Assembly (NCBI RefSeq): GCF_000759955.1
Contig: NZ_JNAL01000007.1
Location: forward strand, 124,001 to 188,000
DNA: 64,000 nucleotides
Direction of reading: 5' to 3'
DNA from: Prochlorococcus marinus str. MIT 9201
GTDB lineage: Bacteria; Cyanobacteriota; Cyanobacteriia; PCC-6307; Cyanobiaceae
The notes beneath the pieces are model-generated. The model ran no database searches. It had not been told where the DNA came from and saw nothing but the letters and a program-made list of their open reading frames with translations. This document shows positions 1-64,000 of the stretch, in pieces. Every line of letters starts with the position of its first letter. Within the stretch, counting starts at the first letter, position 1. Both the position numbers and the translations under genes were made by a program.

Positions 1-245
1 AAAGGAGAAAGAGATTACATGATTTATTGTTAACTCTAATTAATAAAGATAGTGAATTTGAGTTTATTGAAGAAGATTCTAGTGATTTAACATCTAGCTA
101 TTCTGAAAAAGACGCTTCGACTTTATCTCGAGTTATAGAAAAAAATCGTAAAATAATTAAAAGATACCAAGCTATTGTAAGAACAGCTGTAACTCTAGAT
201 GCCCTGATGGATTCTGAAAATGAAGAAAATTACAAAATCAAATAA
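1..245 (+). CDS. C-terminal part of an unidentified protein, cut by the window edge
   Basis: The reading frame is open from the first complete codon of the window to the TAA at 243-245, so this is the 3' end of a gene that starts upstream. A TTG at 27 could be read as a start, but the frame before it is also open and looks coding. The visible part is acidic in the middle and then basic and helical. No catalytic or binding motif is recognisable and no function is assigned. Its end overlaps the start of the DUF3122 gene by 26 bases, which suggests one transcript. Confidence 0.6.
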   Translation, partial: RRKRLHDLLLTLINKDSEFEFIEEDSSDLTSSYSEKDASTLSRVIEKNRKIIKRYQAIVRTAVTLDALMDSENEENYKIK

Positions 246-720
246 AAATATTTTTTTAAAAGGAATATTACCTTTACTTTTACTATTATCCTTTATTTTT
301 AATCCATTAAAAGTATCTGCAGAAGTGGCAGAAACAGAAATAAATGGGGAATTAATGAATGCTAGCAGTGAGTTCTTAAGGGACTTGGATTTTGAAACTT
401 GGCAATTAGTAGCTTATAAATCACCTCTTTTTGAAGATAAATTGATTTTGAGAGTAATAGGATATCCAGGAAATCTCAGGATTGATCATCCCACTGACTT
501 GAGGGTTGAATCAGGGAGAAAACAGTGGCTTTTAGATGACAAAACATTACTTAATGTGGAATTGGCAAATGATGGCAGACAAGCTGCAGCAGAATTCGAT
601 CTTGATGAATTGATTCAAAATTTAGATAAAAATAGACCATTAAGATTATCTTTGTCAGGAGTTTTTTCTGAGTTACCTGTTCCGCCATTCGTTGTTAAAG
701 AGTGGAGATCAATAAACTGA
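220..720 (+). CDS. DUF3122 family exported protein
   Basis: This 166-residue protein has a basic N-terminus and a hydrophobic stretch at about residues 13-32 that ends at VSA, typical of a signal peptide, so the mature domain is probably periplasmic or thylakoid-lumenal. The remainder is soluble and ends in a short conserved tail. The length and the middle region (GYPGNLRIDHP and following) match the cyanobacterial DUF3122 family as I recall it. The biochemical role of that family is not known. It overlaps the upstream frame and is followed closely by ribD, so the three genes are probably co-transcribed. Confidence 0.8.
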   Translation: MKKITKSNKNIFLKGILPLLLLLSFIFNPLKVSAEVAETEINGELMNASSEFLRDLDFETWQLVAYKSPLFEDKLILRVIGYPGNLRIDHPTDLRVESGRKQWLLDDKTLLNVELANDGRQAAAEFDLDELIQNLDKNRPLRLSLSGVFSELPVPPFVVKEWRSIN

Positions 721-735
721 ATTTGATTTTTGGAG

Positions 736-1830
736 ATGTCTGAAAAAAATATAAGCAATACAAAATGGATGAAAAGAGCAATTTTTTTGGCTTCTTTAGG
801 CAAAAACACAACTAGTCCTAACCCTAATGTGGGAGCAGTGATACTTGATAAGAATGGAAACCTTATTGCAGAAGGGTTTCATTTCAAGGCAGGGATGCCT
901 CATGCAGAGGCAATGGCTTTTAATAACCTAAAAAAGAATGCTAAAGGTGGGACAATGTATGTGAATCTTGAACCTTGTTGCCATCAAGGTAAAACACCTC
1001 CATGTGTAGATAAGGTGATATCTTCTGGGATAAAAAAGGTATATGTATCTATTGAAGACCCTGACAAAAGAGTCTCTGGTAAAGGTATTAAGCTTCTAAA
1101 AGAAGCTGGAATTCAAGTTCACTTGGGATTATGCAAAAAAGAATCCTTAGATCTAAATAAGGCTTTCATTCATAGAAATATTACTAAAAAGGCATTTGGT
1201 GTTCTTAAATGGGCAATGAGTATAGATGGAAGAATAGCTTTAAAAAATGGAAAAAGTAAATGGATTACTGATGTTGAATCAAGGTCATTAGTTCATTCTT
1301 TTAGAGCAGAATTTGATGCGATAATCATTGGAGGAAACACATTAAGAAAAGACAACCCACTTTTGACTACTAGAGGTTACAAAAATCCTGAGCCTTTGCG
1401 AGTTGTTTTCACAAAAAGTTTAGATCTCCCTTTAAAATCTAATCTTTGGAATTGTAGTAAGGCAAAAACTTTACTTATTTATGATTCTTCTACAGCAAAT
1501 GAAAGTTACCTTTCAAGGATTCCGAAATGTGTGGAGGTTAAAAAGGTATCATCAGATAATCCAGAATTAATTTCAAAAATTCTTGCAAAAAGAGGATGTA
1601 ATAAAGTTCTTTGGGAATGTGGCCCGGGATTGGCTACTGCAGCTATTCAATCTAATTGTATACAGGAACTTATTACTTTTATTGCCCCAAAAATTTTAGG
1701 TGGTGAAAATAATATGAATCCTCTAAGTGATTTTGAATTTAGAGAAATGCACGAAATTATTAAATTAAGTGATTCTCAGTTTAGTTTGATTGGAAATGAT
1801 ATATGTGTAAAGAGTTCATTCAAAAATTAA
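736..1830 (+). CDS. ribD: Bifunctional riboflavin deaminase-reductase RibD
   Basis: RibD catalyses two successive steps of riboflavin synthesis: deamination of the pyrimidine intermediate formed by GTP cyclohydrolase II, then NADPH-dependent reduction of the ribose side chain. The N-terminal deaminase domain shows the zinc motif HAE at residues 56-58 and PCCHQGKTPPC at 80-90 (zinc ligands H56, C81, C90). The C-terminal reductase domain starts near residue 150 (FGVLKWAMSIDGRIA). At 364 residues it is full length. I chose the ATG at 736; a TTG at 730 in frame is possible. The GGAG that abuts the ATG is too close to act as its ribosome-binding site. Confidence 0.95.
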   Translation: MSEKNISNTKWMKRAIFLASLGKNTTSPNPNVGAVILDKNGNLIAEGFHFKAGMPHAEAMAFNNLKKNAKGGTMYVNLEPCCHQGKTPPCVDKVISSGIKKVYVSIEDPDKRVSGKGIKLLKEAGIQVHLGLCKKESLDLNKAFIHRNITKKAFGVLKWAMSIDGRIALKNGKSKWITDVESRSLVHSFRAEFDAIIIGGNTLRKDNPLLTTRGYKNPEPLRVVFTKSLDLPLKSNLWNCSKAKTLLIYDSSTANESYLSRIPKCVEVKKVSSDNPELISKILAKRGCNKVLWECGPGLATAAIQSNCIQELITFIAPKILGGENNMNPLSDFEFREMHEIIKLSDSQFSLIGNDICVKSSFKN

Positions 1831-1859
1831 TTTTTACACTAAATTTTATGGGTCAAAGT

Positions 1860-1869
1860 ACCGTACGGT
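1860..1869. promoter_or_regulatory. 10-bp perfect palindrome upstream of ftsH
   Basis: The sequence ACCGTACGGT is a perfect palindrome in the ribD-ftsH gap, 48 bp upstream of the -10 box at 1917-1922. It is GC-rich against a very AT-rich background. It also forms AGTAC-6 bp-GTTC, which resembles the cyanobacterial SOS box except that the spacer is 6 instead of 4. It may be an operator, but no regulator can be named. Confidence 0.35.
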
Positions 1870-1916
1870 TCTTACCCAAAAAAAACAATACAGATACGGA
1901 AACTCTTCGTTTAGTT

Positions 1917-1922
1917 TATAAT
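1917..1922 (+). promoter_or_regulatory. -10 promoter element for ftsH
   Basis: A perfect TATAAT lies 22 bp upstream of the chosen ATG (1945). Transcription would start near 1929, giving a leader of about 15 bases. This supports ATG 1945 over the in-frame TTG at 1933, which would fall almost at the predicted transcript end. No clear -35 box is visible, which is common in cyanobacterial promoters. Confidence 0.5.
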
Positions 1923-1944
1923 AAGTTCAAATTTGACCACAACT

Positions 1945-3810
1945 ATGCCAATAAGACAAGACGATAATCAACCTAATAGAAGATTTGGAATTGTAAATAT
2001 CATTTTGATAGGAGTTGGAGCATTACTTTTATTTAGTAGCCTGTTCCCTAATCAAAATATGCAAATCCCTAGGGTCCCTTACTCTCTATTTATAGATCAA
2101 GTTAATGACGGTGAAGTTAAACGTGCATATATCACTCAAGAACAAATTAGATATGAATTAAATGGAGCTGAAGAAGGCGCTCCTTCTGTTTTAGCGACAA
2201 CCCCAATTTTTGATATGGACCTTCCTCAAAGGTTAGAAAGTAAAGGTGTGGAATTCGCTGCTGCACCTCCCAAAAAACCTAATTTCTTCTCAACCATCTT
2301 GAGTTGGGTTGTGCCACCTTTAATTTTTATCCTTGTTTTACAATTCTTCGCTAGAAGAAGTATGGGTGGCGGAGGTGCTCAAGGAGCTCTTAGTTTCACC
2401 AAAAGTAAAGCAAAAGTTTATGTGCCCGATGATGAATCAAAAGTAACTTTTGCTGATGTTGCTGGAGTCGATGAAGCTAAGGACGAACTAACGGAAATAG
2501 TTGATTTTCTAAAAAAACCTGAGAGATACACAGACATCGGTGCACGCATACCTAAGGGGGTACTTCTTGTAGGTCCTCCAGGAACAGGAAAAACTCTTCT
2601 TTCAAAAGCTGTTGCGGGAGAAGCTGAGGTTCCTTTCTTTATAATTTCAGGTTCTGAATTTGTAGAGCTTTTTGTGGGCGCAGGTGCGGCTAGAGTAAGA
2701 GATCTCTTTGAACAAGCAAAGAAAAAAGCTCCTTGCATTATCTTTATTGATGAATTGGATGCTATAGGAAAAAGTCGTTCTGGATCTATGGGTGTTGTAG
2801 GTGGTAATGATGAAAGAGAACAAACCCTAAATCAGCTACTCACTGAAATGGATGGCTTTGCTTCAGCAGATAAACCAGTTATAGTTCTTGCAGCAACTAA
2901 CCAGCCAGAGGTTCTTGATGCGGCTTTGTTAAGGCCTGGAAGATTTGATAGGCAAGTATTAGTAGATAGACCTGATTTGTCTGGAAGAAAGACAATTTTA
3001 GAGATTTATACTAAAAAGGTAAAATTAGCAGATTCTATTGATTTAGATTCTATTGCTCAAGCCACAAGTGGATTTGCTGGGGCTGACTTGGCGAATATGG
3101 TTAATGAGGCTGCTCTACTAGCTGCAAGAGCTAAAAGAAAAAGCGTTGAACAACAGGATTTAAGCGAAGCGATTGAGAGAGTTGTGGCTGGTTTGGAAAA
3201 GAAGAGTCGTGTATTGCAGGACGATGAAAAGAAAGTTGTTGCTTACCATGAAGTTGGACATGCAATAGTTGGTCACCTTATGCCTGGTGGTTCAAAAGTC
3301 GCAAAGATCTCAATTGTACCTAGAGGAATGAGTGCTCTTGGTTATACCCTACAATTACCAACTGAAGAAAGGTTTTTGAATTCTAAAGAGGAACTAAAAG
3401 GACAAATTGCGACACTCCTTGGAGGAAGATCAGCAGAGGAAGTTGTCTTTGGGAAAATTACTACTGGTGCTTCTAATGATCTACAAAGAGCAACAGATAT
3501 CGCAGAACAGATGGTTGGAACATTTGGGATGAGTGATATACTTGGTCCTCTTGCATATGATAAACAAGGTGGAGGTCAGTTTTTAGGTAATGGGAATAAC
3601 CCTAGAAGGTCGGTTAGTGACGCTACTGCGCAAGCTATAGATAAGGAGGTTAGAGATCTAGTTGATGATGCTCATGAAACTGCACTTAATATTTTGAGGA
3701 ATAATTTACCACTTCTTGAATCGATTTCTCAGAAAATACTCCAAGAAGAAGTTATAGAGGGAGAAGATCTTAAAAGTCTCCTAGCAGAAAGCAAAATGCC
3801 TGCATTGTAG
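1945..3810 (+). CDS. ftsH: ATP-dependent zinc metalloprotease FtsH
   Basis: FtsH is a membrane-anchored AAA+ protease that degrades damaged or misassembled membrane proteins; in cyanobacteria the family includes the proteases of photosystem II repair. The protein shows an N-terminal membrane segment (about residues 14-34), a second one just before the AAA domain (about 108-130), Walker A GPPGTGKT from residue 210, Walker [10 protein letters not shown], the second region of homology ending in LRPGRFDRQ, and the zinc site HEVGH at 435-439. At 621 residues it is the normal length. I start at ATG 1945 because the family typically begins MPIRQ. Which of the several cyanobacterial FtsH paralogues this is cannot be settled here. 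Confidence 0.97.
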
Positions 3811-3835
3811 AATTTAGATTTACATAGAAAGTTAA

Positions 3836-4762
3836 ATGCTAAAACCAATCAAGCTTGCAAATAAAAATTTTTTATCAAGCTTGGATACCTCAAGAGAAGA
3901 GTTAGTAAACATTCTAGAGATTGCAAAAGCCTTCAAAAATAAAGATCTAAATATTAAACTTAAAGATAATGTTTTGGGACTGATTTTTGATAAGTCATCT
4001 ACTCGTACAAGAGTTAGTTTTCAAGTCGCTATGTCAAGACTTGGTGGCAATACAGTTGATCTAATTCCTAATACTTCACAAATTGGTAGGGGCGAGCCAA
4101 TAAGAGACACAGCTAGAGTTTTAAGCAGATATTGCGATGTTCTTGCTATTAGAACCTACAAACAATCTGATTTGGAAGAATATGCTAAATGGTCTTCTAA
4201 GCCAGTTATTAATGCTCTTACAGATTTGGAACATCCCTGCCAAGCTTTGGCTGATTATATGACAATAAAAGAGGAATTGTTGGATTTTAAAAACGTTGTT
4301 TTGACGTTTATAGGTGATGGTAATAATGTCGCAAATTCTCTTATTTTATGTGGGGCATTATTAGGCGTAGAAGTAAGGATTGCATGCCCTAAAGGTTATG
4401 AACCTAACCCTTTGGTTATTAAAAAAGCTTATCAAATATATAAAAATAAAGATTTATTGAGAATCACAAATGATCCTATTAATGCAGTTAAGGGGGCAAA
4501 TGTTTTATATACAGATGTTTGGTCATCTATGGGGGAAGAAAATCAAAAAGAAGAGAAAGATAAAGACTTTATTGGATTTACTATCGATAAAAATTTAGTA
4601 AGAAATGCTGATAAAGATGCAATTATTCTTCATTGCCTTCCAGCTTATAGGGCTAAAGAAATAACTGATGAAGTTTTTGAAAGTAAAAGAAGTGTAATCT
4701 TTGATCAAGCAGAAAATAGAATGCATGCTCAACAAGCTCTTCTTTCATGCCTTCTTTCATGA
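3836..4762 (+). CDS. argF: Ornithine carbamoyltransferase ArgF
   Basis: The enzyme condenses ornithine with carbamoyl phosphate to give citrulline in cytosolic arginine synthesis. The carbamoyl-phosphate motif STRTR is at residues 55-59, HPCQ at 133-136, and the ornithine-loop HCLP at 266-269 with its cysteine. At 308 residues it has the family's usual length. It begins 25 bp after ftsH in the same direction, so read-through from ftsH is likely. The 57-bp gap downstream carries the lexA operators. Confidence 0.97.
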   Translation: MLKPIKLANKNFLSSLDTSREELVNILEIAKAFKNKDLNIKLKDNVLGLIFDKSSTRTRVSFQVAMSRLGGNTVDLIPNTSQIGRGEPIRDTARVLSRYCDVLAIRTYKQSDLEEYAKWSSKPVINALTDLEHPCQALADYMTIKEELLDFKNVVLTFIGDGNNVANSLILCGALLGVEVRIACPKGYEPNPLVIKKAYQIYKNKDLLRITNDPINAVKGANVLYTDVWSSMGEENQKEEKDKDFIGFTIDKNLVRNADKDAIILHCLPAYRAKEITDEVFESKRSVIFDQAENRMHAQQALLSCLLS

Positions 4763-4788
4763 AAATATTGCAATTTATCTTTCAAAGA

Positions 4789-4818
4789 GGTACAAATGTA
4801 TTAGAGTACAAATGTTTT
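4789..4818 (+). promoter_or_regulatory. Two tandem SOS (LexA) boxes upstream of lexA
   Basis: Two 14-bp sites, GGTACAAATGTATT (4789-4802) and AGTACAAATGTTTT (4805-4818), lie 16 bp apart. Each matches the cyanobacterial SOS consensus RGTACNNNDGTWCB at all positions except one C. The second site ends just before the lexA ATG at 4820. Autoregulation of lexA through such boxes is established in bacteria. That these two sites bind LexA is inferred from the match and their position. Confidence 0.7.
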
Positions 4819-4819
4819 T

Positions 4820-5437
4820 ATGGCAACTTCTGAAGGGAATAAGCTTACAGATGCTCAGGATGAGCTTTATTCATGGATAAAAAACTATATGAGGGACTTC
4901 CAACATAGTCCTTCGATAAGACAAATGATGCAAGCTATGGGTCTAAAATCTCCCGCTCCAATTCAAAGTCGTTTAAAACATTTACAAGAGAAAGGATATA
5001 TATCATGGCAAGAAGGCAAAGCTAGAACAATGCAAATAGTAGACGAAATTACTGGGGGAGTTCCAATTATGGGTTCCGTTGCTGCAGGAGGTTTAATTGA
5101 AACTTATTCTGATGTGAATGAAAATTTGGATTTTTCTGAAGTATTACAAAAAAAAGATGTGTTTGCTTTAACAGTAAATGGCGATTCAATGATAGATGCT
5201 TGTATTGCTCATGGAGATATGGTTTTGATGGAACCTATTAAAGATGCTTATTCGCTTAGAAATGGAATGATTGTTAGTGCTATGGTTCCAGGATTAGGTA
5301 CGACCTTGAAATATTTTATAAAAAAAGGTCAAAATATTTATTTAGAAGCTGCAAATCCAGCTTATGAACCAATTAAATTAGATTTAGATAATGTTGTATT
5401 CCAAGGAAAACTTTTAGCTGTTTGGAGAAAAATATAA
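4820..5437 (+). CDS. lexA: SOS response repressor LexA
   Basis: This 205-residue protein has an N-terminal winged-helix DNA-binding domain (recognition region about 31-52, SPSIRQMMQAMGLKSPAPIQ) and a C-terminal S24 autopeptidase domain. The scissile bond is A89-G90 in SVAAGG, the catalytic serine is S123 in GDSM, and the lysine is K164 in TTLK. All three elements are present, so it should be a self-cleaving repressor of the RecA-dependent SOS type, not one of the non-cleavable cyanobacterial LexA forms. It stands alone, three bases short of a convergent operon. Confidence 0.96.
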   Translation: MATSEGNKLTDAQDELYSWIKNYMRDFQHSPSIRQMMQAMGLKSPAPIQSRLKHLQEKGYISWQEGKARTMQIVDEITGGVPIMGSVAAGGLIETYSDVNENLDFSEVLQKKDVFALTVNGDSMIDACIAHGDMVLMEPIKDAYSLRNGMIVSAMVPGLGTTLKYFIKKGQNIYLEAANPAYEPIKLDLDNVVFQGKLLAVWRKI

Positions 5438-5440
5438 ATT

Positions 5441-6556
5441 CTAAAATCCCAAACTTAATCTAAACACCCATTTTAGTTCTTCAAAATTATTAAGTCTGTA
5501 ATTATCTATATGATCAGAAAGCTGTAATGCAAAAGTTCCCCTTAAAGGAATTTCTTGAAAAGGCGATATTGAACTTCCCAATAGAAACCATTTGCTGTTG
5601 TATTCAAAAAAAGTAGAGTATTTGTGATTAAATACTCTAGATAATGTAAATACTGGAGCCCAACAAAGCCTTCTTTTATGATCTACTTCAGTACCAGAAC
5701 CTCCCAAAAGATCACTACATAATCCTTTAATATTACCTTCAGCCATTTTTCCAGTTGCTAAACCAAAAGTGGCAATATTGAGTGGAAAATTTCCATCTTT
5801 GTTATTAGACCACCATCCTTTTGAAACAGTAATATATAGATCTCTACCTGTGTCAGTTTGATCATCAAAGTGAATTAATTGTTCTGCTCCAAGAGAAACT
5901 CCAGATGTGCTTGATAAACTTTTGTCAGTTCTAAATCCTAATGATAAGCCTTCTCCTACAGCTGTTTCACCGCCTGGGCCAGAACCAGAGTAAACACTTC
6001 TCATTCCTAAATTTAAACCAAAACTATAATCCTTGATAAAAATTGGTTGATAATAAAATTGTCCTACTGCATCTCCTCCATTCCAACCTAATAAAGGTTC
6101 TCCTTTTTTTCTTCTATTATGACCTCTAGTAGAAAAGTCAAACTTATATTTTGTGCTCCATTTAAATCCCGGAGGGACAAGCCAACTTATGTCTGGACCA
6201 ATTATTCTGTTGTCAAATACGATTGATCTATTAAGAGAATTAAGAGAAACTTTATAGGACTTTTTCTTAGATTCATTAGTTTTATATCGATTATTTTTAA
6301 AATCTTTTTCATCAACTTTTTCCCATTTAGTATTGGATAAATTTGAATTAGTTTCCACACTTTCCCATATAATTGATGATATTTGTGCCTCTTTGTTTTT
6401 GATATTTGGCTTTTTAAGTTTATTAAGATCTTGCTTATGTGCTTGATTTCTATAATCACTACTCAAAATGGAATTGCATATGATTAACGGTAAAAAACTT
6501 AAAAGAGAAATCAGAAAGTATTTCTTATATCTATAAAATATTATTTTATGAATCAT
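5441..6556 (-). CDS. Putative outer-membrane beta-barrel protein of the polysaccharide export operon
   Basis: I do not recognise a named family. The N-terminus has a long hydrophobic stretch (about residues 12-33) consistent with a signal sequence. A charged low-complexity linker follows to about residue 95. From about residue 110 there are alternating aromatic and glycine-rich segments typical of transmembrane beta-strands, and the last residue is phenylalanine (RLSLGF), the usual C-terminal signature of outer-membrane barrels. Two cysteines (in GLCSD and RLCWA) could form a disulfide. It is the last gene of an operon with a Wzz-like and a Wza-like protein (14-bp gap), which suggests a role in secretion or anchoring of surface polysaccharide. 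The barrel call is an inference from pattern. Confidence 0.6.
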   Translation of the reverse strand: MIHKIIFYRYKKYFLISLLSFLPLIICNSILSSDYRNQAHKQDLNKLKKPNIKNKEAQISSIIWESVETNSNLSNTKWEKVDEKDFKNNRYKTNESKKKSYKVSLNSLNRSIVFDNRIIGPDISWLVPPGFKWSTKYKFDFSTRGHNRRKKGEPLLGWNGGDAVGQFYYQPIFIKDYSFGLNLGMRSVYSGSGPGGETAVGEGLSLGFRTDKSLSSTSGVSLGAEQLIHFDDQTDTGRDLYITVSKGWWSNNKDGNFPLNIATFGLATGKMAEGNIKGLCSDLLGGSGTEVDHKRRLCWAPVFTLSRVFNHKYSTFFEYNSKWFLLGSSISPFQEIPLRGTFALQLSDHIDNYRLNNFEELKWVFRLSLGF

Positions 6557-6570
6557 AATGAAAAATATAA

Positions 6571-8160
6571 TTAATCCAAGTAAAACCAGCCCAAGATGGT
6601 TTTTTCGTATGGTATCAAATACTTTTCAATTAAATGAATATTTGCTTTTGCTATAATACCTCCTTCAGTAATTAGGATTATTTTTTTAAATTTTGATAAA
6701 GTTTCTATATCTTTGAGATTAACGAAACAAAATTCCCTTTCTTCTTTAAAAAGTTCTTGCTTTTTAGGAATTTGATTTCCTAAAAAATTGTCAGATAGTT
6801 CTACTAATGCAACATTATCATTAATGTCAATTAAGTTATCGATAATATTAGTATTTACTTTTATATTATTTCTATAAATAGTATCCAAATATTTATATTT
6901 TATCAAAAATTTATATTCACTTAGTTCAAATATTTTACCTGTTGATTTTTCTTTTATAAAAGCAATTAAATAGCCAATAATTAAAGAAATTATCAAACTT
7001 CCAATAATAAGCCTTTCTTTTTTTGGAAATATAGGATTGCTATCTATCGTTGGTACAGAAATCATTTCCCATGGATCAGGGGCTTTGATTTTGTTCAATT
7101 CCAAAACTTGTAAAGAACTTTCAAGTTCTTGAAGAATACCTTCGTTTCTCGAAGCTTCTAATTTAAGCCTTCGATACTCTAATAAAATTTCATTTGGCCT
7201 TTTAAGAGAATCTCTCAAATTTTCTATATTACTTTTTAATTCTTTTAAGGTATTGGAGTTAGGTTTCAATTTCGAAGATAAATCAACGAATTGTGCTTCA
7301 TAATCCATTAACATTTCAAATTGTGCTTCATATCTCATGCCTGCCTTACTATTCGATATTGTGTCTGCCTGAAAAATTTTATTTGCTCTTAAATTTTCGG
7401 TATATTTTTCTGCACCGGGATTACCTAACTTATTCATTAATTCTCTACCTGATGGATCGCCGCCTAAAGAAACAGAGGGACCTAACCCAACAAATCCATC
7501 GATACTTCCTAGTCCATTATTAATAGAAAATTCATTAAAAGCTTTCATTGAATTAAGCGATTTTTCTTTCATCAATTTAGTTTGTTTTTTCAAATATTTA
7601 ATTGTTTTTGTAATTTGTTTTTCAGTATCTCTCTTTGAATAAGCTTTGTATTTTGAAGATATTAATTCAAGAGCTTCTTTTATGAGTTTTTTATCTTCAT
7701 TTATATACTCCACTTTTAAAACGGAGGAATTATTTTCAAAATCAATTATTAAATTATCATCCACCCATTCTTTGAAGGATAATTTGTCTATATTGATATT
7801 TTTATATTCATAATAGTTCTTTACAAAATTGAATACTGGCATCAAAACAGAAGGACTTTTTAAAATTAGCCTTTGTGTTTCATTCTCGTCATTATTTATT
7901 ATTTCGTTGAAAATGCCATAGTTTTCTAAAGGATTTATACCACTACTATCCTGAGAATTTTTCTTTACAACAATATTAAAACTTCCTGACCACTTAGGTT
8001 TTGTGATAAATGAATAAAGTCCTGTTACTAAAGTAGAGCTTAAAACAATTCCAAAAATTAAATTTTTACCCCTTTTAAATATTTTAAAAAAAGATTTTAT
8101 ATCTATTTCATCTCTATCAGAATCATAATTTTGATTAACAGTATTATTAGAATCTTCCAT
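6571..8160 (-). CDS. Wzz-type chain-length determinant / polysaccharide co-polymerase
   Basis: This 529-residue protein has the polysaccharide co-polymerase layout: a short cytosolic N-terminus, TM1 at about 33-52, a long periplasmic region with helical coiled-coil character (about 180-370), and TM2 at about 382-402, preceded by the proline-containing stretch PIFPKKE. About 125 cytosolic residues follow TM2. They lack a Walker A motif and a tyrosine cluster, so it is not an active BY-kinase fusion, although the tail may be a degenerate version of one. It would set chain length or couple polymerisation to the Wza-like pore encoded 2 bp upstream. Confidence 0.85.
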   Translation of the reverse strand: MEDSNNTVNQNYDSDRDEIDIKSFFKIFKRGKNLIFGIVLSSTLVTGLYSFITKPKWSGSFNIVVKKNSQDSSGINPLENYGIFNEIINNDENETQRLILKSPSVLMPVFNFVKNYYEYKNINIDKLSFKEWVDDNLIIDFENNSSVLKVEYINEDKKLIKEALELISSKYKAYSKRDTEKQITKTIKYLKKQTKLMKEKSLNSMKAFNEFSINNGLGSIDGFVGLGPSVSLGGDPSGRELMNKLGNPGAEKYTENLRANKIFQADTISNSKAGMRYEAQFEMLMDYEAQFVDLSSKLKPNSNTLKELKSNIENLRDSLKRPNEILLEYRRLKLEASRNEGILQELESSLQVLELNKIKAPDPWEMISVPTIDSNPIFPKKERLIIGSLIISLIIGYLIAFIKEKSTGKIFELSEYKFLIKYKYLDTIYRNNIKVNTNIIDNLIDINDNVALVELSDNFLGNQIPKKQELFKEEREFCFVNLKDIETLSKFKKIILITEGGIIAKANIHLIEKYLIPYEKTILGWFYLD

Positions 8161-8162
8161 TT

Positions 8163-9245
8163 CTATTCAAAAATCTTATAAATACCGTAAGCATTAACTA
8201 TTGGTCTTGAATAATCAAGTATTACAGTACTTGCTTTACCGGCTAGGCTCTTTCTTACAAAAATTATATCTCCTGTTATCAGTATTGGATTATTTCTACT
8301 ACCCTTTTTAGCTTTTCTCACACTTATAAGTCTTTTTTCTGGTTCACTGTCTCTACTTAGTCTAATAAATTCAATCTGACCTGACATTGATTTTATTCCC
8401 CCAGCTGCTGCTATTGCCTCATTTAGACTCACACCTTGTCTTAAGGTTAAAAGACCAGTTTTTTCTACATTACCATTTACAAAAATATCAACAAAATCAG
8501 GTGTAAGATTGCTTCTGTTAACACTGACTAATTGATCTAACAAAACTTTTTCGCTTTTTGGAACAAAAACATCATCTCCATCACGCAAAATAATATTTAC
8601 AGATTGGTTACCTGATTCAAGTAGGGAAATTAAATCTATCTTGGTTTTTACTAATCCACCACCATTGATTTCCGCATTCTTTCTTGTTACCTCAATATTT
8701 CTAAGATCTGCATTAGTTGTAATACCTTCAGCTAATTGAATTAAATCAAAAAGTCTAGGGGCAGTTTGGGGCGAAAAACCGGATCTGTTTTCTTCTAAAT
8801 TTGCTTTATTAAAGTTTTCTTCTAGTTTATAGTTTAAGAAGAAAAGACCTGTTTTATTCACTTCTCCCCTAAGGCTAATAGAGAGGTCTCGGTGATTAGA
8901 AATAGATAATTCAATATTAGGATTATAAAGAAACTCAGAATATTTAGCTTCTAAGATATCTTGTAATTGAACCAATGTTTTACCTTTTACTTTTATTCTT
9001 CCAATTTCAGGTAATTTTAAAAATGAATTTTGTGGCACTACATAATTACCGCTAAAAATATCTTCTAAACCTTTAAAATCTAAAAAAAGTGTGTCACCAG
9101 CATCAATAATATATTCGTCTTTATATTCAAGAAAAGATGAATCTTGAAGTTTAGAAAATTCTTCCGCTGTAATATTTAAATTAACTAAAAAAGGGGCAAA
9201 AATAAATAGGAAATATTTACATTTCAAGAATCTTGGTAAAAACAT
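8163..9245 (-). CDS. Wza-like outer-membrane polysaccharide export protein
   Basis: The 360-residue protein starts with a signal peptide (hydrophobic residues about 10-27), then a Poly_export domain (YIIDAGDTLFLDF near residue 48, with the typical GRIKVKGKT segment) and two SLBB-type domains (ISLRGEVNKTG near 128, IFVNGNVEKTGLLTL near 258). Proteins of this family form the periplasmic and outer-membrane conduit for capsule or exopolysaccharide. There is no clear lipobox cysteine. It is the first gene of the export operon and reads away from the tRNA-Ala gene. Confidence 0.88.
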   Translation of the reverse strand: MFLPRFLKCKYFLFIFAPFLVNLNITAEEFSKLQDSSFLEYKDEYIIDAGDTLFLDFKGLEDIFSGNYVVPQNSFLKLPEIGRIKVKGKTLVQLQDILEAKYSEFLYNPNIELSISNHRDLSISLRGEVNKTGLFFLNYKLEENFNKANLEENRSGFSPQTAPRLFDLIQLAEGITTNADLRNIEVTRKNAEINGGGLVKTKIDLISLLESGNQSVNIILRDGDDVFVPKSEKVLLDQLVSVNRSNLTPDFVDIFVNGNVEKTGLLTLRQGVSLNEAIAAAGGIKSMSGQIEFIRLSRDSEPEKRLISVRKAKKGSRNNPILITGDIIFVRKSLAGKASTVILDYSRPIVNAYGIYKIFE

Positions 9246-9399
9246 GAACTATTTCTTATTTTTAATATGCTGACTTACTTGATTTGATTATTCTAACAAA
9301 TTGGGGTTTCTGATTCAAATAAAAAAAAGAAATTTTACATATAAAAACATGATTAAAATAATTAATAACTTTCAACTTTAATGTTGTAAGATTAGATCA

Positions 9400-9439
9400 A
9401 TTAATTTTTGAAAATTAATTAACTAAGAAAAATTCTTAG
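9400..9439. repeat. Two adjacent perfect hairpins upstream of tRNA-Ala
   Basis: Positions 9400-9419 form a 9-bp inverted repeat (ATTAATTTT and AAAATTAAT) with a 2-base loop. Positions 9423-9439 form a 7-bp one (CTAAGAA and TTCTTAG) with a 3-base loop. They fill the space between the divergent wza-like gene and the tRNA. They could be weak terminators or protein-binding sites; the low GC content argues against a strong terminator. Confidence 0.4.
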
Positions 9440-9456
9440 GGTATTTTCAATTCTAT

Positions 9457-9529
9457 GGGGCCATAGCTCAGCTGGTAGAGTACCTGCATGGCATGCAGGG
9501 GGTCAGGGGTTCAAATCCCCTTGGCTCCA
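9457..9529 (+). tRNA. tRNA-Ala (anticodon GGC)
   Basis: A complete 73-base cloverleaf can be folded. The acceptor stem pairs GGGGCCA with TGGCTCC, including the G3:U70 wobble pair that is the identity element of alanine tRNAs. The anticodon stem CCTGC/GCAGG encloses the loop ATGGCAT, giving anticodon GGC. The T-stem is AGGGG/CCCCT with loop TTCAAAT, and the discriminator base is A. CCA is not encoded. Degenerate copies at 17062-17132 and 18328-18397 mark this gene as the attachment site of integrative elements inserted at its 3' end. Confidence 0.97.
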
Positions 9530-9623
9530 TTGAATTTTATTAGTGATAGCAATAGATTCGGGCGATTCTCATAAATCTAATGATTAGACTGATATAGGTT
9601 GATAGTTGACGATATAGCTAAAT

Positions 9624-9643
9624 TCCGCAATAATTCTCGCAAT
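9624..9643 (-). repeat. Paired TTGCG-type repeats, 12 bp apart, downstream of tRNA-Ala
   Basis: On the minus strand the sequence reads TTGCGAGAATTA followed directly by TTGCGGAATT, so the TTGCG cores are exactly 12 bp apart. The same 12-bp spacing of TGCGA-like cores is seen at 17008-17024, 17228-17247, 18284-18303 and 11109-11126. Their place next to the tRNA-derived sites suggests arm-type integrase-binding sites; this is an inference. Confidence 0.4.
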
Positions 9644-9664
9644 GGGATTATTAATGAAAGTTAA

Positions 9665-10279
9665 GTTATAGCAACAACTCTAGATTGGGTCAAAAGTTTA
9701 AGAGCCGACATTCGCGGCGATTGCGGAAAAGGGTGGAATTTAAGGGGTAGAGAGGTCGGCGGCAAGATGGTTATGCAAATAGATAGAAATGATGAAAACG
9801 GCAGAAGTACTCTCCTAACTAATATTGGTTGGAGAAAAGACAATAAGAGAAATATTCTAAATGCGATTGTTGAGATAAAAGATTTCATGTATCACAATGA
9901 CGATTCTTTGAAAGAAGCTTATAAAAAATTCTCTAATCAATCAGAATATGCACCAGTTATTAAAGGTCAATTAAAGGGTTGGGCTGCTAATAAAAAAGCA
10001 TTTTTAGATAGCAGAAGTAATAGAAGATCAACCACACTTTATGACCTCACAAAACGTGTTGAATTAGCTTGTAGATTTTTAGAAAAAAGTCCAAAACCAT
10101 AAAACGCAAAAGATTTATTTTTAAGAATTAAAGAAGAATATTTTGACGTAGCTCCGCCACATAAAGATTCAAAAAAGAAACTAAAAAATCCTGAAGGTGG
10201 GGACGGAAGAAAAAGAAATTGTGGCGATATAAAATCGTTTTTAAATTATTGTGTTGAGAAAAAATTAGAGAAGTTGTAG
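9665..10279 (+). pseudogene. Broken tyrosine-recombinase (integrase)-like gene, N-terminal part only
   Basis: One frame runs from 9665 to a TAG at 10277-10279 and is interrupted by an in-frame TAA at 10100-10102. There is no good start codon at the 5' end. The N-terminus (residues near ADIRGDCGKGWNLRGREVGG) resembles the arm-binding domain of integrases of marine picocyanobacteria. The segment after the TAA (GDIKSFLNYCVEKK) resembles the core-binding domain that precedes the catalytic domain. No catalytic domain with R, HxxR and Tyr follows. The position, in the same direction and 135 bp after the 3' end of tRNA-Ala, is that expected of the element's own integrase. The largest intact piece is 9767-10102. 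The integrase call is from memory of the family. Confidence 0.55.
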
Positions 10280-10302
10280 ATAATTTAAATGATCGACAAG
10301 AA

Positions 10303-10521
10303 ATGGTTTACCAACTTGTACAAGAAAGATCAGCTAACGATATACCAACTACATACAATGACGTAGCTCCATTATTAAAAGGTATTGAAGATGCTAATAG
10401 ACAAGCGCGTAAAACTTTAACCCAATTAGAAAAACATAAATTGATAATTGGAGATTTAAAAGTTAGAAATAAAGTTGAGACAAAATGGTATTGGATTAAA
10501 GAGTTAGTTCAGGAACCATAG
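10303..10521 (+). CDS. Winged-helix-like fragment of 72 residues
   Basis: The protein reads as a helix-turn-helix unit (NDRQEMVYQLVQE, then helices around APLLKGIEDANRQARKTLTQLE and a short beta-wing HKLIIGDL...VETKWYWI). Similar modules occur at the C-terminus of phage and plasmid primase-helicase or replication proteins. The frame is open upstream to 10258 and joins the broken integrase frame at a run of six A (10259-10264). It could therefore be the frameshifted tail of the same gene, or a separate remnant fused by deletion. The last codons overlap the first AGGAAC iteron at 10511. Confidence 0.4.
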   Translation: MVYQLVQERSANDIPTTYNDVAPLLKGIEDANRQARKTLTQLEKHKLIIGDLKVRNKVETKWYWIKELVQEP

Positions 10522-10550
10522 GACTCTAAGGACTTGCTTATATGTATCGG
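10511..10550 (+). promoter_or_regulatory. Iteron and 12-bp repeat upstream of the 42-aa gene (left copy)
   Basis: AGGAAC (10511), AGGACT (10520) and AGGACT (10529) start exactly 9 bp apart and are followed by TATATGTATCGG (10539-10550). The same arrangement occurs inverted at 10979-11018 upstream of the minus-strand DUF1651 gene. The pair encloses two convergent small genes. Either a shared regulator binds both promoters or these are the ends of a small mobile unit. Confidence 0.5.
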
Positions 10551-10584
10551 TTTAGTTTTAAATAGGATTAATTATTTTTAGATA

Positions 10585-10713
10585 ATGCAGATTCCAATTT
10601 TGGGAAAATTAATTTTATTATTTGCTCTTTATTGTATTTCTGATTTATCAATAAAAAGGAATATTTTAAGACAAGCTGTTCGCAGGGCTAATAGAGCTAG
10701 ATCAATTTTTTAA
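10585..10713 (+). CDS. 42-aa putative small membrane protein
   Basis: ATG at 10585, stop at 10711-10713. The N-terminal half is hydrophobic (about residues 3-20, one possible membrane helix) and the C-terminal half is strongly basic (RNILRQAVRRANRARSIF), a positive-inside pattern for a small bitopic membrane protein. It ends on the base before the DUF1651 gene, which is convergent, and it has an upstream region mirrored in that gene. There is no recognisable family. The reality of the gene is supported by the charge pattern and the paired upstream repeats only. Confidence 0.45.
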   Translation: MQIPILGKLILLFALYCISDLSIKRNILRQAVRRANRARSIF

Positions 10714-10962
10714 TTAAAAATAGCTATTAAATATTGAAGTTTTTTTCCAACCTTCCTCTAATAATTTTTTATATTCTTGTCTAGCACCTTCTATAGTTTC
10801 AACTCTTGAACCCTTCATAACTGGCTTACTTGATCTCTTATAGACGCAGCCATAACTAATCATCATTGCATCAATATTTGGACTAGGTTTTGATACATCT
10901 TCAAATGGTTCAAATACTTTTATTCTCGATCTATCCTTATTTATCAAAGTAAACTTTTCCAT
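10714..10962 (-). CDS. DUF1651-like small protein
   Basis: This 82-residue protein ends with a pattern typical of DUF1651 of marine cyanobacteria: R-x-E-T-I-E-G-A-R-x-x-x-K-x-L-x-x-x-G-W. The family has no known function and is often multicopy and island-borne in Prochlorococcus and marine Synechococcus. On the minus strand a perfect TATAAT (10969-10974) sits 6 bp before the ATG, so the predicted transcript would start at or next to the start codon, i.e. it would be leaderless. The 12-bp repeat lies just upstream of that -10 box. The stop codon abuts the convergent 42-aa gene. Confidence 0.6.
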   Translation of the reverse strand: MEKFTLINKDRSRIKVFEPFEDVSKPSPNIDAMMISYGCVYKRSSKPVMKGSRVETIEGARQEYKKLLEEGWKKTSIFNSYF

Positions 10963-10968
10963 AAAATT

Positions 10969-11018
10969 ATTATATTTACCGATACATATATAAGAGTCCT
11001 ATTAGTCCTGAAAGTCCT
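10969..11018 (-). promoter_or_regulatory. -10 box, 12-bp repeat and three iterons upstream of the DUF1651 gene (right copy)
   Basis: Read on the minus strand: AGGACT at 11018-11013, 11009-11004 and 11000-10995 (9-bp period), then TATATGTATCGG at 10990-10979, then TATAAT at 10974-10969. This is the mirror of 10511-10550. The 12-mer is identical in both copies and the iterons have the same 9-bp spacing and the same order relative to the gene. Confidence 0.55.
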
Positions 11019-11091
11019 TAATTATATGATGACCTTCTAGTTACGAAGGAACTCAAATCTTGTGATCTATTGATACGACTAAATGTATGTG

Positions 11092-11126
11092 TGCGAAGCT
11101 AATTTTATTGCGAAATAAAATGCGAA
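11092..11126 (+). repeat. Three TGCGAA repeats, two of them 12 bp apart, with an 8-bp inverted repeat
   Basis: TGCGAA occurs at 11092, 11109 and 11121. The last two have the same 12-bp spacing as the repeat pairs near the tRNA-like sites. Positions 11102-11121 also form an inverted repeat (ATTTTATT and AATAAAAT around GCGA). The 258-bp gap 10963-11220 holds these and the right iterons and no convincing gene. Confidence 0.35.
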
Positions 11127-11220
11127 ATTTTTAGAAAAAATATGTAATGTATTCTATTAATAATAATATTTCTCAAAAAGAAATAATTGAAGTTAAAAAT
11201 TTATCAAGATTATTTAAATT

Positions 11221-12138
11221 TTAAATTTCCATTCTATACAAATTTTTATTATTTATTACAAAAATTGTATCTCCTTTTAATTCACCAATGCCACTTATCA
11301 TATGATAACTATTTGCTAATTTTATACATTTAAACCTTGGTTTATTTGGGAATGCCCCACCATCTCCATATAAGAAAATAATTTTTTTATTAATGTTTTC
11401 AAATTTATCTTTAAAATAAGAATCTTTAATAAAATTATGCTTTCCTGGTGCATTTGCTGCTTGGCTTAATCCTTCAGGAAAAGCATGATGAATAACTACA
11501 TATATAATTTCAAACTCTTTTTCTTTCTCAATCATTGAAATAATTTTCTCTAACGAGTCTTTTTCGCTATTACTATCTCCAATGATGAAAAGTGATTTAT
11601 TCAAAATTAATCTAAAAGGGAAATTCAATCCTGCTTGATTCTTGTGAGGTATTATTGTAAAAACATCCCTCAAGGCAGAATCAAAAACTTTACCTCCAAT
11701 ATCATGATTCCCAGGTGCAATAAATATTTTTATATCTCCTTGAAATTTTGAATAGAAATCTTTCCACTTCTTAATACTTGGTTCTTTTAAAACATCGCCA
11801 CTAAATATTATTGATGAAATTCTTTCTATATTTTTTAAATAAAAATCATAAACTTTTGGAGCAATGCCAACATTTCCTCTTAAATCAGAGTTCCTATGTG
11901 ATCCGTAAGCATGGCCAATAATTAAAGTAGAATTTTTTGGAAGATTAGAAATTATTTTGGGACAAATCCCTTCAGGATTATTGGTTTTTTGTGAATAAAA
12001 TTCTTTTTTTAGTTTTCTTTCTAAATTATTTATAATAGAAAAGAAATATTTTGGATTGCTATAGCAATATAAAAAAACTATATTAAATGCCAGTACAATG
12101 AGAAATATAGTTAATGATTTTCTTTTTAAGTTAATCAT
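11221..12138 (-). CDS. Membrane-anchored calcineurin-like metallophosphoesterase
   Basis: The 305-residue protein has an N-terminal membrane anchor or signal (about residues 8-25) and then a calcineurin-like fold with SGDVL, PGNHDIGG and IHHAFPE, which supply the usual GD, GNHD and H metal ligands. The first family motif (normally D-x-H) reads GHAYGSHR and the last (normally GHxH) reads YGDGG, so both are atypical. It is the last gene of the four-gene operon 15719-11221, 19 bp after the VTC-domain gene. It could hydrolyse a phosphoester or phosphorylated polymer made or handled by its operon partners; the substrate is unknown. Confidence 0.75.
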   Translation of the reverse strand: MINLKRKSLTIFLIVLAFNIVFLYCYSNPKYFFSIINNLERKLKKEFYSQKTNNPEGICPKIISNLPKNSTLIIGHAYGSHRNSDLRGNVGIAPKVYDFYLKNIERISSIIFSGDVLKEPSIKKWKDFYSKFQGDIKIFIAPGNHDIGGKVFDSALRDVFTIIPHKNQAGLNFPFRLILNKSLFIIGDSNSEKDSLEKIISMIEKEKEFEIIYVVIHHAFPEGLSQAANAPGKHNFIKDSYFKDKFENINKKIIFLYGDGGAFPNKPRFKCIKLANSYHMISGIGELKGDTIFVINNKNLYRMEI

Positions 12139-12157
12139 ATTCTTGTTGATGTAAATC

Positions 12158-12769
12158 TTATTTAAGAAGAGAATCTAAGGCTCTTTCATATTTTGAAAAT
12201 CTAGATCTAGGAAAATCAAAATTATTTAATAAGTACGAAAGATTAGTATCTATATCTGCTTTGATTTCCAAAACATAGCTTTGATCTTCAAAGAATGATT
12301 TTTTAAAATTATTATTTAAATTAATTAATCTGTATTTTATTTCTTTATCAATAGTTACTCTTATGTTTTTAACAAGAAAATATTCTCGTACGTAAGAAAC
12401 ATCTATAAGTTGTTTGCAAATTCCATATAAGTTATCAAAATAGCCATTTTTTAACAAGGATCCTAAATTTATATTTGAGTTTGTTTCCTTGAATCTACAA
12501 TGCTCATTTGAAAGCTTAATTTCTAAAGAATATTGACTATTTGAAGAAATAAAGTCATCTGAACCGTATGTTCTTATTCTTATTTTTTTCCTTGGGATAA
12601 GACCTTCAACAGTATCGAAATACATTTGCATATTATTATTGTCAAAATATCTAGAACATATTGTTCTTTCAGGATAAAGAACCTTCCCGCCATTATGGGT
12701 TATCCATTTCAGTAAATCTAAATAATTATGTTTGTTTAATTCTAATTTTTGCTCTATGCGGGGTATCAT
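12158..12769 (-). CDS. VTC-domain protein, polyphosphate-polymerase-like
   Basis: This 203-residue protein has the features of a VTC/triphosphate-tunnel domain: RIEQK at residues 4-8 at the N-terminus (ExK signature), SRYFDN, the basic strand RKKIRIRTYG, further ExK strands YSLEIKLS and YVLEIKAD, and SRFSKYERAL at the end. In yeast Vtc4 this domain makes polyphosphate from ATP. Bacterial members next to DUF4956 and CotH proteins have not been assigned an activity that I know of. Its start overlaps the stop of the CotH-like gene by 4 bases, indicating translational coupling. Confidence 0.85.
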   Translation of the reverse strand: MIPRIEQKLELNKHNYLDLLKWITHNGGKVLYPERTICSRYFDNNNMQMYFDTVEGLIPRKKIRIRTYGSDDFISSNSQYSLEIKLSNEHCRFKETNSNINLGSLLKNGYFDNLYGICKQLIDVSYVREYFLVKNIRVTIDKEIKYRLINLNNNFKKSFFEDQSYVLEIKADIDTNLSYLLNNFDFPRSRFSKYERALDSLLK

Positions 12770-15063
12770 TTTTTTTCTAAAATCGATTTGTTTTGTATTG
12801 CTAATTTGCCTTTAGGGCATGATTTTGTTGGAATTGCAATATATGAAGGCCCAAATTCCTTTTTCTTATTGTAAGCAGCAGCACATATCGAATTATTCTC
12901 TAAATAAGCATTATTAACAATTAGTTTAGAAAAATCTTTTGAAACCAATGCAATATTGCTGTTTTTAATTTCTGCATTTAATACTCTTAAATAAGATTCT
13001 TCTCCTACAGAAACCCCTTTATCTTTGCAGCCATCTAGATTTATATTTTTTATAAAATATTTTCCTGCTGAGGTATCAATACAATCATTTCCTGAGTTTT
13101 GAACATTAATCATATTTACTTTAAGATCAGAAAAATCAAAATCAATTGCATCTTGAAAACTATTTTTAATAACTAGTTCATCTATAGATCCGAAGCTATT
13201 CATTATGTTTAAGCTATCTTCATGTTGGCCACCATCAATATGAATTTTCAAATTTTTCACGTTTGAATCTTTTATTGTTATGAGACTAGTCAACAAATTA
13301 TTATCTATTCTACTTTTACTAGGTTTAAAAGTATTATCTGCATTAGCAAAAACTTTAATATACCAACCATCTAATTTACTATTAGTAAACAAGATTTTTT
13401 CATCAAAATTTTTAAAAATTATTGAGATTAATTTTTTCTTCTTATCAATGGTTAATTTTGGATTACCAAATTTCTTAATATAAATATTTTTTATGGGATT
13501 TATTAAATTTAAGTTATTCGGAACATTGTCATAATAACGTTTTTTAATGGGGTCAAATTTATCCCCTATAAAATAATATTTTAAATTATCTTTTAAATAG
13601 TCACCCACTAATAATTTGTTTAATTCAAAAGAATTAAGATTTTTTTTATTGCATATTTTTTCTTCTATACTGCATAAGTAAAAATTGCTATCTTTCTGTG
13701 AATATAAAGCTAAACCATAGTTTTCATTATTATGAAATTTCCTAATTAAAGGGTTATCTTTAAATTTAGTTTTTAAGTTTATTTTATTTGAATCTCTTAG
13801 ATAAATTAAATTACGAATTAATTGTTCTTTTATGTTTTTTAATTCCGAATCTTTTAATTTAACTCCATTAATTTTTAGCTTTAAAGAGAAAGAAGTTAGA
13901 TTAATTTGCTTAATTTCATTAATTGCTCGATTAAAGTCCTCAGTTTCTATATCTCTTGTAAGAAATCTATCTTTAAAATCTTTAGTGAAATTAAATTCTT
14001 TTTCTAAATTTTTTACTTTAGAGTCCCCATCGTAATAAATAGGTAATAAGGACTTACTAATTGGATCATAATAAAATCTCCTATTGTGGTTGTAAAGAGC
14101 ATGGGTTGTTCCAGAAGAAATAAGATGGGCTTTATATCTTGAGAGTATTCTTTTGCTTTTAATATCTCCATTCGATAAAAGTAAATCGCTAAAAGTGATT
14201 TCTTTGTCGTTGCCAGCATGATTCCAACTTTCTAATATAGCTTTAGAAAAAATATTGGAACCTTCTAATCCAATTCTTTGGTTTATAGAATTTCTTTTAA
14301 TCCATTCTTTATTTACTATTCGAGGGAATATATTACCGTTGCTTGAGGGGCCATTACCGGATCTTATTTCCCACATTAAAGATTCATCAGCTTCAATAAT
14401 AGCTGATTCTCTTAACTTATTATTTTCAAGCATTTCCTTAACAGCCTTTTCCTGAAAAATCATTTCAAAAGTTTTATCATTTAGACTCACTTTGGTCATT
14501 TTGGTCCTTGGAGATAAATATCCCATTTCTTTCATTAACAAACTCACAATAACTTCAGATGATCTATTCCTTGTAGAAGGGATAAATAGTTTAAATTTTG
14601 TTATTCCATTAATATTTCCTTCAGTTAAAGTGACATCTAATGATGAAATAACATCTCCTTTTTTGCTTTGAATGTGATCTTTCCAATCTCCTGAAATCCT
14701 AACTTTGGCAGGTAATTGGCATGTTTTTCCATTTGATTTCTTAAAAGCAATATTTGCAGCGAATCTTTTTTTATATTTTTCTTTAATTATCTTTGAATCT
14801 TCATTAAAAGCTTTTAACAGATTTATAGACCACCTTCTAGATTCTGGAATAGTAATTACTAATTTTTTAAAATAATTAATTGAATTATTTGAAATACCAT
14901 TAAATTCAAAAGAGCAATGAGGCCTTATTGAATCATCTATCAATTGATCTAAATTATTAATATTTTCTTTTAATACTGATAACTTGTTTCTATGGTTAAA
15001 AAAAGATAAGAGGAGTACACTAAAACAACCTGATAAAAGAAATATTAAATAAGCCTTTTTCAT
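12766..15063 (-). CDS. CotH-like protein with C-terminal parallel beta-helix
   Basis: The 765-residue protein begins with one membrane segment (about residues 4-22). A CotH-like region follows: KLFIPSTRNRSSEVIVSLLMKEMGYLSPRT-type motif near 160-190, IFQEKAVKEML near 210, and HNRRFYYDPISKSLLPIYYDGDSK near 325-350. CotH proteins are atypical protein kinases that phosphorylate extracytoplasmic substrates. The C-terminal 200 residues show repeated short strands (DELVIKNS, MINVQNSGNDCID, IKNINLDGCKDKG, LRVLNAEIKNSNIAL) typical of a right-handed parallel beta-helix, as in carbohydrate-active or adhesive proteins. It is coupled by 4-base overlaps to the DUF4956 gene upstream and the VTC gene downstream. 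Confidence 0.75.
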   Translation of the reverse strand: MKKAYLIFLLSGCFSVLLLSFFNHRNKLSVLKENINNLDQLIDDSIRPHCSFEFNGISNNSINYFKKLVITIPESRRWSINLLKAFNEDSKIIKEKYKKRFAANIAFKKSNGKTCQLPAKVRISGDWKDHIQSKKGDVISSLDVTLTEGNINGITKFKLFIPSTRNRSSEVIVSLLMKEMGYLSPRTKMTKVSLNDKTFEMIFQEKAVKEMLENNKLRESAIIEADESLMWEIRSGNGPSSNGNIFPRIVNKEWIKRNSINQRIGLEGSNIFSKAILESWNHAGNDKEITFSDLLLSNGDIKSKRILSRYKAHLISSGTTHALYNHNRRFYYDPISKSLLPIYYDGDSKVKNLEKEFNFTKDFKDRFLTRDIETEDFNRAINEIKQINLTSFSLKLKINGVKLKDSELKNIKEQLIRNLIYLRDSNKINLKTKFKDNPLIRKFHNNENYGLALYSQKDSNFYLCSIEEKICNKKNLNSFELNKLLVGDYLKDNLKYYFIGDKFDPIKKRYYDNVPNNLNLINPIKNIYIKKFGNPKLTIDKKKKLISIIFKNFDEKILFTNSKLDGWYIKVFANADNTFKPSKSRIDNNLLTSLITIKDSNVKNLKIHIDGGQHEDSLNIMNSFGSIDELVIKNSFQDAIDFDFSDLKVNMINVQNSGNDCIDTSAGKYFIKNINLDGCKDKGVSVGEESYLRVLNAEIKNSNIALVSKDFSKLIVNNAYLENNSICAAAYNKKKEFGPSYIAIPTKSCPKGKLAIQNKSILEKK

Positions 15064-15719
15064 GAAATATAATATTTAATATCTTCTATGTCCTGAATTC
15101 TACTAAGATAATCTTTAGTATTATTTAGTTCATTTTTATTAAAAAATGAAAGTTTATATGTAAATTTATTTTTTGCAAAGTCCTCATTACTGAATAAAAG
15201 ATATGTGTTCTCCGATAAATATGCATTTTTTCCTGAACAAGTTATTTCCAATATAAATTGAGGTTCCTCTCTGGAAAAAGAGAGATCTAAATAACCCTGC
15301 TTTGTTGAAAATTGCCTTTTCTTATAAAATGAATAAGAATAAACTATGGTCATACATAATATTGATAAGACAATTGCTTTCCCAATACTTGTTGATATTG
15401 TAATACCCACAGTCAATAACAAGAAATAAATTGAAAGTTCAAGTGGACTTTTTACAGGATGCCTAAATCTAATAATCGATAACGCACCTACCATCCCTAG
15501 TGACAAAGCTATGTTTTTAGATATTACAGTTGTAATTACCAGACCGATAATTGGCAAAATACAAAATGTTGTTACGTTAGAGAAGCTTTTTGCCCAGTTT
15601 TGCCCAGATAATATCAGAGATAAGCTTATAAAGCCCCCGATGAAAATTGATATAAAGCACCTTAAAATAAATTCAAGTGAAACACCAGAGAAGATTAAAT
15701 TAATAAATTCATCGAGCAT
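15060..15719 (-). CDS. DUF4956 membrane protein
   Basis: The 219-residue protein has about four membrane segments in its first 130 residues and a soluble domain of about 85 residues. The signature GMVGALSIIRFRHPVKSPLEL between segments is characteristic of DUF4956, a family repeatedly found next to VTC-domain and CotH proteins in bacteria. Its function is not established. It is the first gene of the operon; the 217-bp gap upstream (15720-15936) separates it from the terminase-like gene in the same direction and contains no convincing gene. Confidence 0.85.
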   Translation of the reverse strand: MLDEFINLIFSGVSLEFILRCFISIFIGGFISLSLILSGQNWAKSFSNVTTFCILPIIGLVITTVISKNIALSLGMVGALSIIRFRHPVKSPLELSIYFLLLTVGITISTSIGKAIVLSILCMTIVYSYSFYKKRQFSTKQGYLDLSFSREEPQFILEITCSGKNAYLSENTYLLFSNEDFAKNKFTYKLSFFNKNELNNTKDYLSRIQDIEDIKYYIS

Positions 15720-15936
15720 AGACTTTTAATTCAAAGGATTTACTTATTCATGTAATTTACCAATAAATGTCATTAAATAACTATAAATATAAGAATTTTA
15801 CTTTTTTAAAATAAATTTTTAATATAAATTCCCTCGAAAACAATGAGAATATTTTTTGAATTGCTTATGCCGACTTTGACGAAAATCTGTCCGAAAATAT
15901 TCAAATCTTACTTCTATTACTCCCCAAGCACCCGCT

Positions 15937-16278
15937 CTAACTTTTTATTTTTGCTTCTAGACCGATTAATTTCATAAGAACTTTTGCATTACTTGCAACT
16001 GCAGAATATTGTTTTTCTTGCATTGCTCTATGCATTGCAGTCTCTAAAGTACAGATTAATTTTGCCGTCATTTCTGGACGATTTAAGTCACCTTCCTCAA
16101 TATCATCTTTCAGCAAAAGATAAGCATTAGAAGTGATCTGCCTTGCTCTTCTTCTTGATATTCCATATTTCGTGGCAACAAGGGAAGTAATAGATGAATA
16201 AGCTTGTCCTTCAGCAACTAATTCAGCAGCATGTGCGACTCTTAATTCAGTTTCTTGTTTAGTTGCTCGATTTGCCAT
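15937..16278 (-). CDS. Phage terminase small subunit-like HTH protein
   Basis: The 113-residue protein starts with a helix-turn-helix of the type seen in phage small terminase subunits: ELRVAHAAELVAEG, then YSSITSLVATKYGISRRRARQIT, followed by long helices. Small terminases recognise phage DNA for packaging; phage satellites often keep one to redirect packaging. A shifted frame at the end reads KNKKLERVLGE before a stop at about 15919, which looks like a better C-terminus, so a small frameshift near 15945 may have altered the tail. I cannot exclude another HTH role. Confidence 0.5.
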   Translation of the reverse strand: MANRATKQETELRVAHAAELVAEGQAYSSITSLVATKYGISRRRARQITSNAYLLLKDDIEEGDLNRPEMTAKLICTLETAMHRAMQEKQYSAVASNAKVLMKLIGLEAKIKS

Positions 16279-16432
16279 AATCTTTCGTTAATTCAAAATC
16301 TAAACAAGATATTTGCATGTCTTTAAAAGTGAGATAAACAATAATTGCAAAGATAGAAATAGTTATTTGAGAAGCCTTAAATTCTGTAAGTTTTTCAGAT
16401 AAAAATAAAAGATCTTTTGAAATCATTTTTTA

Positions 16433-16690
16433 TTAAAAGTTTGAAAATCTTTTTTTGGTTAATTTCTCTATATTTCTGTCTATTTCATGAAAATATTTCA
16501 AACGTGATTTTTCAGCTTTTTCTATCTTTTCCCAATATCCAGAGTTAATTTTTAGATCAATAGCTAAAGGAGTATCACTTTTTTCAATTAAACTTCTTGC
16601 ACTTATTCCATATTCCAAATCTTCCCATTTTTGCCCATATTTACGATTTGGAAGTAATGGTTTCAATCCCTCTATTTTATTGAGTCTCAC
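16433..16690 (-). CDS. Unidentified fragment, 85 residues from a GTG
   Basis: The frame starts at GTG 16690 but remains open upstream to 16807 with coding-like content (EEEKPLSPLEAKISQAYR), where no ATG, GTG or TTG is available. This suggests a gene that has lost its 5' end. The protein is charged and helical with no motif I recognise. It lies just upstream of the terminase-like gene and in the same direction, so it probably belonged to the same mobile element. Confidence 0.4.
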   Translation of the reverse strand: MRLNKIEGLKPLLPNRKYGQKWEDLEYGISARSLIEKSDTPLAIDLKINSGYWEKIEKAEKSRLKYFHEIDRNIEKLTKKRFSNF

Positions 16691-16890
16691 TTCAATTTCT
16701 CGCTGCTCATCTTCTACAGCTTCATTAACTCTATAGGCTTGGGAAATCTTTGCTTCAAGCGGAGATAGTGGTTTTTCTTCTTCGGATATAACAGTAGGTG
16801 CAATGGATTAGATAATGTATTTATCTATACTTTAGAGAATACATTTACTTATATTTATAGCATTAATTAATATAATATGTAGGAGTATTT

Positions 16891-17016
16891 GTGATACTCA
16901 AGGGGGAAATAGAGGCGCAGCTAATTTCCCTAATTGAAGCACTATTTAAAGTAATAAAATGGGCTATATATCAGTTACTGCAATGTGTCTTATATCCTAT
17001 CAAGTTCTCGCACTAA
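16891..17016 (+). CDS. 41-aa putative small amphipathic or membrane peptide
   Basis: A GTG at 16891 is preceded by AGGAG at 16881-16885, a good ribosome-binding site five bases away, and by a perfect TATAAT at 16871-16876. The peptide has a short acidic N-terminus and then a hydrophobic stretch (LISLIEALFKVIKWAIYQLL). No family is recognised. The -10 box lies very close to the Shine-Dalgarno sequence, so if both are used the leader would be only a few bases. The stretch 16808-17290 otherwise holds repeats and a tRNA-like copy, and no other gene. Confidence 0.4.
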   Translation: MILKGEIEAQLISLIEALFKVIKWAIYQLLQCVLYPIKFSH

Positions 17017-17024
17017 TTTTCGTA
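17008..17024 (-). repeat. Paired TGCGA/TACGA repeats, 12 bp apart, upstream of tRNA-like copy 2
   Basis: On the minus strand TACGAAAATTAG is followed directly by TGCGAGAACTTG, giving cores 12 bp apart. The orientation is opposite to the pair at 17228-17247 on the other side of tRNA-like copy 2, as expected for two arms around a crossover core. It overlaps the end of the 41-aa frame. Confidence 0.35.
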
Positions 17025-17061
17025 ATTTACATTTAGTTATAATCTCTAACGCGTGTTATAG

Positions 17062-17132
17062 TAATGGGACTCACCTGTTTTTAGCCCTTCATGGCATGCA
17101 GGGTGTCAGCGGTTCGAGTCCGCTTGGCTCCA
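17062..17132 (+). repeat. Degenerate tRNA-Ala(GGC)-like copy 2, putative attachment site
   Basis: The 3' half (17086-17132) closely matches tRNA-Ala from the anticodon stem to the discriminator base, sharing CATGGCATGCAGG and TTGGCTCCA. The 5' half is only loosely similar and cannot form a D-arm or a 5' acceptor strand. The T-stem is AGCGG/CCGCT, whereas the intact tRNA has AGGGG/CCCCT: two compensating changes. This is typical of a displaced att copy and is not a functional tRNA. Confidence 0.7.
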
Positions 17133-17227
17133 TCAAGGTTTTCGCTAGTTATAATGATTAGTCTGACCAATAATAGATAAGGATACATCATGTTTTAGTG
17201 TCTAAATAAGTATTAATATGCACTTTC

Positions 17228-17247
17228 TGCGAGCTACTCTGCGAGCC
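17228..17247 (+). repeat. Paired TGCGAGC repeats, 12 bp apart, downstream of tRNA-like copy 2
   Basis: TGCGAGCT at 17228 and TGCGAGCC at 17240 start exactly 12 bp apart. A closely similar pair (TGCGAGCC and TGCAAGCT, also 12 bp apart) occurs at 18284-18303 before tRNA-like copy 3. Confidence 0.45.
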
Positions 17248-17290
17248 ATTACAATAGCTGTAGATAATCATATCTATAGCTATTTTATAG

Positions 17291-18160
17291 ATGATTTTTG
17301 AAAAAAATATATTTTTACTATGGCTTCAAGGATGGGATAAAGCCCCTTGGTTGCAAAGAGAGGTATTATAATCTTGGATTATTAATAATCCAGATTGGAG
17401 TGTTATTCTTATTGATCAAAATAATTTAATTAATTACGTAAAGGATATTGATTATATTTATGATAAACATAAGATAATTACTCCACAAGCGAAATCCGAT
17501 ATTATAAGACTTAGCCTTTTAAAAAATCATGGTGGAATTTGGGCTGATTCCACTTTGCTTTGTATGCAGCCATTAAGTCATTGGTTTTTTGATGCTGTGA
17601 GTAAAACAGGAATGTGGATGTATCATGGGCATGGTAGTTATTTGAAGTCTGATTTAGGTCCTGCAAGTTGGTTTATTATTTCTGAGAAAAATGGATATTT
17701 AATTTCAGAGTGGAAAAAGGCTTGTGATTCTTTTTGGATGAAAAATTATAAAGCAAAAGATTATTTCTGGATGGATTGATTATTTAAAAATTTAGTTGAG
17801 AAAAAAACGAAGTTTAAAAATCAATGGTTGAAAACTCCATTCCTTTATTGCGAAGAAATTGGTTCATCACATACACTTGCAAATTATAATTTTGGAATTG
17901 AAAATGATACAAAATTAATTAAAGAAATTCTTAATAATAAAACTCCTTATGTTTTGAAATTACCAAGTAATTTCAGAAATATATTCCCAAAATTGGATTC
18001 AAAAAAATACAAGAATTCTAATGCATTCTTTGCAATTTCAATTTCTAAAAGAAATTATATTTTTAAACATGCTTTTGTTAAACCTATATCGGTTTCTTCT
18101 CCAATAAAAAAGAATTACTTTTTAAGGCTATTTATTAAGCTCATAAAAAAAATTATTTAG
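17291..18160 (+). pseudogene. Broken capsular polysaccharide glycosyltransferase (Caps_synth / GT32-like)
   Basis: A single frame from ATG 17291 to TAG-equivalent end at 18158-18160 is interrupted by TAA at 17369-17371 and TGA at 17777-17779. The translated pieces read continuously: LLWLQGWDKAPWLQREV near the start, SDIIRLSLLKNHGGIWADSTL in the middle (the DxD-like sugar-nucleotide site of the family), and a basic hydrophobic tail. The TGA follows WMD and the family would tolerate Trp there (TGG to TGA). The largest open pieces are 17555-17779 and 17828-18160. It sits between two tRNA-like copies and is probably a decaying cargo gene. Confidence 0.7.
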
Positions 18161-18283
18161 TATTATTCTGCCCTAAAAGTTTTAAATTCTAATTTGAAGT
18201 TTGCGTACTAAAAATTTATATATAGTTTCTTTATTAAATACCTAAAAGATTAATTATTTCATGAATTGTTATAATGGTAGCTC

Positions 18284-18303
18284 TGCGAGCCAGTCTGCAA
18301 GCT
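18284..18303 (+). repeat. Paired TGCGAGC/TGCAAGC repeats, 12 bp apart, upstream of tRNA-like copy 3
   Basis: TGCGAGCC starts at 18284 and TGCAAGCT at 18296. Spacing and sequence match the pair at 17228-17247. The gap 18161-18426 holds this pair and tRNA-like copy 3 and no gene. Confidence 0.45.
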
Positions 18304-18327
18304 AATCAGTGAAAACAGTTGCAAAAC

Positions 18328-18397
18328 CTTGTTATAGCTTGATTGGTGATCTGCATGGCATGCAGTGGGGTCAGCGGTTCGAGCCCGCTTGGCGCGA
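18328..18397 (+). repeat. Degenerate tRNA-Ala(GGC)-like copy 3, putative attachment site
   Basis: CTGCATGGCATGCAG is identical to the anticodon arm core of tRNA-Ala. The T-arm AGCGG TTCGAGC CCGCT is well formed. The 3' end reads TTGGCGCGA where the tRNA has TTGGCTCCA, and the D-arm region (ATAGCTTGATTGGT) is shortened. The glycosyltransferase at 18427 begins 30 bp downstream. Confidence 0.65.
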
Positions 18398-18426
18398 TTA
18401 GAATTTTTGCTAACTAAAAAATTAAG

Positions 18427-19674
18427 TTGCCAGAAAAAATTAAAAGAAAAAAATTAATATTGCACATATTATCTGGAAACTTAAATTCAGGTGCTGCTAA
18501 AGGTGCATATTTCTTACATTTACAACTTCTTGAAAAAGGAATTGATTCTCGTGTTCTTTTATTAAATGGAAAACCTGATTTTTTTTATAAAGTAGATATA
18601 GTTTTAAACTCACCTTTGAAAAAATTTAAATATTTAATTTTGCGTGCCTTAAATAAATTATTTTCAATTTTATTAGTTAAAAAAGATTTTTATAATTTTG
18701 ATCTGAATTTAATAGGTTTTGGAATTTTTTGGCATCCCTGGTACAAAAAAGCAGATATAATTCATCTTCATTGGATTAATGGACTAATTTCATTCCCTCA
18801 AATAGCAAAAATTAAAAAACCAATTATATGGACTATAAGAGATATGTGGCCATTCTCAGCTGGATATTATTATGATTACAAATTAATAAAAAATAGTTAT
18901 TTTAATAAATTTCCAGACCAATCTAGAGTTCCATTTTTTATGCGTTCTATTTCAAGATTAAAAAGATATTTTATAAAGAAATCTAATCCAAAAATTATTG
19001 GGATATCAAAATGGCTTTCTGAAGAGGCAAGAAATTCAGAAATTTTAAATGGATTTAAAACGCAAACAATTATCAACACTATAGATTTCGAAAGTTTTTA
19101 TCCAAGGAATAGAAATTATTTATATGATAAGTATAAAATTGAAAAAAGAAAAAAAATTCTTTTGATAGGTGCTTCAAATATTGACTTGAGATATAAAGGC
19201 TTTGATGAGTTTTTTTATTCTTTAAAATTTACTGACAGGAGTTCCTACGAAATTGCTATTTTTGGAAATATTAGTCCAAAATCTAGATCTCTTTTGAAAG
19301 AATATTCTGTAACATACTTGGGAGAAATTGATTCAAATGAAGAGCTAAGTAAAATTTACTCAGGAGCAAGTTTTTTCATGGCTCCCTCTATTTTAGAAGC
19401 ATTTGGTAAAACGATAATCGAATCTTTATCTTGCGGAACTCCCTGCATTATTTTTAATAACTCCGGTCCCGCTCAGTTATTAAAGCATAAAAAAACTGGC
19501 TTTATTGCTGATATAAATAAACCTCAATCATTAGCAGATGGTATAAATTGGTTTTTAAATTTAAGTCAAAAAGAATACTCATTAATTTCTGATTACTGTC
19601 AGAAAAATGTGCATGATATTTATGAATTTTATAAACCAATTGAAGAATATATTCATCTTTATAAAAATATCTAA
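18427..19674 (+). CDS. GT4-family glycosyltransferase
   Basis: This 415-residue protein has the two-Rossmann-domain GT-B layout: N-terminal LHILSGNLNSGAAKGAYFLH (acceptor domain loop), IIHLHWING, TIRDMWPFSAG, and a C-terminal donor-binding domain with ILLIGASNIDLRYKGFDEF and SILEAFGKTIIESLSCGTPC (the EAFG..E nucleotide-sugar motif). It transfers a sugar in cytosolic assembly of surface glycan. The start is a TTG at 18427; no ATG is available near it, so the true 5' end may have been altered by the adjacent insertion. Confidence 0.88.
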   Translation: MPEKIKRKKLILHILSGNLNSGAAKGAYFLHLQLLEKGIDSRVLLLNGKPDFFYKVDIVLNSPLKKFKYLILRALNKLFSILLVKKDFYNFDLNLIGFGIFWHPWYKKADIIHLHWINGLISFPQIAKIKKPIIWTIRDMWPFSAGYYYDYKLIKNSYFNKFPDQSRVPFFMRSISRLKRYFIKKSNPKIIGISKWLSEEARNSEILNGFKTQTIINTIDFESFYPRNRNYLYDKYKIEKRKKILLIGASNIDLRYKGFDEFFYSLKFTDRSSYEIAIFGNISPKSRSLLKEYSVTYLGEIDSNEELSKIYSGASFFMAPSILEAFGKTIIESLSCGTPCIIFNNSGPAQLLKHKKTGFIADINKPQSLADGINWFLNLSQKEYSLISDYCQKNVHDIYEFYKPIEEYIHLYKNI

Positions 19675-19727
19675 GAATATAAATAATCATTATTATTGAT
19701 AATTAAAAAGGAAATTTTTTACTTGAT

Positions 19728-21059
19728 TTACATAACACTTCTAAAGGAGACTTTTGAAATAAATTTATATATTACAAAACAGCAAATAAAAGCCATTAAT
19801 GAATGACTAAAAACAGAGGGTTCTGTTATGAATCGCATCGTCGAGAAATATATAAAAAGACTTATAAAACTTTGACTTATTGAAAAAATATTATTTTTAT
19901 CCCAAAGGATTTTATAAGAATATGATAATGCTAAGCCAAATATTCCTGAAAACAAAATTAGCATAAAAGGTATTATTAAAAATGACATAGACATATTAAG
20001 ATAAGTTATACCAATGAGAATTGGAAGATGAATATTTGGCCCACCAATAGTTTTAGCGATGTCAGTATCCAATATTGATGAAAGTAAAAAAGTCCCCATA
20101 GGTGCTTTATATCCATAAAGACCAATCAGCTTTAAAAAAGGATGGGCGATATATGCAAAAATGTTGTTATAGTTTCGAGAAAGTTTATCTAACATTTCAG
20201 AATTTAAGAATAAGTAACCATCTACTCTGCTAGCAAATTTAAAAGCCCAATATCCAATAGGATCTCCCAAGAAAATACTCGAGAAGGTTATTATTGCTGC
20301 TAAAAAAACGAAAATAAGAACAATAATTCCAATAAGTTTTTTACTTAACCTTAAGCTAAAAATTTTTTTTAAAAGACCAATATGATTTGCATCAAAAAAT
20401 TTGTAATAGAGAATAAATAATAAAGGCTGGAATAATTTATTTGCGTATGAAGTTAAAGAAGTATCGCTAACAAATTGAAAAGAAGTAATATATTCAGTAA
20501 AAACAAATAGAAGTAAAATTTTAAATATAAGATTATTAGTTTTAAAATTACTTCTATTAGAAATATACTTTGATGAGAAAATTGAAATAATTGAAGACCA
20601 TCTTAATGATATTGAAATTAAATAAATTAAAGGATTTGATTTTGTTAAAACTGATATATTAGTGCCTTGAAAAGCATCATTATCAGTTTGAAGGAAACTC
20701 AATATTATAGTAATAAGTAAGTGTAATAAGTTTGAATAAAAAGCAAAATTTAAAAGCTTCGATAGATGATTTCTTGTAATTCTAAATTTTTTTATTGCAC
20801 TAGTTTTTTGGACTAAATTTTTTATAAGTTTGGATCTTAATCCTAACTTGAATCCAAATATTGATCCAAATAAAAATAATATCCAAAATGAAGCTAATAA
20901 ATTATTTTCAAAATAATTACCTGAGTAGATAAAATAAATTCCAACAGGCAGTATTAATTTGATAATGAGTAAAGAATAAATTGAAATGAAGCTTCTTGAA
21001 AAAGATAGTAATAAATAAGTACCAAGAAAAATTATCAATATACCATTAAAAATATGCAT
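19728..21059 (-). CDS. Wzy-like O-antigen / repeat-unit polymerase
   Basis: The 443-residue protein is highly hydrophobic with roughly 11-12 membrane segments and a larger periplasmic loop near residues 260-330 (containing RNYNNIFAYIAHPFLKLIGLYG and a GGPNIH segment), the usual shape of Wzy polymerases. These families are too divergent for a firm call from sequence alone. It is the last gene of the minus-strand block that begins with the Wzx-like flippase at 25697, which supports a polymerase role in the Wzx/Wzy pathway. Confidence 0.7.
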   Translation of the reverse strand: MHIFNGILIIFLGTYLLLSFSRSFISIYSLLIIKLILPVGIYFIYSGNYFENNLLASFWILFLFGSIFGFKLGLRSKLIKNLVQKTSAIKKFRITRNHLSKLLNFAFYSNLLHLLITIILSFLQTDNDAFQGTNISVLTKSNPLIYLISISLRWSSIISIFSSKYISNRSNFKTNNLIFKILLLFVFTEYITSFQFVSDTSLTSYANKLFQPLLFILYYKFFDANHIGLLKKIFSLRLSKKLIGIIVLIFVFLAAIITFSSIFLGDPIGYWAFKFASRVDGYLFLNSEMLDKLSRNYNNIFAYIAHPFLKLIGLYGYKAPMGTFLLSSILDTDIAKTIGGPNIHLPILIGITYLNMSMSFLIIPFMLILFSGIFGLALSYSYKILWDKNNIFSISQSFISLFIYFSTMRFITEPSVFSHSLMAFICCFVIYKFISKVSFRSVM

Positions 21060-21074
21060 TATTAAAATTACTTT

Positions 21075-21851
21075 TTAACTTTTTTTTTCAAATAATAAAT
21101 CAAATTGACCATCATAACTATTAGTAATGTTCTTAATTAAAAAATTTTTGTTCAATAATTTTTTTATTATACTTGAAGTCTCTTTTCTATAAACAGAAAA
21201 TTCTATAAAAAATCCTGAAATACAAGAATTTTCTAAATTTGCAAAAATGATATCGATTACTTTCTCTTCATAGCCCTCAACATCAATTTTGAAAAAGATA
21301 GAACTATAGTTATTTAAATTATTAAAAAATTCCTTTTGAACTGATTCGATTTTTAGATATTCGTTATTTTTATTTTTGGTATTAAATTCTTTTCCAGTAT
21401 TTGGGTTTATCATGGCTTTGCCAGAATGTGTTTTATTGAATATTAATTCGACTTCCTTAAAGTCTTGAGAAATTGCTTTGTTGATAGCTTCGATTTTTTC
21501 TCCAGAATTATTCAATAAGATATTTTCCTTTAAATATTTATAAGTATTTATGTTAGGTTCAATTGCATAAATTTTTTTAATATTTTTGTTTTTTGCTGCC
21601 AGGATAGAATATAAACCTTGATTAGATCCAATATCAATGAAGGTTTTTACATTATTAGATTTAATTATATAATTTGCAAACAGATAACCATAATTTGCAA
21701 ATACATAAAATTTAAAAGTTTTGTCAATCCAATTTGCTTTAAGTTTAATATTGTATTTTGATAAAACTATAGATTTTCTCAGAAAATAGGAAATAACCAC
21801 ATTAAATGTGAATTTTATATTTGATAAATAACTAGTTAATTTATTTTTCAC
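21075..21851 (-). CDS. FkbM-family SAM-dependent methyltransferase
   Basis: The 258-residue protein carries SAM motif I FIDIGSNQGLYSILAA, an acidic motif II IYAIEPN, and the FkbM-typical FFKIDVEGYEEKVI. FkbM enzymes O-methylate hydroxyl groups, in surface glycans usually on sugars. Its start overlaps the stop of the upstream gene by 4 bases. It probably modifies the polysaccharide made by this block. Confidence 0.85.
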   Translation of the reverse strand: MKNKLTSYLSNIKFTFNVVISYFLRKSIVLSKYNIKLKANWIDKTFKFYVFANYGYLFANYIIKSNNVKTFIDIGSNQGLYSILAAKNKNIKKIYAIEPNINTYKYLKENILLNNSGEKIEAINKAISQDFKEVELIFNKTHSGKAMINPNTGKEFNTKNKNNEYLKIESVQKEFFNNLNNYSSIFFKIDVEGYEEKVIDIIFANLENSCISGFFIEFSVYRKETSSIIKKLLNKNFLIKNITNSYDGQFDLLFEKKS

Positions 21852-22882
21852 TTTTCATCAAGAAGAATTTTTAAATGAATTAATTTATATTTTTCATCCA
21901 TCCACAAAGCAGGTAGCACATATCCAAAGGAGGGGGACTCTTTTTCAATTGGCATGATTGAAGACTCATTAATATTAGTTATTTTTTTTATCTTAATTAT
22001 TACTTTTTCAATAGAATCATTGTTATAATTTAGGCCTTTAAGTATTGCTAATTTGGTCAATCTTAAGAAAATATAATATAAAGTAGTATCTCCAAAATTA
22101 CAGAACCTATGAATTTTAGTGTTTGTTTCTTTAAATAAAAGATTATTATTAATTATACACTCGTTCAATATATCTAAACCTTTATTAAGACATTTTTTTA
22201 ATTTTTTATCATTATTTCTGGAATAAACTTTAATAAGGCATAGCAAAATATAGCAGTGATGACTTATATCAAAAAATCTTGGATTACTATCCCTAAGGAT
22301 GATTTTCGTTAATTTATGAGGACTATATTTTGATAAATGTCTAACAAATCTTCCTGGATTTATATAAGGAAACCATCCTTCTTTCATTTGAGATGAATAA
22401 AATTGAACTAAATCAGACTTATCAAATTTTATTTTTGAGCTTTTTAAGTACAAACGCATTGCCAATATATTTAAAACATTATTAATATTCTTAGAATTTT
22501 TTTTATTTGAATCATGAGCAGTTTTACCGTTTATATAAAGAGAATCAAATAATTCCTCAGATTTATTTTTTAAGAATTCTTTTTCACGATGTTTTAAAAA
22601 ATTAAAGCTTAGATTATTTACGATATCAAATATCATAAAAGCGATGAAACCAGAATTTTTTATTTTATTAGAATCTCCTAGAAATCTCCATTGGTTTTCA
22701 GTAAAAATCAAGTCAACCTTTTCTTCCTCTAATTTGAAGTTTGAACCAGTTAAAGTTGAAAATAAAAATTTATCTAAAAATGAATCTCCATTTATATATT
22801 TATTTTTTTTATATATTTTTGAAAAATTAAAACTTTGTATATATTCTTTTGTAAAATTATTTATTTTTTCAATACTTTCCAT
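21848..22882 (-). CDS. Unidentified protein in the glycan operon
   Basis: I do not recognise this 344-residue protein. It is soluble and largely helical, with repeated helix pairs and aromatic-rich loops (EGWFPYINPGRFVRHL, ISHHCYILLCLIKVYSR, HRFCNFGDTTLYYIFLRL), a pattern compatible with an alpha/alpha-toroid as in glycan lyases and epimerases. No catalytic residues can be assigned with confidence. It overlaps the FkbM gene by 4 bases and follows the sulfotransferase by 4 bases, so it is co-translated with glycan-modifying enzymes. Confidence 0.7.
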   Translation of the reverse strand: MESIEKINNFTKEYIQSFNFSKIYKKNKYINGDSFLDKFLFSTLTGSNFKLEEEKVDLIFTENQWRFLGDSNKIKNSGFIAFMIFDIVNNLSFNFLKHREKEFLKNKSEELFDSLYINGKTAHDSNKKNSKNINNVLNILAMRLYLKSSKIKFDKSDLVQFYSSQMKEGWFPYINPGRFVRHLSKYSPHKLTKIILRDSNPRFFDISHHCYILLCLIKVYSRNNDKKLKKCLNKGLDILNECIINNNLLFKETNTKIHRFCNFGDTTLYYIFLRLTKLAILKGLNYNNDSIEKVIIKIKKITNINESSIMPIEKESPSFGYVLPALWMDEKYKLIHLKILLDEK

Positions 22883-22886
22883 AAAT

Positions 22887-23630
22887 CTAAGTGCAATTTC
22901 TTAAGTGATTTAAGGCAATGAACTTATCTTCATATTCTTCTATAGCTTTATTGAAATCTTCATGTCCTGCTTTGGATTTGAAAAAATCAACACCACCTTT
23001 ATTTTTGAAACTTCTCTTTTTATTTATAGATTTTAAAAACCATTCTTTATTAAAGTAATCAGATTTACAATATTTTTTAATCTCATCAAAAACTAATTCT
23101 TTATTATGAATTAAATCATCAAAATCAATAATTAGTCCTTTCTCAGATTTTATAAAATCTTTCCATAATAAGAAATGGTTTTCCCATGATCCAAAAATAT
23201 CCTTATTTTTTCCTAGAAAATTTTCAATAAAATCCTTAGATGATTTATTAATTTTTTTATGTCTATATCTTAGGTATGAATAGTATGATTTGCAGACATT
23301 TTTTGGGTCTCTGTGAATGTAAATTAATTTAGCACCTTCATGGAGTGGCATAGGAAATCCATGCCATTTAACTAGTTGCATTTGTAACTTATTTTGTTTT
23401 AGCAAACTTAGAAAATTTGTTTGAAAAAGATCTATTGAATATTTGTCAATATTTTCTATCTTAAGTTCTTGTCTTTTAAGAGATTCAGCTAATGCAATTC
23501 TTAAAAGAGTGTTGCCGCTTCTTGGGTAAGAAACTATAAATAGAGGATTTTTAGGCTTAAATACTGAAAAATATGATTCGTCAATAGAAAAAGCTTTAAA
23601 AAAAAAAGATCTTAAAATATCTAGTTTCAT
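22887..23630 (-). CDS. PAPS-dependent sulfotransferase
   Basis: The 247-residue protein has the 5'-phosphosulfate-binding loop SYPRSGNTLLR at residues 34-44 and the 3'-phosphate-binding segment IHRDPKNVCKSYYSYLR near residue 105. It transfers sulfate from PAPS to a hydroxyl or amine acceptor, here most likely a sugar of the surface polysaccharide. Its start overlaps the end of the upstream methyltransferase-like gene by 4 bases. A PAP phosphatase (CysQ) is encoded at 48290-49201 in the same genome. Confidence 0.88.
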   Translation of the reverse strand: MKLDILRSFFFKAFSIDESYFSVFKPKNPLFIVSYPRSGNTLLRIALAESLKRQELKIENIDKYSIDLFQTNFLSLLKQNKLQMQLVKWHGFPMPLHEGAKLIYIHRDPKNVCKSYYSYLRYRHKKINKSSKDFIENFLGKNKDIFGSWENHFLLWKDFIKSEKGLIIDFDDLIHNKELVFDEIKKYCKSDYFNKEWFLKSINKKRSFKNKGGVDFFKSKAGHEDFNKAIEEYEDKFIALNHLRNCT

Positions 23631-24532
23631 AATAAAATTATGTACTTTTGAGTATTATTTATCATTCCAGGTTCGCTTGCAAAAAGAAGTTCTGATAAAT
23701 CTGGGAAATTTATGATTTTTTTAATATATTTTTCTGCCTGATTCATTTCATCTTTGCATCTTTTATCAATTCTTGCTGTTACTTTAATATATTTTTTTAG
23801 AAGTGATTTAGGACTTTTAGCTCTGCTTTTCCAGCTCATTTTATTTATTGGTAAACTCCAAGAAAAAAAATCATTTTCATTGAATAATTTATTATATTTA
23901 AGCATACCGACAGTTGGTAGGGCAGGGTATCTTCTTTGCCCTATTCCCTCAAAACCAGTTGAATCATCAAAAATTATATATTTGAAGCCCTTTTCTTTAG
24001 CATCTATTATTCTCTGCATGGAATTTATATGATCATCAAAAAATACAACTTTTTTTTTGGTGTTTGTATCAAACTCAAACTCATTGAAATCTAATTTTGT
24101 TTCGACTTCATTAAATAGAAGACTTTTAATTCTTTTATTTAATTTAGGCTTAGGATCAATACCATAAACAATTTTGGGTTCTAAAGCATGCAAAGCACTA
24201 TGAATAGATGATCCTTTAAATACTCCAGATTCGCAATATAAGCCAGGTTTAATGATTGAAAGTAATACAAAAATATTTATATGATCCTTAATGTCAATCC
24301 CACCTTTTTGAAAAATATCGCATTCAGTAGCAGACTTATAGGCTTTATAATATTTTGGGTATAGATTTTTGGGAAATTTTAAATTATTTTTAAGTTTTTC
24401 TGACCAGAATTGAAATGATATCAAAAGAGCTTGTTTAATTAATTTTTGATTTAAAGATTCACTAATATATTTTTTTTTGTCATTAGTGAATTTTATCTTT
24501 TCCAAACATTTTATTTTCGCCATGTTTTCCAT
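23627..24532 (-). CDS. Putative class I SAM methyltransferase
   Basis: In the 301-residue protein a Rossmann-type core can be seen: LYCESGVFKGSSIHSAL (glycine-rich loop), VYGIDPKPK (end of strand 2), and YIIFDDSTGFEG (motif IV-like). This layout resembles TylF-type and Methyltransf_24 enzymes. The N-terminal 85 and C-terminal 80 residues are not recognised. The start is either MEN at 24532 or MAK at 24523. It overlaps the flippase gene by about 50 bases, unusually long for neighbours here. Confidence 0.55.
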   Translation of the reverse strand: MENMAKIKCLEKIKFTNDKKKYISESLNQKLIKQALLISFQFWSEKLKNNLKFPKNLYPKYYKAYKSATECDIFQKGGIDIKDHINIFVLLSIIKPGLYCESGVFKGSSIHSALHALEPKIVYGIDPKPKLNKRIKSLLFNEVETKLDFNEFEFDTNTKKKVVFFDDHINSMQRIIDAKEKGFKYIIFDDSTGFEGIGQRRYPALPTVGMLKYNKLFNENDFFSWSLPINKMSWKSRAKSPKSLLKKYIKVTARIDKRCKDEMNQAEKYIKKIINFPDLSELLFASEPGMINNTQKYIILL

Positions 24533-25697
24533 ATCGCTTTCTCTTCTTACTTAGGAATAGAATAGTACCTAAAGTAATAAGAGGCAATAATAAATATAAA
24601 AAAATTAAATTCTTTGTTAGAAAATAAATTAACAATGAAAAAATATAAGTAAAGAAGCTTAGGAAAATATATAAAAAAAACTTACTTTGATTTTGTAAAT
24701 AATTTGTCTTAAATCTTTGAGATTGTATTAGTAATAAAAACAAAAGATTAAATAAACCATATAAGTAAATTATGAAATATGATTTATTTAAATCTAGAAA
24801 AATAGTACTTATAAAAATAAAAATTAAACTATATATCAAAGAGCTAAAAAGTAGTGCTAAAGAAATTTTTTTAGTGAAGCTTTCTTTAAAAAATTTATTT
24901 GATAAATTAGTTTTTAAATAAGTTCCAGATGCAAGCAAACAAGGTTCAATAGCCTTTTGCGATGCACTTACTATCTTTATTATCCCCTCAGAGTGAAAAT
25001 TAGCTACCGAAAGAATCATACTTCTTTGGAAGAAAACTATTCCAAATTCACCTAATAAAATGGCAAAAGATTTTCTTGTAAAAAATCTTAAAAGATAACC
25101 CCATTTAGAATAATGAATAAGTTTATTAGCCTTTATAAATGAGAAAATTAATATAAAAAAAATTAAATTTTCTAACGCAAATGTATAAGTAAAGTCATAG
25201 GGAGATAACTTATTTAAAAAGGTTAATTTGGCTGAAAAAGATATTATTAGAGCGAAAAAGGATGAGTTAAATAATAATTTATATTTTTTTGAAGTTAATA
25301 AATATAATTCTAGAGTGCTACTTATCGATGATAAACAAAAAACTAAAGATAAAAAGCATGCTTGACGTAAAAGAAGAGAGTTTTGAATTATTAATAACGG
25401 TGTAGCAATGAAGAATGAAATTATAATTGCTAAAAATGATCTTATACAAATATAGTCGAGTATGTATTTCTTCCAAACTTTATGTTTTGCTTGCAAATAA
25501 ACAAATCTTGTATCTACTCCTGCTCCAGCGATTAGTGAAATAATAGTTACTAAACTAAGTAAAGAGATAAATTGAGTAAACTCATTTTCCGGCATAAATT
25601 TTAAAATCGCTAAAAATGAAAATGTATTAAAAATTTGCTTAGATATTACTTGAGCAAAAAACAAATTCTTCCCATAAAAAATATTATTTACAAGCAC
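24483..25697 (-). CDS. Wzx-like polysaccharide flippase
   Basis: The 404-residue protein is hydrophobic throughout with about 11-12 membrane segments and the pattern of polysaccharide biosynthesis transporters (MOP superfamily): the GAGVDTRFVYLQA loop near residue 60, KWGYLLRFFTRKSFAILLGEFG near the middle, and paired helices to the end. It would flip a lipid-linked repeat unit. It is the first gene of the minus-strand block that ends with the Wzy-like polymerase; the pairing supports the call. The basic C-terminal tail is encoded in the overlap with the next gene. Confidence 0.75.
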   Translation of the reverse strand: MLVNNIFYGKNLFFAQVISKQIFNTFSFLAILKFMPENEFTQFISLLSLVTIISLIAGAGVDTRFVYLQAKHKVWKKYILDYICIRSFLAIIISFFIATPLLIIQNSLLLRQACFLSLVFCLSSISSTLELYLLTSKKYKLLFNSSFFALIISFSAKLTFLNKLSPYDFTYTFALENLIFFILIFSFIKANKLIHYSKWGYLLRFFTRKSFAILLGEFGIVFFQRSMILSVANFHSEGIIKIVSASQKAIEPCLLASGTYLKTNLSNKFFKESFTKKISLALLFSSLIYSLIFIFISTIFLDLNKSYFIIYLYGLFNLLFLLLIQSQRFKTNYLQNQSKFFLYIFLSFFTYIFSLLIYFLTKNLIFLYLLLPLITLGTILFLSKKRKRYGKHGENKMFGKDKIH

Positions 25698-25889
25698 TTA
25701 AAATCAAAATATTACTAAATTACTATCACAAAAACTAATTTCAAACAATAAAAAATTAAATAATTATTCTTTTTTTCGAATAAATGTATGAAAAATAAAT
25801 TTTTTGCCAACTAAAAACTTTCCTTGTTGATATCATTAAACTAATTTATCCTCTAATTTAAACCAATACCTAAAAGTTAGGTTAATAAA

Positions 25890-26990
25890 ATGAAAACCCA
25901 GATTTCAGGTTTAATTTATCAAAAGCAAGATGGTTTTAAGGAAAATTTCAAATTTTCTTCTCTTTTGTTTTGGTTTTTATTAATATCATTCCTTGGTTTG
26001 GCTGCTCTTTTAAGTTTAGGGTCCAAAAGTGATTTCTTTAGAGAATTTGGTTCTTACGAATTTTTAAAATCTTTTATACAAGGAGAAGATTCGTTCACTA
26101 AGATAATATTCCCCTTTTTTAAATTCTTTATACTTATTACACCACTCTTCCTTTTTACTGCAATTGAATTAAACAGAAAAATAGGGGGCTTTCCTAACTC
26201 AAGTTTAGGGAGAATTAGTACTTCAGAGGGTTTTAAGTTTGCAGATATTTGGTATTTTCTAATAAAAACAATATCTAGCCAGTTCTTATTTATTACTACT
26301 TTTACAACATTAGGTATATCCAATATTAGTTCAACGTTCAGTGAATTGATTTCCGATATATATAATAAAGTACTGCCTCCAACTAATAGTGAATTTCAGG
26401 CTGTTTTAATAGTTATTTCTGGTATCCTTATTTCCGATTTAGTTAGTTATTTTTCTCATCGAATAGCTCACAGAATACCTTTACTATGGGATTTACATGA
26501 GTTTCATCATTCGGCGACAGAAATGACTATTTTGAGTAACTATAGAATTTCTCAAATTTTAGCAGCTATCAACTCCATTATATTTTTACCACTTAGTGCA
26601 TTATCATCATTATTCCTATTAAAGACTCTAAGTCAGTCTTACGTATTACCATTTGTAATTTATGTTATTTACAATGCCTTTTTTGCATTCCAACAAAACT
26701 TAGCACATAGTTCTATAAAAATAATATATCCTAAAATCGTCTCATATGTATTCATGAGCCCATCAATTCATTGGTTACATCACTCTACAAATGAAAATCA
26801 CTATGACTGTAATTTTGGGAATGTTTTTTCTTTTTGGGACAGATTATTTAATACTTACCTAGACGAATCAAATATCGAGGATATTGAAGGATTTGGAATA
26901 GAAAATACAGAATATAATAAACACCACCCTATTTACAGTTATACATTTCTTCCAATAATAAAAATATTAAAAAGACTAAAAATTGCTTAA
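25890..26990 (+). CDS. Fatty acid hydroxylase / sterol desaturase family membrane enzyme
   Basis: The 366-residue membrane protein contains the three histidine clusters that bind a di-iron centre: HRIAH at 190-194, HEFHH at 203-207, and HWLHH further on, followed by NENHYDCNFGNVFSFWDRLF, the classic family ending. There are about 4-6 membrane segments before and between the clusters. Members hydroxylate or desaturate lipid chains or carotenoids using oxygen. It stands alone between divergent and convergent glycan genes, so it may modify the lipid part of the surface polymer; the substrate is unknown. The 192-bp upstream gap shows no clear promoter. Confidence 0.9.
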   Translation: MKTQISGLIYQKQDGFKENFKFSSLLFWFLLISFLGLAALLSLGSKSDFFREFGSYEFLKSFIQGEDSFTKIIFPFFKFFILITPLFLFTAIELNRKIGGFPNSSLGRISTSEGFKFADIWYFLIKTISSQFLFITTFTTLGISNISSTFSELISDIYNKVLPPTNSEFQAVLIVISGILISDLVSYFSHRIAHRIPLLWDLHEFHHSATEMTILSNYRISQILAAINSIIFLPLSALSSLFLLKTLSQSYVLPFVIYVIYNAFFAFQQNLAHSSIKIIYPKIVSYVFMSPSIHWLHHSTNENHYDCNFGNVFSFWDRLFNTYLDESNIEDIEGFGIENTEYNKHHPIYSYTFLPIIKILKRLKIA

Positions 26991-27066
26991 ATCTTATTCA
27001 TCAGATATTCAAGCTTTAATTAATTATTTTTATATTTTTTATTTTTCTTGGGATTAAGAAGTATTT

Positions 27067-28218
27067 CTAAAGAGTTTTTTCAAGATTTCTAGTTCTTTTT
27101 AAAAAAGTATCGAATTTATCTTCCCAGGAATAATATTGATTACAATAGTTGTAATTTTTAATTCCTATTTGTTCCCTTTTTTTTAAATCCCCCATTTTCT
27201 CTATTGCGATGTCAAATTCCTTTTGATTATTTATCAAAATAATACCTTCAGGTACAGGTTGAATTAAACCTTCAATAACTTTTTTGCTCGCAAATACTAC
27301 AAGACCAACTGAAATCGCTTCTAAACATTTATTCTGAATACCTGTTCCAAGATTAGTTATTGCAGCAGAAATATCGCATTTAGCAATCTCTTCAGATAAA
27401 GAATCAACTTCACCAATCAGTTTTATAAAACTTTGCTGATATTTTTTTATTTTTAAAAGATTACTATTCTTGCCTACAGCAATGATTATCAATTGTTTTT
27501 TATGACTACAATTTTCTACATATCTAATTAAGTTGTGAAAACATTCTTTGTTAGGTGGATAAGAGAAATTACCACTTACAACTATCCTTATGATTTTTGA
27601 ATTTCTGAAACTTTTCAGTTTTAATTTATTAACTCCATTAGGCACCACATTCACTTTTGGATCTATTTCTGAAGCATCTCTTTCTGATACTGCTGTTGAA
27701 TAGTAGGATTTGTCAACCAAATACTTCTCAATTTTTTTGGATAAATTTATTTCTAATTGAAGAAAAATTTCGGTTAAAAATGATATTTTAGATCTGTTTT
27801 TTAAAGCCAATTTTAACGAATCAACAAAATCGATACTTAAATTAATTGGCAAACAATCAAAACAAATAATAGCTGATCTAGCAAGATGAAGATTGAAAAA
27901 TCTTTTTTTATTTTTTTTTAAAATGGTTTTTACAATGTTATTTGCGTGACGAGAATAAAATAAAGAGAAATGAAATGGATATTTTTTTATGATGCAATTA
28001 AATAAACCCAAAAACTTATCAAGTATATCTTTTTTATAAAAAATAAACTTTAAATTACCATTTTCATTGATATTTTTAATACTAATTTTTGGATAAGGAG
28101 TTATTACATATAATTTAAATTTATTAGATAAAAATTTAATTTTTGCATCTAATACTACTTGATCACCTTTTCTTATTGGGTAGGGAAAACGCGTAGAAAT
28201 TATATATAAATTATTCAT
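27067..28218 (-). CDS. GT4-like glycosyltransferase
   Basis: The 383-residue protein begins IISTRFPYPIRKGDQVVLDAK, a typical N-terminal acceptor loop of GT4 enzymes that follow the pattern P-x-x-x-G. The C-terminal domain has VVPNGV, RIVVSGNFSYPPNKE and the segment GTGIQNKCLEAISVGLVVFAS with the E of the donor-binding motif. It lies alone on the minus strand and has its own -10 box (28240-28245). Confidence 0.85.
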   Translation of the reverse strand: MNNLYIISTRFPYPIRKGDQVVLDAKIKFLSNKFKLYVITPYPKISIKNINENGNLKFIFYKKDILDKFLGLFNCIIKKYPFHFSLFYSRHANNIVKTILKKNKKRFFNLHLARSAIICFDCLPINLSIDFVDSLKLALKNRSKISFLTEIFLQLEINLSKKIEKYLVDKSYYSTAVSERDASEIDPKVNVVPNGVNKLKLKSFRNSKIIRIVVSGNFSYPPNKECFHNLIRYVENCSHKKQLIIIAVGKNSNLLKIKKYQQSFIKLIGEVDSLSEEIAKCDISAAITNLGTGIQNKCLEAISVGLVVFASKKVIEGLIQPVPEGIILINNQKEFDIAIEKMGDLKKREQIGIKNYNYCNQYYSWEDKFDTFLKRTRNLEKTL

Positions 28219-28239
28219 TCATAATTCTTTTGTCTCTTA

Positions 28240-28301
28240 ATTATAATAAGAGAGGTATTCTTATTAATTATTTTAGAATTAAATTTTAACTTTATTATAA
28301 T
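28240..28301. promoter_or_regulatory. Divergent -10 boxes between two glycosyltransferase genes
   Basis: A perfect TATAAT on the minus strand (28240-28245) lies 21 bp upstream of the ATG at 28218. Another on the plus strand (28296-28301) lies 20 bp upstream of the ATG at 28322. Each gene therefore has its own promoter in the 103-bp gap. Confidence 0.5.
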
Positions 28302-28321
28302 TAAATAGATAAATAATTTCA

Positions 28322-29227
28322 ATGAAGAAAAATATTTCCAAAAAAGTATTTTTTTCTTTTATATGCGTCACATTTAACAACAATAGAGAACTATTTAATA
28401 CCCTCAAATCTCTTGATAAACAAAATTTTAAAGCCTTTGAAGTCCTGATTGGTAATGGTGGTGATCCTTTAAATATAGATGATTTAAATTCTAAATTTTC
28501 TTTAAATATTGGAAAATTGCTTAATAAAAAGGATAAAGGTATTTACGATGCAATGAATTCTTTAAAACCCTATGTGAAGGGAGAATATATTTGTTATTTG
28601 AATTCTGGCGATACTTTAAATAATAAAAACGTATTAAGACAAGTTTTTGAATCAATAAATAAAACTAATAATCTAAAATATCCCCTTGTTTGGTGCTCAG
28701 CTAAATTTATAAGTGATATTTCTAATGTAAGTTATCTAGTACCAGACCCAAAGAAAATTAAAATAAAATTTTTAAAGAATTGGCTATTTTTTATGCATTT
28801 TTATATTTGTCATCAGGCGTGTTTTATAAGATATGACTTCTTAAAAAATCATAATTATGATATAGAAAACCTTGAAGCAGATTATTTTTTAAAAAAAATT
28901 TTAATAGAGCATAAATTAGGATCTCTTTATATTCCTATAATATCCACAAATTTTTTCTTAGATGGAGTAAGTTCTAATATTAATAATAAAAATCTTTTAT
29001 TTAAACATTTTAAGCAACTAAAAAAATATAAATATTCCCTAAAAATATTAGTTTTTGTAAAACTTTTATCGAAATTTTTGATTGAAGTCTTACTTTCAAA
29101 TAAAAGGCATTACTATAAATTAATTAAATACAGATTACTTGAATATTTTGTTTTATTAGTTTCTAAAATATATATTTCAAATAAATATATAGTAAGGATA
29201 ACGAGATTAAAATTAAAAAAAAATTAG
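28322..29227 (+). CDS. GT2-family glycosyltransferase
   Basis: The 301-residue protein has the GT-A fold start FSFICVTFNNNRELFNTLKSL, then FEVLIGNGGDP and GIYDAMNSLKPYVKGEYICYLNSGD, where the acidic pair normally reads DAMN..G..I.FLNSGD in WcaA-type transferases. The C-terminus is long, basic and hydrophobic (about residues 235-290), possibly membrane-associated. It stands alone between two minus-strand blocks. Confidence 0.88.
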   Translation: MKKNISKKVFFSFICVTFNNNRELFNTLKSLDKQNFKAFEVLIGNGGDPLNIDDLNSKFSLNIGKLLNKKDKGIYDAMNSLKPYVKGEYICYLNSGDTLNNKNVLRQVFESINKTNNLKYPLVWCSAKFISDISNVSYLVPDPKKIKIKFLKNWLFFMHFYICHQACFIRYDFLKNHNYDIENLEADYFLKKILIEHKLGSLYIPIISTNFFLDGVSSNINNKNLLFKHFKQLKKYKYSLKILVFVKLLSKFLIEVLLSNKRHYYKLIKYRLLEYFVLLVSKIYISNKYIVRITRLKLKKN

Positions 29228-29251
29228 AGTTATATTCATAAAGAATTATAG

Positions 29252-30577
29252 TTAACTAATTGGTTCTGAACCTTTAATATTGAAAACAAGTTTAATTGTT
29301 TTAAAAAAAATTATGATATCAAATAAGAAGGAGAAATTTTTTATGTAGAAAATATCATAACTTAATTTGTTCCTTGCATCTTCTACTGAGGCGCCATATG
29401 GATAATTTACTTGGGCCCATCCACTAAGACCAGGCCTAATACTATATCTCTGGTAATATAAACTGATATGTTCCTTAAGCATTAAATCTATTTCAGGCCT
29501 CTCTGGCCTTGGTCCTATCAAACTCATATCCCCTTTAATAACACTTAATAATTGTGGAATTTCATCTAGCCTTGAGATTCTTATTATCTTTCCGATTTTG
29601 GTTACTCTGTCATCTTTTTTCTTAGACCATTGTGGACCATTCACTTCTGCATCCAATTTCATACTTCTGAATTTAAGAACTTTAAACGGTTTGCATTTGA
29701 AGCCGTTCCTTTTCTGTGAGTAGAAAATTGGTCCTTTATCCTCTAATTTAATTAGCAGCATAACAATTAAACATATTGGGAAAGTAATAAAAATAAGGAT
29801 CAGGCTAAAAACAATATCACTCATTCTCTTAAGTCTCAATTGAACAGTCTTGTAAAGAGAAATATAGTTAAATTGGTAAAAATCTAAAACTGTTAATAGT
29901 TCTGTTGGGGTTCTATTTAGATATTTCTCAACCCATTGGATAACACTGTAGATTAAAACACCATCTAAAGAATTATTATTGCAAAAATCTATTTCATTAT
30001 TATCAAGAGTATCTTTTGCAATAATAATTTCACTAACTCCTAGATTATTACTTATTGAATTATTGTCGTGTTTAATAAGATTAAAGTTAATTAATTTCTC
30101 TTTTTCAAAAGGTAAAAATTTAGATTTTATTAATTCAATATCACCTATTACGAAAATATGCCGATTTTTTTTAAATGCGATTTTGAAAAAGAACTTGAAT
30201 ATAAATTGCGAGATAATGCTCAAGAAAATTAATTTTAATAAAAAATAATTTAAAAGATTAACATAAATAAAATTTCCAAAAATTAAAGATAAAAAATATT
30301 GAATAGAAAAGCTTGAAGCAAATGTCAGTAAAGTGGATACTATATTCCCTATAACTATTCCTGAAAAAAAATTTTGCCATTTGATATATGGAAATAAAGA
30401 ATAACGGCCACATACATAACTAATTAGAATCCATAAAAAGGTTGATATTAAAAAAATTCCCTTTATATAAGTTTGAGTTGGATTTAGAAATTTTAAATAA
30501 ACTATATAAGAAATTATCACATCCATAAATGCGGCATATAAAGTATGTTTTCTTACTTTCAACCAAGGTATTAACAT
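29252..30577 (-). CDS. Polyprenyl-phosphate sugar-1-phosphate transferase (WbaP/EpsE-like), long form
   Basis: This 441-residue enzyme starts glycan assembly by moving a sugar phosphate to undecaprenyl phosphate. The N-terminal part has 4 membrane segments and a CoA-binding-like soluble domain. A further membrane helix (about 250-272) precedes the catalytic domain with PFKVLKFRSM, SRLDEIPQLLSVIKGDMSLIGPRPE and RPGLSGWAQVNYPYG. The length matches the exopolysaccharide polyprenyl glycosylphosphotransferase class. It follows the nucleotide-sugar genes fcl-gmd-ugd-galE on the same strand. A second, short initiator lies at 43043-43696. Confidence 0.93.
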   Translation of the reverse strand: MLIPWLKVRKHTLYAAFMDVIISYIVYLKFLNPTQTYIKGIFLISTFLWILISYVCGRYSLFPYIKWQNFFSGIVIGNIVSTLLTFASSFSIQYFLSLIFGNFIYVNLLNYFLLKLIFLSIISQFIFKFFFKIAFKKNRHIFVIGDIELIKSKFLPFEKEKLINFNLIKHDNNSISNNLGVSEIIIAKDTLDNNEIDFCNNNSLDGVLIYSVIQWVEKYLNRTPTELLTVLDFYQFNYISLYKTVQLRLKRMSDIVFSLILIFITFPICLIVMLLIKLEDKGPIFYSQKRNGFKCKPFKVLKFRSMKLDAEVNGPQWSKKKDDRVTKIGKIIRISRLDEIPQLLSVIKGDMSLIGPRPERPEIDLMLKEHISLYYQRYSIRPGLSGWAQVNYPYGASVEDARNKLSYDIFYIKNFSFLFDIIIFFKTIKLVFNIKGSEPIS

Positions 30578-30637
30578 AAAATAAAATTTATAAGTTTACT
30601 TTAAGAATTAATCATTAATTATTTTATTGATCCCATC

Positions 30638-31654
30638 TTAAGTTCTCAAAGATTTATTTTTTAATTCCTCTTTAAAACATGAAATAGTTCTTTCTATTCC
30701 TTTTTCTAGATCATATTTTGGACTCCATCCTAAATTTAAAAACTTTGTACTATCTAATTTTTTTCTTGGAGTCCCATCTGGCTTATTAATATCCCAAATA
30801 ATTCTTCCTTTGTAGTCTAATTTTTTTGCAATTATTTCTGCTAAATTTTTTATTTTGATTTCGTCTTTGGTCCCAACATTAAGCCATGTTAATTTATTAC
30901 CTTTAGAGTCTTTAGGGGCATCATTTTCTTCAGGAAACCAATTATCGAGGGCAAAAATAACTGCTTTTGCCAAATCATCTACATAAAGAAATTCTCTTAG
31001 AGGCTTACCTGTTCCCCAGCATGTAACTTCCTTTATAGAATTAGTTTTTGCATAATAAAATTTACTAATTAAAGCTGGTAAAACATGGCTATTATTAGGG
31101 TTGTAATTATCATTTTGTCCATATAGATTTGTAGGCATTAATGAAATAGCATCAAATCCATATTGATATCGAAATGCATCACAAAGCTTTATTCCGGCAA
31201 TTTTTGCTAATGCATACCATTGATTAGTTTCTTCTAGAGAATTACTTAAAAGATACTCCTCTTTGATAGGTTGTTTGGAAAATTTCGGATATATACAACT
31301 ACTACCTAAAAATAAGAATCTTCTTACTCCTAATTTATATGATGTTTCTATTAAATTATTTTGAATTTTTAAATTATCCAATAAAAAGTCACTTGGACTT
31401 TCTGAATTAGCAAGTATACCTCCAACTTTTGCTGCGGCATTTACTACAATGTCAGGCTTATTATTGGCAAACCAATTTAAAACCATATTTGCATCACTAA
31501 GATCCAATTCTTTTCTAGAAGGTTTTAAGATTGTTACTTTTGGATAATTATCTTTAAATTTATTATTCTCAAAAAGTCTACTAATTGCACTACCGACCAT
31601 TCCATTCGCACCTGTTATTAATATTCTGTCTCTTTCTTGGATACCTTTTTTCAC
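30638..31654 (-). CDS. fcl: GDP-L-fucose synthase
   Basis: The enzyme epimerises and reduces GDP-4-keto-6-deoxy-mannose to GDP-L-fucose with NADPH. The 338-residue protein shows the NADP-binding GANGMVG at 15-21, SSCIYPKFSKQPI, and the catalytic YALAK. It follows gmd by 37 bp, so both steps from GDP-mannose to GDP-fucose are made together. GDP-mannose would come from ManC at 36679-38115. Confidence 0.95.
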   Translation of the reverse strand: MKKGIQERDRILITGANGMVGSAISRLFENNKFKDNYPKVTILKPSRKELDLSDANMVLNWFANNKPDIVVNAAAKVGGILANSESPSDFLLDNLKIQNNLIETSYKLGVRRFLFLGSSCIYPKFSKQPIKEEYLLSNSLEETNQWYALAKIAGIKLCDAFRYQYGFDAISLMPTNLYGQNDNYNPNNSHVLPALISKFYYAKTNSIKEVTCWGTGKPLREFLYVDDLAKAVIFALDNWFPEENDAPKDSKGNKLTWLNVGTKDEIKIKNLAEIIAKKLDYKGRIIWDINKPDGTPRKKLDSTKFLNLGWSPKYDLEKGIERTISCFKEELKNKSLRT

Positions 31655-31691
31655 AATATTTTTTTATAAATCATTTTTGTATGCAATTTAT

Positions 31692-32819
31692 TCAAAAATC
31701 ATTATGGTTGTATCCATTCTTGGAAAGAAGGCTTTCTTTTTTTGCTTCATTATCGTCATGCTTAATCATTTCTGAAATTAATTCTTCAATTGATATTTTA
31801 GGTTGCCAACCAAGCTTATTTTTTGCCTTATCACTATTACCTAATAATATGTCAACTTCAGTTGGCCTGAAATATCTTGGATCAATCCTCACAACTATCT
31901 CTCCATTATCTGCTCTTTTACCTATTTCATTTTTACCTTTACCTTCCCAAATTATTGAAGGCCCATCATGGGATTTAGACCATCCAATTTCTTTGGCACA
32001 TAGCTCGATAAAATTTCTAACAGTCATAGTTCTACCAGAAGAGATAACAAAGTCCTCTGGTTCTTTTTGTTGTAACATAAGCCATTGCATCTCTACATAG
32101 TCCTTTGCATGGCCCCAATCTCTTTTTGAATCAATATTACCAAGATAAATACATTTTTCTAATCCATTATTTATTCTCGTTAACCCTCTTGTTATTTTTT
32201 TTGTGACGAAAGTCTCACCTCTGCGGGGTGATTCATGATTAAATAAAATACCATTACACGCAAAAAGTCCATAAGCTTCTCTGTAGTTAATAGTTATCCA
32301 GTATGCATAGAGCTTCGCAACTCCATAAGGACTTCTTGGATAAAAGGGTGTATTCTCATTTTGGGGAATTTCTCTGACTTTCCCAAATAATTCACTCGTA
32401 CTCGCTTGATAAATTTTTGTTTTATCTTTTAGTCCCAATATTCTTATCGCCTCTAATATTCTTAAAGTTCCTAAAGCATCACTATTAGCAGTGTATTCAG
32501 GACTCTCGAAACTAACAGAGACATGACTTTGTGCACCCAAATTATATATTTCATCGGGTTGGATTTGTTGAATTATTCTTATTAAATTTGTGCTATCTGT
32601 TAAATCTCCATAATGAAGAATAAAGTTTTGATTATCAATATGAGGGTCTTGATATAAGTGATTAATTCTCTCTGTATTAAAGCTGCTAGATCTTCTTTTG
32701 ATGCCATGAACTTTATAACCTTTATTTAATAAAAATTCAGATAAATAACTACCATCTTGACCAGTTATGCCAGTTATTAATGCTACTCGAGATGAATATT
32801 TTCTATTATCTAAATTCAT
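31692..32819 (-). CDS. gmd: GDP-mannose 4,6-dehydratase
   Basis: The 375-residue enzyme converts GDP-mannose to GDP-4-keto-6-deoxy-mannose. Diagnostic segments are the NADP motif GITGQDG at 17-23, [28 protein letters not shown], the catalytic YGVAK, and [17 protein letters not shown]. It is upstream of fcl on the same strand. Confidence 0.97.
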
Positions 32820-32933
32820 TAGAAATGTCTTCTATCTAAGTATATTAAGTGAGGGAGATCAAAATATAAATTTCCTTTAAATTTTTATTATTTTATTTTT
32901 ACAATAAAAAAAAATAAAGTTATATTTTGTTGT

Positions 32934-34346
32934 TTAATTACCATCACCCAGTCTCCATAAATTTAAACCTGCTTTAAGGACTTTTTCTTTAACAACAATC
33001 GATCTAGAATCAAAAACCCATGAAGGCTTTCTCATCGATTTTGCTATGAGATCCCACTGAATAGTGGAATATTCTTCCCATTCGGTAAGAACTACTACTG
33101 CATCAGAACCTTTTGCTGCAGTTAATATATCACTATGAAATTCCCAACCTCCATAATTGTTTTCTTTATTGGCAGGATAATTTTCTTTTGCAATTGGTTC
33201 AACTCCTAAATCTGAGCTAATCTGTTTTTCACTAACTTTTGGATCATGAATACTTAATCTGGCGCCTTCTTCTAACAAATCCTTGCAAATTACTATAGCT
33301 GAAGACTCCCTAGTATCATTAGTGTTTGCTTTAAAAGAAAATCCTAGAATGCATATTTTTTTTTCAGTAATAGTACCAAAAAGTTTTTTAACTATTAATT
33401 TCGAGATTCTATGTTGATGCCAGTTATTCAAAATAGTAACCTGCTCCCAAAATTCGGCTACTTCTGGTAATCCAAAATAATTAGATAGATAAACAAGATT
33501 AAGGATATCTTTTTTAAAGCAACTACCTCCAAAGCCTGGACCAGAATCGAGGAATTTTGAACCTATTCTCTTATCACTGCCTATAGCTCTTGATACTTCA
33601 CTAACACTTGCCCCTGTTGCCTCGCAAAGTGCGCTTATGGAGTTTATTGAGCTAATCCTTTGTGCAAGAAAAGCATTAGCAGTGAGTTTAGCTAACTCGC
33701 TGCTCCAAATATTTGTATGAAGTATTTTTTTTCTAGGCACCCAATTATTGTAGATATTACTAAGGATATCTATCGCATTTTGATTCTCTCCGCCAATGAG
33801 TACTCTATCAGGGTCTTCAAGATCTTTAATTGCTGTCCCCTCGGCAAGAAACTCTGGATTAGATAAAACATCAAATGATTTATTAGTTTTTTCTAAATTT
33901 GTTTGCGAAGCTGCGAGAATATTTTTTATAACCTCAGCTGTTTTTACAGGAAGTGTGCTTTTCTCAACGACTATCGTATATCCAGTTGCAAATTCGGCAA
34001 CTTGCCTTGCACAAGCTTCCACCCATTTAAGATCACTTGCTTGACCTGCCCCTAATCCCTTCTTTTTTGTGGGAGTATTTACAGAAATAAAAATCATATC
34101 TGCACATTGAATATTCTTTTCAATTTCTGATGAGAAAAAAAGATTTTGACCTCTACATTTTTTGATTTTTTCGCTCAAACCAGGCTCAAATATAGGTAAT
34201 TTTTCTAAATTTTCTTCGTTCCATGCATCTATTCTTTCTTTATTTATATCAACAACTGTTATTGTGATATCGGGACATTTATCTGCAATTACCGCCATTG
34301 TAGGTCCACCTACATATCCAGCTCCAATACAGCAAATCTTTTGCAC
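32934..34346 (-). CDS. ugd: UDP-glucose 6-dehydrogenase
   Basis: The 470-residue enzyme oxidises UDP-glucose twice to UDP-glucuronate. It has an N-terminal NAD domain (IGAGYVGGPTMAV, with SVNTPT), a catalytic GPGFGGSCFKKD with nucleophile C276, and a C-terminal UDP-binding domain (LGFSFKANTNDTRES, VVLTEWEEY). This is the longer, animal/plant-like form. The product is the substrate of the epimerase at 35632-36663. A 113-bp gap separates it from gmd. Confidence 0.96.
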   Translation of the reverse strand: MQKICCIGAGYVGGPTMAVIADKCPDITITVVDINKERIDAWNEENLEKLPIFEPGLSEKIKKCRGQNLFFSSEIEKNIQCADMIFISVNTPTKKKGLGAGQASDLKWVEACARQVAEFATGYTIVVEKSTLPVKTAEVIKNILAASQTNLEKTNKSFDVLSNPEFLAEGTAIKDLEDPDRVLIGGENQNAIDILSNIYNNWVPRKKILHTNIWSSELAKLTANAFLAQRISSINSISALCEATGASVSEVSRAIGSDKRIGSKFLDSGPGFGGSCFKKDILNLVYLSNYFGLPEVAEFWEQVTILNNWHQHRISKLIVKKLFGTITEKKICILGFSFKANTNDTRESSAIVICKDLLEEGARLSIHDPKVSEKQISSDLGVEPIAKENYPANKENNYGGWEFHSDILTAAKGSDAVVVLTEWEEYSTIQWDLIAKSMRKPSWVFDSRSIVVKEKVLKAGLNLWRLGDGN

Positions 34347-34478
34347 TTTTTATATAATTTTTTGTATTTTATAATTATAAATAAATTAAAAATTTGCTAA
34401 TCACTTACTTTGTAATATCTTCATCGTTTTTATTAATTGGAGATTAATTGTGAAATTAGATTTTTTAATTTTTAAAAT

Positions 34479-35570
34479 TTAAAAAAGTTTCTGGAGATTT
34501 GATGAGGCACTATTTAGAACAAATTCTTTATTAAGATTTGATTGGTATAACCATCCATCCCTACACATATCTTTTAAATTTTTTTTGGGTTTCCAATCTA
34601 AAAGATTTGTGGCGAGGTCATTATTTGCTATTACATTTGGACTGTCTCCTGATCTTCTTTCCCCAAAAATATAATTAAAATCACAACCATTAATATCTAT
34701 AAATGTTTCTACAAGTTCCAGAACAGATGTTCCAATTCCTGTCCCAATATTCAAATTGATAAATTGGGAGTCTTTTGTTAATAAATAGTTCAATGCTGAT
34801 TTATGAGCATCAGCCAAATCCATAATATGTATATAGTCCCTTATGCATGTTCCATCTTCTGTAGGCCAATCATTTCCGAATATTTCTAATTTATCTATCT
34901 TACCTGATGCAACCTGACATATAAAGGGAAATATATTGTTTGGTATTCCTTCGGGCTCTTCTCCAATAAGTCCACTTGAATGAGCGCCGATAGGATTAAA
35001 ATATCTTAAATTTGCAATTTTCCATTTTTTTATAGAGCTATCAAAGATGTTTTTTAATATCTTTTCAATGGTAACCTTATTTTCTCCATATGGATTTATG
35101 GGATGAATTGAGGAGTTCTCTTTTAAAGATGTACTTTTTTGATTTACTCCATAAATAGTGGCACTACTACTAAATACAATCGTATTACAATTATTATTTT
35201 GCATGCATTTAAATAGACTTATTGAGCCGCCAACATTTATGTCCCAATATTTAATAGGATTTTTAATTGATTCTCCTACGGATTTTAAACCTGCAAAATG
35301 TAAGACTGCTTCGATTGGTTTTTTTCTCAAAATAGCTTTTTTGAATATTTCATCTAACAGTTTTTCATCTCTGATATCACCTTCGACAAAGAACAATTTT
35401 TTAGTTGGATTTTTTGATGATTTATGAACTTCAAAAACTTTTTCTAAAGTAAACTTATTACTATTTATCTGAGAGTCTATTGCTATTACATCATAACCAT
35501 TCTCTAAAAGACTTAAACATGTATGACTGCCAATAAAACCTGAACCGCCCGTAATAAAAACTGTTGGCAT
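34479..35570 (-). CDS. galE: UDP-glucose 4-epimerase GalE
   Basis: The 363-residue enzyme interconverts UDP-glucose and UDP-galactose. It shows GGSGFIGSH at 8-16, LHFAGLKSVGES, SSSATIYG, the catalytic NPYGENK and RYFNPIGAH, the GalE-specific set. UDP-galactose made here would feed Glf (38882-40012). It is divergent from the UDP-glucuronate epimerase-like gene. Confidence 0.95.
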   Translation of the reverse strand: MPTVFITGGSGFIGSHTCLSLLENGYDVIAIDSQINSNKFTLEKVFEVHKSSKNPTKKLFFVEGDIRDEKLLDEIFKKAILRKKPIEAVLHFAGLKSVGESIKNPIKYWDINVGGSISLFKCMQNNNCNTIVFSSSATIYGVNQKSTSLKENSSIHPINPYGENKVTIEKILKNIFDSSIKKWKIANLRYFNPIGAHSSGLIGEEPEGIPNNIFPFICQVASGKIDKLEIFGNDWPTEDGTCIRDYIHIMDLADAHKSALNYLLTKDSQFINLNIGTGIGTSVLELVETFIDINGCDFNYIFGERRSGDSPNVIANNDLATNLLDWKPKKNLKDMCRDGWLYQSNLNKEFVLNSASSNLQKLF

Positions 35571-35603
35571 ATTCCATCAAAGATAGATTTTCTAACACTA
35601 GCA

Positions 35604-35609
35604 TATAAT
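35604..35609 (+). promoter_or_regulatory. -10 box of the UDP-glucuronate 4-epimerase-like gene
   Basis: A perfect TATAAT lies 22 bp upstream of the ATG at 35632, in the 61-bp gap between divergent genes. A purine-rich AGGTGAG just before the ATG could help ribosome binding. Confidence 0.5.
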
Positions 35610-35631
35610 AAACTTAGTATTCCCAGGTGAG

Positions 35632-36663
35632 ATGACCTATTTAATCACAGGTGCAGCAGGTTTTGTGGGTTTTCATTTATGTAAAAGATTACTTTCTGAA
35701 GGCAAGAAAGTTATTGGTATAGATAATTTAAATGATTATTATGACGTTAAATTAAAAAAAAATCGTATAAAATTTTTAGAAGAATTATCTTCTGATATTG
35801 AAAATTGGAATTTTTTTGAAGTTGATTTAATTGATAAATTAAAATTAGAAAAGATTTTTAATAATTATAAGCCTTCAATAATAATTAATTTGGCTGCTCA
35901 AGCAGGAGTTAGATATTCCATTGATAATCCAGAAATTTATTTAAATAGTAATATTATCGGTTTTGGTAATATTTTGGAATGTTGCAGAAAATATTCAATT
36001 GAAAATTTTTTATTTGCATCAAGCAGTTCTGTTTATGGGGCTAATACCCTTGTTCCATTTAATGAAGATCATAATGTAGATCATCCAGTAAGTCTTTATG
36101 CCGCTTCAAAAAAATCAAATGAAATTATAGCTCATAGTTATAGTCATCTTTTTAAAATACCGATAACTGGATTAAGACTTTTTACAGTTTATGGACCTTG
36201 GGGTAGGCCTGATATGGCACCAATGATATTTGCAAAATCAATATTTGAAAAAGTAGCAATTAATATCTTTAATTATGGAAAAATGAAAAGAGATTTTACA
36301 TATATCGATGATGTTATAGAAGGCATAATTAGATGTTCAAATAAACCCGCTACTCCAGATTATGAATTTGATAGAAGTAAACCAAATCCATCTACATCAC
36401 TCGCTCCATTTAGAATATTTAATTTAGGTAATTCAGAACCAATTCAAATAATGAAATTTATAGAGGTTTTAGAAGATATCATTGGCATTAAAGCCATTAA
36501 AAACTTTTCTGAAATGCAGCCAGGAGATGTTGAAACAACTTATGCTGATTGTTCTAAAGTAAATGATTGGATAGACTTTATACCTCAAACAAGTTTAATT
36601 AAAGGAATAGAAATATTTATAGATTGGTACAAGGATTACTATTTTGAAAAAAAAAATATTTGA
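35632..36663 (+). CDS. UDP-glucuronate 4-epimerase-like NAD-dependent epimerase
   Basis: The 343-residue short-chain epimerase shows GAAGFVG at 7-13, IDNLNDYYDVKLKKNR, NLAAQAGVRYSIDNP, SSSSVYG and YAASK, and FTVYGPWGRPDMAPM. These signatures fit bacterial UDP-glucuronate 4-epimerases (CapI type), which make UDP-galacturonate for capsule. UDP-glucuronate would come from Ugd. Epimerases with other UDP-sugar substrates are close relatives, so the exact substrate is inferred. Confidence 0.88.
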   Translation: MTYLITGAAGFVGFHLCKRLLSEGKKVIGIDNLNDYYDVKLKKNRIKFLEELSSDIENWNFFEVDLIDKLKLEKIFNNYKPSIIINLAAQAGVRYSIDNPEIYLNSNIIGFGNILECCRKYSIENFLFASSSSVYGANTLVPFNEDHNVDHPVSLYAASKKSNEIIAHSYSHLFKIPITGLRLFTVYGPWGRPDMAPMIFAKSIFEKVAINIFNYGKMKRDFTYIDDVIEGIIRCSNKPATPDYEFDRSKPNPSTSLAPFRIFNLGNSEPIQIMKFIEVLEDIIGIKAIKNFSEMQPGDVETTYADCSKVNDWIDFIPQTSLIKGIEIFIDWYKDYYFEKKNI

Positions 36664-36678
36664 TTTTTGATTAAGAAT

Positions 36679-38115
36679 TTATTTGTTAATACGACCATAT
36701 ATATCTTCAAATCTAACGATATCATCCTCCCCTACATAAGAGCCACTTTGAACTTCTATTAAAATTAGTGGAATTTTGCCAGGGTTAGTAAGTCTATGTT
36801 TTGATCCAAGTGGTATATATATGCTTTGGTTTTCAGTTAAAATGTCGATATTCTTTTCAATTTCAACTTTTGCAGTTCCTTTTACTATGATCCAATGTTC
36901 TGATCTATGGTGATGCATTTGTAGAGAAAGTTTTTCTTCAGGCTTAACTTTTATTAATTTAACTTGCCATCTTAAATCCTCTGCTAAAGATTCATAATAT
37001 CCCCATGGCCTGTAAATTCTATTATGTTTCTGGCCTTCCATAATATTTTTATCTTTAAGTTGATTAACAATATATTTTACTTTTTGCGACTTTGATTTTT
37101 CAGAAATTAAGATTGCATCACTTGTTTCAATCGCTATTATATCTCTCAAACCAATACTTACTAATAATCTTTTTTCACTTCTTAAATAAGAGTTTTTAGT
37201 ATCCTCTTGTAAAACTTTTCCTATTATCGTATTACCTTCATTATTTTTATTTGCAGTTTCCCAAACGGATTGCCAACTACCTACATCACTCCATTGTGCA
37301 TCAAGAGGAAGAACTATTCCTTTATTAGTTTTTTCCATTATTGATACGTCAAATGAAACATTAGGGCATTTTTTAAAGAATTCTTTACCTATCCTTTGAA
37401 AATCTAAATCATTACTACTATTATCTAACGATTTTGTGCAGAGATTTACAATATCAGGACAAAATTTATTCATCTCATCAATTACTGTTTGAGCTTGAAA
37501 CATAAAAATTCCGCTATTCCATGTAAAACGGCGGTCTTTAATAAATTTCTTTGCTGAAGCTAAATCAGGTTTTTCTATGAATTTTTCGATATTTTCTCCT
37601 TTAATATGATTCAATACAAAAGGATTTATGGATTTTATGTATCCATAACCAGTTTCAGGTTTATTAGGAACAACACCAAAAGTTACTATTTTCTCTTCTA
37701 AGGCAAATGAAATACCTAATTCAACTATTTCTAGGAATTTTTGTTCGTCTCTTATCGCGTGGTCAGAAGATAATACTATCATTATTGGATTGTCTTCATT
37801 AGCAAGTGCTTTTAAAGCTGCTAAAGCAATAGCAGGCCCTGTATTTCTTCCAATTGGTTCTAAAATAATCGATGAAGGCTTAATATTAATCTCTCTCATC
37901 TGTTCGGCAGCTAAAAATCTATGTTCTTCATTACAAATTAATATTGGATCAACTACATTTTTCAAATCATTTATTCTTAATGCAGTGTTTTGAAGTAATG
38001 ATTTCTTATTTTCACTTAATTCCAGAAATTGCTTAGGAAAACTTTGCCTAGACAAAGGCCATAACCTTGAGCCAGAACCTCCGCATAAAATAATTGGAAT
38101 AATATTTTTCCCCAT
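36679..38115 (-). CDS. manC: Mannose-1-phosphate guanylyltransferase / mannose-6-phosphate isomerase
   Basis: The 478-residue bifunctional enzyme makes GDP-mannose. The N-terminal nucleotidyltransferase domain begins ILCGGSGSRLWPLSRQSFPK (residues 10-28) and has VLSSDHAI and FIEKPDLASA. The C-terminal cupin domain (about 355-470) carries the metal-binding SLQMHHHRSEHWIIVKGTA. It supplies Gmd/Fcl and possibly mannosyltransferases. Its stop is 15 bp from the convergent epimerase gene. Confidence 0.96.
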   Translation of the reverse strand: MGKNIIPIILCGGSGSRLWPLSRQSFPKQFLELSENKKSLLQNTALRINDLKNVVDPILICNEEHRFLAAEQMREINIKPSSIILEPIGRNTGPAIALAALKALANEDNPIMIVLSSDHAIRDEQKFLEIVELGISFALEEKIVTFGVVPNKPETGYGYIKSINPFVLNHIKGENIEKFIEKPDLASAKKFIKDRRFTWNSGIFMFQAQTVIDEMNKFCPDIVNLCTKSLDNSSNDLDFQRIGKEFFKKCPNVSFDVSIMEKTNKGIVLPLDAQWSDVGSWQSVWETANKNNEGNTIIGKVLQEDTKNSYLRSEKRLLVSIGLRDIIAIETSDAILISEKSKSQKVKYIVNQLKDKNIMEGQKHNRIYRPWGYYESLAEDLRWQVKLIKVKPEEKLSLQMHHHRSEHWIIVKGTAKVEIEKNIDILTENQSIYIPLGSKHRLTNPGKIPLILIEVQSGSYVGEDDIVRFEDIYGRINK

Positions 38116-38144
38116 GATTGTGAATATAAAAAAATTCTTATGTT

Positions 38145-38849
38145 TTAAGTATACATTTTACGTAATTTTAATCTTTCAATTTTTGTTTTAAGAACATCAA
38201 TAATTGCTTTATTTCTTAATTTATTTTGAGTAAATAAATAACACCATAATCTCTCCATGTAGTGACCTTCTATTGGATTCTTGTTCTCACTTAGAATATC
38301 TAATAATTTTCTGTAAAAAGAAATATTGTGTTGTAATATTATTTCTCTTTTTACGGCAAAACATCCTGCATATGAAGTAGGAACGATTATTGGGATTTCT
38401 GGGAATAATTCTTTTGCGAACTTTCTAAAGCCAATTTTTGATCTTGATATCATTTTTGAATCCCATTGTTTTTTATATTTTTTGTTTTTTTCTATACCAA
38501 CATTCCATCCCCAATGAAGGGGACCTAATAAACCGTATCGACTAGCAGAAAATCCAGTTTTATCTATTCCCTTTAAGTAATCATTGGGATCTTGATGTGC
38601 CATACAACCAAGGTCATCAATTCTGCCTTGCAAAAATATATTAATATCATCTAAGTCCCTGTAATTTTCAACAATATGATAAAGCCATGTATGGGATTCT
38701 CTCCCAACATTATTCAGATCTATTATTTTCCGAAACTTTTTGTTTGATAATTGTTTTCCTTTGTTATATATTATGATTTTAAATTCTTTGATTTCTTCTA
38801 GCCAACTAATATTCTCATTAAACCTTGAAATTATTAAACTTTTTCGCAT
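38145..38849 (-). CDS. DUF3431-like putative glycosyltransferase
   Basis: The 234-residue protein has features of the DUF3431 family: SLIISRFNENISWLEE at the start, IYNKGK, NVGRESHTWLYHIVENYRDLDDINIFLQG, and a late conserved AGCFAVKREIILQH. Members are regarded as glycosyltransferase-like, but biochemical proof is lacking as far as I know. It is upstream of manC on the same strand, 29 bp away, and divergent from glf with only 32 bp between starts. Confidence 0.75.
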   Translation of the reverse strand: MRKSLIISRFNENISWLEEIKEFKIIIYNKGKQLSNKKFRKIIDLNNVGRESHTWLYHIVENYRDLDDINIFLQGRIDDLGCMAHQDPNDYLKGIDKTGFSASRYGLLGPLHWGWNVGIEKNKKYKKQWDSKMISRSKIGFRKFAKELFPEIPIIVPTSYAGCFAVKREIILQHNISFYRKLLDILSENKNPIEGHYMERLWCYLFTQNKLRNKAIIDVLKTKIERLKLRKMYT

Positions 38850-38881
38850 ATTTTAAAAATTAGTTCTTGGTATTATAGTAA

Positions 38882-40012
38882 ATGACTCTTCCCTCTAAGA
38901 AAGTATTGATTGCAGGAGCTGGACTAGCAGGGTCAACAATTGCCAGAGTATTAGCTGAAAATAACGTAAAAGTTGAAATTTTAGAGAAAAGAAACCACAT
39001 AGCAGGAAATATATATGATTATATAAACTCTAATAATGAGAGAATACACAAATATGGGCCACACCTTCTTCATTGCAATGTAAGTTCTAAAGGGTTAGCT
39101 TTTTTAAGCAGGTTTACTCATTGGATTAATTATGAACATAGGGTAAGAGCGTTATTAAAAGATGGGCGAACAACTCCATTACCTATTAATAAAATTACTT
39201 TGCAGGATATTTATGGTATCACTTTTAAGAATGAGGATGAAGTTAAAAATTTTTTAAATAAAATAAGAAATAAATCATTATGCCCAAAAAATACGGATCA
39301 ATTTTTCGAGGCAAATGTTGGTAATAAATTAGCAAATATTTTTTTCAGACCATATACAAAAAAAATGTGGGGCTTAGATCCAAAACAATTGGAAATAAGT
39401 ATTGGGGCAAGATTGCCAATTAGAACAAATGACGATACTAGATATTTTAATGATAATTTTCAAGCCTTACCAAAAGATGGATATTCAAAAATGATTGAAA
39501 GAATGTTAGATCATAAAAACATTAATGTAAATTTAAATACCTCTTATCATAAGGGTCTCGAATTTCAATATGATCATGCATTTCTTTGTATTCCTATTGA
39601 TGAGTTTTATCAATTTAAGTATGGAAAACTTCCATACAGGTCAATAATTTTTAGAAATATCTTGAAAGATTCATATGAACAACCAGCACCTGTTATAAAT
39701 TTTACGGATGATTCAATTTATACCAGGAAAACACAATGGAATTTATTTCCTAATTCTCCTGGAAGAATAAATAATTTGAATACAATAACTTTTGAGAAGC
39801 CCTGTTCTATTGAGGAAAATCCAGGAGAATATTATTATCCTATAAAAACGAGAAATTCAAAAATAATATACGAAAATTATAGAAGACTTTCACAATCGCA
39901 AGATAAAATCACTTTCTGTGGAAGAACTGGTTTATTTAAATATATAGATATGATTCCAGCAGTTAATATCCATTTGAAATTAGCGAATGATTTTTTAAAA
40001 GGGCTAGAATAA
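38882..40012 (+). CDS. glf: UDP-galactopyranose mutase
   Basis: The flavoenzyme converts UDP-galactopyranose to UDP-galactofuranose, a sugar common in bacterial surface glycans. The 376-residue protein has the FAD loop GAGLAGSTIAR from residue 12, LEKRNHIAGNIYD, a KYGPHLLH segment, RPYTKKMWGLDP, and the conserved R and Y residues of the C-terminal active site. It is followed 4 bp later by a glycosyltransferase, which may use the product. Confidence 0.94.
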   Translation: MTLPSKKVLIAGAGLAGSTIARVLAENNVKVEILEKRNHIAGNIYDYINSNNERIHKYGPHLLHCNVSSKGLAFLSRFTHWINYEHRVRALLKDGRTTPLPINKITLQDIYGITFKNEDEVKNFLNKIRNKSLCPKNTDQFFEANVGNKLANIFFRPYTKKMWGLDPKQLEISIGARLPIRTNDDTRYFNDNFQALPKDGYSKMIERMLDHKNINVNLNTSYHKGLEFQYDHAFLCIPIDEFYQFKYGKLPYRSIIFRNILKDSYEQPAPVINFTDDSIYTRKTQWNLFPNSPGRINNLNTITFEKPCSIEENPGEYYYPIKTRNSKIIYENYRRLSQSQDKITFCGRTGLFKYIDMIPAVNIHLKLANDFLKGLE

Positions 40013-40016
40013 TTAG

Positions 40017-41120
40017 ATGCTTATTAAAAAAAAAATAAATGTTCTTATGATTTCTTCTAGCTCTAGTCTAGGTGGGGGTACAAAACATATGTTTACGTTA
40101 GGGCAAAATTTGAATAATGAATTTAATACATTCTATGGAATTCCTAAAAATTGTAATTTTGAAAACTATTTAGATAGTAATTTTAATATTGAAATATCTG
40201 AAAGAAAATTAAATTTTATTGATATTTTAAGATTAGTTAATTTTATAAAATCTAAATCTATTGATATTATTCATGCACACGGAAAAGGAGCAGGATTAAT
40301 TTCGAGATTAGTTATAATTTTAATCCGAAGACCATTAATTTATACTTTTCATGGCATTCACTTAAAATGTCATAACAAATTAATGAGGCTTCTATACATT
40401 ATTTATGAATTTTTATTAGGAGGTCTAGATTCAATAAAAATTCTTGTTTCGGAAAGTGAGAAAGATTATGCACTTAAATCAAATATTTATTTGGGTGATA
40501 AATATAAAGTCATACATAATGGTGTAGATAATATGCTAAAGAAGAATTATGAAGCAAAGAATAATTTAACAAATAAAAGTTTAAAAGCTCAAAGAGTTAA
40601 GGTTCTATCAGTATGTAGATTTGTGAGTCAAAAAAATATAAAAGATACTTTAAAGATAGCTGAAAAGATAAGAAGTTTAGATTTTTATATTATTGGAGAT
40701 GGTCCTCTTTGGAAGGAAATAAAAAATATTATTTTAAAAAGAAAAATAAAGAATGTTAATTTATTAGGGGAAAAGAAAGATGTATACAAGTATTTATATT
40801 CTGCAGACATTTTTTTATCTACTTCATTATATGAAGGTCTTCCAATAAGTATTTTAGAAGCAATGTCTGTAGGGCTTCCTATAATAGCTAGTAATGTTGT
40901 AGGTAATAGGGATACAATAGAAAATGGAAAATCAGGTTTTTTATACAATTTGGAAAATATTGAGACGGCTGTTCGTTATCTTAAGAAGTTATCTAAAAGT
41001 AAAATCCTTAGACAAAAGTTAGGAAATTCTGCATTCAATAGGCAAAGAAGTATTTTTTCAAGAAATTCTATGGTGCAACAATATATGCAAATTTATAGGG
41101 ATCAAATTAATAGAAAATAA
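40017..41120 (+). CDS. GT4-family glycosyltransferase
   Basis: The 367-residue protein has the N-terminal loop SSSSSLGGGTKHMFTLGQNL, DIIHAHGKGAG, YTFHGIH, VIHNGVD, and the C-terminal donor motif TSLYEGLPISILEAMSVGLPII (EG..ISILEAM). It begins 4 bp after glf in the same direction, so the two are co-transcribed. A perfect 8-bp hairpin follows the gene. Confidence 0.92.
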   Translation: MLIKKKINVLMISSSSSLGGGTKHMFTLGQNLNNEFNTFYGIPKNCNFENYLDSNFNIEISERKLNFIDILRLVNFIKSKSIDIIHAHGKGAGLISRLVIILIRRPLIYTFHGIHLKCHNKLMRLLYIIYEFLLGGLDSIKILVSESEKDYALKSNIYLGDKYKVIHNGVDNMLKKNYEAKNNLTNKSLKAQRVKVLSVCRFVSQKNIKDTLKIAEKIRSLDFYIIGDGPLWKEIKNIILKRKIKNVNLLGEKKDVYKYLYSADIFLSTSLYEGLPISILEAMSVGLPIIASNVVGNRDTIENGKSGFLYNLENIETAVRYLKKLSKSKILRQKLGNSAFNRQRSIFSRNSMVQQYMQIYRDQINRK

Positions 41121-41129
41121 ATAGATAAT

Positions 41130-41151
41130 AAAGATTTTTAAACAAATCTTT
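41130..41151. terminator. Hairpin between convergent genes
   Basis: AAAGATTT and AAATCTTT form a perfect 8-bp stem around the six-base loop TTAAAC. T-rich and A-rich flanks lie on both sides. It sits between the convergent ends of the GT4 and ABC exporter genes and could end both transcripts. It is AT-rich, so its strength is uncertain. Confidence 0.45.
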
Positions 41152-41163
41152 TGATATTATTAA

Positions 41164-42972
41164 TTAATATTTTTCAGATATCTTTATCATTTCTGCAAAA
41201 CTTTTAGATTTTTCTTTTAGTTCATCAAATTTCCCCTTTGCTTTTATTTCTCCATTTTCAAATTCATAGATACAATCACATTGTTTGATTGTTGTTAATC
41301 GATGAGCTATGAAAATAATTGTTAACTTGTTTTTCATTTGGGATAATGCATTTATTAATTCAGATTCGGTTTTATTGTCCAAAGCAGAAGTAGCTTCATC
41401 TAAAATTAATAATTTTGCATCTAGATAAAATGCTCGAGCAATAGCAATTCTTTGCCTTTGCCCACCAGATAATCTAATACCATTTTCTCCAATTTTTGTC
41501 CTTAATCCTTCGGGTAAACCACTAATTAAATCTTTTAATTGAGCAGCCTCTAACGAATCTTTTACTTTACGTTCATTAATTTCATGACTTTCTAATCCAT
41601 AAGCAACATTTGTGATAAAGTCTCCATTAAGTAAATTTATGGATTGAGGAACATAGGAACATAAAGACTGCCAATTGGGGACTTGTTCATTCGTGAGCTC
41701 TTTATCATCTAAAAGTATATTTCCTGACGTAGGCCTTAATAAACAAAGGATTTGATTTGCTGTTGTACTCTTACCGCTTCCAGTTTTGCCAACAAAGGCA
41801 ATTTTTCCACCAATGGGGATTTCAATATCAATATTGTTTAAATTGAAATTATCAGATGATGGATATTTGTAAGAGAGCGATTTTAACTTAATGGAATTTT
41901 TTGGCATCTCAAATCTATTTTTTAGTTTTGAATTGCTATTAATTCTCATTGGAGATAATTCCAATATTTTCAAAGATTCTTCTAAATCTGGAATTCCTCC
42001 TCTCAGATCTGTAATCCCTCTGAAAAGATCTTGTAGTGGAGGTGTTAATTTTAGAGATGCAACTGCAATTGTCGCTAAAAAGGGAACGATCTCCACAAAG
42101 TTTTCAGGATTACTATTAGTTATGTAAGGGAATAATCCTATTGAAAAAATTAATGTAATACCAAAAGGTTCTATTAAAGATCTTGGTAATTCAGGCAAAG
42201 TTTCGCCTTTCCAAAGGAAAGGGAGAGCTTTTTTCCCCGCTTTAGAATATCTATCTTGAAAAAAAGTTTCAGAACCCGTTAAATGGACATCAATAATTGT
42301 TCGCATTGACTCTGTCATGATTTTGTTGATTTCTGACTCTAATACAATCCTTTGTCTTGTAGCTTTTCTTATGAATGGAGTAACTGTTAAAGATAAAAAA
42401 GTATAGCCAAGAACTAAAAAAATAACTAAGTAAAAAGCAGCAGCTTTTGCAAAACCTAGTATTGCTATAAATATAAATAGAACTATGAAAGAACCACTAA
42501 CAATTTGAAGGACAGGCCTTACAAATTTTTCGGAAACTCTTTGTATGTTTAATACAATTTTTGAACTTAGTTCTTCACTCTTTTCGGTTAAGAAGAAGTC
42601 ATATTTTTGATTAAAAATATTTCTTTGCGCGATTTGCGATAAATCAATAAATATTGAAGCCCTAAGTTTTTCTTGAAATGCTCTTAAGGTTAAGCGCAAA
42701 AATGAAGCTATCCAATTAAATAAAACATAGATAGATATCAAAATTACTAATTTTAAGAAAGGATCAGTTGAAAATAAGTTTGAGTAAGGAATAGAAGGTC
42801 TATTTTCTTTGCCTACCAAAACAACAAATAACCTAGAAACTAATCCTACAACTAATACATCAGATATCCCTGTGATAATTGCTAATGGAATAATTTTATA
42901 CAATGATATCTTTCTCTCTTGAGAAAGAATTTTTAGCAATCTAAAAACTAGTTGGATAGTTTTGCTATACAT
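41164..42972 (-). CDS. ABC exporter, fused permease and ATPase (MsbA-like)
   Basis: The 602-residue half-transporter has about six membrane segments in the first 320 residues and an ATPase domain with Walker A GKTGSGKST at 395-403, signature LSGGQRQRIAIARAF, Walker B LLILDEATSALD and switch IAHR. It would work as a homodimer. MsbA/PglK-type exporters flip lipid-linked glycans. Its position among glycan genes suggests a second route besides the Wzx-like flippase. Confidence 0.93.
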   Translation of the reverse strand: MYSKTIQLVFRLLKILSQERKISLYKIIPLAIITGISDVLVVGLVSRLFVVLVGKENRPSIPYSNLFSTDPFLKLVILISIYVLFNWIASFLRLTLRAFQEKLRASIFIDLSQIAQRNIFNQKYDFFLTEKSEELSSKIVLNIQRVSEKFVRPVLQIVSGSFIVLFIFIAILGFAKAAAFYLVIFLVLGYTFLSLTVTPFIRKATRQRIVLESEINKIMTESMRTIIDVHLTGSETFFQDRYSKAGKKALPFLWKGETLPELPRSLIEPFGITLIFSIGLFPYITNSNPENFVEIVPFLATIAVASLKLTPPLQDLFRGITDLRGGIPDLEESLKILELSPMRINSNSKLKNRFEMPKNSIKLKSLSYKYPSSDNFNLNNIDIEIPIGGKIAFVGKTGSGKSTTANQILCLLRPTSGNILLDDKELTNEQVPNWQSLCSYVPQSINLLNGDFITNVAYGLESHEINERKVKDSLEAAQLKDLISGLPEGLRTKIGENGIRLSGGQRQRIAIARAFYLDAKLLILDEATSALDNKTESELINALSQMKNKLTIIFIAHRLTTIKQCDCIYEFENGEIKAKGKFDELKEKSKSFAEMIKISEKY

Positions 42973-43042
42973 AAATATATAAAAGCATATTTATTAAAAA
43001 TTTTATGGTTAAGGTAACCACTTAAATTTCTGCATAATTTAT

Positions 43043-43696
43043 TTAATATGCACCTCTATCATTTGGAAAAAAAATAACACCGAATGTCCTTATGATTATT
43101 CTTAAATCTAATAATGGACTAATATTATCTACATATAAGCAATCTAGTATAACCCTTCTTTTGTAGCTTAGATTATTTCTCCCACTTACCTGCCATAAAC
43201 CTGTTATGCCTGGTTTTAAAGAAATTACCTTATTGTATGACTCACCATATTTTTGAATTTCGTTTTTAACAATTGGTCTTGGACCAATTATGCTCATTTC
43301 CATTTTGATAACATTTAAAAATTGAGGTATTTCATCTAGACTAGTTTTTCTTAGGAATTTGCCTATATTTGTAATCCTTGGATCATTTTTTAATTTATGA
43401 GTTTCTTCAAATTCTTTCCTTAGTTTTTCATTATTTGTAATTAAATTTTCTAATATATCTTCAGCTTCAGGATGCATAGTTCTAAATTTTATGCAGTTGA
43501 AAGTCTTTTTATTTTTACCAATTCTTTCTTGAAAATAGAATATGGGTCCTCTTGAGCTTAATTTAATAAGTAAAGCGATGATCAAAAAGATTGGTAATCC
43601 AACTATTAAAATAATTGATGAAAAAAATAAATCGAAAATAGTTTTAAAAATTTTATAAAAATATTTTTTAGAATATTGTTTTTTCTTTCTTTTCAT
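43043..43696 (-). CDS. Short-form polyprenyl-phosphate sugar-1-phosphate transferase
   Basis: The 217-residue protein has one membrane segment (about 16-42) and the monotopic phosphoglycosyltransferase domain: FNCIKFRTM, KTSLDEIPQFLNVIKMEMSIIGPRPIV and LKPGITGLWQVSGRNNLSY. The LWQVSGRN ending is seen in galactose- and N-acetylhexosamine-phosphate transferases of the WcaJ/WbaP catalytic type; the sugar cannot be assigned. Together with 29252-30577 the island has two initiators. Confidence 0.93.
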   Translation of the reverse strand: MKRKKKQYSKKYFYKIFKTIFDLFFSSIILIVGLPIFLIIALLIKLSSRGPIFYFQERIGKNKKTFNCIKFRTMHPEAEDILENLITNNEKLRKEFEETHKLKNDPRITNIGKFLRKTSLDEIPQFLNVIKMEMSIIGPRPIVKNEIQKYGESYNKVISLKPGITGLWQVSGRNNLSYKRRVILDCLYVDNISPLLDLRIIIRTFGVIFFPNDRGAY

Positions 43697-43734
43697 AATT
43701 TACTATTTTTTGATAAAAAATTTAGTTTGATTTT

Positions 43735-44913
43735 TTATGATTTTATTTTAAATTCCTGCCAGACTTTATTAATAAAAAAGTCAAATTTTGTTTTGAAAAT
43801 TTCTGGACTAAATCTTTCAGAATAATTATTTAGATCTTGCGGATCAAACTCTTTCCAAACTTTTTTATCTTCAAACCAATCGATTGTATCTACCATATCC
43901 GATATCGTTTGCTTCTTAAAAAGGATTCCATTTGAGAAATCTTTTTTATTTGATTCATTAAAACAAATAACTGTATCCAAGATTCCACCTTTACCATATC
44001 CAATTACAGGGGCACCTGATGCCATTGCCTCAATTGGTGCAATACCAAAATCTTCCAAACCAGCATAAACAAAAGCTCTACATCTACTCATATAATTTTC
44101 TACTTCCATATTTGATACTTGTTTTAGAAACTTTATATTAGAGTTTGCCATTTTTTCTAATTTTGATCTTTCAGGACCATCTCCAATAACTATTAGAGGA
44201 AGATTTAATTTGTTAAAGGAATTTATAAGTAAATCAATTCTTTTGTTAGGTACTAGTCTATTAACACTTAAATAAAAATCTTCCCTAATGTTTTTGAAAT
44301 TAAACCTTTCAATATCAACAGGTGGGTGAATTACTTCTGAAGTTAAGCCCCAGTATTTTCTTATTCTTTTTGCTGTGAAATTTGAATTAGATATTAAATA
44401 ATCTACTCTTTGAGAGCTCAAAAAATCCCACTGCCTCAATTTGTATAAAGCATATTTAATAGGAAATTTTAATCCATAATTAGATAATTTTGATTGTTCT
44501 AGATAAGTATTCATTTGATCCCAGGCATATCTCATGGGCGTATGAATATAACTTATATGAAGTTGATCAGGACTTGTTATGATACCCTTTGCAAATGCAT
44601 GACTGGAACTTATTACTAGATCATATTGACTAACATCAATTTGTTCAATAGCAAAAGGCAGTAGAGGAAGATAATTTTGCACTTTTGTCTTTCCAAATGG
44701 AAAGGATTCAATAATACTTTTTTTAATTATTCTGTTTTGAAAAATATTTTTTTTGGATTCTTCAATATTTGAAGCTAATGCAAACAGATCAGGTTGTGAG
44801 TAATTTTTGTTTAGTAATTTATCTATAAATAAAGTAACCTTTTCAGCTCCTCCAATAGAATTTTTCAAAAACCAATCGTGAACAAGCGCTATCTTTGCAT
44901 CTACTAAATTCAT
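43735..44913 (-). CDS. GT4-family glycosyltransferase, WbaZ-like
   Basis: The 392-residue protein begins IALVHDWFLKNSIGGAEKVT, then YDLVISSSHAFAKGI, SYIHTPMRYAWDQMNTYL, VIHPPVDIERF, and YAGLEDFGIAPIEAMASGAPVIGYGKGG in the donor domain. This set is typical of mannosyl- or rhamnosyl-type GT4 enzymes of O-antigen clusters. It lies 38 bp upstream of the short initiator on the same strand, and probably adds the second or third sugar. Confidence 0.93.
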   Translation of the reverse strand: MNLVDAKIALVHDWFLKNSIGGAEKVTLFIDKLLNKNYSQPDLFALASNIEESKKNIFQNRIIKKSIIESFPFGKTKVQNYLPLLPFAIEQIDVSQYDLVISSSHAFAKGIITSPDQLHISYIHTPMRYAWDQMNTYLEQSKLSNYGLKFPIKYALYKLRQWDFLSSQRVDYLISNSNFTAKRIRKYWGLTSEVIHPPVDIERFNFKNIREDFYLSVNRLVPNKRIDLLINSFNKLNLPLIVIGDGPERSKLEKMANSNIKFLKQVSNMEVENYMSRCRAFVYAGLEDFGIAPIEAMASGAPVIGYGKGGILDTVICFNESNKKDFSNGILFKKQTISDMVDTIDWFEDKKVWKEFDPQDLNNYSERFSPEIFKTKFDFFINKVWQEFKIKS

Positions 44914-44984
44914 TTGGTGTACTTTTAAATTGTTATATTGAAATCAATTTTATACAACACAATTAATATTATCTTATTTGATAA

Positions 44985-46292
44985 TTAAGATAAAGCTTTA
45001 TTATTATTTTCCTCAATTATATTTTTAAGTCCTGCAATTAATATCCAAATTAATAAACTAATCTTGCCATCAAAGTATTGAATATCTACTAACTGTGAAA
45101 TTACAAAGAAAAAAAGAGCAGCCCAGAACGCCTTATCATATAAAGCTATATAATCAAATCTTTTTTTGTTAAAAATAAATTTTCCGGACTTCAAAAGAAT
45201 TATATTTATCGTTGTAAAAAAAATAATAGTTGATGGGACTCCATAACTAATTGCCAGTTCAAGAAGAAGATTATGTGAGTGACCTTTCCAAAAATTTGTT
45301 TCTAAATGATATATTTCAGTAAAGGAAGTAGCTCCTATTCCAAAAAAAGGATTATTTTTTAAAAGATTTATTGCTCTTGAAAATATTTCTATTCTCGTTG
45401 CATCTAAGCCTTCATAACCTTCATTAGTAAATTCAAGTAAAAACTTTTCTGTTAATAAGCTCCTTAAACTGTTTTGAACCTCTGCATTGAATACTGGAGA
45501 ATTTATGATTAAAAATATAAATAACATTAATATTATTAAAGGAATAAAAAGATTTTTTATTTTTTTCCCTACTATTATCAAAAAAGATATTATTAAACCA
45601 AGCCAAGAATTTCTTGAATAAGTTAGAAATGCAGCAAGACTAACAGAAAAAACAAATGCTAAGGATATAGTTTTTTGTGCGAAATCATTCCTCTTCTCCA
45701 GGAACAATACTAAACAAAAAGGCCATACGATATTTAGCCATGAACCTGCATAATTCTGGTTGTTAAATAGCCCGGACAATCCTGCAGGGTTTTCTATTGG
45801 CCTTTGATACCAAATTATTAAACCATTCAGAGTTTCGAACGGACCAGTCCAATGGAAGAAGTATTGACCGAAACCTGTTACTAAGACTGGGAAAGTACTA
45901 GATATTAGAACTAATGCAAATTTTCTCCTTTTTGTCTTGGAGTCAAGATAGGGCTGAAATGCCCAGAAAAGCCATATAAAAGGAAGCCAATTCCCTAAAC
46001 CAATAATTGACAACTTTGGGTCCCAAATTTCCGAAAAATTATTTTCAAGAACAGAATTTTGTAAAATTGTACTAATTAAGATAAGAATTCCAAAAATTAA
46101 AAAAGGATAATTCCATTTATCTTTTAGAAAAAATCTTTTTTGTTCAAAACTTCCTATTATTGCGGCGGGTAATAAAAATAAAATACTAATAAATAAAGTA
46201 GAGGGTATAAAGAAAATTCCTAACAAGAAAAAAGTTAAACCGTATTTATTAATGTTTTTGCCTCTTAAAAGTTTAAAAGATGAAAATTTCAT
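44985..46292 (-). CDS. O-antigen ligase / polymerase family protein (Wzy_C)
   Basis: The 435-residue membrane protein has about 11-12 segments. The large periplasmic loop contains NPFFGIGATSFTEIYHLE and WKGHSHNLLLELAISYGVP, the Wzy_C signature shared by WaaL ligases and some polymerases (conserved H in HSHN). Ligases and polymerases of this family cannot be separated by sequence alone. It is the first gene of the right-hand minus-strand block, adjacent to tRNA-Arg. Confidence 0.9.
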   Translation of the reverse strand: MKFSSFKLLRGKNINKYGLTFFLLGIFFIPSTLFISILFLLPAAIIGSFEQKRFFLKDKWNYPFLIFGILILISTILQNSVLENNFSEIWDPKLSIIGLGNWLPFIWLFWAFQPYLDSKTKRRKFALVLISSTFPVLVTGFGQYFFHWTGPFETLNGLIIWYQRPIENPAGLSGLFNNQNYAGSWLNIVWPFCLVLFLEKRNDFAQKTISLAFVFSVSLAAFLTYSRNSWLGLIISFLIIVGKKIKNLFIPLIILMLFIFLIINSPVFNAEVQNSLRSLLTEKFLLEFTNEGYEGLDATRIEIFSRAINLLKNNPFFGIGATSFTEIYHLETNFWKGHSHNLLLELAISYGVPSTIIFFTTINIILLKSGKFIFNKKRFDYIALYDKAFWAALFFFVISQLVDIQYFDGKISLLIWILIAGLKNIIEENNNKALS

Positions 46293-46314
46293 TTATCTAT
46301 CAACGCCAAATTTA

Positions 46315-46388
<74 letters not shown>

Positions 46389-46503
46389 ACTTTATTATTA
46401 TATCTAACGGAGAAAGCTCAAACAATAATAATAATTTATTTCAAAAATTTCGTATTGAAAATTAGATTAAGTATCAATTATCTTATATATTTAAATTACT
46501 ATG

Positions 46504-46521
46504 AATTAAAAACTTTTAATT
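46504..46521. promoter_or_regulatory. 8-bp inverted repeat abutting the start of the HTH gene
   Basis: AATTAAAA and TTTTAATT separated by AC form a perfect inverted repeat that ends on the base before the TTG start at 46522. The downstream gene encodes an HTH protein, so autoregulation or a start-site hairpin is possible. The low complexity makes chance a real alternative. Confidence 0.3.
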
Positions 46522-47166
46522 TTGGCAAAAAGGCTCTCAGGAAAAAATAAAGAAGAAATAATTAAACTTTTTATTGATGGTGAAACAGTAGAAAATCTAG
46601 CAATTAAATTCAATTGTGCAAAATTAACAATTTCTAGAAACCTGAAAAAAGAAATTGGAGAAAAAAAATTCAAAGAATTAACTAATAGTAGCAATAATCT
46701 ACATTCACAGTCTGATAATGAACAAAAAATTATTTATGCCAATAAATCTGCAAATGAACAAACTTTTGTTGAAAACAAAAATGAAGAATTTACAAAAATC
46801 AATGAATTTATGGAGATAGCTCCTCTTGATTACGAAATAGATTGTGCGGAGCAGAAAGATTTATCATCTGTGCCGATTTCTGAAATTGATTTGCCAAAAA
46901 TCGTATATATGATTGTTGATAAAAAAATTGAATTGGAAATTAAATATCTTAGAGATTTCCCAAGTTGGGAATTCCTATCAAAAGAAGAATTAAATAGAAA
47001 AACTATTCAAATTTTTAATGAATTAAAAGACGCAAAGAGATTTTGTACAAAAGACCAAAAAGTTATTAAAGTGCCAAATGCAGAGGTTTTTAGAATTGTT
47101 GCGCCTATTTTATTATCAAAAGGTATTTCAAGAATAATCAATGAAGAAAAACTAATAGCTTTATAA
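46522..47166 (+). CDS. HTH-domain protein of unknown role
   Basis: The 214-residue protein opens with a resolvase-like helix-turn-helix (GKNKEEIIKLFIDGETVENLAIKF, then CAKLTISRNLKK, residues about 7-45). An acidic linker (about 55-100) leads to a C-terminal domain of about 95 residues (PKIVYMIVDKKIELEIKYLRDFP and so on) that I do not recognise but that looks well ordered. The start is a TTG; an ATG at 46501 is closed by a stop after two codons. It probably binds DNA; the target is unknown. Confidence 0.75.
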   Translation: MAKRLSGKNKEEIIKLFIDGETVENLAIKFNCAKLTISRNLKKEIGEKKFKELTNSSNNLHSQSDNEQKIIYANKSANEQTFVENKNEEFTKINEFMEIAPLDYEIDCAEQKDLSSVPISEIDLPKIVYMIVDKKIELEIKYLRDFPSWEFLSKEELNRKTIQIFNELKDAKRFCTKDQKVIKVPNAEVFRIVAPILLSKGISRIINEEKLIAL

Positions 47167-47173
47167 AATTTAT

Positions 47174-47395
47174 TTATTTTTTATTGTGGAAATTTGAGCT
47201 TAAAATCCCCCCTGTTAAAGATCCAGTTATAAAACTCATACCAACAATAAAACTAACTGGTAAATTTACAGTTTCATTAATTATTAAATTGATCTTAGTT
47301 TTATTAGAACTATTTTGTATCCCTACCATTAAAAGTAAAAACAAAGAAAAATTAAATGTAATGGTAAAAAAAATTTTTTTAACAGAAAAAAGCAT
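47174..47395 (-). CDS. Small membrane protein, LapA/DUF1049-like
   Basis: The 73-residue protein has two membrane segments (about 8-26 and 43-64) with a short hydrophilic turn between. The second segment, LPVSFIVGMSFITGSLTGGIL, has the glycine pattern of LapA-type proteins (lipopolysaccharide assembly protein A domain). An open frame also exists on the opposite strand, but the two-helix pattern and charge bias favour this one. It lies convergent with the HTH gene and downstream of rsmI. Confidence 0.6.
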   Translation of the reverse strand: MLFSVKKIFFTITFNFSLFLLLMVGIQNSSNKTKINLIINETVNLPVSFIVGMSFITGSLTGGILSSNFHNKK

Positions 47396-47419
47396 ATTTT
47401 AATAAATTATTTTTCTATT

Positions 47420-48286
47420 TTAATGCAGTTTATAAATTAAGTTTTTTGAAATGTTATTTTTTTTGGCTAGATATTTTGATGCCGAAGATAAACTTAGTCC
47501 AGCTTTAATTAAATCATTAAGTTCCTCTTTTAAGTACTGTTTATTAAGTTCAGGATTTTGGATTTCTTTATTAATGCCTTTTATTACAACAGTAATCTCA
47601 CCCAATATTTCTCTGCCTTCAAAAAAATTTAAAACCTCATCAACATTATTACCAATATGTTCTTCAAATTTTTTTGTCAATTCACGAAAAACTTGTATTT
47701 CTCTTTCTCCTCCGCAATATTCTTTTAATTGGCCTAATAATTTCAAAAGACGATGAGGAGATTCATATATGATTGTAGTCTTATCGTTTTTACTTATATC
47801 TAAAAGTATTTTTTCTCTTTCAGATTTTTTTTTAGGAAGAAAACCTTCGAATATAAATTTAGAAGAAGGCAGTCCACTTGATACAATCGCTGTTAATGCT
47901 GCACATGGACCTGGTATGCATACTATGCCTATTCCTTTTGACTTGGCATATTTAACTAAGTTTTCTCCAGGATCACAAATACTTGGCATACCTGCATCAC
48001 TTGCTAGGGCAATTGATTTACCTGAATTGAGATCATTAACAATTCTTGGGATTTTAATGGATGAGTTGTGTTTATTAAAGCTTATTAGATTATTTGTAAA
48101 TGCAAATTTACTCATTAATTTCCTTGTTTGCCTTGTATCTTCGCATGCAATTAAAGAAACATTTTTTAGAATATTTAATGCTCTTAGAGACAGGTCATTC
48201 AAGTTACCAATTGGAGTCCCAACAATATATAAAAAGCCACTTTCAGGTTCAGAGTTTTTGTGAGATGATGGTTTTTTTATATTCAT
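47420..48286 (-). CDS. rsmI: 16S rRNA (cytidine-1402-2'-O)-methyltransferase RsmI
   Basis: RsmI methylates the ribose of C1402 in the 16S decoding centre. The 288-residue protein is a tetrapyrrole-methylase-fold enzyme with GFLYIVGTPIGNLNDLSLRAL, IACEDTRQTRKL, ALASDAGMPSICDPGE, CIPGPCAALTA and IYESPHRLLKLL, the RsmI-specific set. The first 17 residues are variable. Its ATG lies only 3 bp from the divergent GTG of cysQ. Confidence 0.95.
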   Translation of the reverse strand: MNIKKPSSHKNSEPESGFLYIVGTPIGNLNDLSLRALNILKNVSLIACEDTRQTRKLMSKFAFTNNLISFNKHNSSIKIPRIVNDLNSGKSIALASDAGMPSICDPGENLVKYAKSKGIGIVCIPGPCAALTAIVSSGLPSSKFIFEGFLPKKKSEREKILLDISKNDKTTIIYESPHRLLKLLGQLKEYCGGEREIQVFRELTKKFEEHIGNNVDEVLNFFEGREILGEITVVIKGINKEIQNPELNKQYLKEELNDLIKAGLSLSSASKYLAKKNNISKNLIYKLH

Positions 48287-48289
48287 TTA

Positions 48290-49201
48290 GTGATTAAATT
48301 ACCATCTGGAATAGATATTAATAATCTTATAGATGATTTGAGGCGGTTTAGTTGGGAAGCTGCTGAGACACTTCTTTTCTATTCCAAAATATTAAGAGAT
48401 TCAGACTATAAAAGCAATATTTTAAAAAACGGGAATATTGAAGATCCCGTCACATCAGCTGATTTGAAAGTTAATGAGATAATAATCCAGAGAATTAATG
48501 AAAAATACAAGGATATTGATTGGGATATATTAAGTGAGGAAAATGTAAAAGGGGTTACGCAAAATTTCACAAGCAATTCTGATTGGGTTTGGGTCCTTGA
48601 CCCACTAGATGGTACTAAGGATTTTATACAAGGAACAAGTAACTATGCTATGCATCTCGCCCTCAACTATAAGAAGAAACCCTTTTTAGGAATTGTTTTA
48701 ATACCTGAAAAAGATGAGTTATGGATTTCTAATGGAGAAAATGTTTGGTGTGAGAATAGATGCGGATCAATAATAGGTAAACCTGCTTTATATAAAATCA
48801 AGAGTCTTAATGAGATGACTCTGGTCACAAGTAAAAATCATAGAAATGAAATATTAAAAAATTTAATCAAAAAAATTAATTTTAATGAAGTAATAATTAT
48901 GGGAAGTATAGGTTGCAAGATTGCATCAATAGTTAGAGGAGAAAGTGATATTTATATCTGTTTGAGCTTGCCTGGAAAAAGTTCTCCAAAAGATTGGGAT
49001 TTTGCTGCACCAGCTGCAATTTTAAAAGGAGCGGGAGGTGCAATAACTAATTTAGATAATCAAGAACTTTTGTACTTTAAACCAAGTTTTGAGCAGGGAG
49101 GAGTTATTGTTGCCTCAAATAATTATTCTACACATCATAAAATTTGCTTTGAGATAAAGCAGATTATAAAAAAATATAATTTATATCCTCTAACTGCTTA
49201 A
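48290..49201 (+). CDS. cysQ: 3'(2'),5'-bisphosphate nucleotidase CysQ-like
   Basis: The 303-residue protein belongs to the inositol monophosphatase superfamily. Metal ligands are visible: EDPVTSAD near 51-58, LSEEN (E83-E84), [10 protein letters not shown] at 103-112, and [11 protein letters not shown]. CysQ hydrolyses PAP, the by-product of PAPS-dependent sulfation and reduction. The start is GTG at 48290; no ATG is available before the conserved region. Its stop overlaps that of the convergent pnp gene by 3-4 bases. Confidence 0.88.
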
Positions 49202-51363
49202 TTTAGCGGTGCTACTGGGGTGGGGGTTGGCTCCGGATAAGGCATGCCACCATTTTGAGCAACTCCCCTTAATGTCAAATTGATTCGACCTCTGCTATCA
49301 ATTTCACGAACTCTTACAGTGACCTCATCACCTTGTCTTACAACATCTTCAACTCTTTCAACTCTGGCTTCTGATAATTGAGAAATGTGGACCATCCCCT
49401 CTTTGCCTGGAAGAATTTCTACAAATGCTCCTATTGGGATGATTCTAGTTACGACACCTGAGAAGATTTCCCCCTCATGTACTTTTCTAGTTAATCCCTC
49501 AATGATCTTTTGAGCTTCTTCAGCGGCAGCACCATCATGTGAAGCTATAGTTACGATCCCACCATCTTCTATATCTATTTTGGTATTTGTTCTTTCTGTA
49601 ATACCTTTAATTGTTCTTCCTCCTGGCCCGATTACAGTTCCAATAAGCTCTGGATCAATCCTAAAGCTTAAAAGACGGGGAGCATGTGGAGATAATGATT
49701 CCTGTGGTTTGTCTATAGCCTCTTGCATTTTTTCTAATATATGTAATCTTGCTGGACGAGCTTTTTTAATAGCTTCAGAAATTATTGAAACAGGTAGTCC
49801 AGTGATTTTCATATCCATCTGCAATGCAGTTATACCTTTTTCAGTACCTGCTACTTTAAAATCCATGTCTCCAAGAAAATCTTCAATACCTTGTATATCT
49901 GTAAGAATGCGAATTTCACTTTCCTCTTTAATTAAACCCATTGCAGTTCCACTTACAAGAGCTTTTAAAGGAACCCCTGCATCTAATAATGAAAGGGTGC
50001 TTCCACAAACAGAGCCCATTGAAGTGGAACCATTAGAGCTTAGAACTTCACTCACGACTCTTAAAACGTATGGGAATGTCTCTTTGCCAGGTAGAACAGG
50101 AATTATTGCCCTTTCGGCTAGTGCTCCATGACCAATTTCTCTCCTCCCAGGAGTTCTCATAGGCCTAGTTTCGCCAACCGAATAAGGTGGAAAATTGTAG
50201 TGATGCAGATATGTTTTCTCAGTACTTGGATTAAGGTCGTCCATCTCTTGCGCATCACTTGGTGTCCCTAGTGTTGTGGTAGACAAAACTTGCGTTAACC
50301 CTCTTTGAAAAAGTGCAGAGCCATGAACTCTTTTTGGAAGAATGCCAGCTGAAGCTGTTATCTTTCTGACTTCGTCAAGTTCTCTTCCATCAACTCTTTT
50401 ACCATCATTAATGATTTGGGATCTCATTAATTTTTTTGTAAGTTTTTTGAAGTCAGAATGAATTAATTTTTCATTTTCTGAGGTTAGAACTTTTACTTGA
50501 TTGTCGTCTTTGAGGGAATCAATTTTGCTTTGAGTTTCAGTTTTAATTTGTTCGAGTTCAAGATCTCTCTCTTCCTTTGAAAGGTCATATTTCTTTAAAA
50601 CCAACTCAATCGCTTTTGTACAATTTTTTTCTAAATAAGAGAGCAATGTTTTATCTTCTTCAGGGGCCAATGGCTTAACCTGTTTTATACCTAAATCTTT
50701 TAGTAAATCTTCTTGTGATTTAATTAGTTCGGTAACTGCCTCATAACCAAAATCTATAGCTTCGATAGTATCTTGCTCTGATAATTGGTTAGCACCTGCC
50801 TCAATCATGACAATACCATCAGGCGATCCTGCAACTACAATGTCAAGATCTCCTTTCTCTATCTCTCTGTAGCTTGGATTTAAGATGAAATCATCTCCTA
50901 TGAGCCCAACTCTGACTGCAGCCATTGGCCCATAAAATGGAATTTCGCCAAGTAAAGTTGCTAATGAAGCCCCGGTGACAGCCAAAACATCTGCTGGAAC
51001 TCTCTCATCTAGAGAGAGGCATGAAGCGACTATTTGAATTTCATCTCTTATCCAGGAGGGAAAAAGAGGCCTCATTGGTCTATCAATTAATCTTGAGATT
51101 AAAGTCGCTCTTTCTGGTGGGCGACCTTCTCTCCTCATAAACCCACCTGGAATTCTGCCAGCAGCATAAAGTTTTTCCTCATAGTCACATATTAGAGGTA
51201 GAAAGTCTGATGCTTCTTTTTTTACAGTTTTTGTTGCTGTAACTAATAGGGAGGTGTCTCCACACTCAATCATTACTGATCCACTTGCTTGAGGAGCATA
51301 TAGTCCTGTAGTTAGTCGTATCTCTCGTCCGTCAAACGTGATCGACTTATTTTGTCCTTCCAC
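49198..51363 (-). CDS. pnp: Polyribonucleotide nucleotidyltransferase (PNPase)
   Basis: PNPase is a phosphorolytic 3'-5' exoribonuclease. The 721-residue protein has two RNase PH domains (about 1-215 and 310-550, the second with the active [18 protein letters not shown] segment), a KH domain with [10 protein letters not shown], and an S1 domain with [19 protein letters not shown]. The start is GTG (51361-51363), matching the family's MEGQ beginning. A minus-strand TATAAT at 51371-51376 lies only 7 bp upstream, so this promoter would give an almost leaderless message. The upstream gap 51364-51533 has no gene. Confidence 0.97.
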
Positions 51364-51533
51364 TTTTTAAATTATAATTCTATACATAATTTATTCTTAC
51401 ATTTTATAGGGACATATTGAGTAAATTATTTAGATAAGCTATAAAAATTTTAAAAATTTTCCTCAATTTGTATTCTAATTTCTTTAATTTTCATTTTTTG
51501 AATGAAATATAATACTTAAAGAGAAAATTTATC

Positions 51534-51836
51534 CTACCAACTTGATTTAACAACACCAGGAAGCTCACCGTTATGAGCTCTTTGTCTTAACTGATTCCTG
51601 CAAAGACCAAAATCTCTGTAAACTCCTCTTGGTTTACCTGTTGCCCAACACCTGTTTCTTACTCTATTTGGAGCAGAGTTTCTTGGCAGCCCTTGAATTT
51701 TTCTATGTATTTCTAACCTTTCCATTGGATCTTTTGCGGCATTGAATTCATCTAATAGTGATTTCCTTTTTGCAGCATATTTTTTCACAAGTTTTTTGCG
51801 TTTGACCTCTCTTGCAATCATGGACTTTTTCGCCAT
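51534..51836 (-). CDS. rpsN: 30S ribosomal protein S14
   Basis: The 100-residue protein is the long, zinc-free form of S14. Recognised segments are [17 protein letters not shown] at the start and [20 protein letters not shown] then [18 protein letters not shown] at the end. S14 binds the head of the small subunit. It is encoded alone here, outside the main ribosomal operon, as is usual in cyanobacteria. Confidence 0.98.
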
Positions 51837-51897
51837 TTAATAAAATCTTTAAACTTCTTACTATATTAACAGCTTGGCCAACAGTTTTTAAATTTAT

Positions 51898-52977
51898 TTA
51901 TTGGTTTAATAATCTTTGTACTATTAAAAGTTGGCTTGTATCTCTAATAATTAGTAGCACACTTAGTCCAACTAAAAGAAAAAAACTAGATTGAGTGACA
52001 ACCATTTGAACCTTTACTGGTACAGGCTTTCCCCTCAACCCCTCTATTAAAGTAAAAACAAGTTGTCCTCCATCCAAAAGTGGTAAAGGCAACGAGTTGA
52101 GGACTGCTAAATTAATAGAAATTAAAGCTGCAAATAATAATATCCCTGTCCCTCCTTGTTGCGATAATTGAGCACCAATTTCAACGATTTTAACTGGCCC
52201 GCTTAATTGTTGAGCTGTTGAGGAAAAATTTGTTATTAATCCTTTATACCCTTGGATTGTTTTTACTAAAAGTGATGAAAACTCATTATTGGTGTATTTA
52301 AAAAGTTCGAAAAAGTTTTTTGTCTTTTTAGTTTCTTTCCTAATATTTGGTTGTAATTGAGCACCTATTGTTCCTTTACCATCAACATTTTTTGGTATCA
52401 AAGTTAAATTTTTGAAAATCCCATCTCTTTCAATTTTTATTGAAATTGGTTCATCTGATGAATTTTGGATCTCTTTTACTAAAGTGTAAATAGCTTGATC
52501 ACCAACTCCTAAAGTACTAGTTTCAACTTCTAAGATTTTATCTCCGGGTTTTAAGCCAGCTAAGGAGGCCGCCTTCTCAGGTTGAGTAGCCAAAACTAAA
52601 ATACCTGGTTCTGGATCAAATGGAATACCATCAGTAGTTACATTAATAATTAGGATTGTGTAAGCAAGTATTAAGTTGGCGAAGACTCCAGCCGAAATTA
52701 CAATAACTCTCTGAATTATTGGCCTATTTTTCAAAAGATTTGGATCTCTAGGGTCAATATTATTTAGTTCTTCATCAGGGAAAGATACAAAGCCTCCAAG
52801 AGGAAAAGCTCTGAATGAATAAGTGATATCTTTAAATTTTTTTTGAATTATTGCGGGTCCAAAGCCAATCGAAAATCCATCTACATAAATACCTTGTAAA
52901 ATTGCTGCAAGGAAATGCCCCATCTCATGAAAAAATATGAGAAATCCAAGTACTGTTATTGAGGTTAAAACATTCAT
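51898..52977 (-). CDS. rseP: RseP-type site-2 metalloprotease (M50)
   Basis: The 359-residue membrane zinc protease has the metal site HEMGH at residues 17-21 in the first membrane helix, a PDZ domain in the middle (about 130-200, AASLAGLKPGDKILEVE), and a late LPLPLLDGGQL with the third metal ligand D. It cleaves transmembrane substrates such as anti-sigma factors. It sits 9 bp after serS on the same strand. Confidence 0.95.
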   Translation of the reverse strand: MNVLTSITVLGFLIFFHEMGHFLAAILQGIYVDGFSIGFGPAIIQKKFKDITYSFRAFPLGGFVSFPDEELNNIDPRDPNLLKNRPIIQRVIVISAGVFANLILAYTILIINVTTDGIPFDPEPGILVLATQPEKAASLAGLKPGDKILEVETSTLGVGDQAIYTLVKEIQNSSDEPISIKIERDGIFKNLTLIPKNVDGKGTIGAQLQPNIRKETKKTKNFFELFKYTNNEFSSLLVKTIQGYKGLITNFSSTAQQLSGPVKIVEIGAQLSQQGGTGILLFAALISINLAVLNSLPLPLLDGGQLVFTLIEGLRGKPVPVKVQMVVTQSSFFLLVGLSVLLIIRDTSQLLIVQRLLNQ

Positions 52978-52986
52978 TAATTTATA

Positions 52987-54264
52987 TTAAGCAGTTTTTA
53001 AAAAATTTGATCCAAAATATGGAACAAGAGCATCTGGAATCTTAACGCTACCATCTGATTGTTGGCCATTTTCAAGAATCGCGGCCATTGTTCTTCCAAC
53101 AGCGAGCCCACTACCATTTAAGGTATGCAAATATGTATTTTTTTTATCAATTTTCGACCTTATGGATGATCTACGTGCTTGAAAGTCAAGGCAATTGCTG
53201 CAACTCGAAATTTCTCTATAACATTTACTACTGGGAAGCCAGACTTCAAGATCAAAAGTTCTACTAGAAGAAAAGCCTAAGTCTCCTGTGCAAATATCTA
53301 CTAATCTATAAGGTAAGTTGAGTTTTTTTAAAATGCTTTCTGCATCAGAGGTAATTTTTTTATGAGCCTCTAAAGATTTTCTTGGATCACAAAACCAATA
53401 AAGCTCAACCTTATTAAATTGATGCAGTCTTATTAAACCTTTAGTATCCCTTCCATAACTTCCAGCTTCTCTCCTGAAACATGGACTATATGCAACATAC
53501 TTAATAGGTAACTGCTTGGGATCAATAATCTGGTTTCTATGAAAAGCAGTTAGTGGAACTTCCGCTGTTGGAGAAAGCCATAAATCGTCATTAGAACACT
53601 TAAAACTTTCATTTGAGAATTTAGGCAACTGTCCAGATCCCTTTAGACTTTCTGAATTTACTAAAGCTGGAGGCATTAACTCTAAATAACCATTTTTAAT
53701 ATGCATATCGAGCATGAAATTAATCAATGCTCTCTCTAATCTGGCACCATTACCTGTAAGAGTAATAAAACGACTTTTTGATATTTTTGTTGTTTTTAAA
53801 GAATCAAAGATTTTAAGACTTTCGCCTATTTCCCAGTGTGATTTAATATTCTCTTTTCTAAAGGGGTCTCCCCAAGTTTTTAGTTGTACATTATCACTTT
53901 CATCTTTTCCAATAGGTGCATCTTTGCTAGGAAAATTTGGCAAATTATAAATCTCATCATCTAGTTGTTTATCTAATACTTTTTGCTTCTCTTCAAGTTC
54001 AGAAATTTTAATTCTATATTCGTTTCCCTTTTTCTTTAAATCATTTAGTTGTTGTGAATTTTTATTTTGTGATTTTCCAATTGCCTCACCTATTGATTTG
54101 CTTAACTTTTTGCTCTCAGATTGAAGACTGGATATTTCTATATCAATATCTTTTTTCTTAACAGTTAATTCGTGTATTTGAGATATGTTATAAACTTTTC
54201 CTCTCAAGGATAAATTCTCTTCAACAAATGTTGGATTTTCTCTTATTAATTTTTGATCTAACAC
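52987..54264 (-). CDS. serS: Seryl-tRNA synthetase
   Basis: SerRS charges tRNA-Ser. The 425-residue protein has the N-terminal long coiled-coil arm (about residues 28-105) that reads the variable arm of tRNA-Ser, then the class II core with motif 2 [14 protein letters not shown] and [10 protein letters not shown], and motif 3 [16 protein letters not shown]. Length and order are standard. Confidence 0.98.
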
Positions 54265-54378
54265 TATTTTTTTTTTATACCTTAATTAAGATAGTTAATC
54301 TCAAATGATTATTTGGGATTTTTGATGAAAAATTAACTAAATTAATGATTCATAACTTACGCTAAATTAAAAATTTAT

Positions 54379-55845
54379 TTACGATGCAGAACGAGCCCGT
54401 CCTGTAGATGACCATTCTTTTAATAAATCAATTTGCTCTTTAGCAGTTCTTGATAAGGGAACTAATTCAGAGACTGCCTTTATTAAATCTTTCTCCATAA
54501 GTTCTCTATTTTCAGAAAATGAAATGTGCATGCCTTCAATTACTGCTTGTTCCAGTTCTGCGCCTGAGAATCCATCTGTTCTATCAATGATAGTAGTGAG
54601 AGGGAAACTATAACTTGGTCTTCTTTTTTTTAAGTGCAAATCTAGAATGCTTAATCTTTCTTCGGAATTTGGCAAATCAAGAAAAAATATCTCATCAAAT
54701 CTACCTTTCCTTAATAATTCAGCAGGAAGCTTATCTATAGCGTTAGCAGTAGCAATTACAAATACGGCGGATTCTTTTTCAGACATCCAAGTTAGTAAAC
54801 TTGCCAAAACTCTTTGACTTGTCCCTCCATCACTTCTGGCATCGCCACCAAAGCCCTTATCAATTTCATCGATCCAAAGGATACAAGGTGACATGGCCTC
54901 AGCTCTTGATATCGTTTCTCTTGTTCTTGCCTCGCTTGAACCAACAAGGCTAGAAAATAGTCTTCCCACATCTAACCTGAGAAGCGGCATCGACCAACTC
55001 CTAGAAATTGATTTTGCAGTAAGTGATTTCCCTGTCCCTTGCGCTCCTACAAGTAAGACCCCTTTGGGAATAGGTAGTCCATATTCTCTAGCTTCTTTAG
55101 AAAAGGCCCTGTATCTTTGGTTAAGCCAAACTTTTAAAACATTTAAACCACCAATATCATCTTGACTTGATTTGGCTTCAAAAAATTCTAAAATTTCACT
55201 TCTTGCTATAACTTGTTTTTTTTCTTCGAGAATATCTCTAATATCTTCTTTACTTATTTTTCCTCTTTGAGCAAGAGCCTTTGCAGTAACTTGCTTTACT
55301 TTTATTTCGGTTAGTCCACTTGAAGCTATAGAAAGTTCGTTTAAGTCTTGCTCTTCAAGGTTTGAATTGGTATTGATAGCTATTTTTTTTATTAGACTTT
55401 TTAATTCTTTTTGATCAGGTAAAGGTAAGTTTAAAATTGTCATTAATTCATCCAGCTCTTCTGATGATGGAAATAGATGAGAACTAATAATTAAATTATG
55501 ACTAGTCTCCTTAAGAGCTGAAGATAGTTCTTTAATAGTTCTATTGATAGATGGATCATCATAAAATTTATGAAAATCTTTTACTAATAAAACCGTTGAA
55601 ACTTCAGAACTTTGTCCTTTAAGCCAATTAAGCGCTCCTAAAGGATCGTTAGAAAATTTACCTTCTTCATTTATTAAACCTTTAATACCATTAACACAAT
55701 CCCAGCAAATGAATCTTTTTATACTTAATCCTTCACAAGCGAAATTAACTAATTTTTCTAACCTTTCCTCTTCTTTAGTTCTTATCCAAATTAATGTGGT
55801 TCTTGATTTTATTAGTAATTGTAAATTTCTACACCAAGAATTCAT
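54379..55845 (-). CDS. ycf46: Ycf46-like AAA ATPase
   Basis: The 488-residue protein has an N-terminal domain (about 1-140) typical of Ycf46 (SRTTLIWIRTKEEERLEKLV, then FICWDCVNGI) and a AAA ATPase domain with Walker A GAQGTGKS at 267-274, Walker B CILWIDEID at 321-329, and RKGRFDEIFFLDLP. Ycf46 is conserved in cyanobacteria and red-algal plastids and has been linked to photosynthesis under inorganic-carbon limitation; its mechanism is not settled. A 114-bp gap separates it from serS. Confidence 0.93.
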   Translation of the reverse strand: MNSWCRNLQLLIKSRTTLIWIRTKEEERLEKLVNFACEGLSIKRFICWDCVNGIKGLINEEGKFSNDPLGALNWLKGQSSEVSTVLLVKDFHKFYDDPSINRTIKELSSALKETSHNLIISSHLFPSSEELDELMTILNLPLPDQKELKSLIKKIAINTNSNLEEQDLNELSIASSGLTEIKVKQVTAKALAQRGKISKEDIRDILEEKKQVIARSEILEFFEAKSSQDDIGGLNVLKVWLNQRYRAFSKEAREYGLPIPKGVLLVGAQGTGKSLTAKSISRSWSMPLLRLDVGRLFSSLVGSSEARTRETISRAEAMSPCILWIDEIDKGFGGDARSDGGTSQRVLASLLTWMSEKESAVFVIATANAIDKLPAELLRKGRFDEIFFLDLPNSEERLSILDLHLKKRRPSYSFPLTTIIDRTDGFSGAELEQAVIEGMHISFSENRELMEKDLIKAVSELVPLSRTAKEQIDLLKEWSSTGRARSAS

Positions 55846-55860
55846 TATCTAAGATTTAAA

Positions 55861-57003
55861 CTATTTTTTGCTGTTAGGTTCAAAAGGCAATCTTTTTTCT
55901 GAAATAGTTGAAGCAGAGGTTGTTATTACTTCATTTTTTGCCAATAATTGTTGATCAAGAATTTTCTGTAGATTCTCAGGAAGAGCTTCTTTGTTTAGAA
56001 GAAAAGTCTGGAATGCTTGAAATATATTGGCAACAACCATATATAGTAATACTCCTGCTGGCAGTGGAAAAAATAGGAACATACCAGTAATCATTATTGG
56101 AGTAATCTTGTTGGCAGTTGATTGTTGCGGATTAGCAGGCATCCCCTGACTAGACAAAACTTGAGAGAGAAGTAAAGTTAATCCAAATGAGCCAACTAGT
56201 GCAGCAATATCCCAATTGATAGACCCATCCACATAAAAACCTACTTGACCTAAAGCTTTAATAAAAAGAAAACCACTTTTGGCAGCTAAACCAGGTATTT
56301 TCGCTTCTACTGTTGCATCTCCTGGTTTAATTGCAGTGACTGTACCGTCTTGGGAAACTTTTAAAATTTCAGAACCTTTTGAAACCTTCCACTTAGGGAG
56401 GAATTTTGATCCATTTTCATATTTAGATAAAACTTCCGGATAGCTATTACCATTTGTCGTTTGCAAATTTATTTTGACTGATTCTTCAGTTCCTAGTTTT
56501 GTTCCATTAGGTATAGAAGCTATTACAGGAAAATGTGATTTTTCTGTTATAAAAATAGAATGTCTTGGGGATTTGTAGGGTTTTGGATCGATAGCTGCAA
56601 TTTGATCCTGTGGAACAACTTTAAGATTAATGTTGTAGGGAACATCGGCAAATGGTGAGCCCCTTAAGGTTGCAAACAATGCAAATAATACAGGCATTTG
56701 AACAATCAATGGAAGGCATCCTGCGAGAGGGCTACCAAACTCATTCATGAGTTTTCCTAATTCTTCTTGCTGTTTCTTTGGATCACCTGAAAACTTAGAT
56801 TTTATTTCTGCTTGCCTTTTTTGCATTACTGGTTGCGCTATCTTCATTCTTCTTGCGCTTCTAATGGAGCCAGCGCTTAAAGGGAAAAGTGCAATTCTAA
56901 TTACGACTGTCAATGCAACAATTGCTAAACCGTAACTAGGGACTAAACCATAGAAAAAATCTAGAATCGGGATAAGTAATTTTTCAGAAATGAACCCTAT
57001 CAC
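55861..57003 (-). CDS. yidC: Membrane protein insertase YidC/Alb3/Oxa1
   Basis: The 380-residue insertase has the first membrane helix at about 18-40, the cytosolic loop with [41 protein letters not shown], and further helices to about 350. A soluble region of about 110 residues (about 145-255) lies between helices and is specific to marine picocyanobacterial forms, I believe. It inserts thylakoid and plasma membrane proteins. It forms an operon-like run with the PH protein, rnpA and rpmH, as in many bacteria. Confidence 0.95.
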
Positions 57004-57075
57004 GATATTAAAAAGAGTGTAATTTTGGTAGACATTTTATTTTACAGGAAAAAAAGGTTTTTGTAATTATTTTAA

Positions 57076-57489
57076 TTATGACTTAGTAGCAAATCCTTCT
57101 ACTTCGTTGAGATTTGGTATTTGTGATCTTTTAATAATATTCTTCTCGATAAATTTTTGCTTTTCTCTGAAAAGGGGTAATGATTTCATTTCAACTTTTG
57201 ATCCGTCATTAAGAATAAGAACCATATCACCATATGATCCAAATCCTCTTGGAATTGATCTGATTTCTTCGATATTACTTAAGGAAACTTGCGTTTTGTT
57301 CTTACCAAGCCAACCACCATCGATCGTAATTCTTTTGTTTGTAATTTTAAATCTCAACCACAATGCTCTAACTATCGCGGCAAAAGTAAATGGCAAACCA
57401 AGAATGGTTATACCTGCTATAAGATTTATTATTAAATCACTTTTTGCAGGACCTCCTTCGAAAAAGGTTTCTTCATTCATGTTAATCAT
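57076..57489 (-). CDS. Membrane-anchored bacterial PH-domain protein
   Basis: The 137-residue protein has a paired hydrophobic stretch (about 18-50) followed by a bacterial PH (bPH2, formerly DUF304) domain: RFKITNKRITIDGGWLGK, VSLSNIEEIRSIPRG, GDMVLILNDGSKVEMKSLP. In cyanobacteria it regularly lies between rnpA and yidC. The start ATG at 57489 overlaps the rnpA stop as ATGA, pointing to translational coupling; MNEE at 57480 is an alternative. Function unknown. Confidence 0.88.
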   Translation of the reverse strand: MINMNEETFFEGGPAKSDLIINLIAGITILGLPFTFAAIVRALWLRFKITNKRITIDGGWLGKNKTQVSLSNIEEIRSIPRGFGSYGDMVLILNDGSKVEMKSLPLFREKQKFIEKNIIKRSQIPNLNEVEGFATKS

Positions 57490-57872
57490 TTGATTATTTG
57501 GGATTTGAACATTAAGTTTTGAAATTCCTCCAAAAGTTTATTTTCATCATTGCAGAAATCCTCATCATTAAGGTTAACAAGTAACCAATATGGTTTGTGG
57601 TTATTAATTTTTTGAATATTTGTTAATAGCCACTCGTGCATAGTTCTTCTTAATTTATTTCTTTCTACAGCTTTTTTTGAAACTTTTTTGCTTATAGCTA
57701 TTGCAATCCTAAAATTGTTTGATGTATTTGTGAGATTATGGCTTGAAAGGATGTCTGGATTTGGTTTTGCCACTTTAAATGACATTGATTTTCCGTAATA
57801 TTTTTTGGAATTTTTATGAATATAATCAAAAGTCCTATAACCTTTTAAACGCATATCTTTAGGTAAGGCCAT
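57486..57872 (-). CDS. rnpA: Ribonuclease P protein component
   Basis: The 128-residue basic protein assists the RNase P RNA in tRNA 5'-end maturation. It shows FRIAIAISKKVSKKAVERNKLRRTMHEW, including the RNR-like AVERNKLRR helix. It starts 12 bp after rpmH, the classical rpmH-rnpA pair. Confidence 0.96.
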   Translation of the reverse strand: MALPKDMRLKGYRTFDYIHKNSKKYYGKSMSFKVAKPNPDILSSHNLTNTSNNFRIAIAISKKVSKKAVERNKLRRTMHEWLLTNIQKINNHKPYWLLVNLNDEDFCNDENKLLEEFQNLMFKSQIIK

Positions 57873-57884
57873 TAAGATTTTAAC

Positions 57885-58022
57885 TTAGACTGCTATTCTT
57901 TCTCTGCCTTTTTGCCTTCTGCTTTTAATAACTCTTCTACCTGTATGAGAACGCATTCTTACTCTAAAACCAGATACACGTTTTCTTTTTCTTGAAGTTC
58001 CGCCAAATGTTCTTTTAGTCAT
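57885..58022 (-). CDS. rpmH: 50S ribosomal protein L34
   Basis: A 45-residue highly basic protein: it starts [20 protein letters not shown] and ends KGRERIAV, matching cyanobacterial L34 across its whole length. The ATG is at 58020-58022 and the stop at 57885-57887. It is first in the run rpmH-rnpA-PH protein-yidC. Confidence 0.97.
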
Positions 58023-58052
58023 TTTTTTATTTATCCCTATTTAATTTATCAT

Positions 58053-58634
58053 TTAATCGATCACTATAGTCCAGCTTCCTAAATAACTTGAAACTGATTT
58101 CCCTTTTGGTTGGCCATATGAATGGAATTGATAAAGTCCTGATTTTTTCGGATTAGAAATTTTTTTAAAGACAATCGCATAACTTTCTTTGTTAGAGGGT
58201 ATAGGACTATATGGGAATAAATTTAGGGAACGTGAACCTGATTCTTCACTACTAATTTCTATATCAGCTGGAACGTCTTCTAAACATTTTGTTCGACTCT
58301 CAAAACCTCCTATTCTTACCTTGCAAAGACTTATTTTTTCGTTATTTAAAGTGGATTTAAATTTTTTGGGGATATCTAGGTTAATTTTTAAGAGATCAGT
58401 TCTTCTATCAGATGGCCTCAAAAAAAAATAAATGGTATTTCTAAAACTTTTTTTATTTTCTTTCTGAAACCACTTTAATCTTCTAAGTCCAGAGTCTTGG
58501 TCCCATTGGAATTCAAGTCCTGACTTAGCATCTTGGATGTTATTGAAGAATGGGGTGGAAACTAAAATTGTAGGAATAAGAAAAAATCTTAAAATTTTAA
58601 AGTTTAAAGAAAGTTTCTTTGTTTTTTTTAACAT
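58053..58634 (-). CDS. DUF2808 family exported protein
   Basis: The 193-residue protein has a signal peptide (hydrophobic about residues 15-28) and a mature domain with IYFFLRPSDRRTDLLKINLDIP, CKVRIGGFESRTKC and SYAIVFKKISNPKKSGLYQFHSYGQP, characteristic of DUF2808. Two cysteines may pair. The family is cyanobacterial and uncharacterised. It lies 30 bp upstream of rpmH on the same strand. Confidence 0.85.
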   Translation of the reverse strand: MLKKTKKLSLNFKILRFFLIPTILVSTPFFNNIQDAKSGLEFQWDQDSGLRRLKWFQKENKKSFRNTIYFFLRPSDRRTDLLKINLDIPKKFKSTLNNEKISLCKVRIGGFESRTKCLEDVPADIEISSEESGSRSLNLFPYSPIPSNKESYAIVFKKISNPKKSGLYQFHSYGQPKGKSVSSYLGSWTIVID

Positions 58635-58695
58635 TGAAGAAAAATTTTTAGGTTGATTCAGACTGAAAAATGGAAAGTAAAATCTTTATCTAAGG

Positions 58696-59067
58696 TTAAC
58701 ATCTATCTGACCTCAATTTTGCAGCGCCTCTTAAATAGGGATGCTTTACTAAATGATTTGGCGGCAACAAAACTTGTGCCATTAATCTTATACAAAAATC
58801 CACATCATTTACTACGTACATTTGTTGGCAGTCTAAAAATGCTACTGAATTAAGTCCTTTACATTTTCTCGCAATTGAGGCAGGGAAACATGCATCCAGA
58901 TCTTTTGTCGCGGTGAACGTAATTGATAGTAAGTTCGTCTTGATTAAATTATTGCGTGAAATTAATGCATCTATTAATTCCAATACGGCGACTTCGATTT
59001 CCTCAACAGAATTTCCAGATGCTGTTGTGGCTCCTCGAATAAATGTAACTTTATAATCATCTTTCAT
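58696..59067 (-). CDS. aroH: Chorismate mutase, AroH type
   Basis: The 123-residue trimeric enzyme rearranges chorismate to prephenate for phenylalanine and tyrosine synthesis. RGATTA at residues 11-16 supplies the catalytic arginine; FTATKDLDACFPASIAR and CIRLMAQVLLPP are further AroH signatures. It ends the run sppA-aroH (18-bp gap). Confidence 0.94.
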   Translation of the reverse strand: MKDDYKVTFIRGATTASGNSVEEIEVAVLELIDALISRNNLIKTNLLSITFTATKDLDACFPASIARKCKGLNSVAFLDCQQMYVVNDVDFCIRLMAQVLLPPNHLVKHPYLRGAAKLRSDRC

Positions 59068-59085
59068 ATTTTTTTATTTACTGAT

Positions 59086-59895
59086 TTAAGGCTTATATAA
59101 CCAAAGTATTTTATTAGATGAATCAATCTCAAAGAAAAGATTATTGATAACTCTTTCAATAATTTTACTTCCAGGAATTAGTCCTAGTATTTTCTTTTTT
59201 TTCTTTCCAAATGTTAAGGGCTGAATTTTAGGATCAATATTTACCATTTTTGCGGCAAGTTCCCTTGCAACAAATTCATCTCCAACTTCATCAACGAGTC
59301 CTAATTCTTTTGCTTGGGTTCCAGTAAAAATTCTTCCATCGGCAAATTTTCTTACTTCTTCAACAGGTAAATTTCTTCCGTCTGCAACAGCTTCAGTGAA
59401 TTGTTTGTAGCTTTCATCTATGAGGCCTTGAAGTAGATTTCTCCCTTCATCACTTAAAGGTTTATCTGGAGAGAGGATATCTTTAAATACACCGCTTTTA
59501 ACAGTTTCAAACTTTATACCAATTTTATCTAATAATTCAGATAAATTATTTCCCCTTATAATTACACCAATAGAACCTGTAATTGTACCTGGATTAGCAA
59601 CTATTTTGTCGGATGCTACTCCAATATAAACACCTCCAGATGCTGATATGTTTCCAAAACTAGCAATGACTTTACATCCTTTTTCTTTTAGCCTTTTAAG
59701 AGCAGAGTATATTTCTTGGCTATCCCCAACAGTTCCCCCTGGTGAATCAATTCTCACGATTAGAGCAGGAAATTCTCTATCCTCTATTTGTTTAAGAGCT
59801 TTAAGGACAGAAACTCTTGTTGCACTTGTTATGGGCTCATCAATTACAATACGAGCCATTCTTTTTTTTGACTTTCGTCTAAAAGGCCAAATCAT
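59086..59895 (-). CDS. sppA: Signal peptide peptidase SppA (S49)
   Basis: The 269-residue short-form SppA has the conserved VRIDSPGGTV near 47-56, the catalytic serine S86 in NISASGG, TITGSIGVI, and the catalytic lysine K138 in SGVFKDILSP. No strong membrane segment is visible at the N-terminus, which is basic and short, so it may be soluble or peripherally bound. Short-form SppA proteins degrade signal peptides in the membrane. Confidence 0.93.
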   Translation of the reverse strand: MIWPFRRKSKKRMARIVIDEPITSATRVSVLKALKQIEDREFPALIVRIDSPGGTVGDSQEIYSALKRLKEKGCKVIASFGNISASGGVYIGVASDKIVANPGTITGSIGVIIRGNNLSELLDKIGIKFETVKSGVFKDILSPDKPLSDEGRNLLQGLIDESYKQFTEAVADGRNLPVEEVRKFADGRIFTGTQAKELGLVDEVGDEFVARELAAKMVNIDPKIQPLTFGKKKKKILGLIPGSKIIERVINNLFFEIDSSNKILWLYKP

Positions 59896-59947
59896 TCTTT
59901 TAAGGTAAATTCATGAAACTACTTTAAAAAGATTATCAGCAGACTTA

Positions 59948-60889
59948 ATGAATTCAATCTTAAATTGGTTTTTAATGATACTCCCTTTTGCACTTTGGGG
60001 CACATCAATGGCGGCTATGACTCCGCTAGTATCTAGTGCTGGTCCTGAGTTTGTGGCTTCTTTAAGATTATTACCTGCAGGAGTTCTTGTCCTAATAACA
60101 ACATATTTGTTAAAAAGGGATTTAAAAATTTATAAGTGCGATTTGAAGTGGTTTTTTGTTTTTACAATTATCGATGCTACTTTTTTTCAGTTATTTTTAA
60201 CTTATGGCATAGAAAAGACTGGGGCAGGACTTGGTTCTGTATTGATTGATTCTCAGCCCCTTTTGGTAGCGATTTTGGCAAGAGCAATTTTTGGGAATTT
60301 AATTAACCCAATAGGATGGTTAGGGTTACTTTTTGGGTTGGGAGGAATAATATTTTTAGGAGTCCCGCAAGAATTTCTTGGGAATTGGTGGTTAATGTCT
60401 GATAATGCCACGACTGATATATCTTTTAACTTCGGAGAATTTTGGATGCTTGCAGCTTCGCTGGCTATGGCATTAGGAACAATTCTAATAAGGTTTACCT
60501 GTACCAAAAGTGATCCAGTTGCAGTTACAGGATGGCATATGGTTGTGGGAAGTGTACCCTTGATTATTAAGCATTGCTTACGCCCAGATTTTCAAATAAT
60601 CCCAGATTGGTCAATATTTAATTGGGGACTGATGTCATTTGCGAGTATTTTTGGAGGGGCAATAGCTTATGGACTTTTTTTCTACTTTGCGAATAATAAA
60701 GAAATAACTGGTTTTAGTACTCTAGCGTTTTTAACTCCGGTATTTGCTCTTTTAAGTGGAGGCGTTTGGTTAGATGAAAGACTTAATATTGTTCAATGGA
60801 TAGGAGTAGCTTTCGTTCTTATGTCGGTATTTTTGGTAAGTCAGAGAAGGAGTTTATGGGAAAATAAACTAACTGATACTAGTATTTAA
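59948..60889 (+). CDS. EamA/DMT-family transporter
   Basis: The 313-residue protein has ten predicted membrane helices in two EamA repeats (WGTSMAAMTPLVSSAGPEFVASLRLLPAG in the first, IFGGAIAYGLFFYFANNKE in the second). The transported metabolite cannot be deduced. It is divergent from sppA with a 52-bp gap, and leads the three-gene right-end block on the plus strand. Confidence 0.9.
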   Translation: MNSILNWFLMILPFALWGTSMAAMTPLVSSAGPEFVASLRLLPAGVLVLITTYLLKRDLKIYKCDLKWFFVFTIIDATFFQLFLTYGIEKTGAGLGSVLIDSQPLLVAILARAIFGNLINPIGWLGLLFGLGGIIFLGVPQEFLGNWWLMSDNATTDISFNFGEFWMLAASLAMALGTILIRFTCTKSDPVAVTGWHMVVGSVPLIIKHCLRPDFQIIPDWSIFNWGLMSFASIFGGAIAYGLFFYFANNKEITGFSTLAFLTPVFALLSGGVWLDERLNIVQWIGVAFVLMSVFLVSQRRSLWENKLTDTSI

Positions 60890-60922
60890 TTAGGTTATTG
60901 TTTAGAAAAAAAGTATAAAATA

Positions 60923-61999
60923 ATGCGAATAGTTTTGATTAGTACTCCGATAGGTTTTCTTGGAAGCGGCAGGGGGGGTGGAGTTGAATTAACTTTAAAT
61001 TCCTTAGTCTCAGGATTGCTTAGTTCAGGTCACTCAGTAGATGTAATAGCCCCGTTAAATTCTAAATTAAATAAAGGTAATGAAAAAGCAAAACTACATT
61101 TTGTAGAAGGTCAAGATCAAATTAGTTGGCAGCATCAAAATTATAATTCTCTTGTAAGTATTCCAGATAATTCACTTCTAGCCGGAATGCTTGAAAAGGG
61201 ATTAGCTATCGCTAAAAAAGCAGATGTATTGCTGAATATGTCTTATGATTGGTTGCCTATCTGGATGACTCTAAATGTAGAGCTACCCATTGCGCATATC
61301 ATTAGTATGGGCTCGGAAAGTTCGGTAATTAGTAATTTAATCTCAAAGGTATATGATAAACATCCAAATAATTTTGCTTTTCATTCAAAAATACAAGCTG
61401 ATGATTATCCATTTATAAAAAACCCAATAGTTATTGGTAATGGTTTTAAATTAGATAACTATACTTTTCAAGATATAGCCAAGGGACCATTGGCGTGGGT
61501 TGGGAGAGTAGCACCAGAGAAAGGTTTAGAGGATGCAGTTTATGTTGCAAGTGAACTTGGCGAAAAACTAAAAGTTTGGGGAGTTACAGAAGATGAAAAC
61601 TATGCCTCAAAAATACAAAAATCTTTTCCTCAAGGAACTGTAGATTGGATGGGTTTTTTATCAACCAATGAATTACAAAAAGAACTTGGTAAATGTAGGG
61701 CTTTGCTAAATACTCCAAAATGGAACGAGGCATATGGGAACGTAGTTGTAGAAGCTTTAGCCTGTGGGGTGCCAGTCATTGCCTATAAAAGGGGAGGGCC
61801 CAGTGAAATTATTCAGCATGGGCAAACAGGGTATCTTGCTGATCCTGATGATAAAAAAAATATGCTTTCCTATGTAGAGATTATTGAAAAAATAAATCGT
61901 AAGAAATGTAGAGAATGGGTAGAAAAAAATGCCTCAACAGATATATTTGCTAAGAAGGTTGTGAACTGGCTTAATAAGGTAACGCACGAATATAAATAA
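60923..61999 (+). CDS. GT4-family glycosyltransferase
   Basis: The 358-residue protein starts with LISTPIGFLGSGRGGGVELT, an acceptor-domain loop of GT4 enzymes, and has LAWVGRVAPEKGLEDAVYVA and WNEAYGNVVVEALACGVPVI with the EAYGN..VEA donor motif. It is followed 11 bp later by a GT39 protein, so it probably serves glycosylation of lipids or proteins in the envelope. Confidence 0.92.
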   Translation: MRIVLISTPIGFLGSGRGGGVELTLNSLVSGLLSSGHSVDVIAPLNSKLNKGNEKAKLHFVEGQDQISWQHQNYNSLVSIPDNSLLAGMLEKGLAIAKKADVLLNMSYDWLPIWMTLNVELPIAHIISMGSESSVISNLISKVYDKHPNNFAFHSKIQADDYPFIKNPIVIGNGFKLDNYTFQDIAKGPLAWVGRVAPEKGLEDAVYVASELGEKLKVWGVTEDENYASKIQKSFPQGTVDWMGFLSTNELQKELGKCRALLNTPKWNEAYGNVVVEALACGVPVIAYKRGGPSEIIQHGQTGYLADPDDKKNMLSYVEIIEKINRKKCREWVEKNASTDIFAKKVVNWLNKVTHEYK

Positions 62000-62010
62000 A
62001 AAACTATTAA

Positions 62011-63816
62011 ATGATTATTCTTAAATCAAGAAAAAGGCTTATAACCTTACTCATAGTTTTAGTTTGTGGGATCATATTATTTATTTCAGGTTTAGGTAGT
62101 ACAGGACTAGTAGATGAAACTCCTCCTTTATTTGCCGCTGCTGGACGGGCAATGAGTGAATCTGGTGATTGGTTAACTCCAAAAGTCAATGGAATGTTCC
62201 GTTTTGATAAGCCTCCACTAATATATTGGCTTATGGGTTTTTTTTACTCATTACCGAAAAACGAAATTTGGGATAGTTTAGGAACAATCTCAGCAAGACT
62301 CCCTTCAGCTTTGGGATCATTATTTTTAATGTTGATGATTGGAGATACTTTATTTTGTTGGCCGCAGAAGGGTGATAGGCAATTCCTCACTCCAATATTT
62401 GCATCATTAGCCTTTGGACTGTCTCCATTCATAATTATCTGGAGTAGGACTGCTGTAAGTGACTCTCTTTTGACTGGAACCTTAGGGATTAGCCTGCTGT
62501 TGTTTTGGAGACGAATGGCAAGTGAAAATAATGATCAATGCATTTCAGCATGGGTTTTTTTAGGGTTTGCAATTTTAACTAAAGGACCTGTTGCATTTGT
62601 TTTAGCAACATTGACTATTGCATTTTTCTTAATCATTCAGAAGGATTGGAAAACTTTGCTACATAAGATAAATCCTAAGAAAGGTTTTTTAATAACAATA
62701 CTAATAAGTGTTCCGTGGTATATCTTAGAACTCATAAAAGAGGGAAAGCCTTTTTGGGACAACTTTTTTGGTTATCATAATTTCCAAAGATATACATCTG
62801 TTGTAAATAATCATTCAGAACCATTTTGGTTTTTTCTTTACATGATGATATTTGCTTCATTACCATTCACTCCTTTTTTGTATCACGGGATAATTAAAGT
62901 CTTTGAAGATTTCTTGAGACGTTCAAAAAATAGTAGCAATGTCAATGAGACCCTATATATTTATTCTCTATGTTGGTTAACATCGGTCTTAATCTTCTTT
63001 AGTATTTCTGCTACAAAACTTCCAAGCTATTGGTTGCCAGCAATTCCAGCGGCGTCAATTTTAATAAGTAATAGCTTTCAAAACTTAAAACACTCAAAAA
63101 AGATTTATTCATTTTTATGGATGTTTAATATTTTAATTTTTTTTGGAGTCTCCATAGCATTCTTTTTCTCAAATATTTGGTTAAGTTCAATAAATGATCC
63201 TGAAATGCCTAATCTCGGATCCGAATTAATAAGTTCTGGGATAATTTTTAAAGCCAAATTCTTCTTCTCTACATTTACTCTCATTGCAATAATTTTATTT
63301 TCATTAAAATCCAAAAATATATTTCTTTATCTTCAAATTTTACTTTTGATAGGACAATCCTTTTTGATGTCTCCAATAAGAAAATTAGCGGATAATTCTA
63401 GGCAATTGCCCTTGAGGAACATCTCAAAATTAATTTCAGATATTCGAGAGGGGAACGAGACTTTAGCGATGATCGGGATAAGAAAACCCTCTTTACATTA
63501 TTATTCAGGACAAATAGTTTTTTATGAACCAAATACTAAAGAAGGATTAATTAATCTCTCAGACAGGCTCAATAACGATAGGAGAGAAAATTATAAGGAC
63601 CAACCAGATTATGAATATAAATCTTTATTGGTCGTTATAGATAAATATTCTTCACGCGAAAAACACTGGTCAAATATTAATCATCAAAAATTGGGAGAAT
63701 ATGGAATTTATAATTTATGGCGAATTCAGAAAAATGATTTGAATAATTATTCGGAAACTTTAGTTAAAAGCGGTTATAAATCTGACTGGAAAAATCGAAA
63801 AGTTGAAAAATTTTAA
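62011..63816 (+). CDS. GT39 / ArnT-like membrane glycosyltransferase
   Basis: The 601-residue protein has about 12 membrane segments and the GT39/ArnT beginning: LVDETPPLFAAAGRAM with catalytic D35-E36, DWLTPKVNGMFRFDKPPLIYW, then SRTAVSDSLLTGTLGISLLLFW. These enzymes use a polyprenyl-phosphate sugar on the periplasmic face, as in lipid A or protein glycosylation. The last 4 bases overlap the convergent gene at the window's end. Confidence 0.92.
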   Translation: MIILKSRKRLITLLIVLVCGIILFISGLGSTGLVDETPPLFAAAGRAMSESGDWLTPKVNGMFRFDKPPLIYWLMGFFYSLPKNEIWDSLGTISARLPSALGSLFLMLMIGDTLFCWPQKGDRQFLTPIFASLAFGLSPFIIIWSRTAVSDSLLTGTLGISLLLFWRRMASENNDQCISAWVFLGFAILTKGPVAFVLATLTIAFFLIIQKDWKTLLHKINPKKGFLITILISVPWYILELIKEGKPFWDNFFGYHNFQRYTSVVNNHSEPFWFFLYMMIFASLPFTPFLYHGIIKVFEDFLRRSKNSSNVNETLYIYSLCWLTSVLIFFSISATKLPSYWLPAIPAASILISNSFQNLKHSKKIYSFLWMFNILIFFGVSIAFFFSNIWLSSINDPEMPNLGSELISSGIIFKAKFFFSTFTLIAIILFSLKSKNIFLYLQILLLIGQSFLMSPIRKLADNSRQLPLRNISKLISDIREGNETLAMIGIRKPSLHYYSGQIVFYEPNTKEGLINLSDRLNNDRRENYKDQPDYEYKSLLVVIDKYSSREKHWSNINHQKLGEYGIYNLWRIQKNDLNNYSETLVKSGYKSDWKNRKVEKF

Positions 63817-64000
63817 CAAAGCTTTTTTTTAAGAAGAGCGTTTTTAAGATCATCAAGACTGCACTTATTAGGGATTTCAATTTTATTTAGATCTTCAAGT
63901 AATTCCAGATCGATTACAGAATCTTCGGCTAAAAAACTAAAAACTTCATTAATGCTTATTCCCATGTCTTGAGCCATCTCTGAGATTAGTCTCAGAGTAT
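63813..64000 (-). CDS. C-terminal end of an unidentified protein, cut by the window edge
   Basis: The minus-strand frame is open from the window edge to the TAA at 63813-63815 and overlaps the GT39 stop. A possible start at 63977 (MAQDMGISINEVF) lies inside the window, but the frame before it is also open, so the gene probably begins beyond position 64000. The visible region is helical with acidic and then basic character (SLDDLKNALLKKKLC). No family is recognised. Confidence 0.55.
   Translation of the reverse strand, partial: TLRLISEMAQDMGISINEVFSFLAEDSVIDLELLEDLNKIEIPNKCSLDDLKNALLKKKLC

Follow-up and report, generated by a model that had tools for sequence, protein, structure and literature searches.

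What is done by four closely joined genes whose products resemble a membrane protein, a spore-coat kinase, a polyphosphate polymerase and a phosphoesterase is the question raised by a locus of Prochlorococcus marinus str. MIT 9201. The locus is found in a stretch of 64,000 nucleotides of contig NZ_JNAL01000007.1, here called the window, to which all positions refer. The original prediction, made from the letters of the window, regarded these genes as an intact module within a mobile region and proposed, as the simplest model, that they make or phosphorylate a polymer outside the cytoplasm.

Organization and genomic setting of the module

The four ORFs of the module are uninterrupted and are all encoded on the minus strand; the borders of the segment that carries them are defined by a tRNA gene and its partial repeats. 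These features are the following:

15060..15719, minus strand: DUF4956 membrane protein, 219 aa (PF16316, 1e-9)
12766..15063, minus strand: exported CotH-like/beta-helix protein, 765 aa (AF2 model, match to 5jda, relatives with PF08757)
13780..14865, minus strand: CotH-like domain, residues ~67-428 of the 765-aa protein (profile, AF2)
12769..13506, minus strand: right-handed beta-helix, residues ~520-765 (invariant D/K/E/N in successive rungs)
12158..12769, minus strand: VTC polyphosphate polymerase-type triphosphate-tunnel protein, 203 aa (PF09359, 3.9e-22)
11221..12138, minus strand: membrane-anchored variant metallophosphoesterase, 305 aa (PF00149, 5.6e-4; N-terminal hydrophobic segment)
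9456..9530, plus strand: tRNA-Ala(ggc); left direct repeat formed by its 3' half (9483-9530)
17086..17133, plus strand: tRNA-Ala 3' half repeated in direct orientation (88%), closing the 7.6-kb module-bearing segment on the right
18351..18419, plus strand: additional incomplete copy of the tRNA-Ala 3' half (sequence match)

The predicted arrangement was recovered with the same coordinates: the DUF4956 and CotH-like genes overlap by 4 bp (15060-15063), as do the CotH-like and VTC genes (12766-12769), and a gap of 19 bp (12139-12157) separates VTC from the phosphoesterase. Scans for promoters and terminators gave matches that did not rise above those of shuffled sequences.

The mobile setting was also borne out, given that 48 bp of the 3' half of the tRNA-Ala gene reappear on the other side of the module; direct repeats of this kind are a mark by which tycheposons and other tRNA-borne elements are recognized. 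The third repeat is a probable border of a second, adjoining segment. Between the repeats, ORFs other than those of the module are short and score below the Pfam cut-offs, and neither the ORF list nor Pfam showed one as large as a tyrosine recombinase; the segment is possibly a non-autonomous or decayed tRNA-borne element of the tycheposon type. When an empty site was sought by comparison, the left flank barely matched other genomes, save for the tRNA itself. In the window, the module has among its neighbours export genes of the Wza and Wzz types as well as a sulfotransferase gene, and glycosyltransferases repeatedly adjoin other copies of the module. A viral origin was considered and rejected, relatives of the beta-helix being absent from 2.9 million viral contigs (pattern and tblastn searches); likewise, VTC had no match in the phage collection, and a plasmid search that used another VTC as query was negative.

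The proteins encoded by the module

The VTC protein consists of the VTC domain only, and shows neither an export signal nor a transmembrane-like segment. The profile of its family matches yeast Vtc4 (3g3q) at 8e-10 along its length, and the charged residues of the tunnel are retained, with invariant R, K and E columns in the family alignment, which upholds the triphosphate-tunnel assignment. In eukaryotes, VTC couples polyphosphate synthesis to translocation. The module protein shares with the yeast complex the catalytic domain of Vtc4 and its charged residues, however it lacks both an SPX domain and a membrane portion; its membrane partner is a separate protein, the MgtC-like DUF4956. Housekeeping polyphosphate synthesis was considered as a role of the module, and is unlikely because ppk1 is present in the MIT 9201 genome.

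The DUF4956 protein scores 38.8 bits against PF16316 (cut-off 30.6), and is formed by an MgtC-like transmembrane region and a C-terminal ACT/ferredoxin-like domain (AF2 model, pLDDT 78); fold matches of this tail to ACT domains have E values of ~7e-3. A single-pair hhalign test against an MgtC profile of 20 sequences revealed a distant relationship (probability 92, score 51, 198 columns), whereas the reversed control scored 20 and the best of 40 block shuffles 29. The likeness to the MgtC/SapB family (PF02308) lies in a transmembrane region with a glycine-rich motif that is followed by an ACT-like domain; in contrast, the motif of DUF4956, ALSLGxVGALSIxRFR, is distinct, and VTC is its partner. 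A search of the MIT 9201 genome with the PF02308 model gave no match.

The third member of the triad starts with a hydrophobic stretch (residues 1-27). Pfam, NCBIfam and phmmer do not assign this protein to CotH, and its assignment comes solely from the family profile and the predicted structure. The profile matches B. cereus CotH (5jd9) with an E value of 5e-14, and five of the seven relatives scanned pass the PF08757 cut-off. The AF2 model has a pLDDT of 77 overall, ~90 in the kinase region and ~97 in the helix, and its top PDB match in Foldseek is 5jda (E 1.7e-10); the anticipated CotH fold is therefore predicted for the window protein. The likeness to the spore-coat kinase CotH of Bacillus extends from the fold to the metal-binding Asp251, which corresponds to Asp345 (nt 14029-14031) and is invariant across the Prochlorococcus set, and to the Asn that follows the catalytic position. 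However, where CotH has the catalytic Asp228, the module protein has His321 (nt 14101-14103), and a His occupies this position in 88 of 95 ungapped relatives; the module protein also differs by its additional beta-helix, and its host is not a spore-former. Since Asp228 is required in Bacillus (PMC7821199) and almost all members of the clade have a His instead, the protein may be unable to transfer phosphoryl groups and the label of kinase is doubtful. Hence, of the exported kinase-like enzyme that had been proposed, the CotH fold and the N-terminal hydrophobic segment stand, but the kinase activity is in question.

The beta-helix is better conserved than the kinase part. It contains 17 invariant residues, mostly charged or polar and many of them D or K, in view of which its earlier description as glycan-binding seems an understatement; in flavobacteria it also occurs as a separate protein.

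The window phosphoesterase scores slightly below the cut-off of PF00149 (Metallophos; 20.8 versus 21.5 bits), which its relatives pass. From the full calcineurin-like set of metal ligands (D-x-H, GD, GNHD, H and GHxH) it keeps GD, GNHD and H; the set is not complete, motif I being xGHxY without the Asp, and the last motif GDxG instead of GHxH. A phosphoesterase lies within 150 bp of the module in 16 loci, including one CotH::phosphoesterase fusion. A lipoprotein-type pyrophosphatase is close to the module in 15 of 79 loci, and 13 of these 15 genomes have exactly two pyrophosphatases, the linked one being the divergent one. By these computations, the phosphoesterase and the flavobacterial pyrophosphatase are dedicated extracytoplasmic companions of the unit.

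Distribution of the triad and its relation to Pel

Among 266 Prochlorococcus genomes, VTC was found in 15, DUF4956 in 16 and both in 14 (hypergeometric p ~2e-20), the module being patchily present in ~5-6% of them. In other groups, 53 CotH/helix loci that span about ten phyla were identified; DUF4956 and VTC both flank 39 of these, neither flanks 14, and in no case is one present alone. The proteins also co-diverge (r of 0.89 for VTC and DUF4956, 0.70 for CotH and DUF4956, and 0.61 for VTC and CotH; permutation maxima, 0.22-0.27). Computationally, the triad of DUF4956, CotH/helix and VTC is inherited as a single unit. Both findings on which the original prediction had been made to depend, i.e., the expected folds and the co-occurrence of the genes in other genomes, were obtained.

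The claim of an undescribed system did not hold, because DUF4956, VTC and CotH are already known as accessory genes of the Pel operons of Gram-positive bacteria, where mutants with phenotypes have been described (PMC7112168, PMC12345266). In S. intermedius this set is SIR_1592-SIR_1593-SIR_1594 (PMC12345266, PMC7112168). Deletion of the DUF4956 gene in Streptococcus raises Pel and deletion of cotH lowers it, with altered aggregation, whereas S. intermedius deleted for the polyP-polymerase gene continued to produce Pel and was not reported to differ in aggregation (PMC12345266). The same report, from 2025, did not find the triad outside Pel, and read this as a hint that its function is tied to Pel. 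A proximity of VTC-type and CotH genes, near a glycosyltransferase, was previously remarked on in NELoc-2 of C. perfringens (PMC2879425), which was compared by its description only.

PelG is absent from the 14 module-bearing Prochlorococcus genomes, and no PelG above the cut-off was found in 33 of 35 module-bearing genomes of other groups. The triad is then not wholly undescribed, and what is new is its occurrence independently of Pel. The module has in common with the Pel set a DUF4956 of the MgtC/ACT type, VTC and a secreted CotH as neighbouring genes; it differs in that a pel operon is missing, that its CotH carries a beta-helix instead of the FN3 domain of the Pel protein, and that a phosphoesterase and a pyrophosphatase are added. 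Also new are the invariant D and K residues of the fused helix, the His found where CotH has its catalytic Asp, the MgtC-like nature of DUF4956, the linked extracytoplasmic phosphoesterase and the lipoprotein-type pyrophosphatase of flavobacteria.

Possible functions of the module

The linkage of an extracytoplasmic phosphoesterase and pyrophosphatase strengthens the earlier idea that a polymer is synthesized or phosphorylated outside the cytoplasm, leaving the kinase role as its doubtful part. We tentatively favour, at somewhat less than an even chance, that the four genes serve phosphotransfer in the envelope. High-energy phosphate appears to be carried through the membrane for use at the cell surface, where sugars are probably the target. 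In favour of this reading are the inheritance of the triad as a unit, the CotH fold, the tunnel residues of VTC, the MgtC-like DUF4956, the linked phosphoesterase and pyrophosphatase, the export and glycosyltransferase genes nearby, and the changes in Pel and aggregation of the Streptococcus mutants (PMC12345266). In a more specific version, which is rather unlikely to be right in every detail, PPi or short polyphosphate from VTC would reach the outside via the MgtC-like protein and power the CotH/helix protein, which would modify surface polysaccharides and have a second active site in its beta-helix. VTC would act against the cytosolic side of DUF4956 and join phosphate from ATP into PPi or short polyphosphate chains; this phosphoanhydride may then be passed outward by both proteins, as the eukaryotic VTC does, export by DUF4956 being proposed by analogy only. 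Beyond the membrane ATP is missing, and there the CotH-like domain could spend the phosphoanhydride on modifying a surface polymer that the beta-helix would hold or process; this polymer would most likely be an exported polysaccharide, e.g., one encoded beside the module. The phosphoesterase, together with the pyrophosphatase in flavobacteria, may clear residual PPi and Pi or trim the product. Several observations count against phosphotransfer: the catalytic Asp of CotH is replaced, the phosphoesterase lacks the Asp of motif I and the final GHxH, the polyP-polymerase deletion in S. intermedius left Pel production in place (PMC12345266), 14 of the 53 CotH/helix loci of other groups have no adjacent VTC or DUF4956, and the linkage of the pyrophosphatase is nearly restricted to Bacteroidota.

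A regulatory role is a somewhat unlikely alternative. DUF4956, through its ACT domain, and VTC, by binding a ligand, would sense cytosolic ATP, polyphosphate or PPi to tune exopolysaccharide output; the exported CotH/helix protein would be a polymer-binding pseudokinase, and nothing would be exported. An ACT-type fold, as found in the tail of DUF4956, usually senses ligands, and the loss of the catalytic Asp agrees with a pseudokinase. Furthermore, relatives of MgtC are cited in PMC12345266 as regulators of ATP synthase and of PhoR, and the opposite changes in Pel caused by the Streptococcus deletions (PMC12345266) are consistent with regulation. Nevertheless, VTC retains its charged tunnel residues, the invariant residues of the helix look enzyme-like, and the dedicated pyrophosphatase and phosphoesterase suggest that phosphate chemistry takes place outside the cell.

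It is less probable that the beta-helix is the main enzyme, a pectate-lyase-like lyase, hydrolase or epimerase that edits an exported polysaccharide, with CotH binding or priming it. The invariant residues, the stronger conservation of the helix and its separate form in flavobacteria are in favour, and after CotH the nearest folds include PL3 pectate lyases, GH28 polygalacturonases and the alginate epimerase AlgG. However, the helix resembles these folds only weakly (E ~0.01-0.1), sequence profiles linked it to none of the carbohydrate enzymes of solved structure, and VTC and the pyrophosphatase would be left unexplained; kinship with PL3 is a hint from the fold and is not claimed here.

The location between tRNA repeats in a surface-polysaccharide region and the patchy presence in Prochlorococcus would suit a cargo that alters the phage receptor and so protects the cell, but the spread across phyla suggests a general envelope role and such protection would accompany phosphotransfer instead of replacing it; as an explanation of its own it is very unlikely. 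Least of all is the module expected to be the envelope phosphate or polyphosphate store that was proposed for a phosphate-poor ocean, an idea that draws on the VTC family and on the Prochlorococcus habitat but is opposed by the many unrelated groups that share the module, by the ppk1 already in the genome and by Pho-box-like matches that equal chance (73 versus 73 expected; none in the 15720-15936 leader), for which Pho-box regulation was rejected.

Implications

Until now, the families of the triad were known mainly as puzzling accessories of Pel. As they form a mostly Pel-independent unit, spread over about ten phyla and with a pyrophosphatase and a phosphoesterase of its own, the question shifts from the regulation of Pel to the phosphate chemistry of the envelope, and the function of the module is open to tests in culturable flavobacteria. 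If the export of a phosphoanhydride is true, it would explain where extracytoplasmic kinase-like enzymes obtain their phosphate donor.

Gene layout and mobile setting

The module and the features that surround it in the window are the following:

9456-9530, plus strand, tRNA-Ala, whose 3' half (9483-9530) is the repeat source
11221-12138, minus strand, phosphoesterase gene, intact ORF (Pfam Metallophos, 5.6e-4)
12158-12769, minus strand, VTC gene, intact ORF (Pfam VTC, 3.9e-22)
12766-15063, minus strand, CotH-like/beta-helix gene, intact ORF without a Pfam match
15060-15719, minus strand, DUF4956 gene, intact ORF (Pfam DUF4956, 1e-9)
22887-23630, minus strand, sulfotransferase, within the Prochlorococcus surface-polysaccharide region

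The four module genes are joined by two 4-bp overlaps and one 19-bp gap, and these ORF positions, at 11221-15719, bear out the intact four-gene arrangement of the original prediction. The mobile region in which it had placed them is likewise supported by direct repeats of the tRNA-Ala 3' half around the module: this 48-bp stretch has a second copy at 17086-17133 and a partial copy at 18351-18419, and because of this repetition the 7.6-kb module segment is bordered like a tRNA-integrated element. The three copies suggest two adjacent tRNA-integrated segments, with the module only in the first. The ORFs that accompany the module in its segment are small, and among the window ORFs between the tRNA-Ala repeats none is recombinase-sized, module genes aside. 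A helix-turn-helix-like protein of 113 aa (15937-16278, minus strand) matches phage family phrog_34910, of unknown function, and is possibly a small-terminase-like remnant. In the window, the module is flanked by Wza/Wzz-type polysaccharide export genes on one side and by a sulfotransferase and glycosyltransferase region on the other; glycosyltransferases are recurrent immediate neighbours of module loci.

Conservation of the triad and its relation to Pel loci

Gene linkage, topology-relevant features and folds were established by computation. Among 266 Prochlorococcus genomes, VTC is present in 15, DUF4956 in 16 and both in 14 (p about 2e-20); the exceptions are a truncated VTC in genome G191, a truncated DUF4956 in G219, and G142, a 65%-complete genome with DUF4956 at a contig end. 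The lone VTC gene of G191 (locus L031, 4705-5232) seems to be what is left of a decayed module. The three triad genes occur together in 13 loci, including the window, and stay together in L028 and L030 despite the inversion of one gene. With the helix domain as query, the GTDB species genomes gave 415 relatives, and 79 loci were retained. In the 53 non-Prochlorococcus loci with sufficient flank, the CotH/helix gene has both VTC and DUF4956 as neighbours in 39, neither in 14, and one alone in none. Judged by record title, the triad-bearing loci come from, among others, Planctomycetota, Bacteroidota, Ignavibacteria, KSB1, Calditrichaeota, Deltaproteobacteria, Magnetococcales, Nitrospina, Delongbacteria, Parcubacteria and cyanobacteria. 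Divergence of the triad proteins is correlated pairwise, most strongly for VTC and DUF4956 (r of 0.89, against at most 0.27 in permutations), as would be expected of direct partners, and common descent of the loci contributes too. DUF4956, CotH/helix and VTC are a real unit.

The system had been considered a candidate for an undescribed one; this did not hold, given that cotH, a poly-phosphate polymerase and DUF4956 are listed as accessory genes in the pel loci of streptococci, clostridia and bifidobacteria (PMC7112168). A second study, which deleted these genes in Streptococcus intermedius, found no such set of three genes beyond Pel (PMC12345266). The module has the same three gene families. 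Since none of the 14 Prochlorococcus genomes with the module has PelG (0/14), and PelG exceeds the cut-off in just 2 of 35 genomes from other groups, the module is mostly Pel-independent.

Predicted properties of the triad proteins

A Pfam search with the window's CotH-like/beta-helix protein gave no match; nevertheless, the protein is CotH-like, because its relatives match PF08757 (down to 2e-11), a 14-sequence family profile finds Bacillus cereus CotH 5jd9 (5e-14), and the AlphaFold2 model (44 sequences) has 5jda as its top PDB match (E 1.7e-10). In this model the kinase part has a pLDDT of about 90 and the helix of about 97, with a disordered linker at residues 428-523. CotH activity requires Asp228 and Asp251 (PMC7821199). 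Asp251 is retained in this clade, but 88 of 95 ungapped sequences, helix-less CotH proteins among them, have His at the Asp228 position, which makes kinase activity doubtful. Four Prochlorococcus CotH/helix proteins (L023, L024, L027 and L028) have lost this His and carry Asp at the next position, normally Asn.

The beta-helix is conserved more strongly than the kinase part. Its 17 invariant columns in 49 sequences are all D, K, N, S, G or E, and several of these residues recur every 22 residues, matching the predicted rungs (616/638/660/682 and 619/641/663/685) and forming a charged ladder along one helix face. Among solved helices, pectate lyases, polygalacturonases and AlgG come nearest, every match being weak, and no sequence-profile link of the beta-helix to solved carbohydrate enzymes was found.

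VTC retains the family-invariant arginines, lysines and glutamates, which align to yeast Vtc4. DUF4956 is a remote MgtC/SapB relative, with a profile-profile score of 51 over 198 columns; as controls, the reversed profile scored 20 and the best of 40 block-shuffled ones 29. Its model shows membrane helices and a C-terminal domain with PDB matches that include ACT-type folds at weak E-values; a Streptococcus homologue was independently described as MgtC plus ACT (PMC12345266).

Linked phosphoesterase and pyrophosphatase

In 16 loci a relative of the window phosphoesterase is encoded no more than 150 bp from the module; the N-terminus of many of these relatives resembles a signal, an anchor or that of a lipoprotein. 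In a planctomycete (L072, 4068-6404) CotH and Metallophos domains share one protein, the helix being encoded by the next gene. In Prochlorococcus, five of the six genomes with the phosphoesterase also have the module (p about 1e-6). The enzyme is a variant that lacks the motif I Asp and has GDxG as its final motif. A pyrophosphatase is linked to the module in 15 loci, 14 of them in Bacteroidota, nearly all with a lipoprotein-like N-terminus, for example:

L055, 10622-11227, divergent lipoprotein-type inorganic pyrophosphatase, second in its genome, module-linked, likewise in 14 other loci

Exactly two PF00719 proteins are present in 13 of these genomes: one is canonical and lies elsewhere, the other is divergent and linked to the module (contig position confirmed for several). 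The simplest reason for this linked phosphatase set would be reactions that produce or consume PPi or Pi outside the cytoplasm. In L041 and similar flavobacterial loci, the CotH-like domain and the beta-helix are separate proteins, in the order PPase-phosphoesterase-helix-VTC-DUF4956-CotH; in a Magnetococcales genome, a metallo-beta-lactamase-fold protein that matches Anti-Pycsar Apyc1 (L101, 11171-11968) adjoins the module.

Possible function

S. intermedius makes more Pel without the DUF4956 gene and less without cotH; either deletion more than halves aggregation in sputum medium, whereas deletion of the VTC gene had no reported aggregation defect (PMC12345266). A regulatory, MgtC-like role, the main rival and a rather unlikely one, matches these mutants nearly as well as does envelope phosphotransfer, which we tentatively favour; of the other roles considered, phage protection is improbable and a phosphate store very improbable. 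For an envelope phosphotransfer system, we infer polymer synthesis, export, donor use and a substrate: VTC and DUF4956 would make a phosphoanhydride and deliver it outward, the exported CotH/helix enzyme would spend it on a surface polymer, and the phosphoesterase and pyrophosphatase may clear or trim phosphate.
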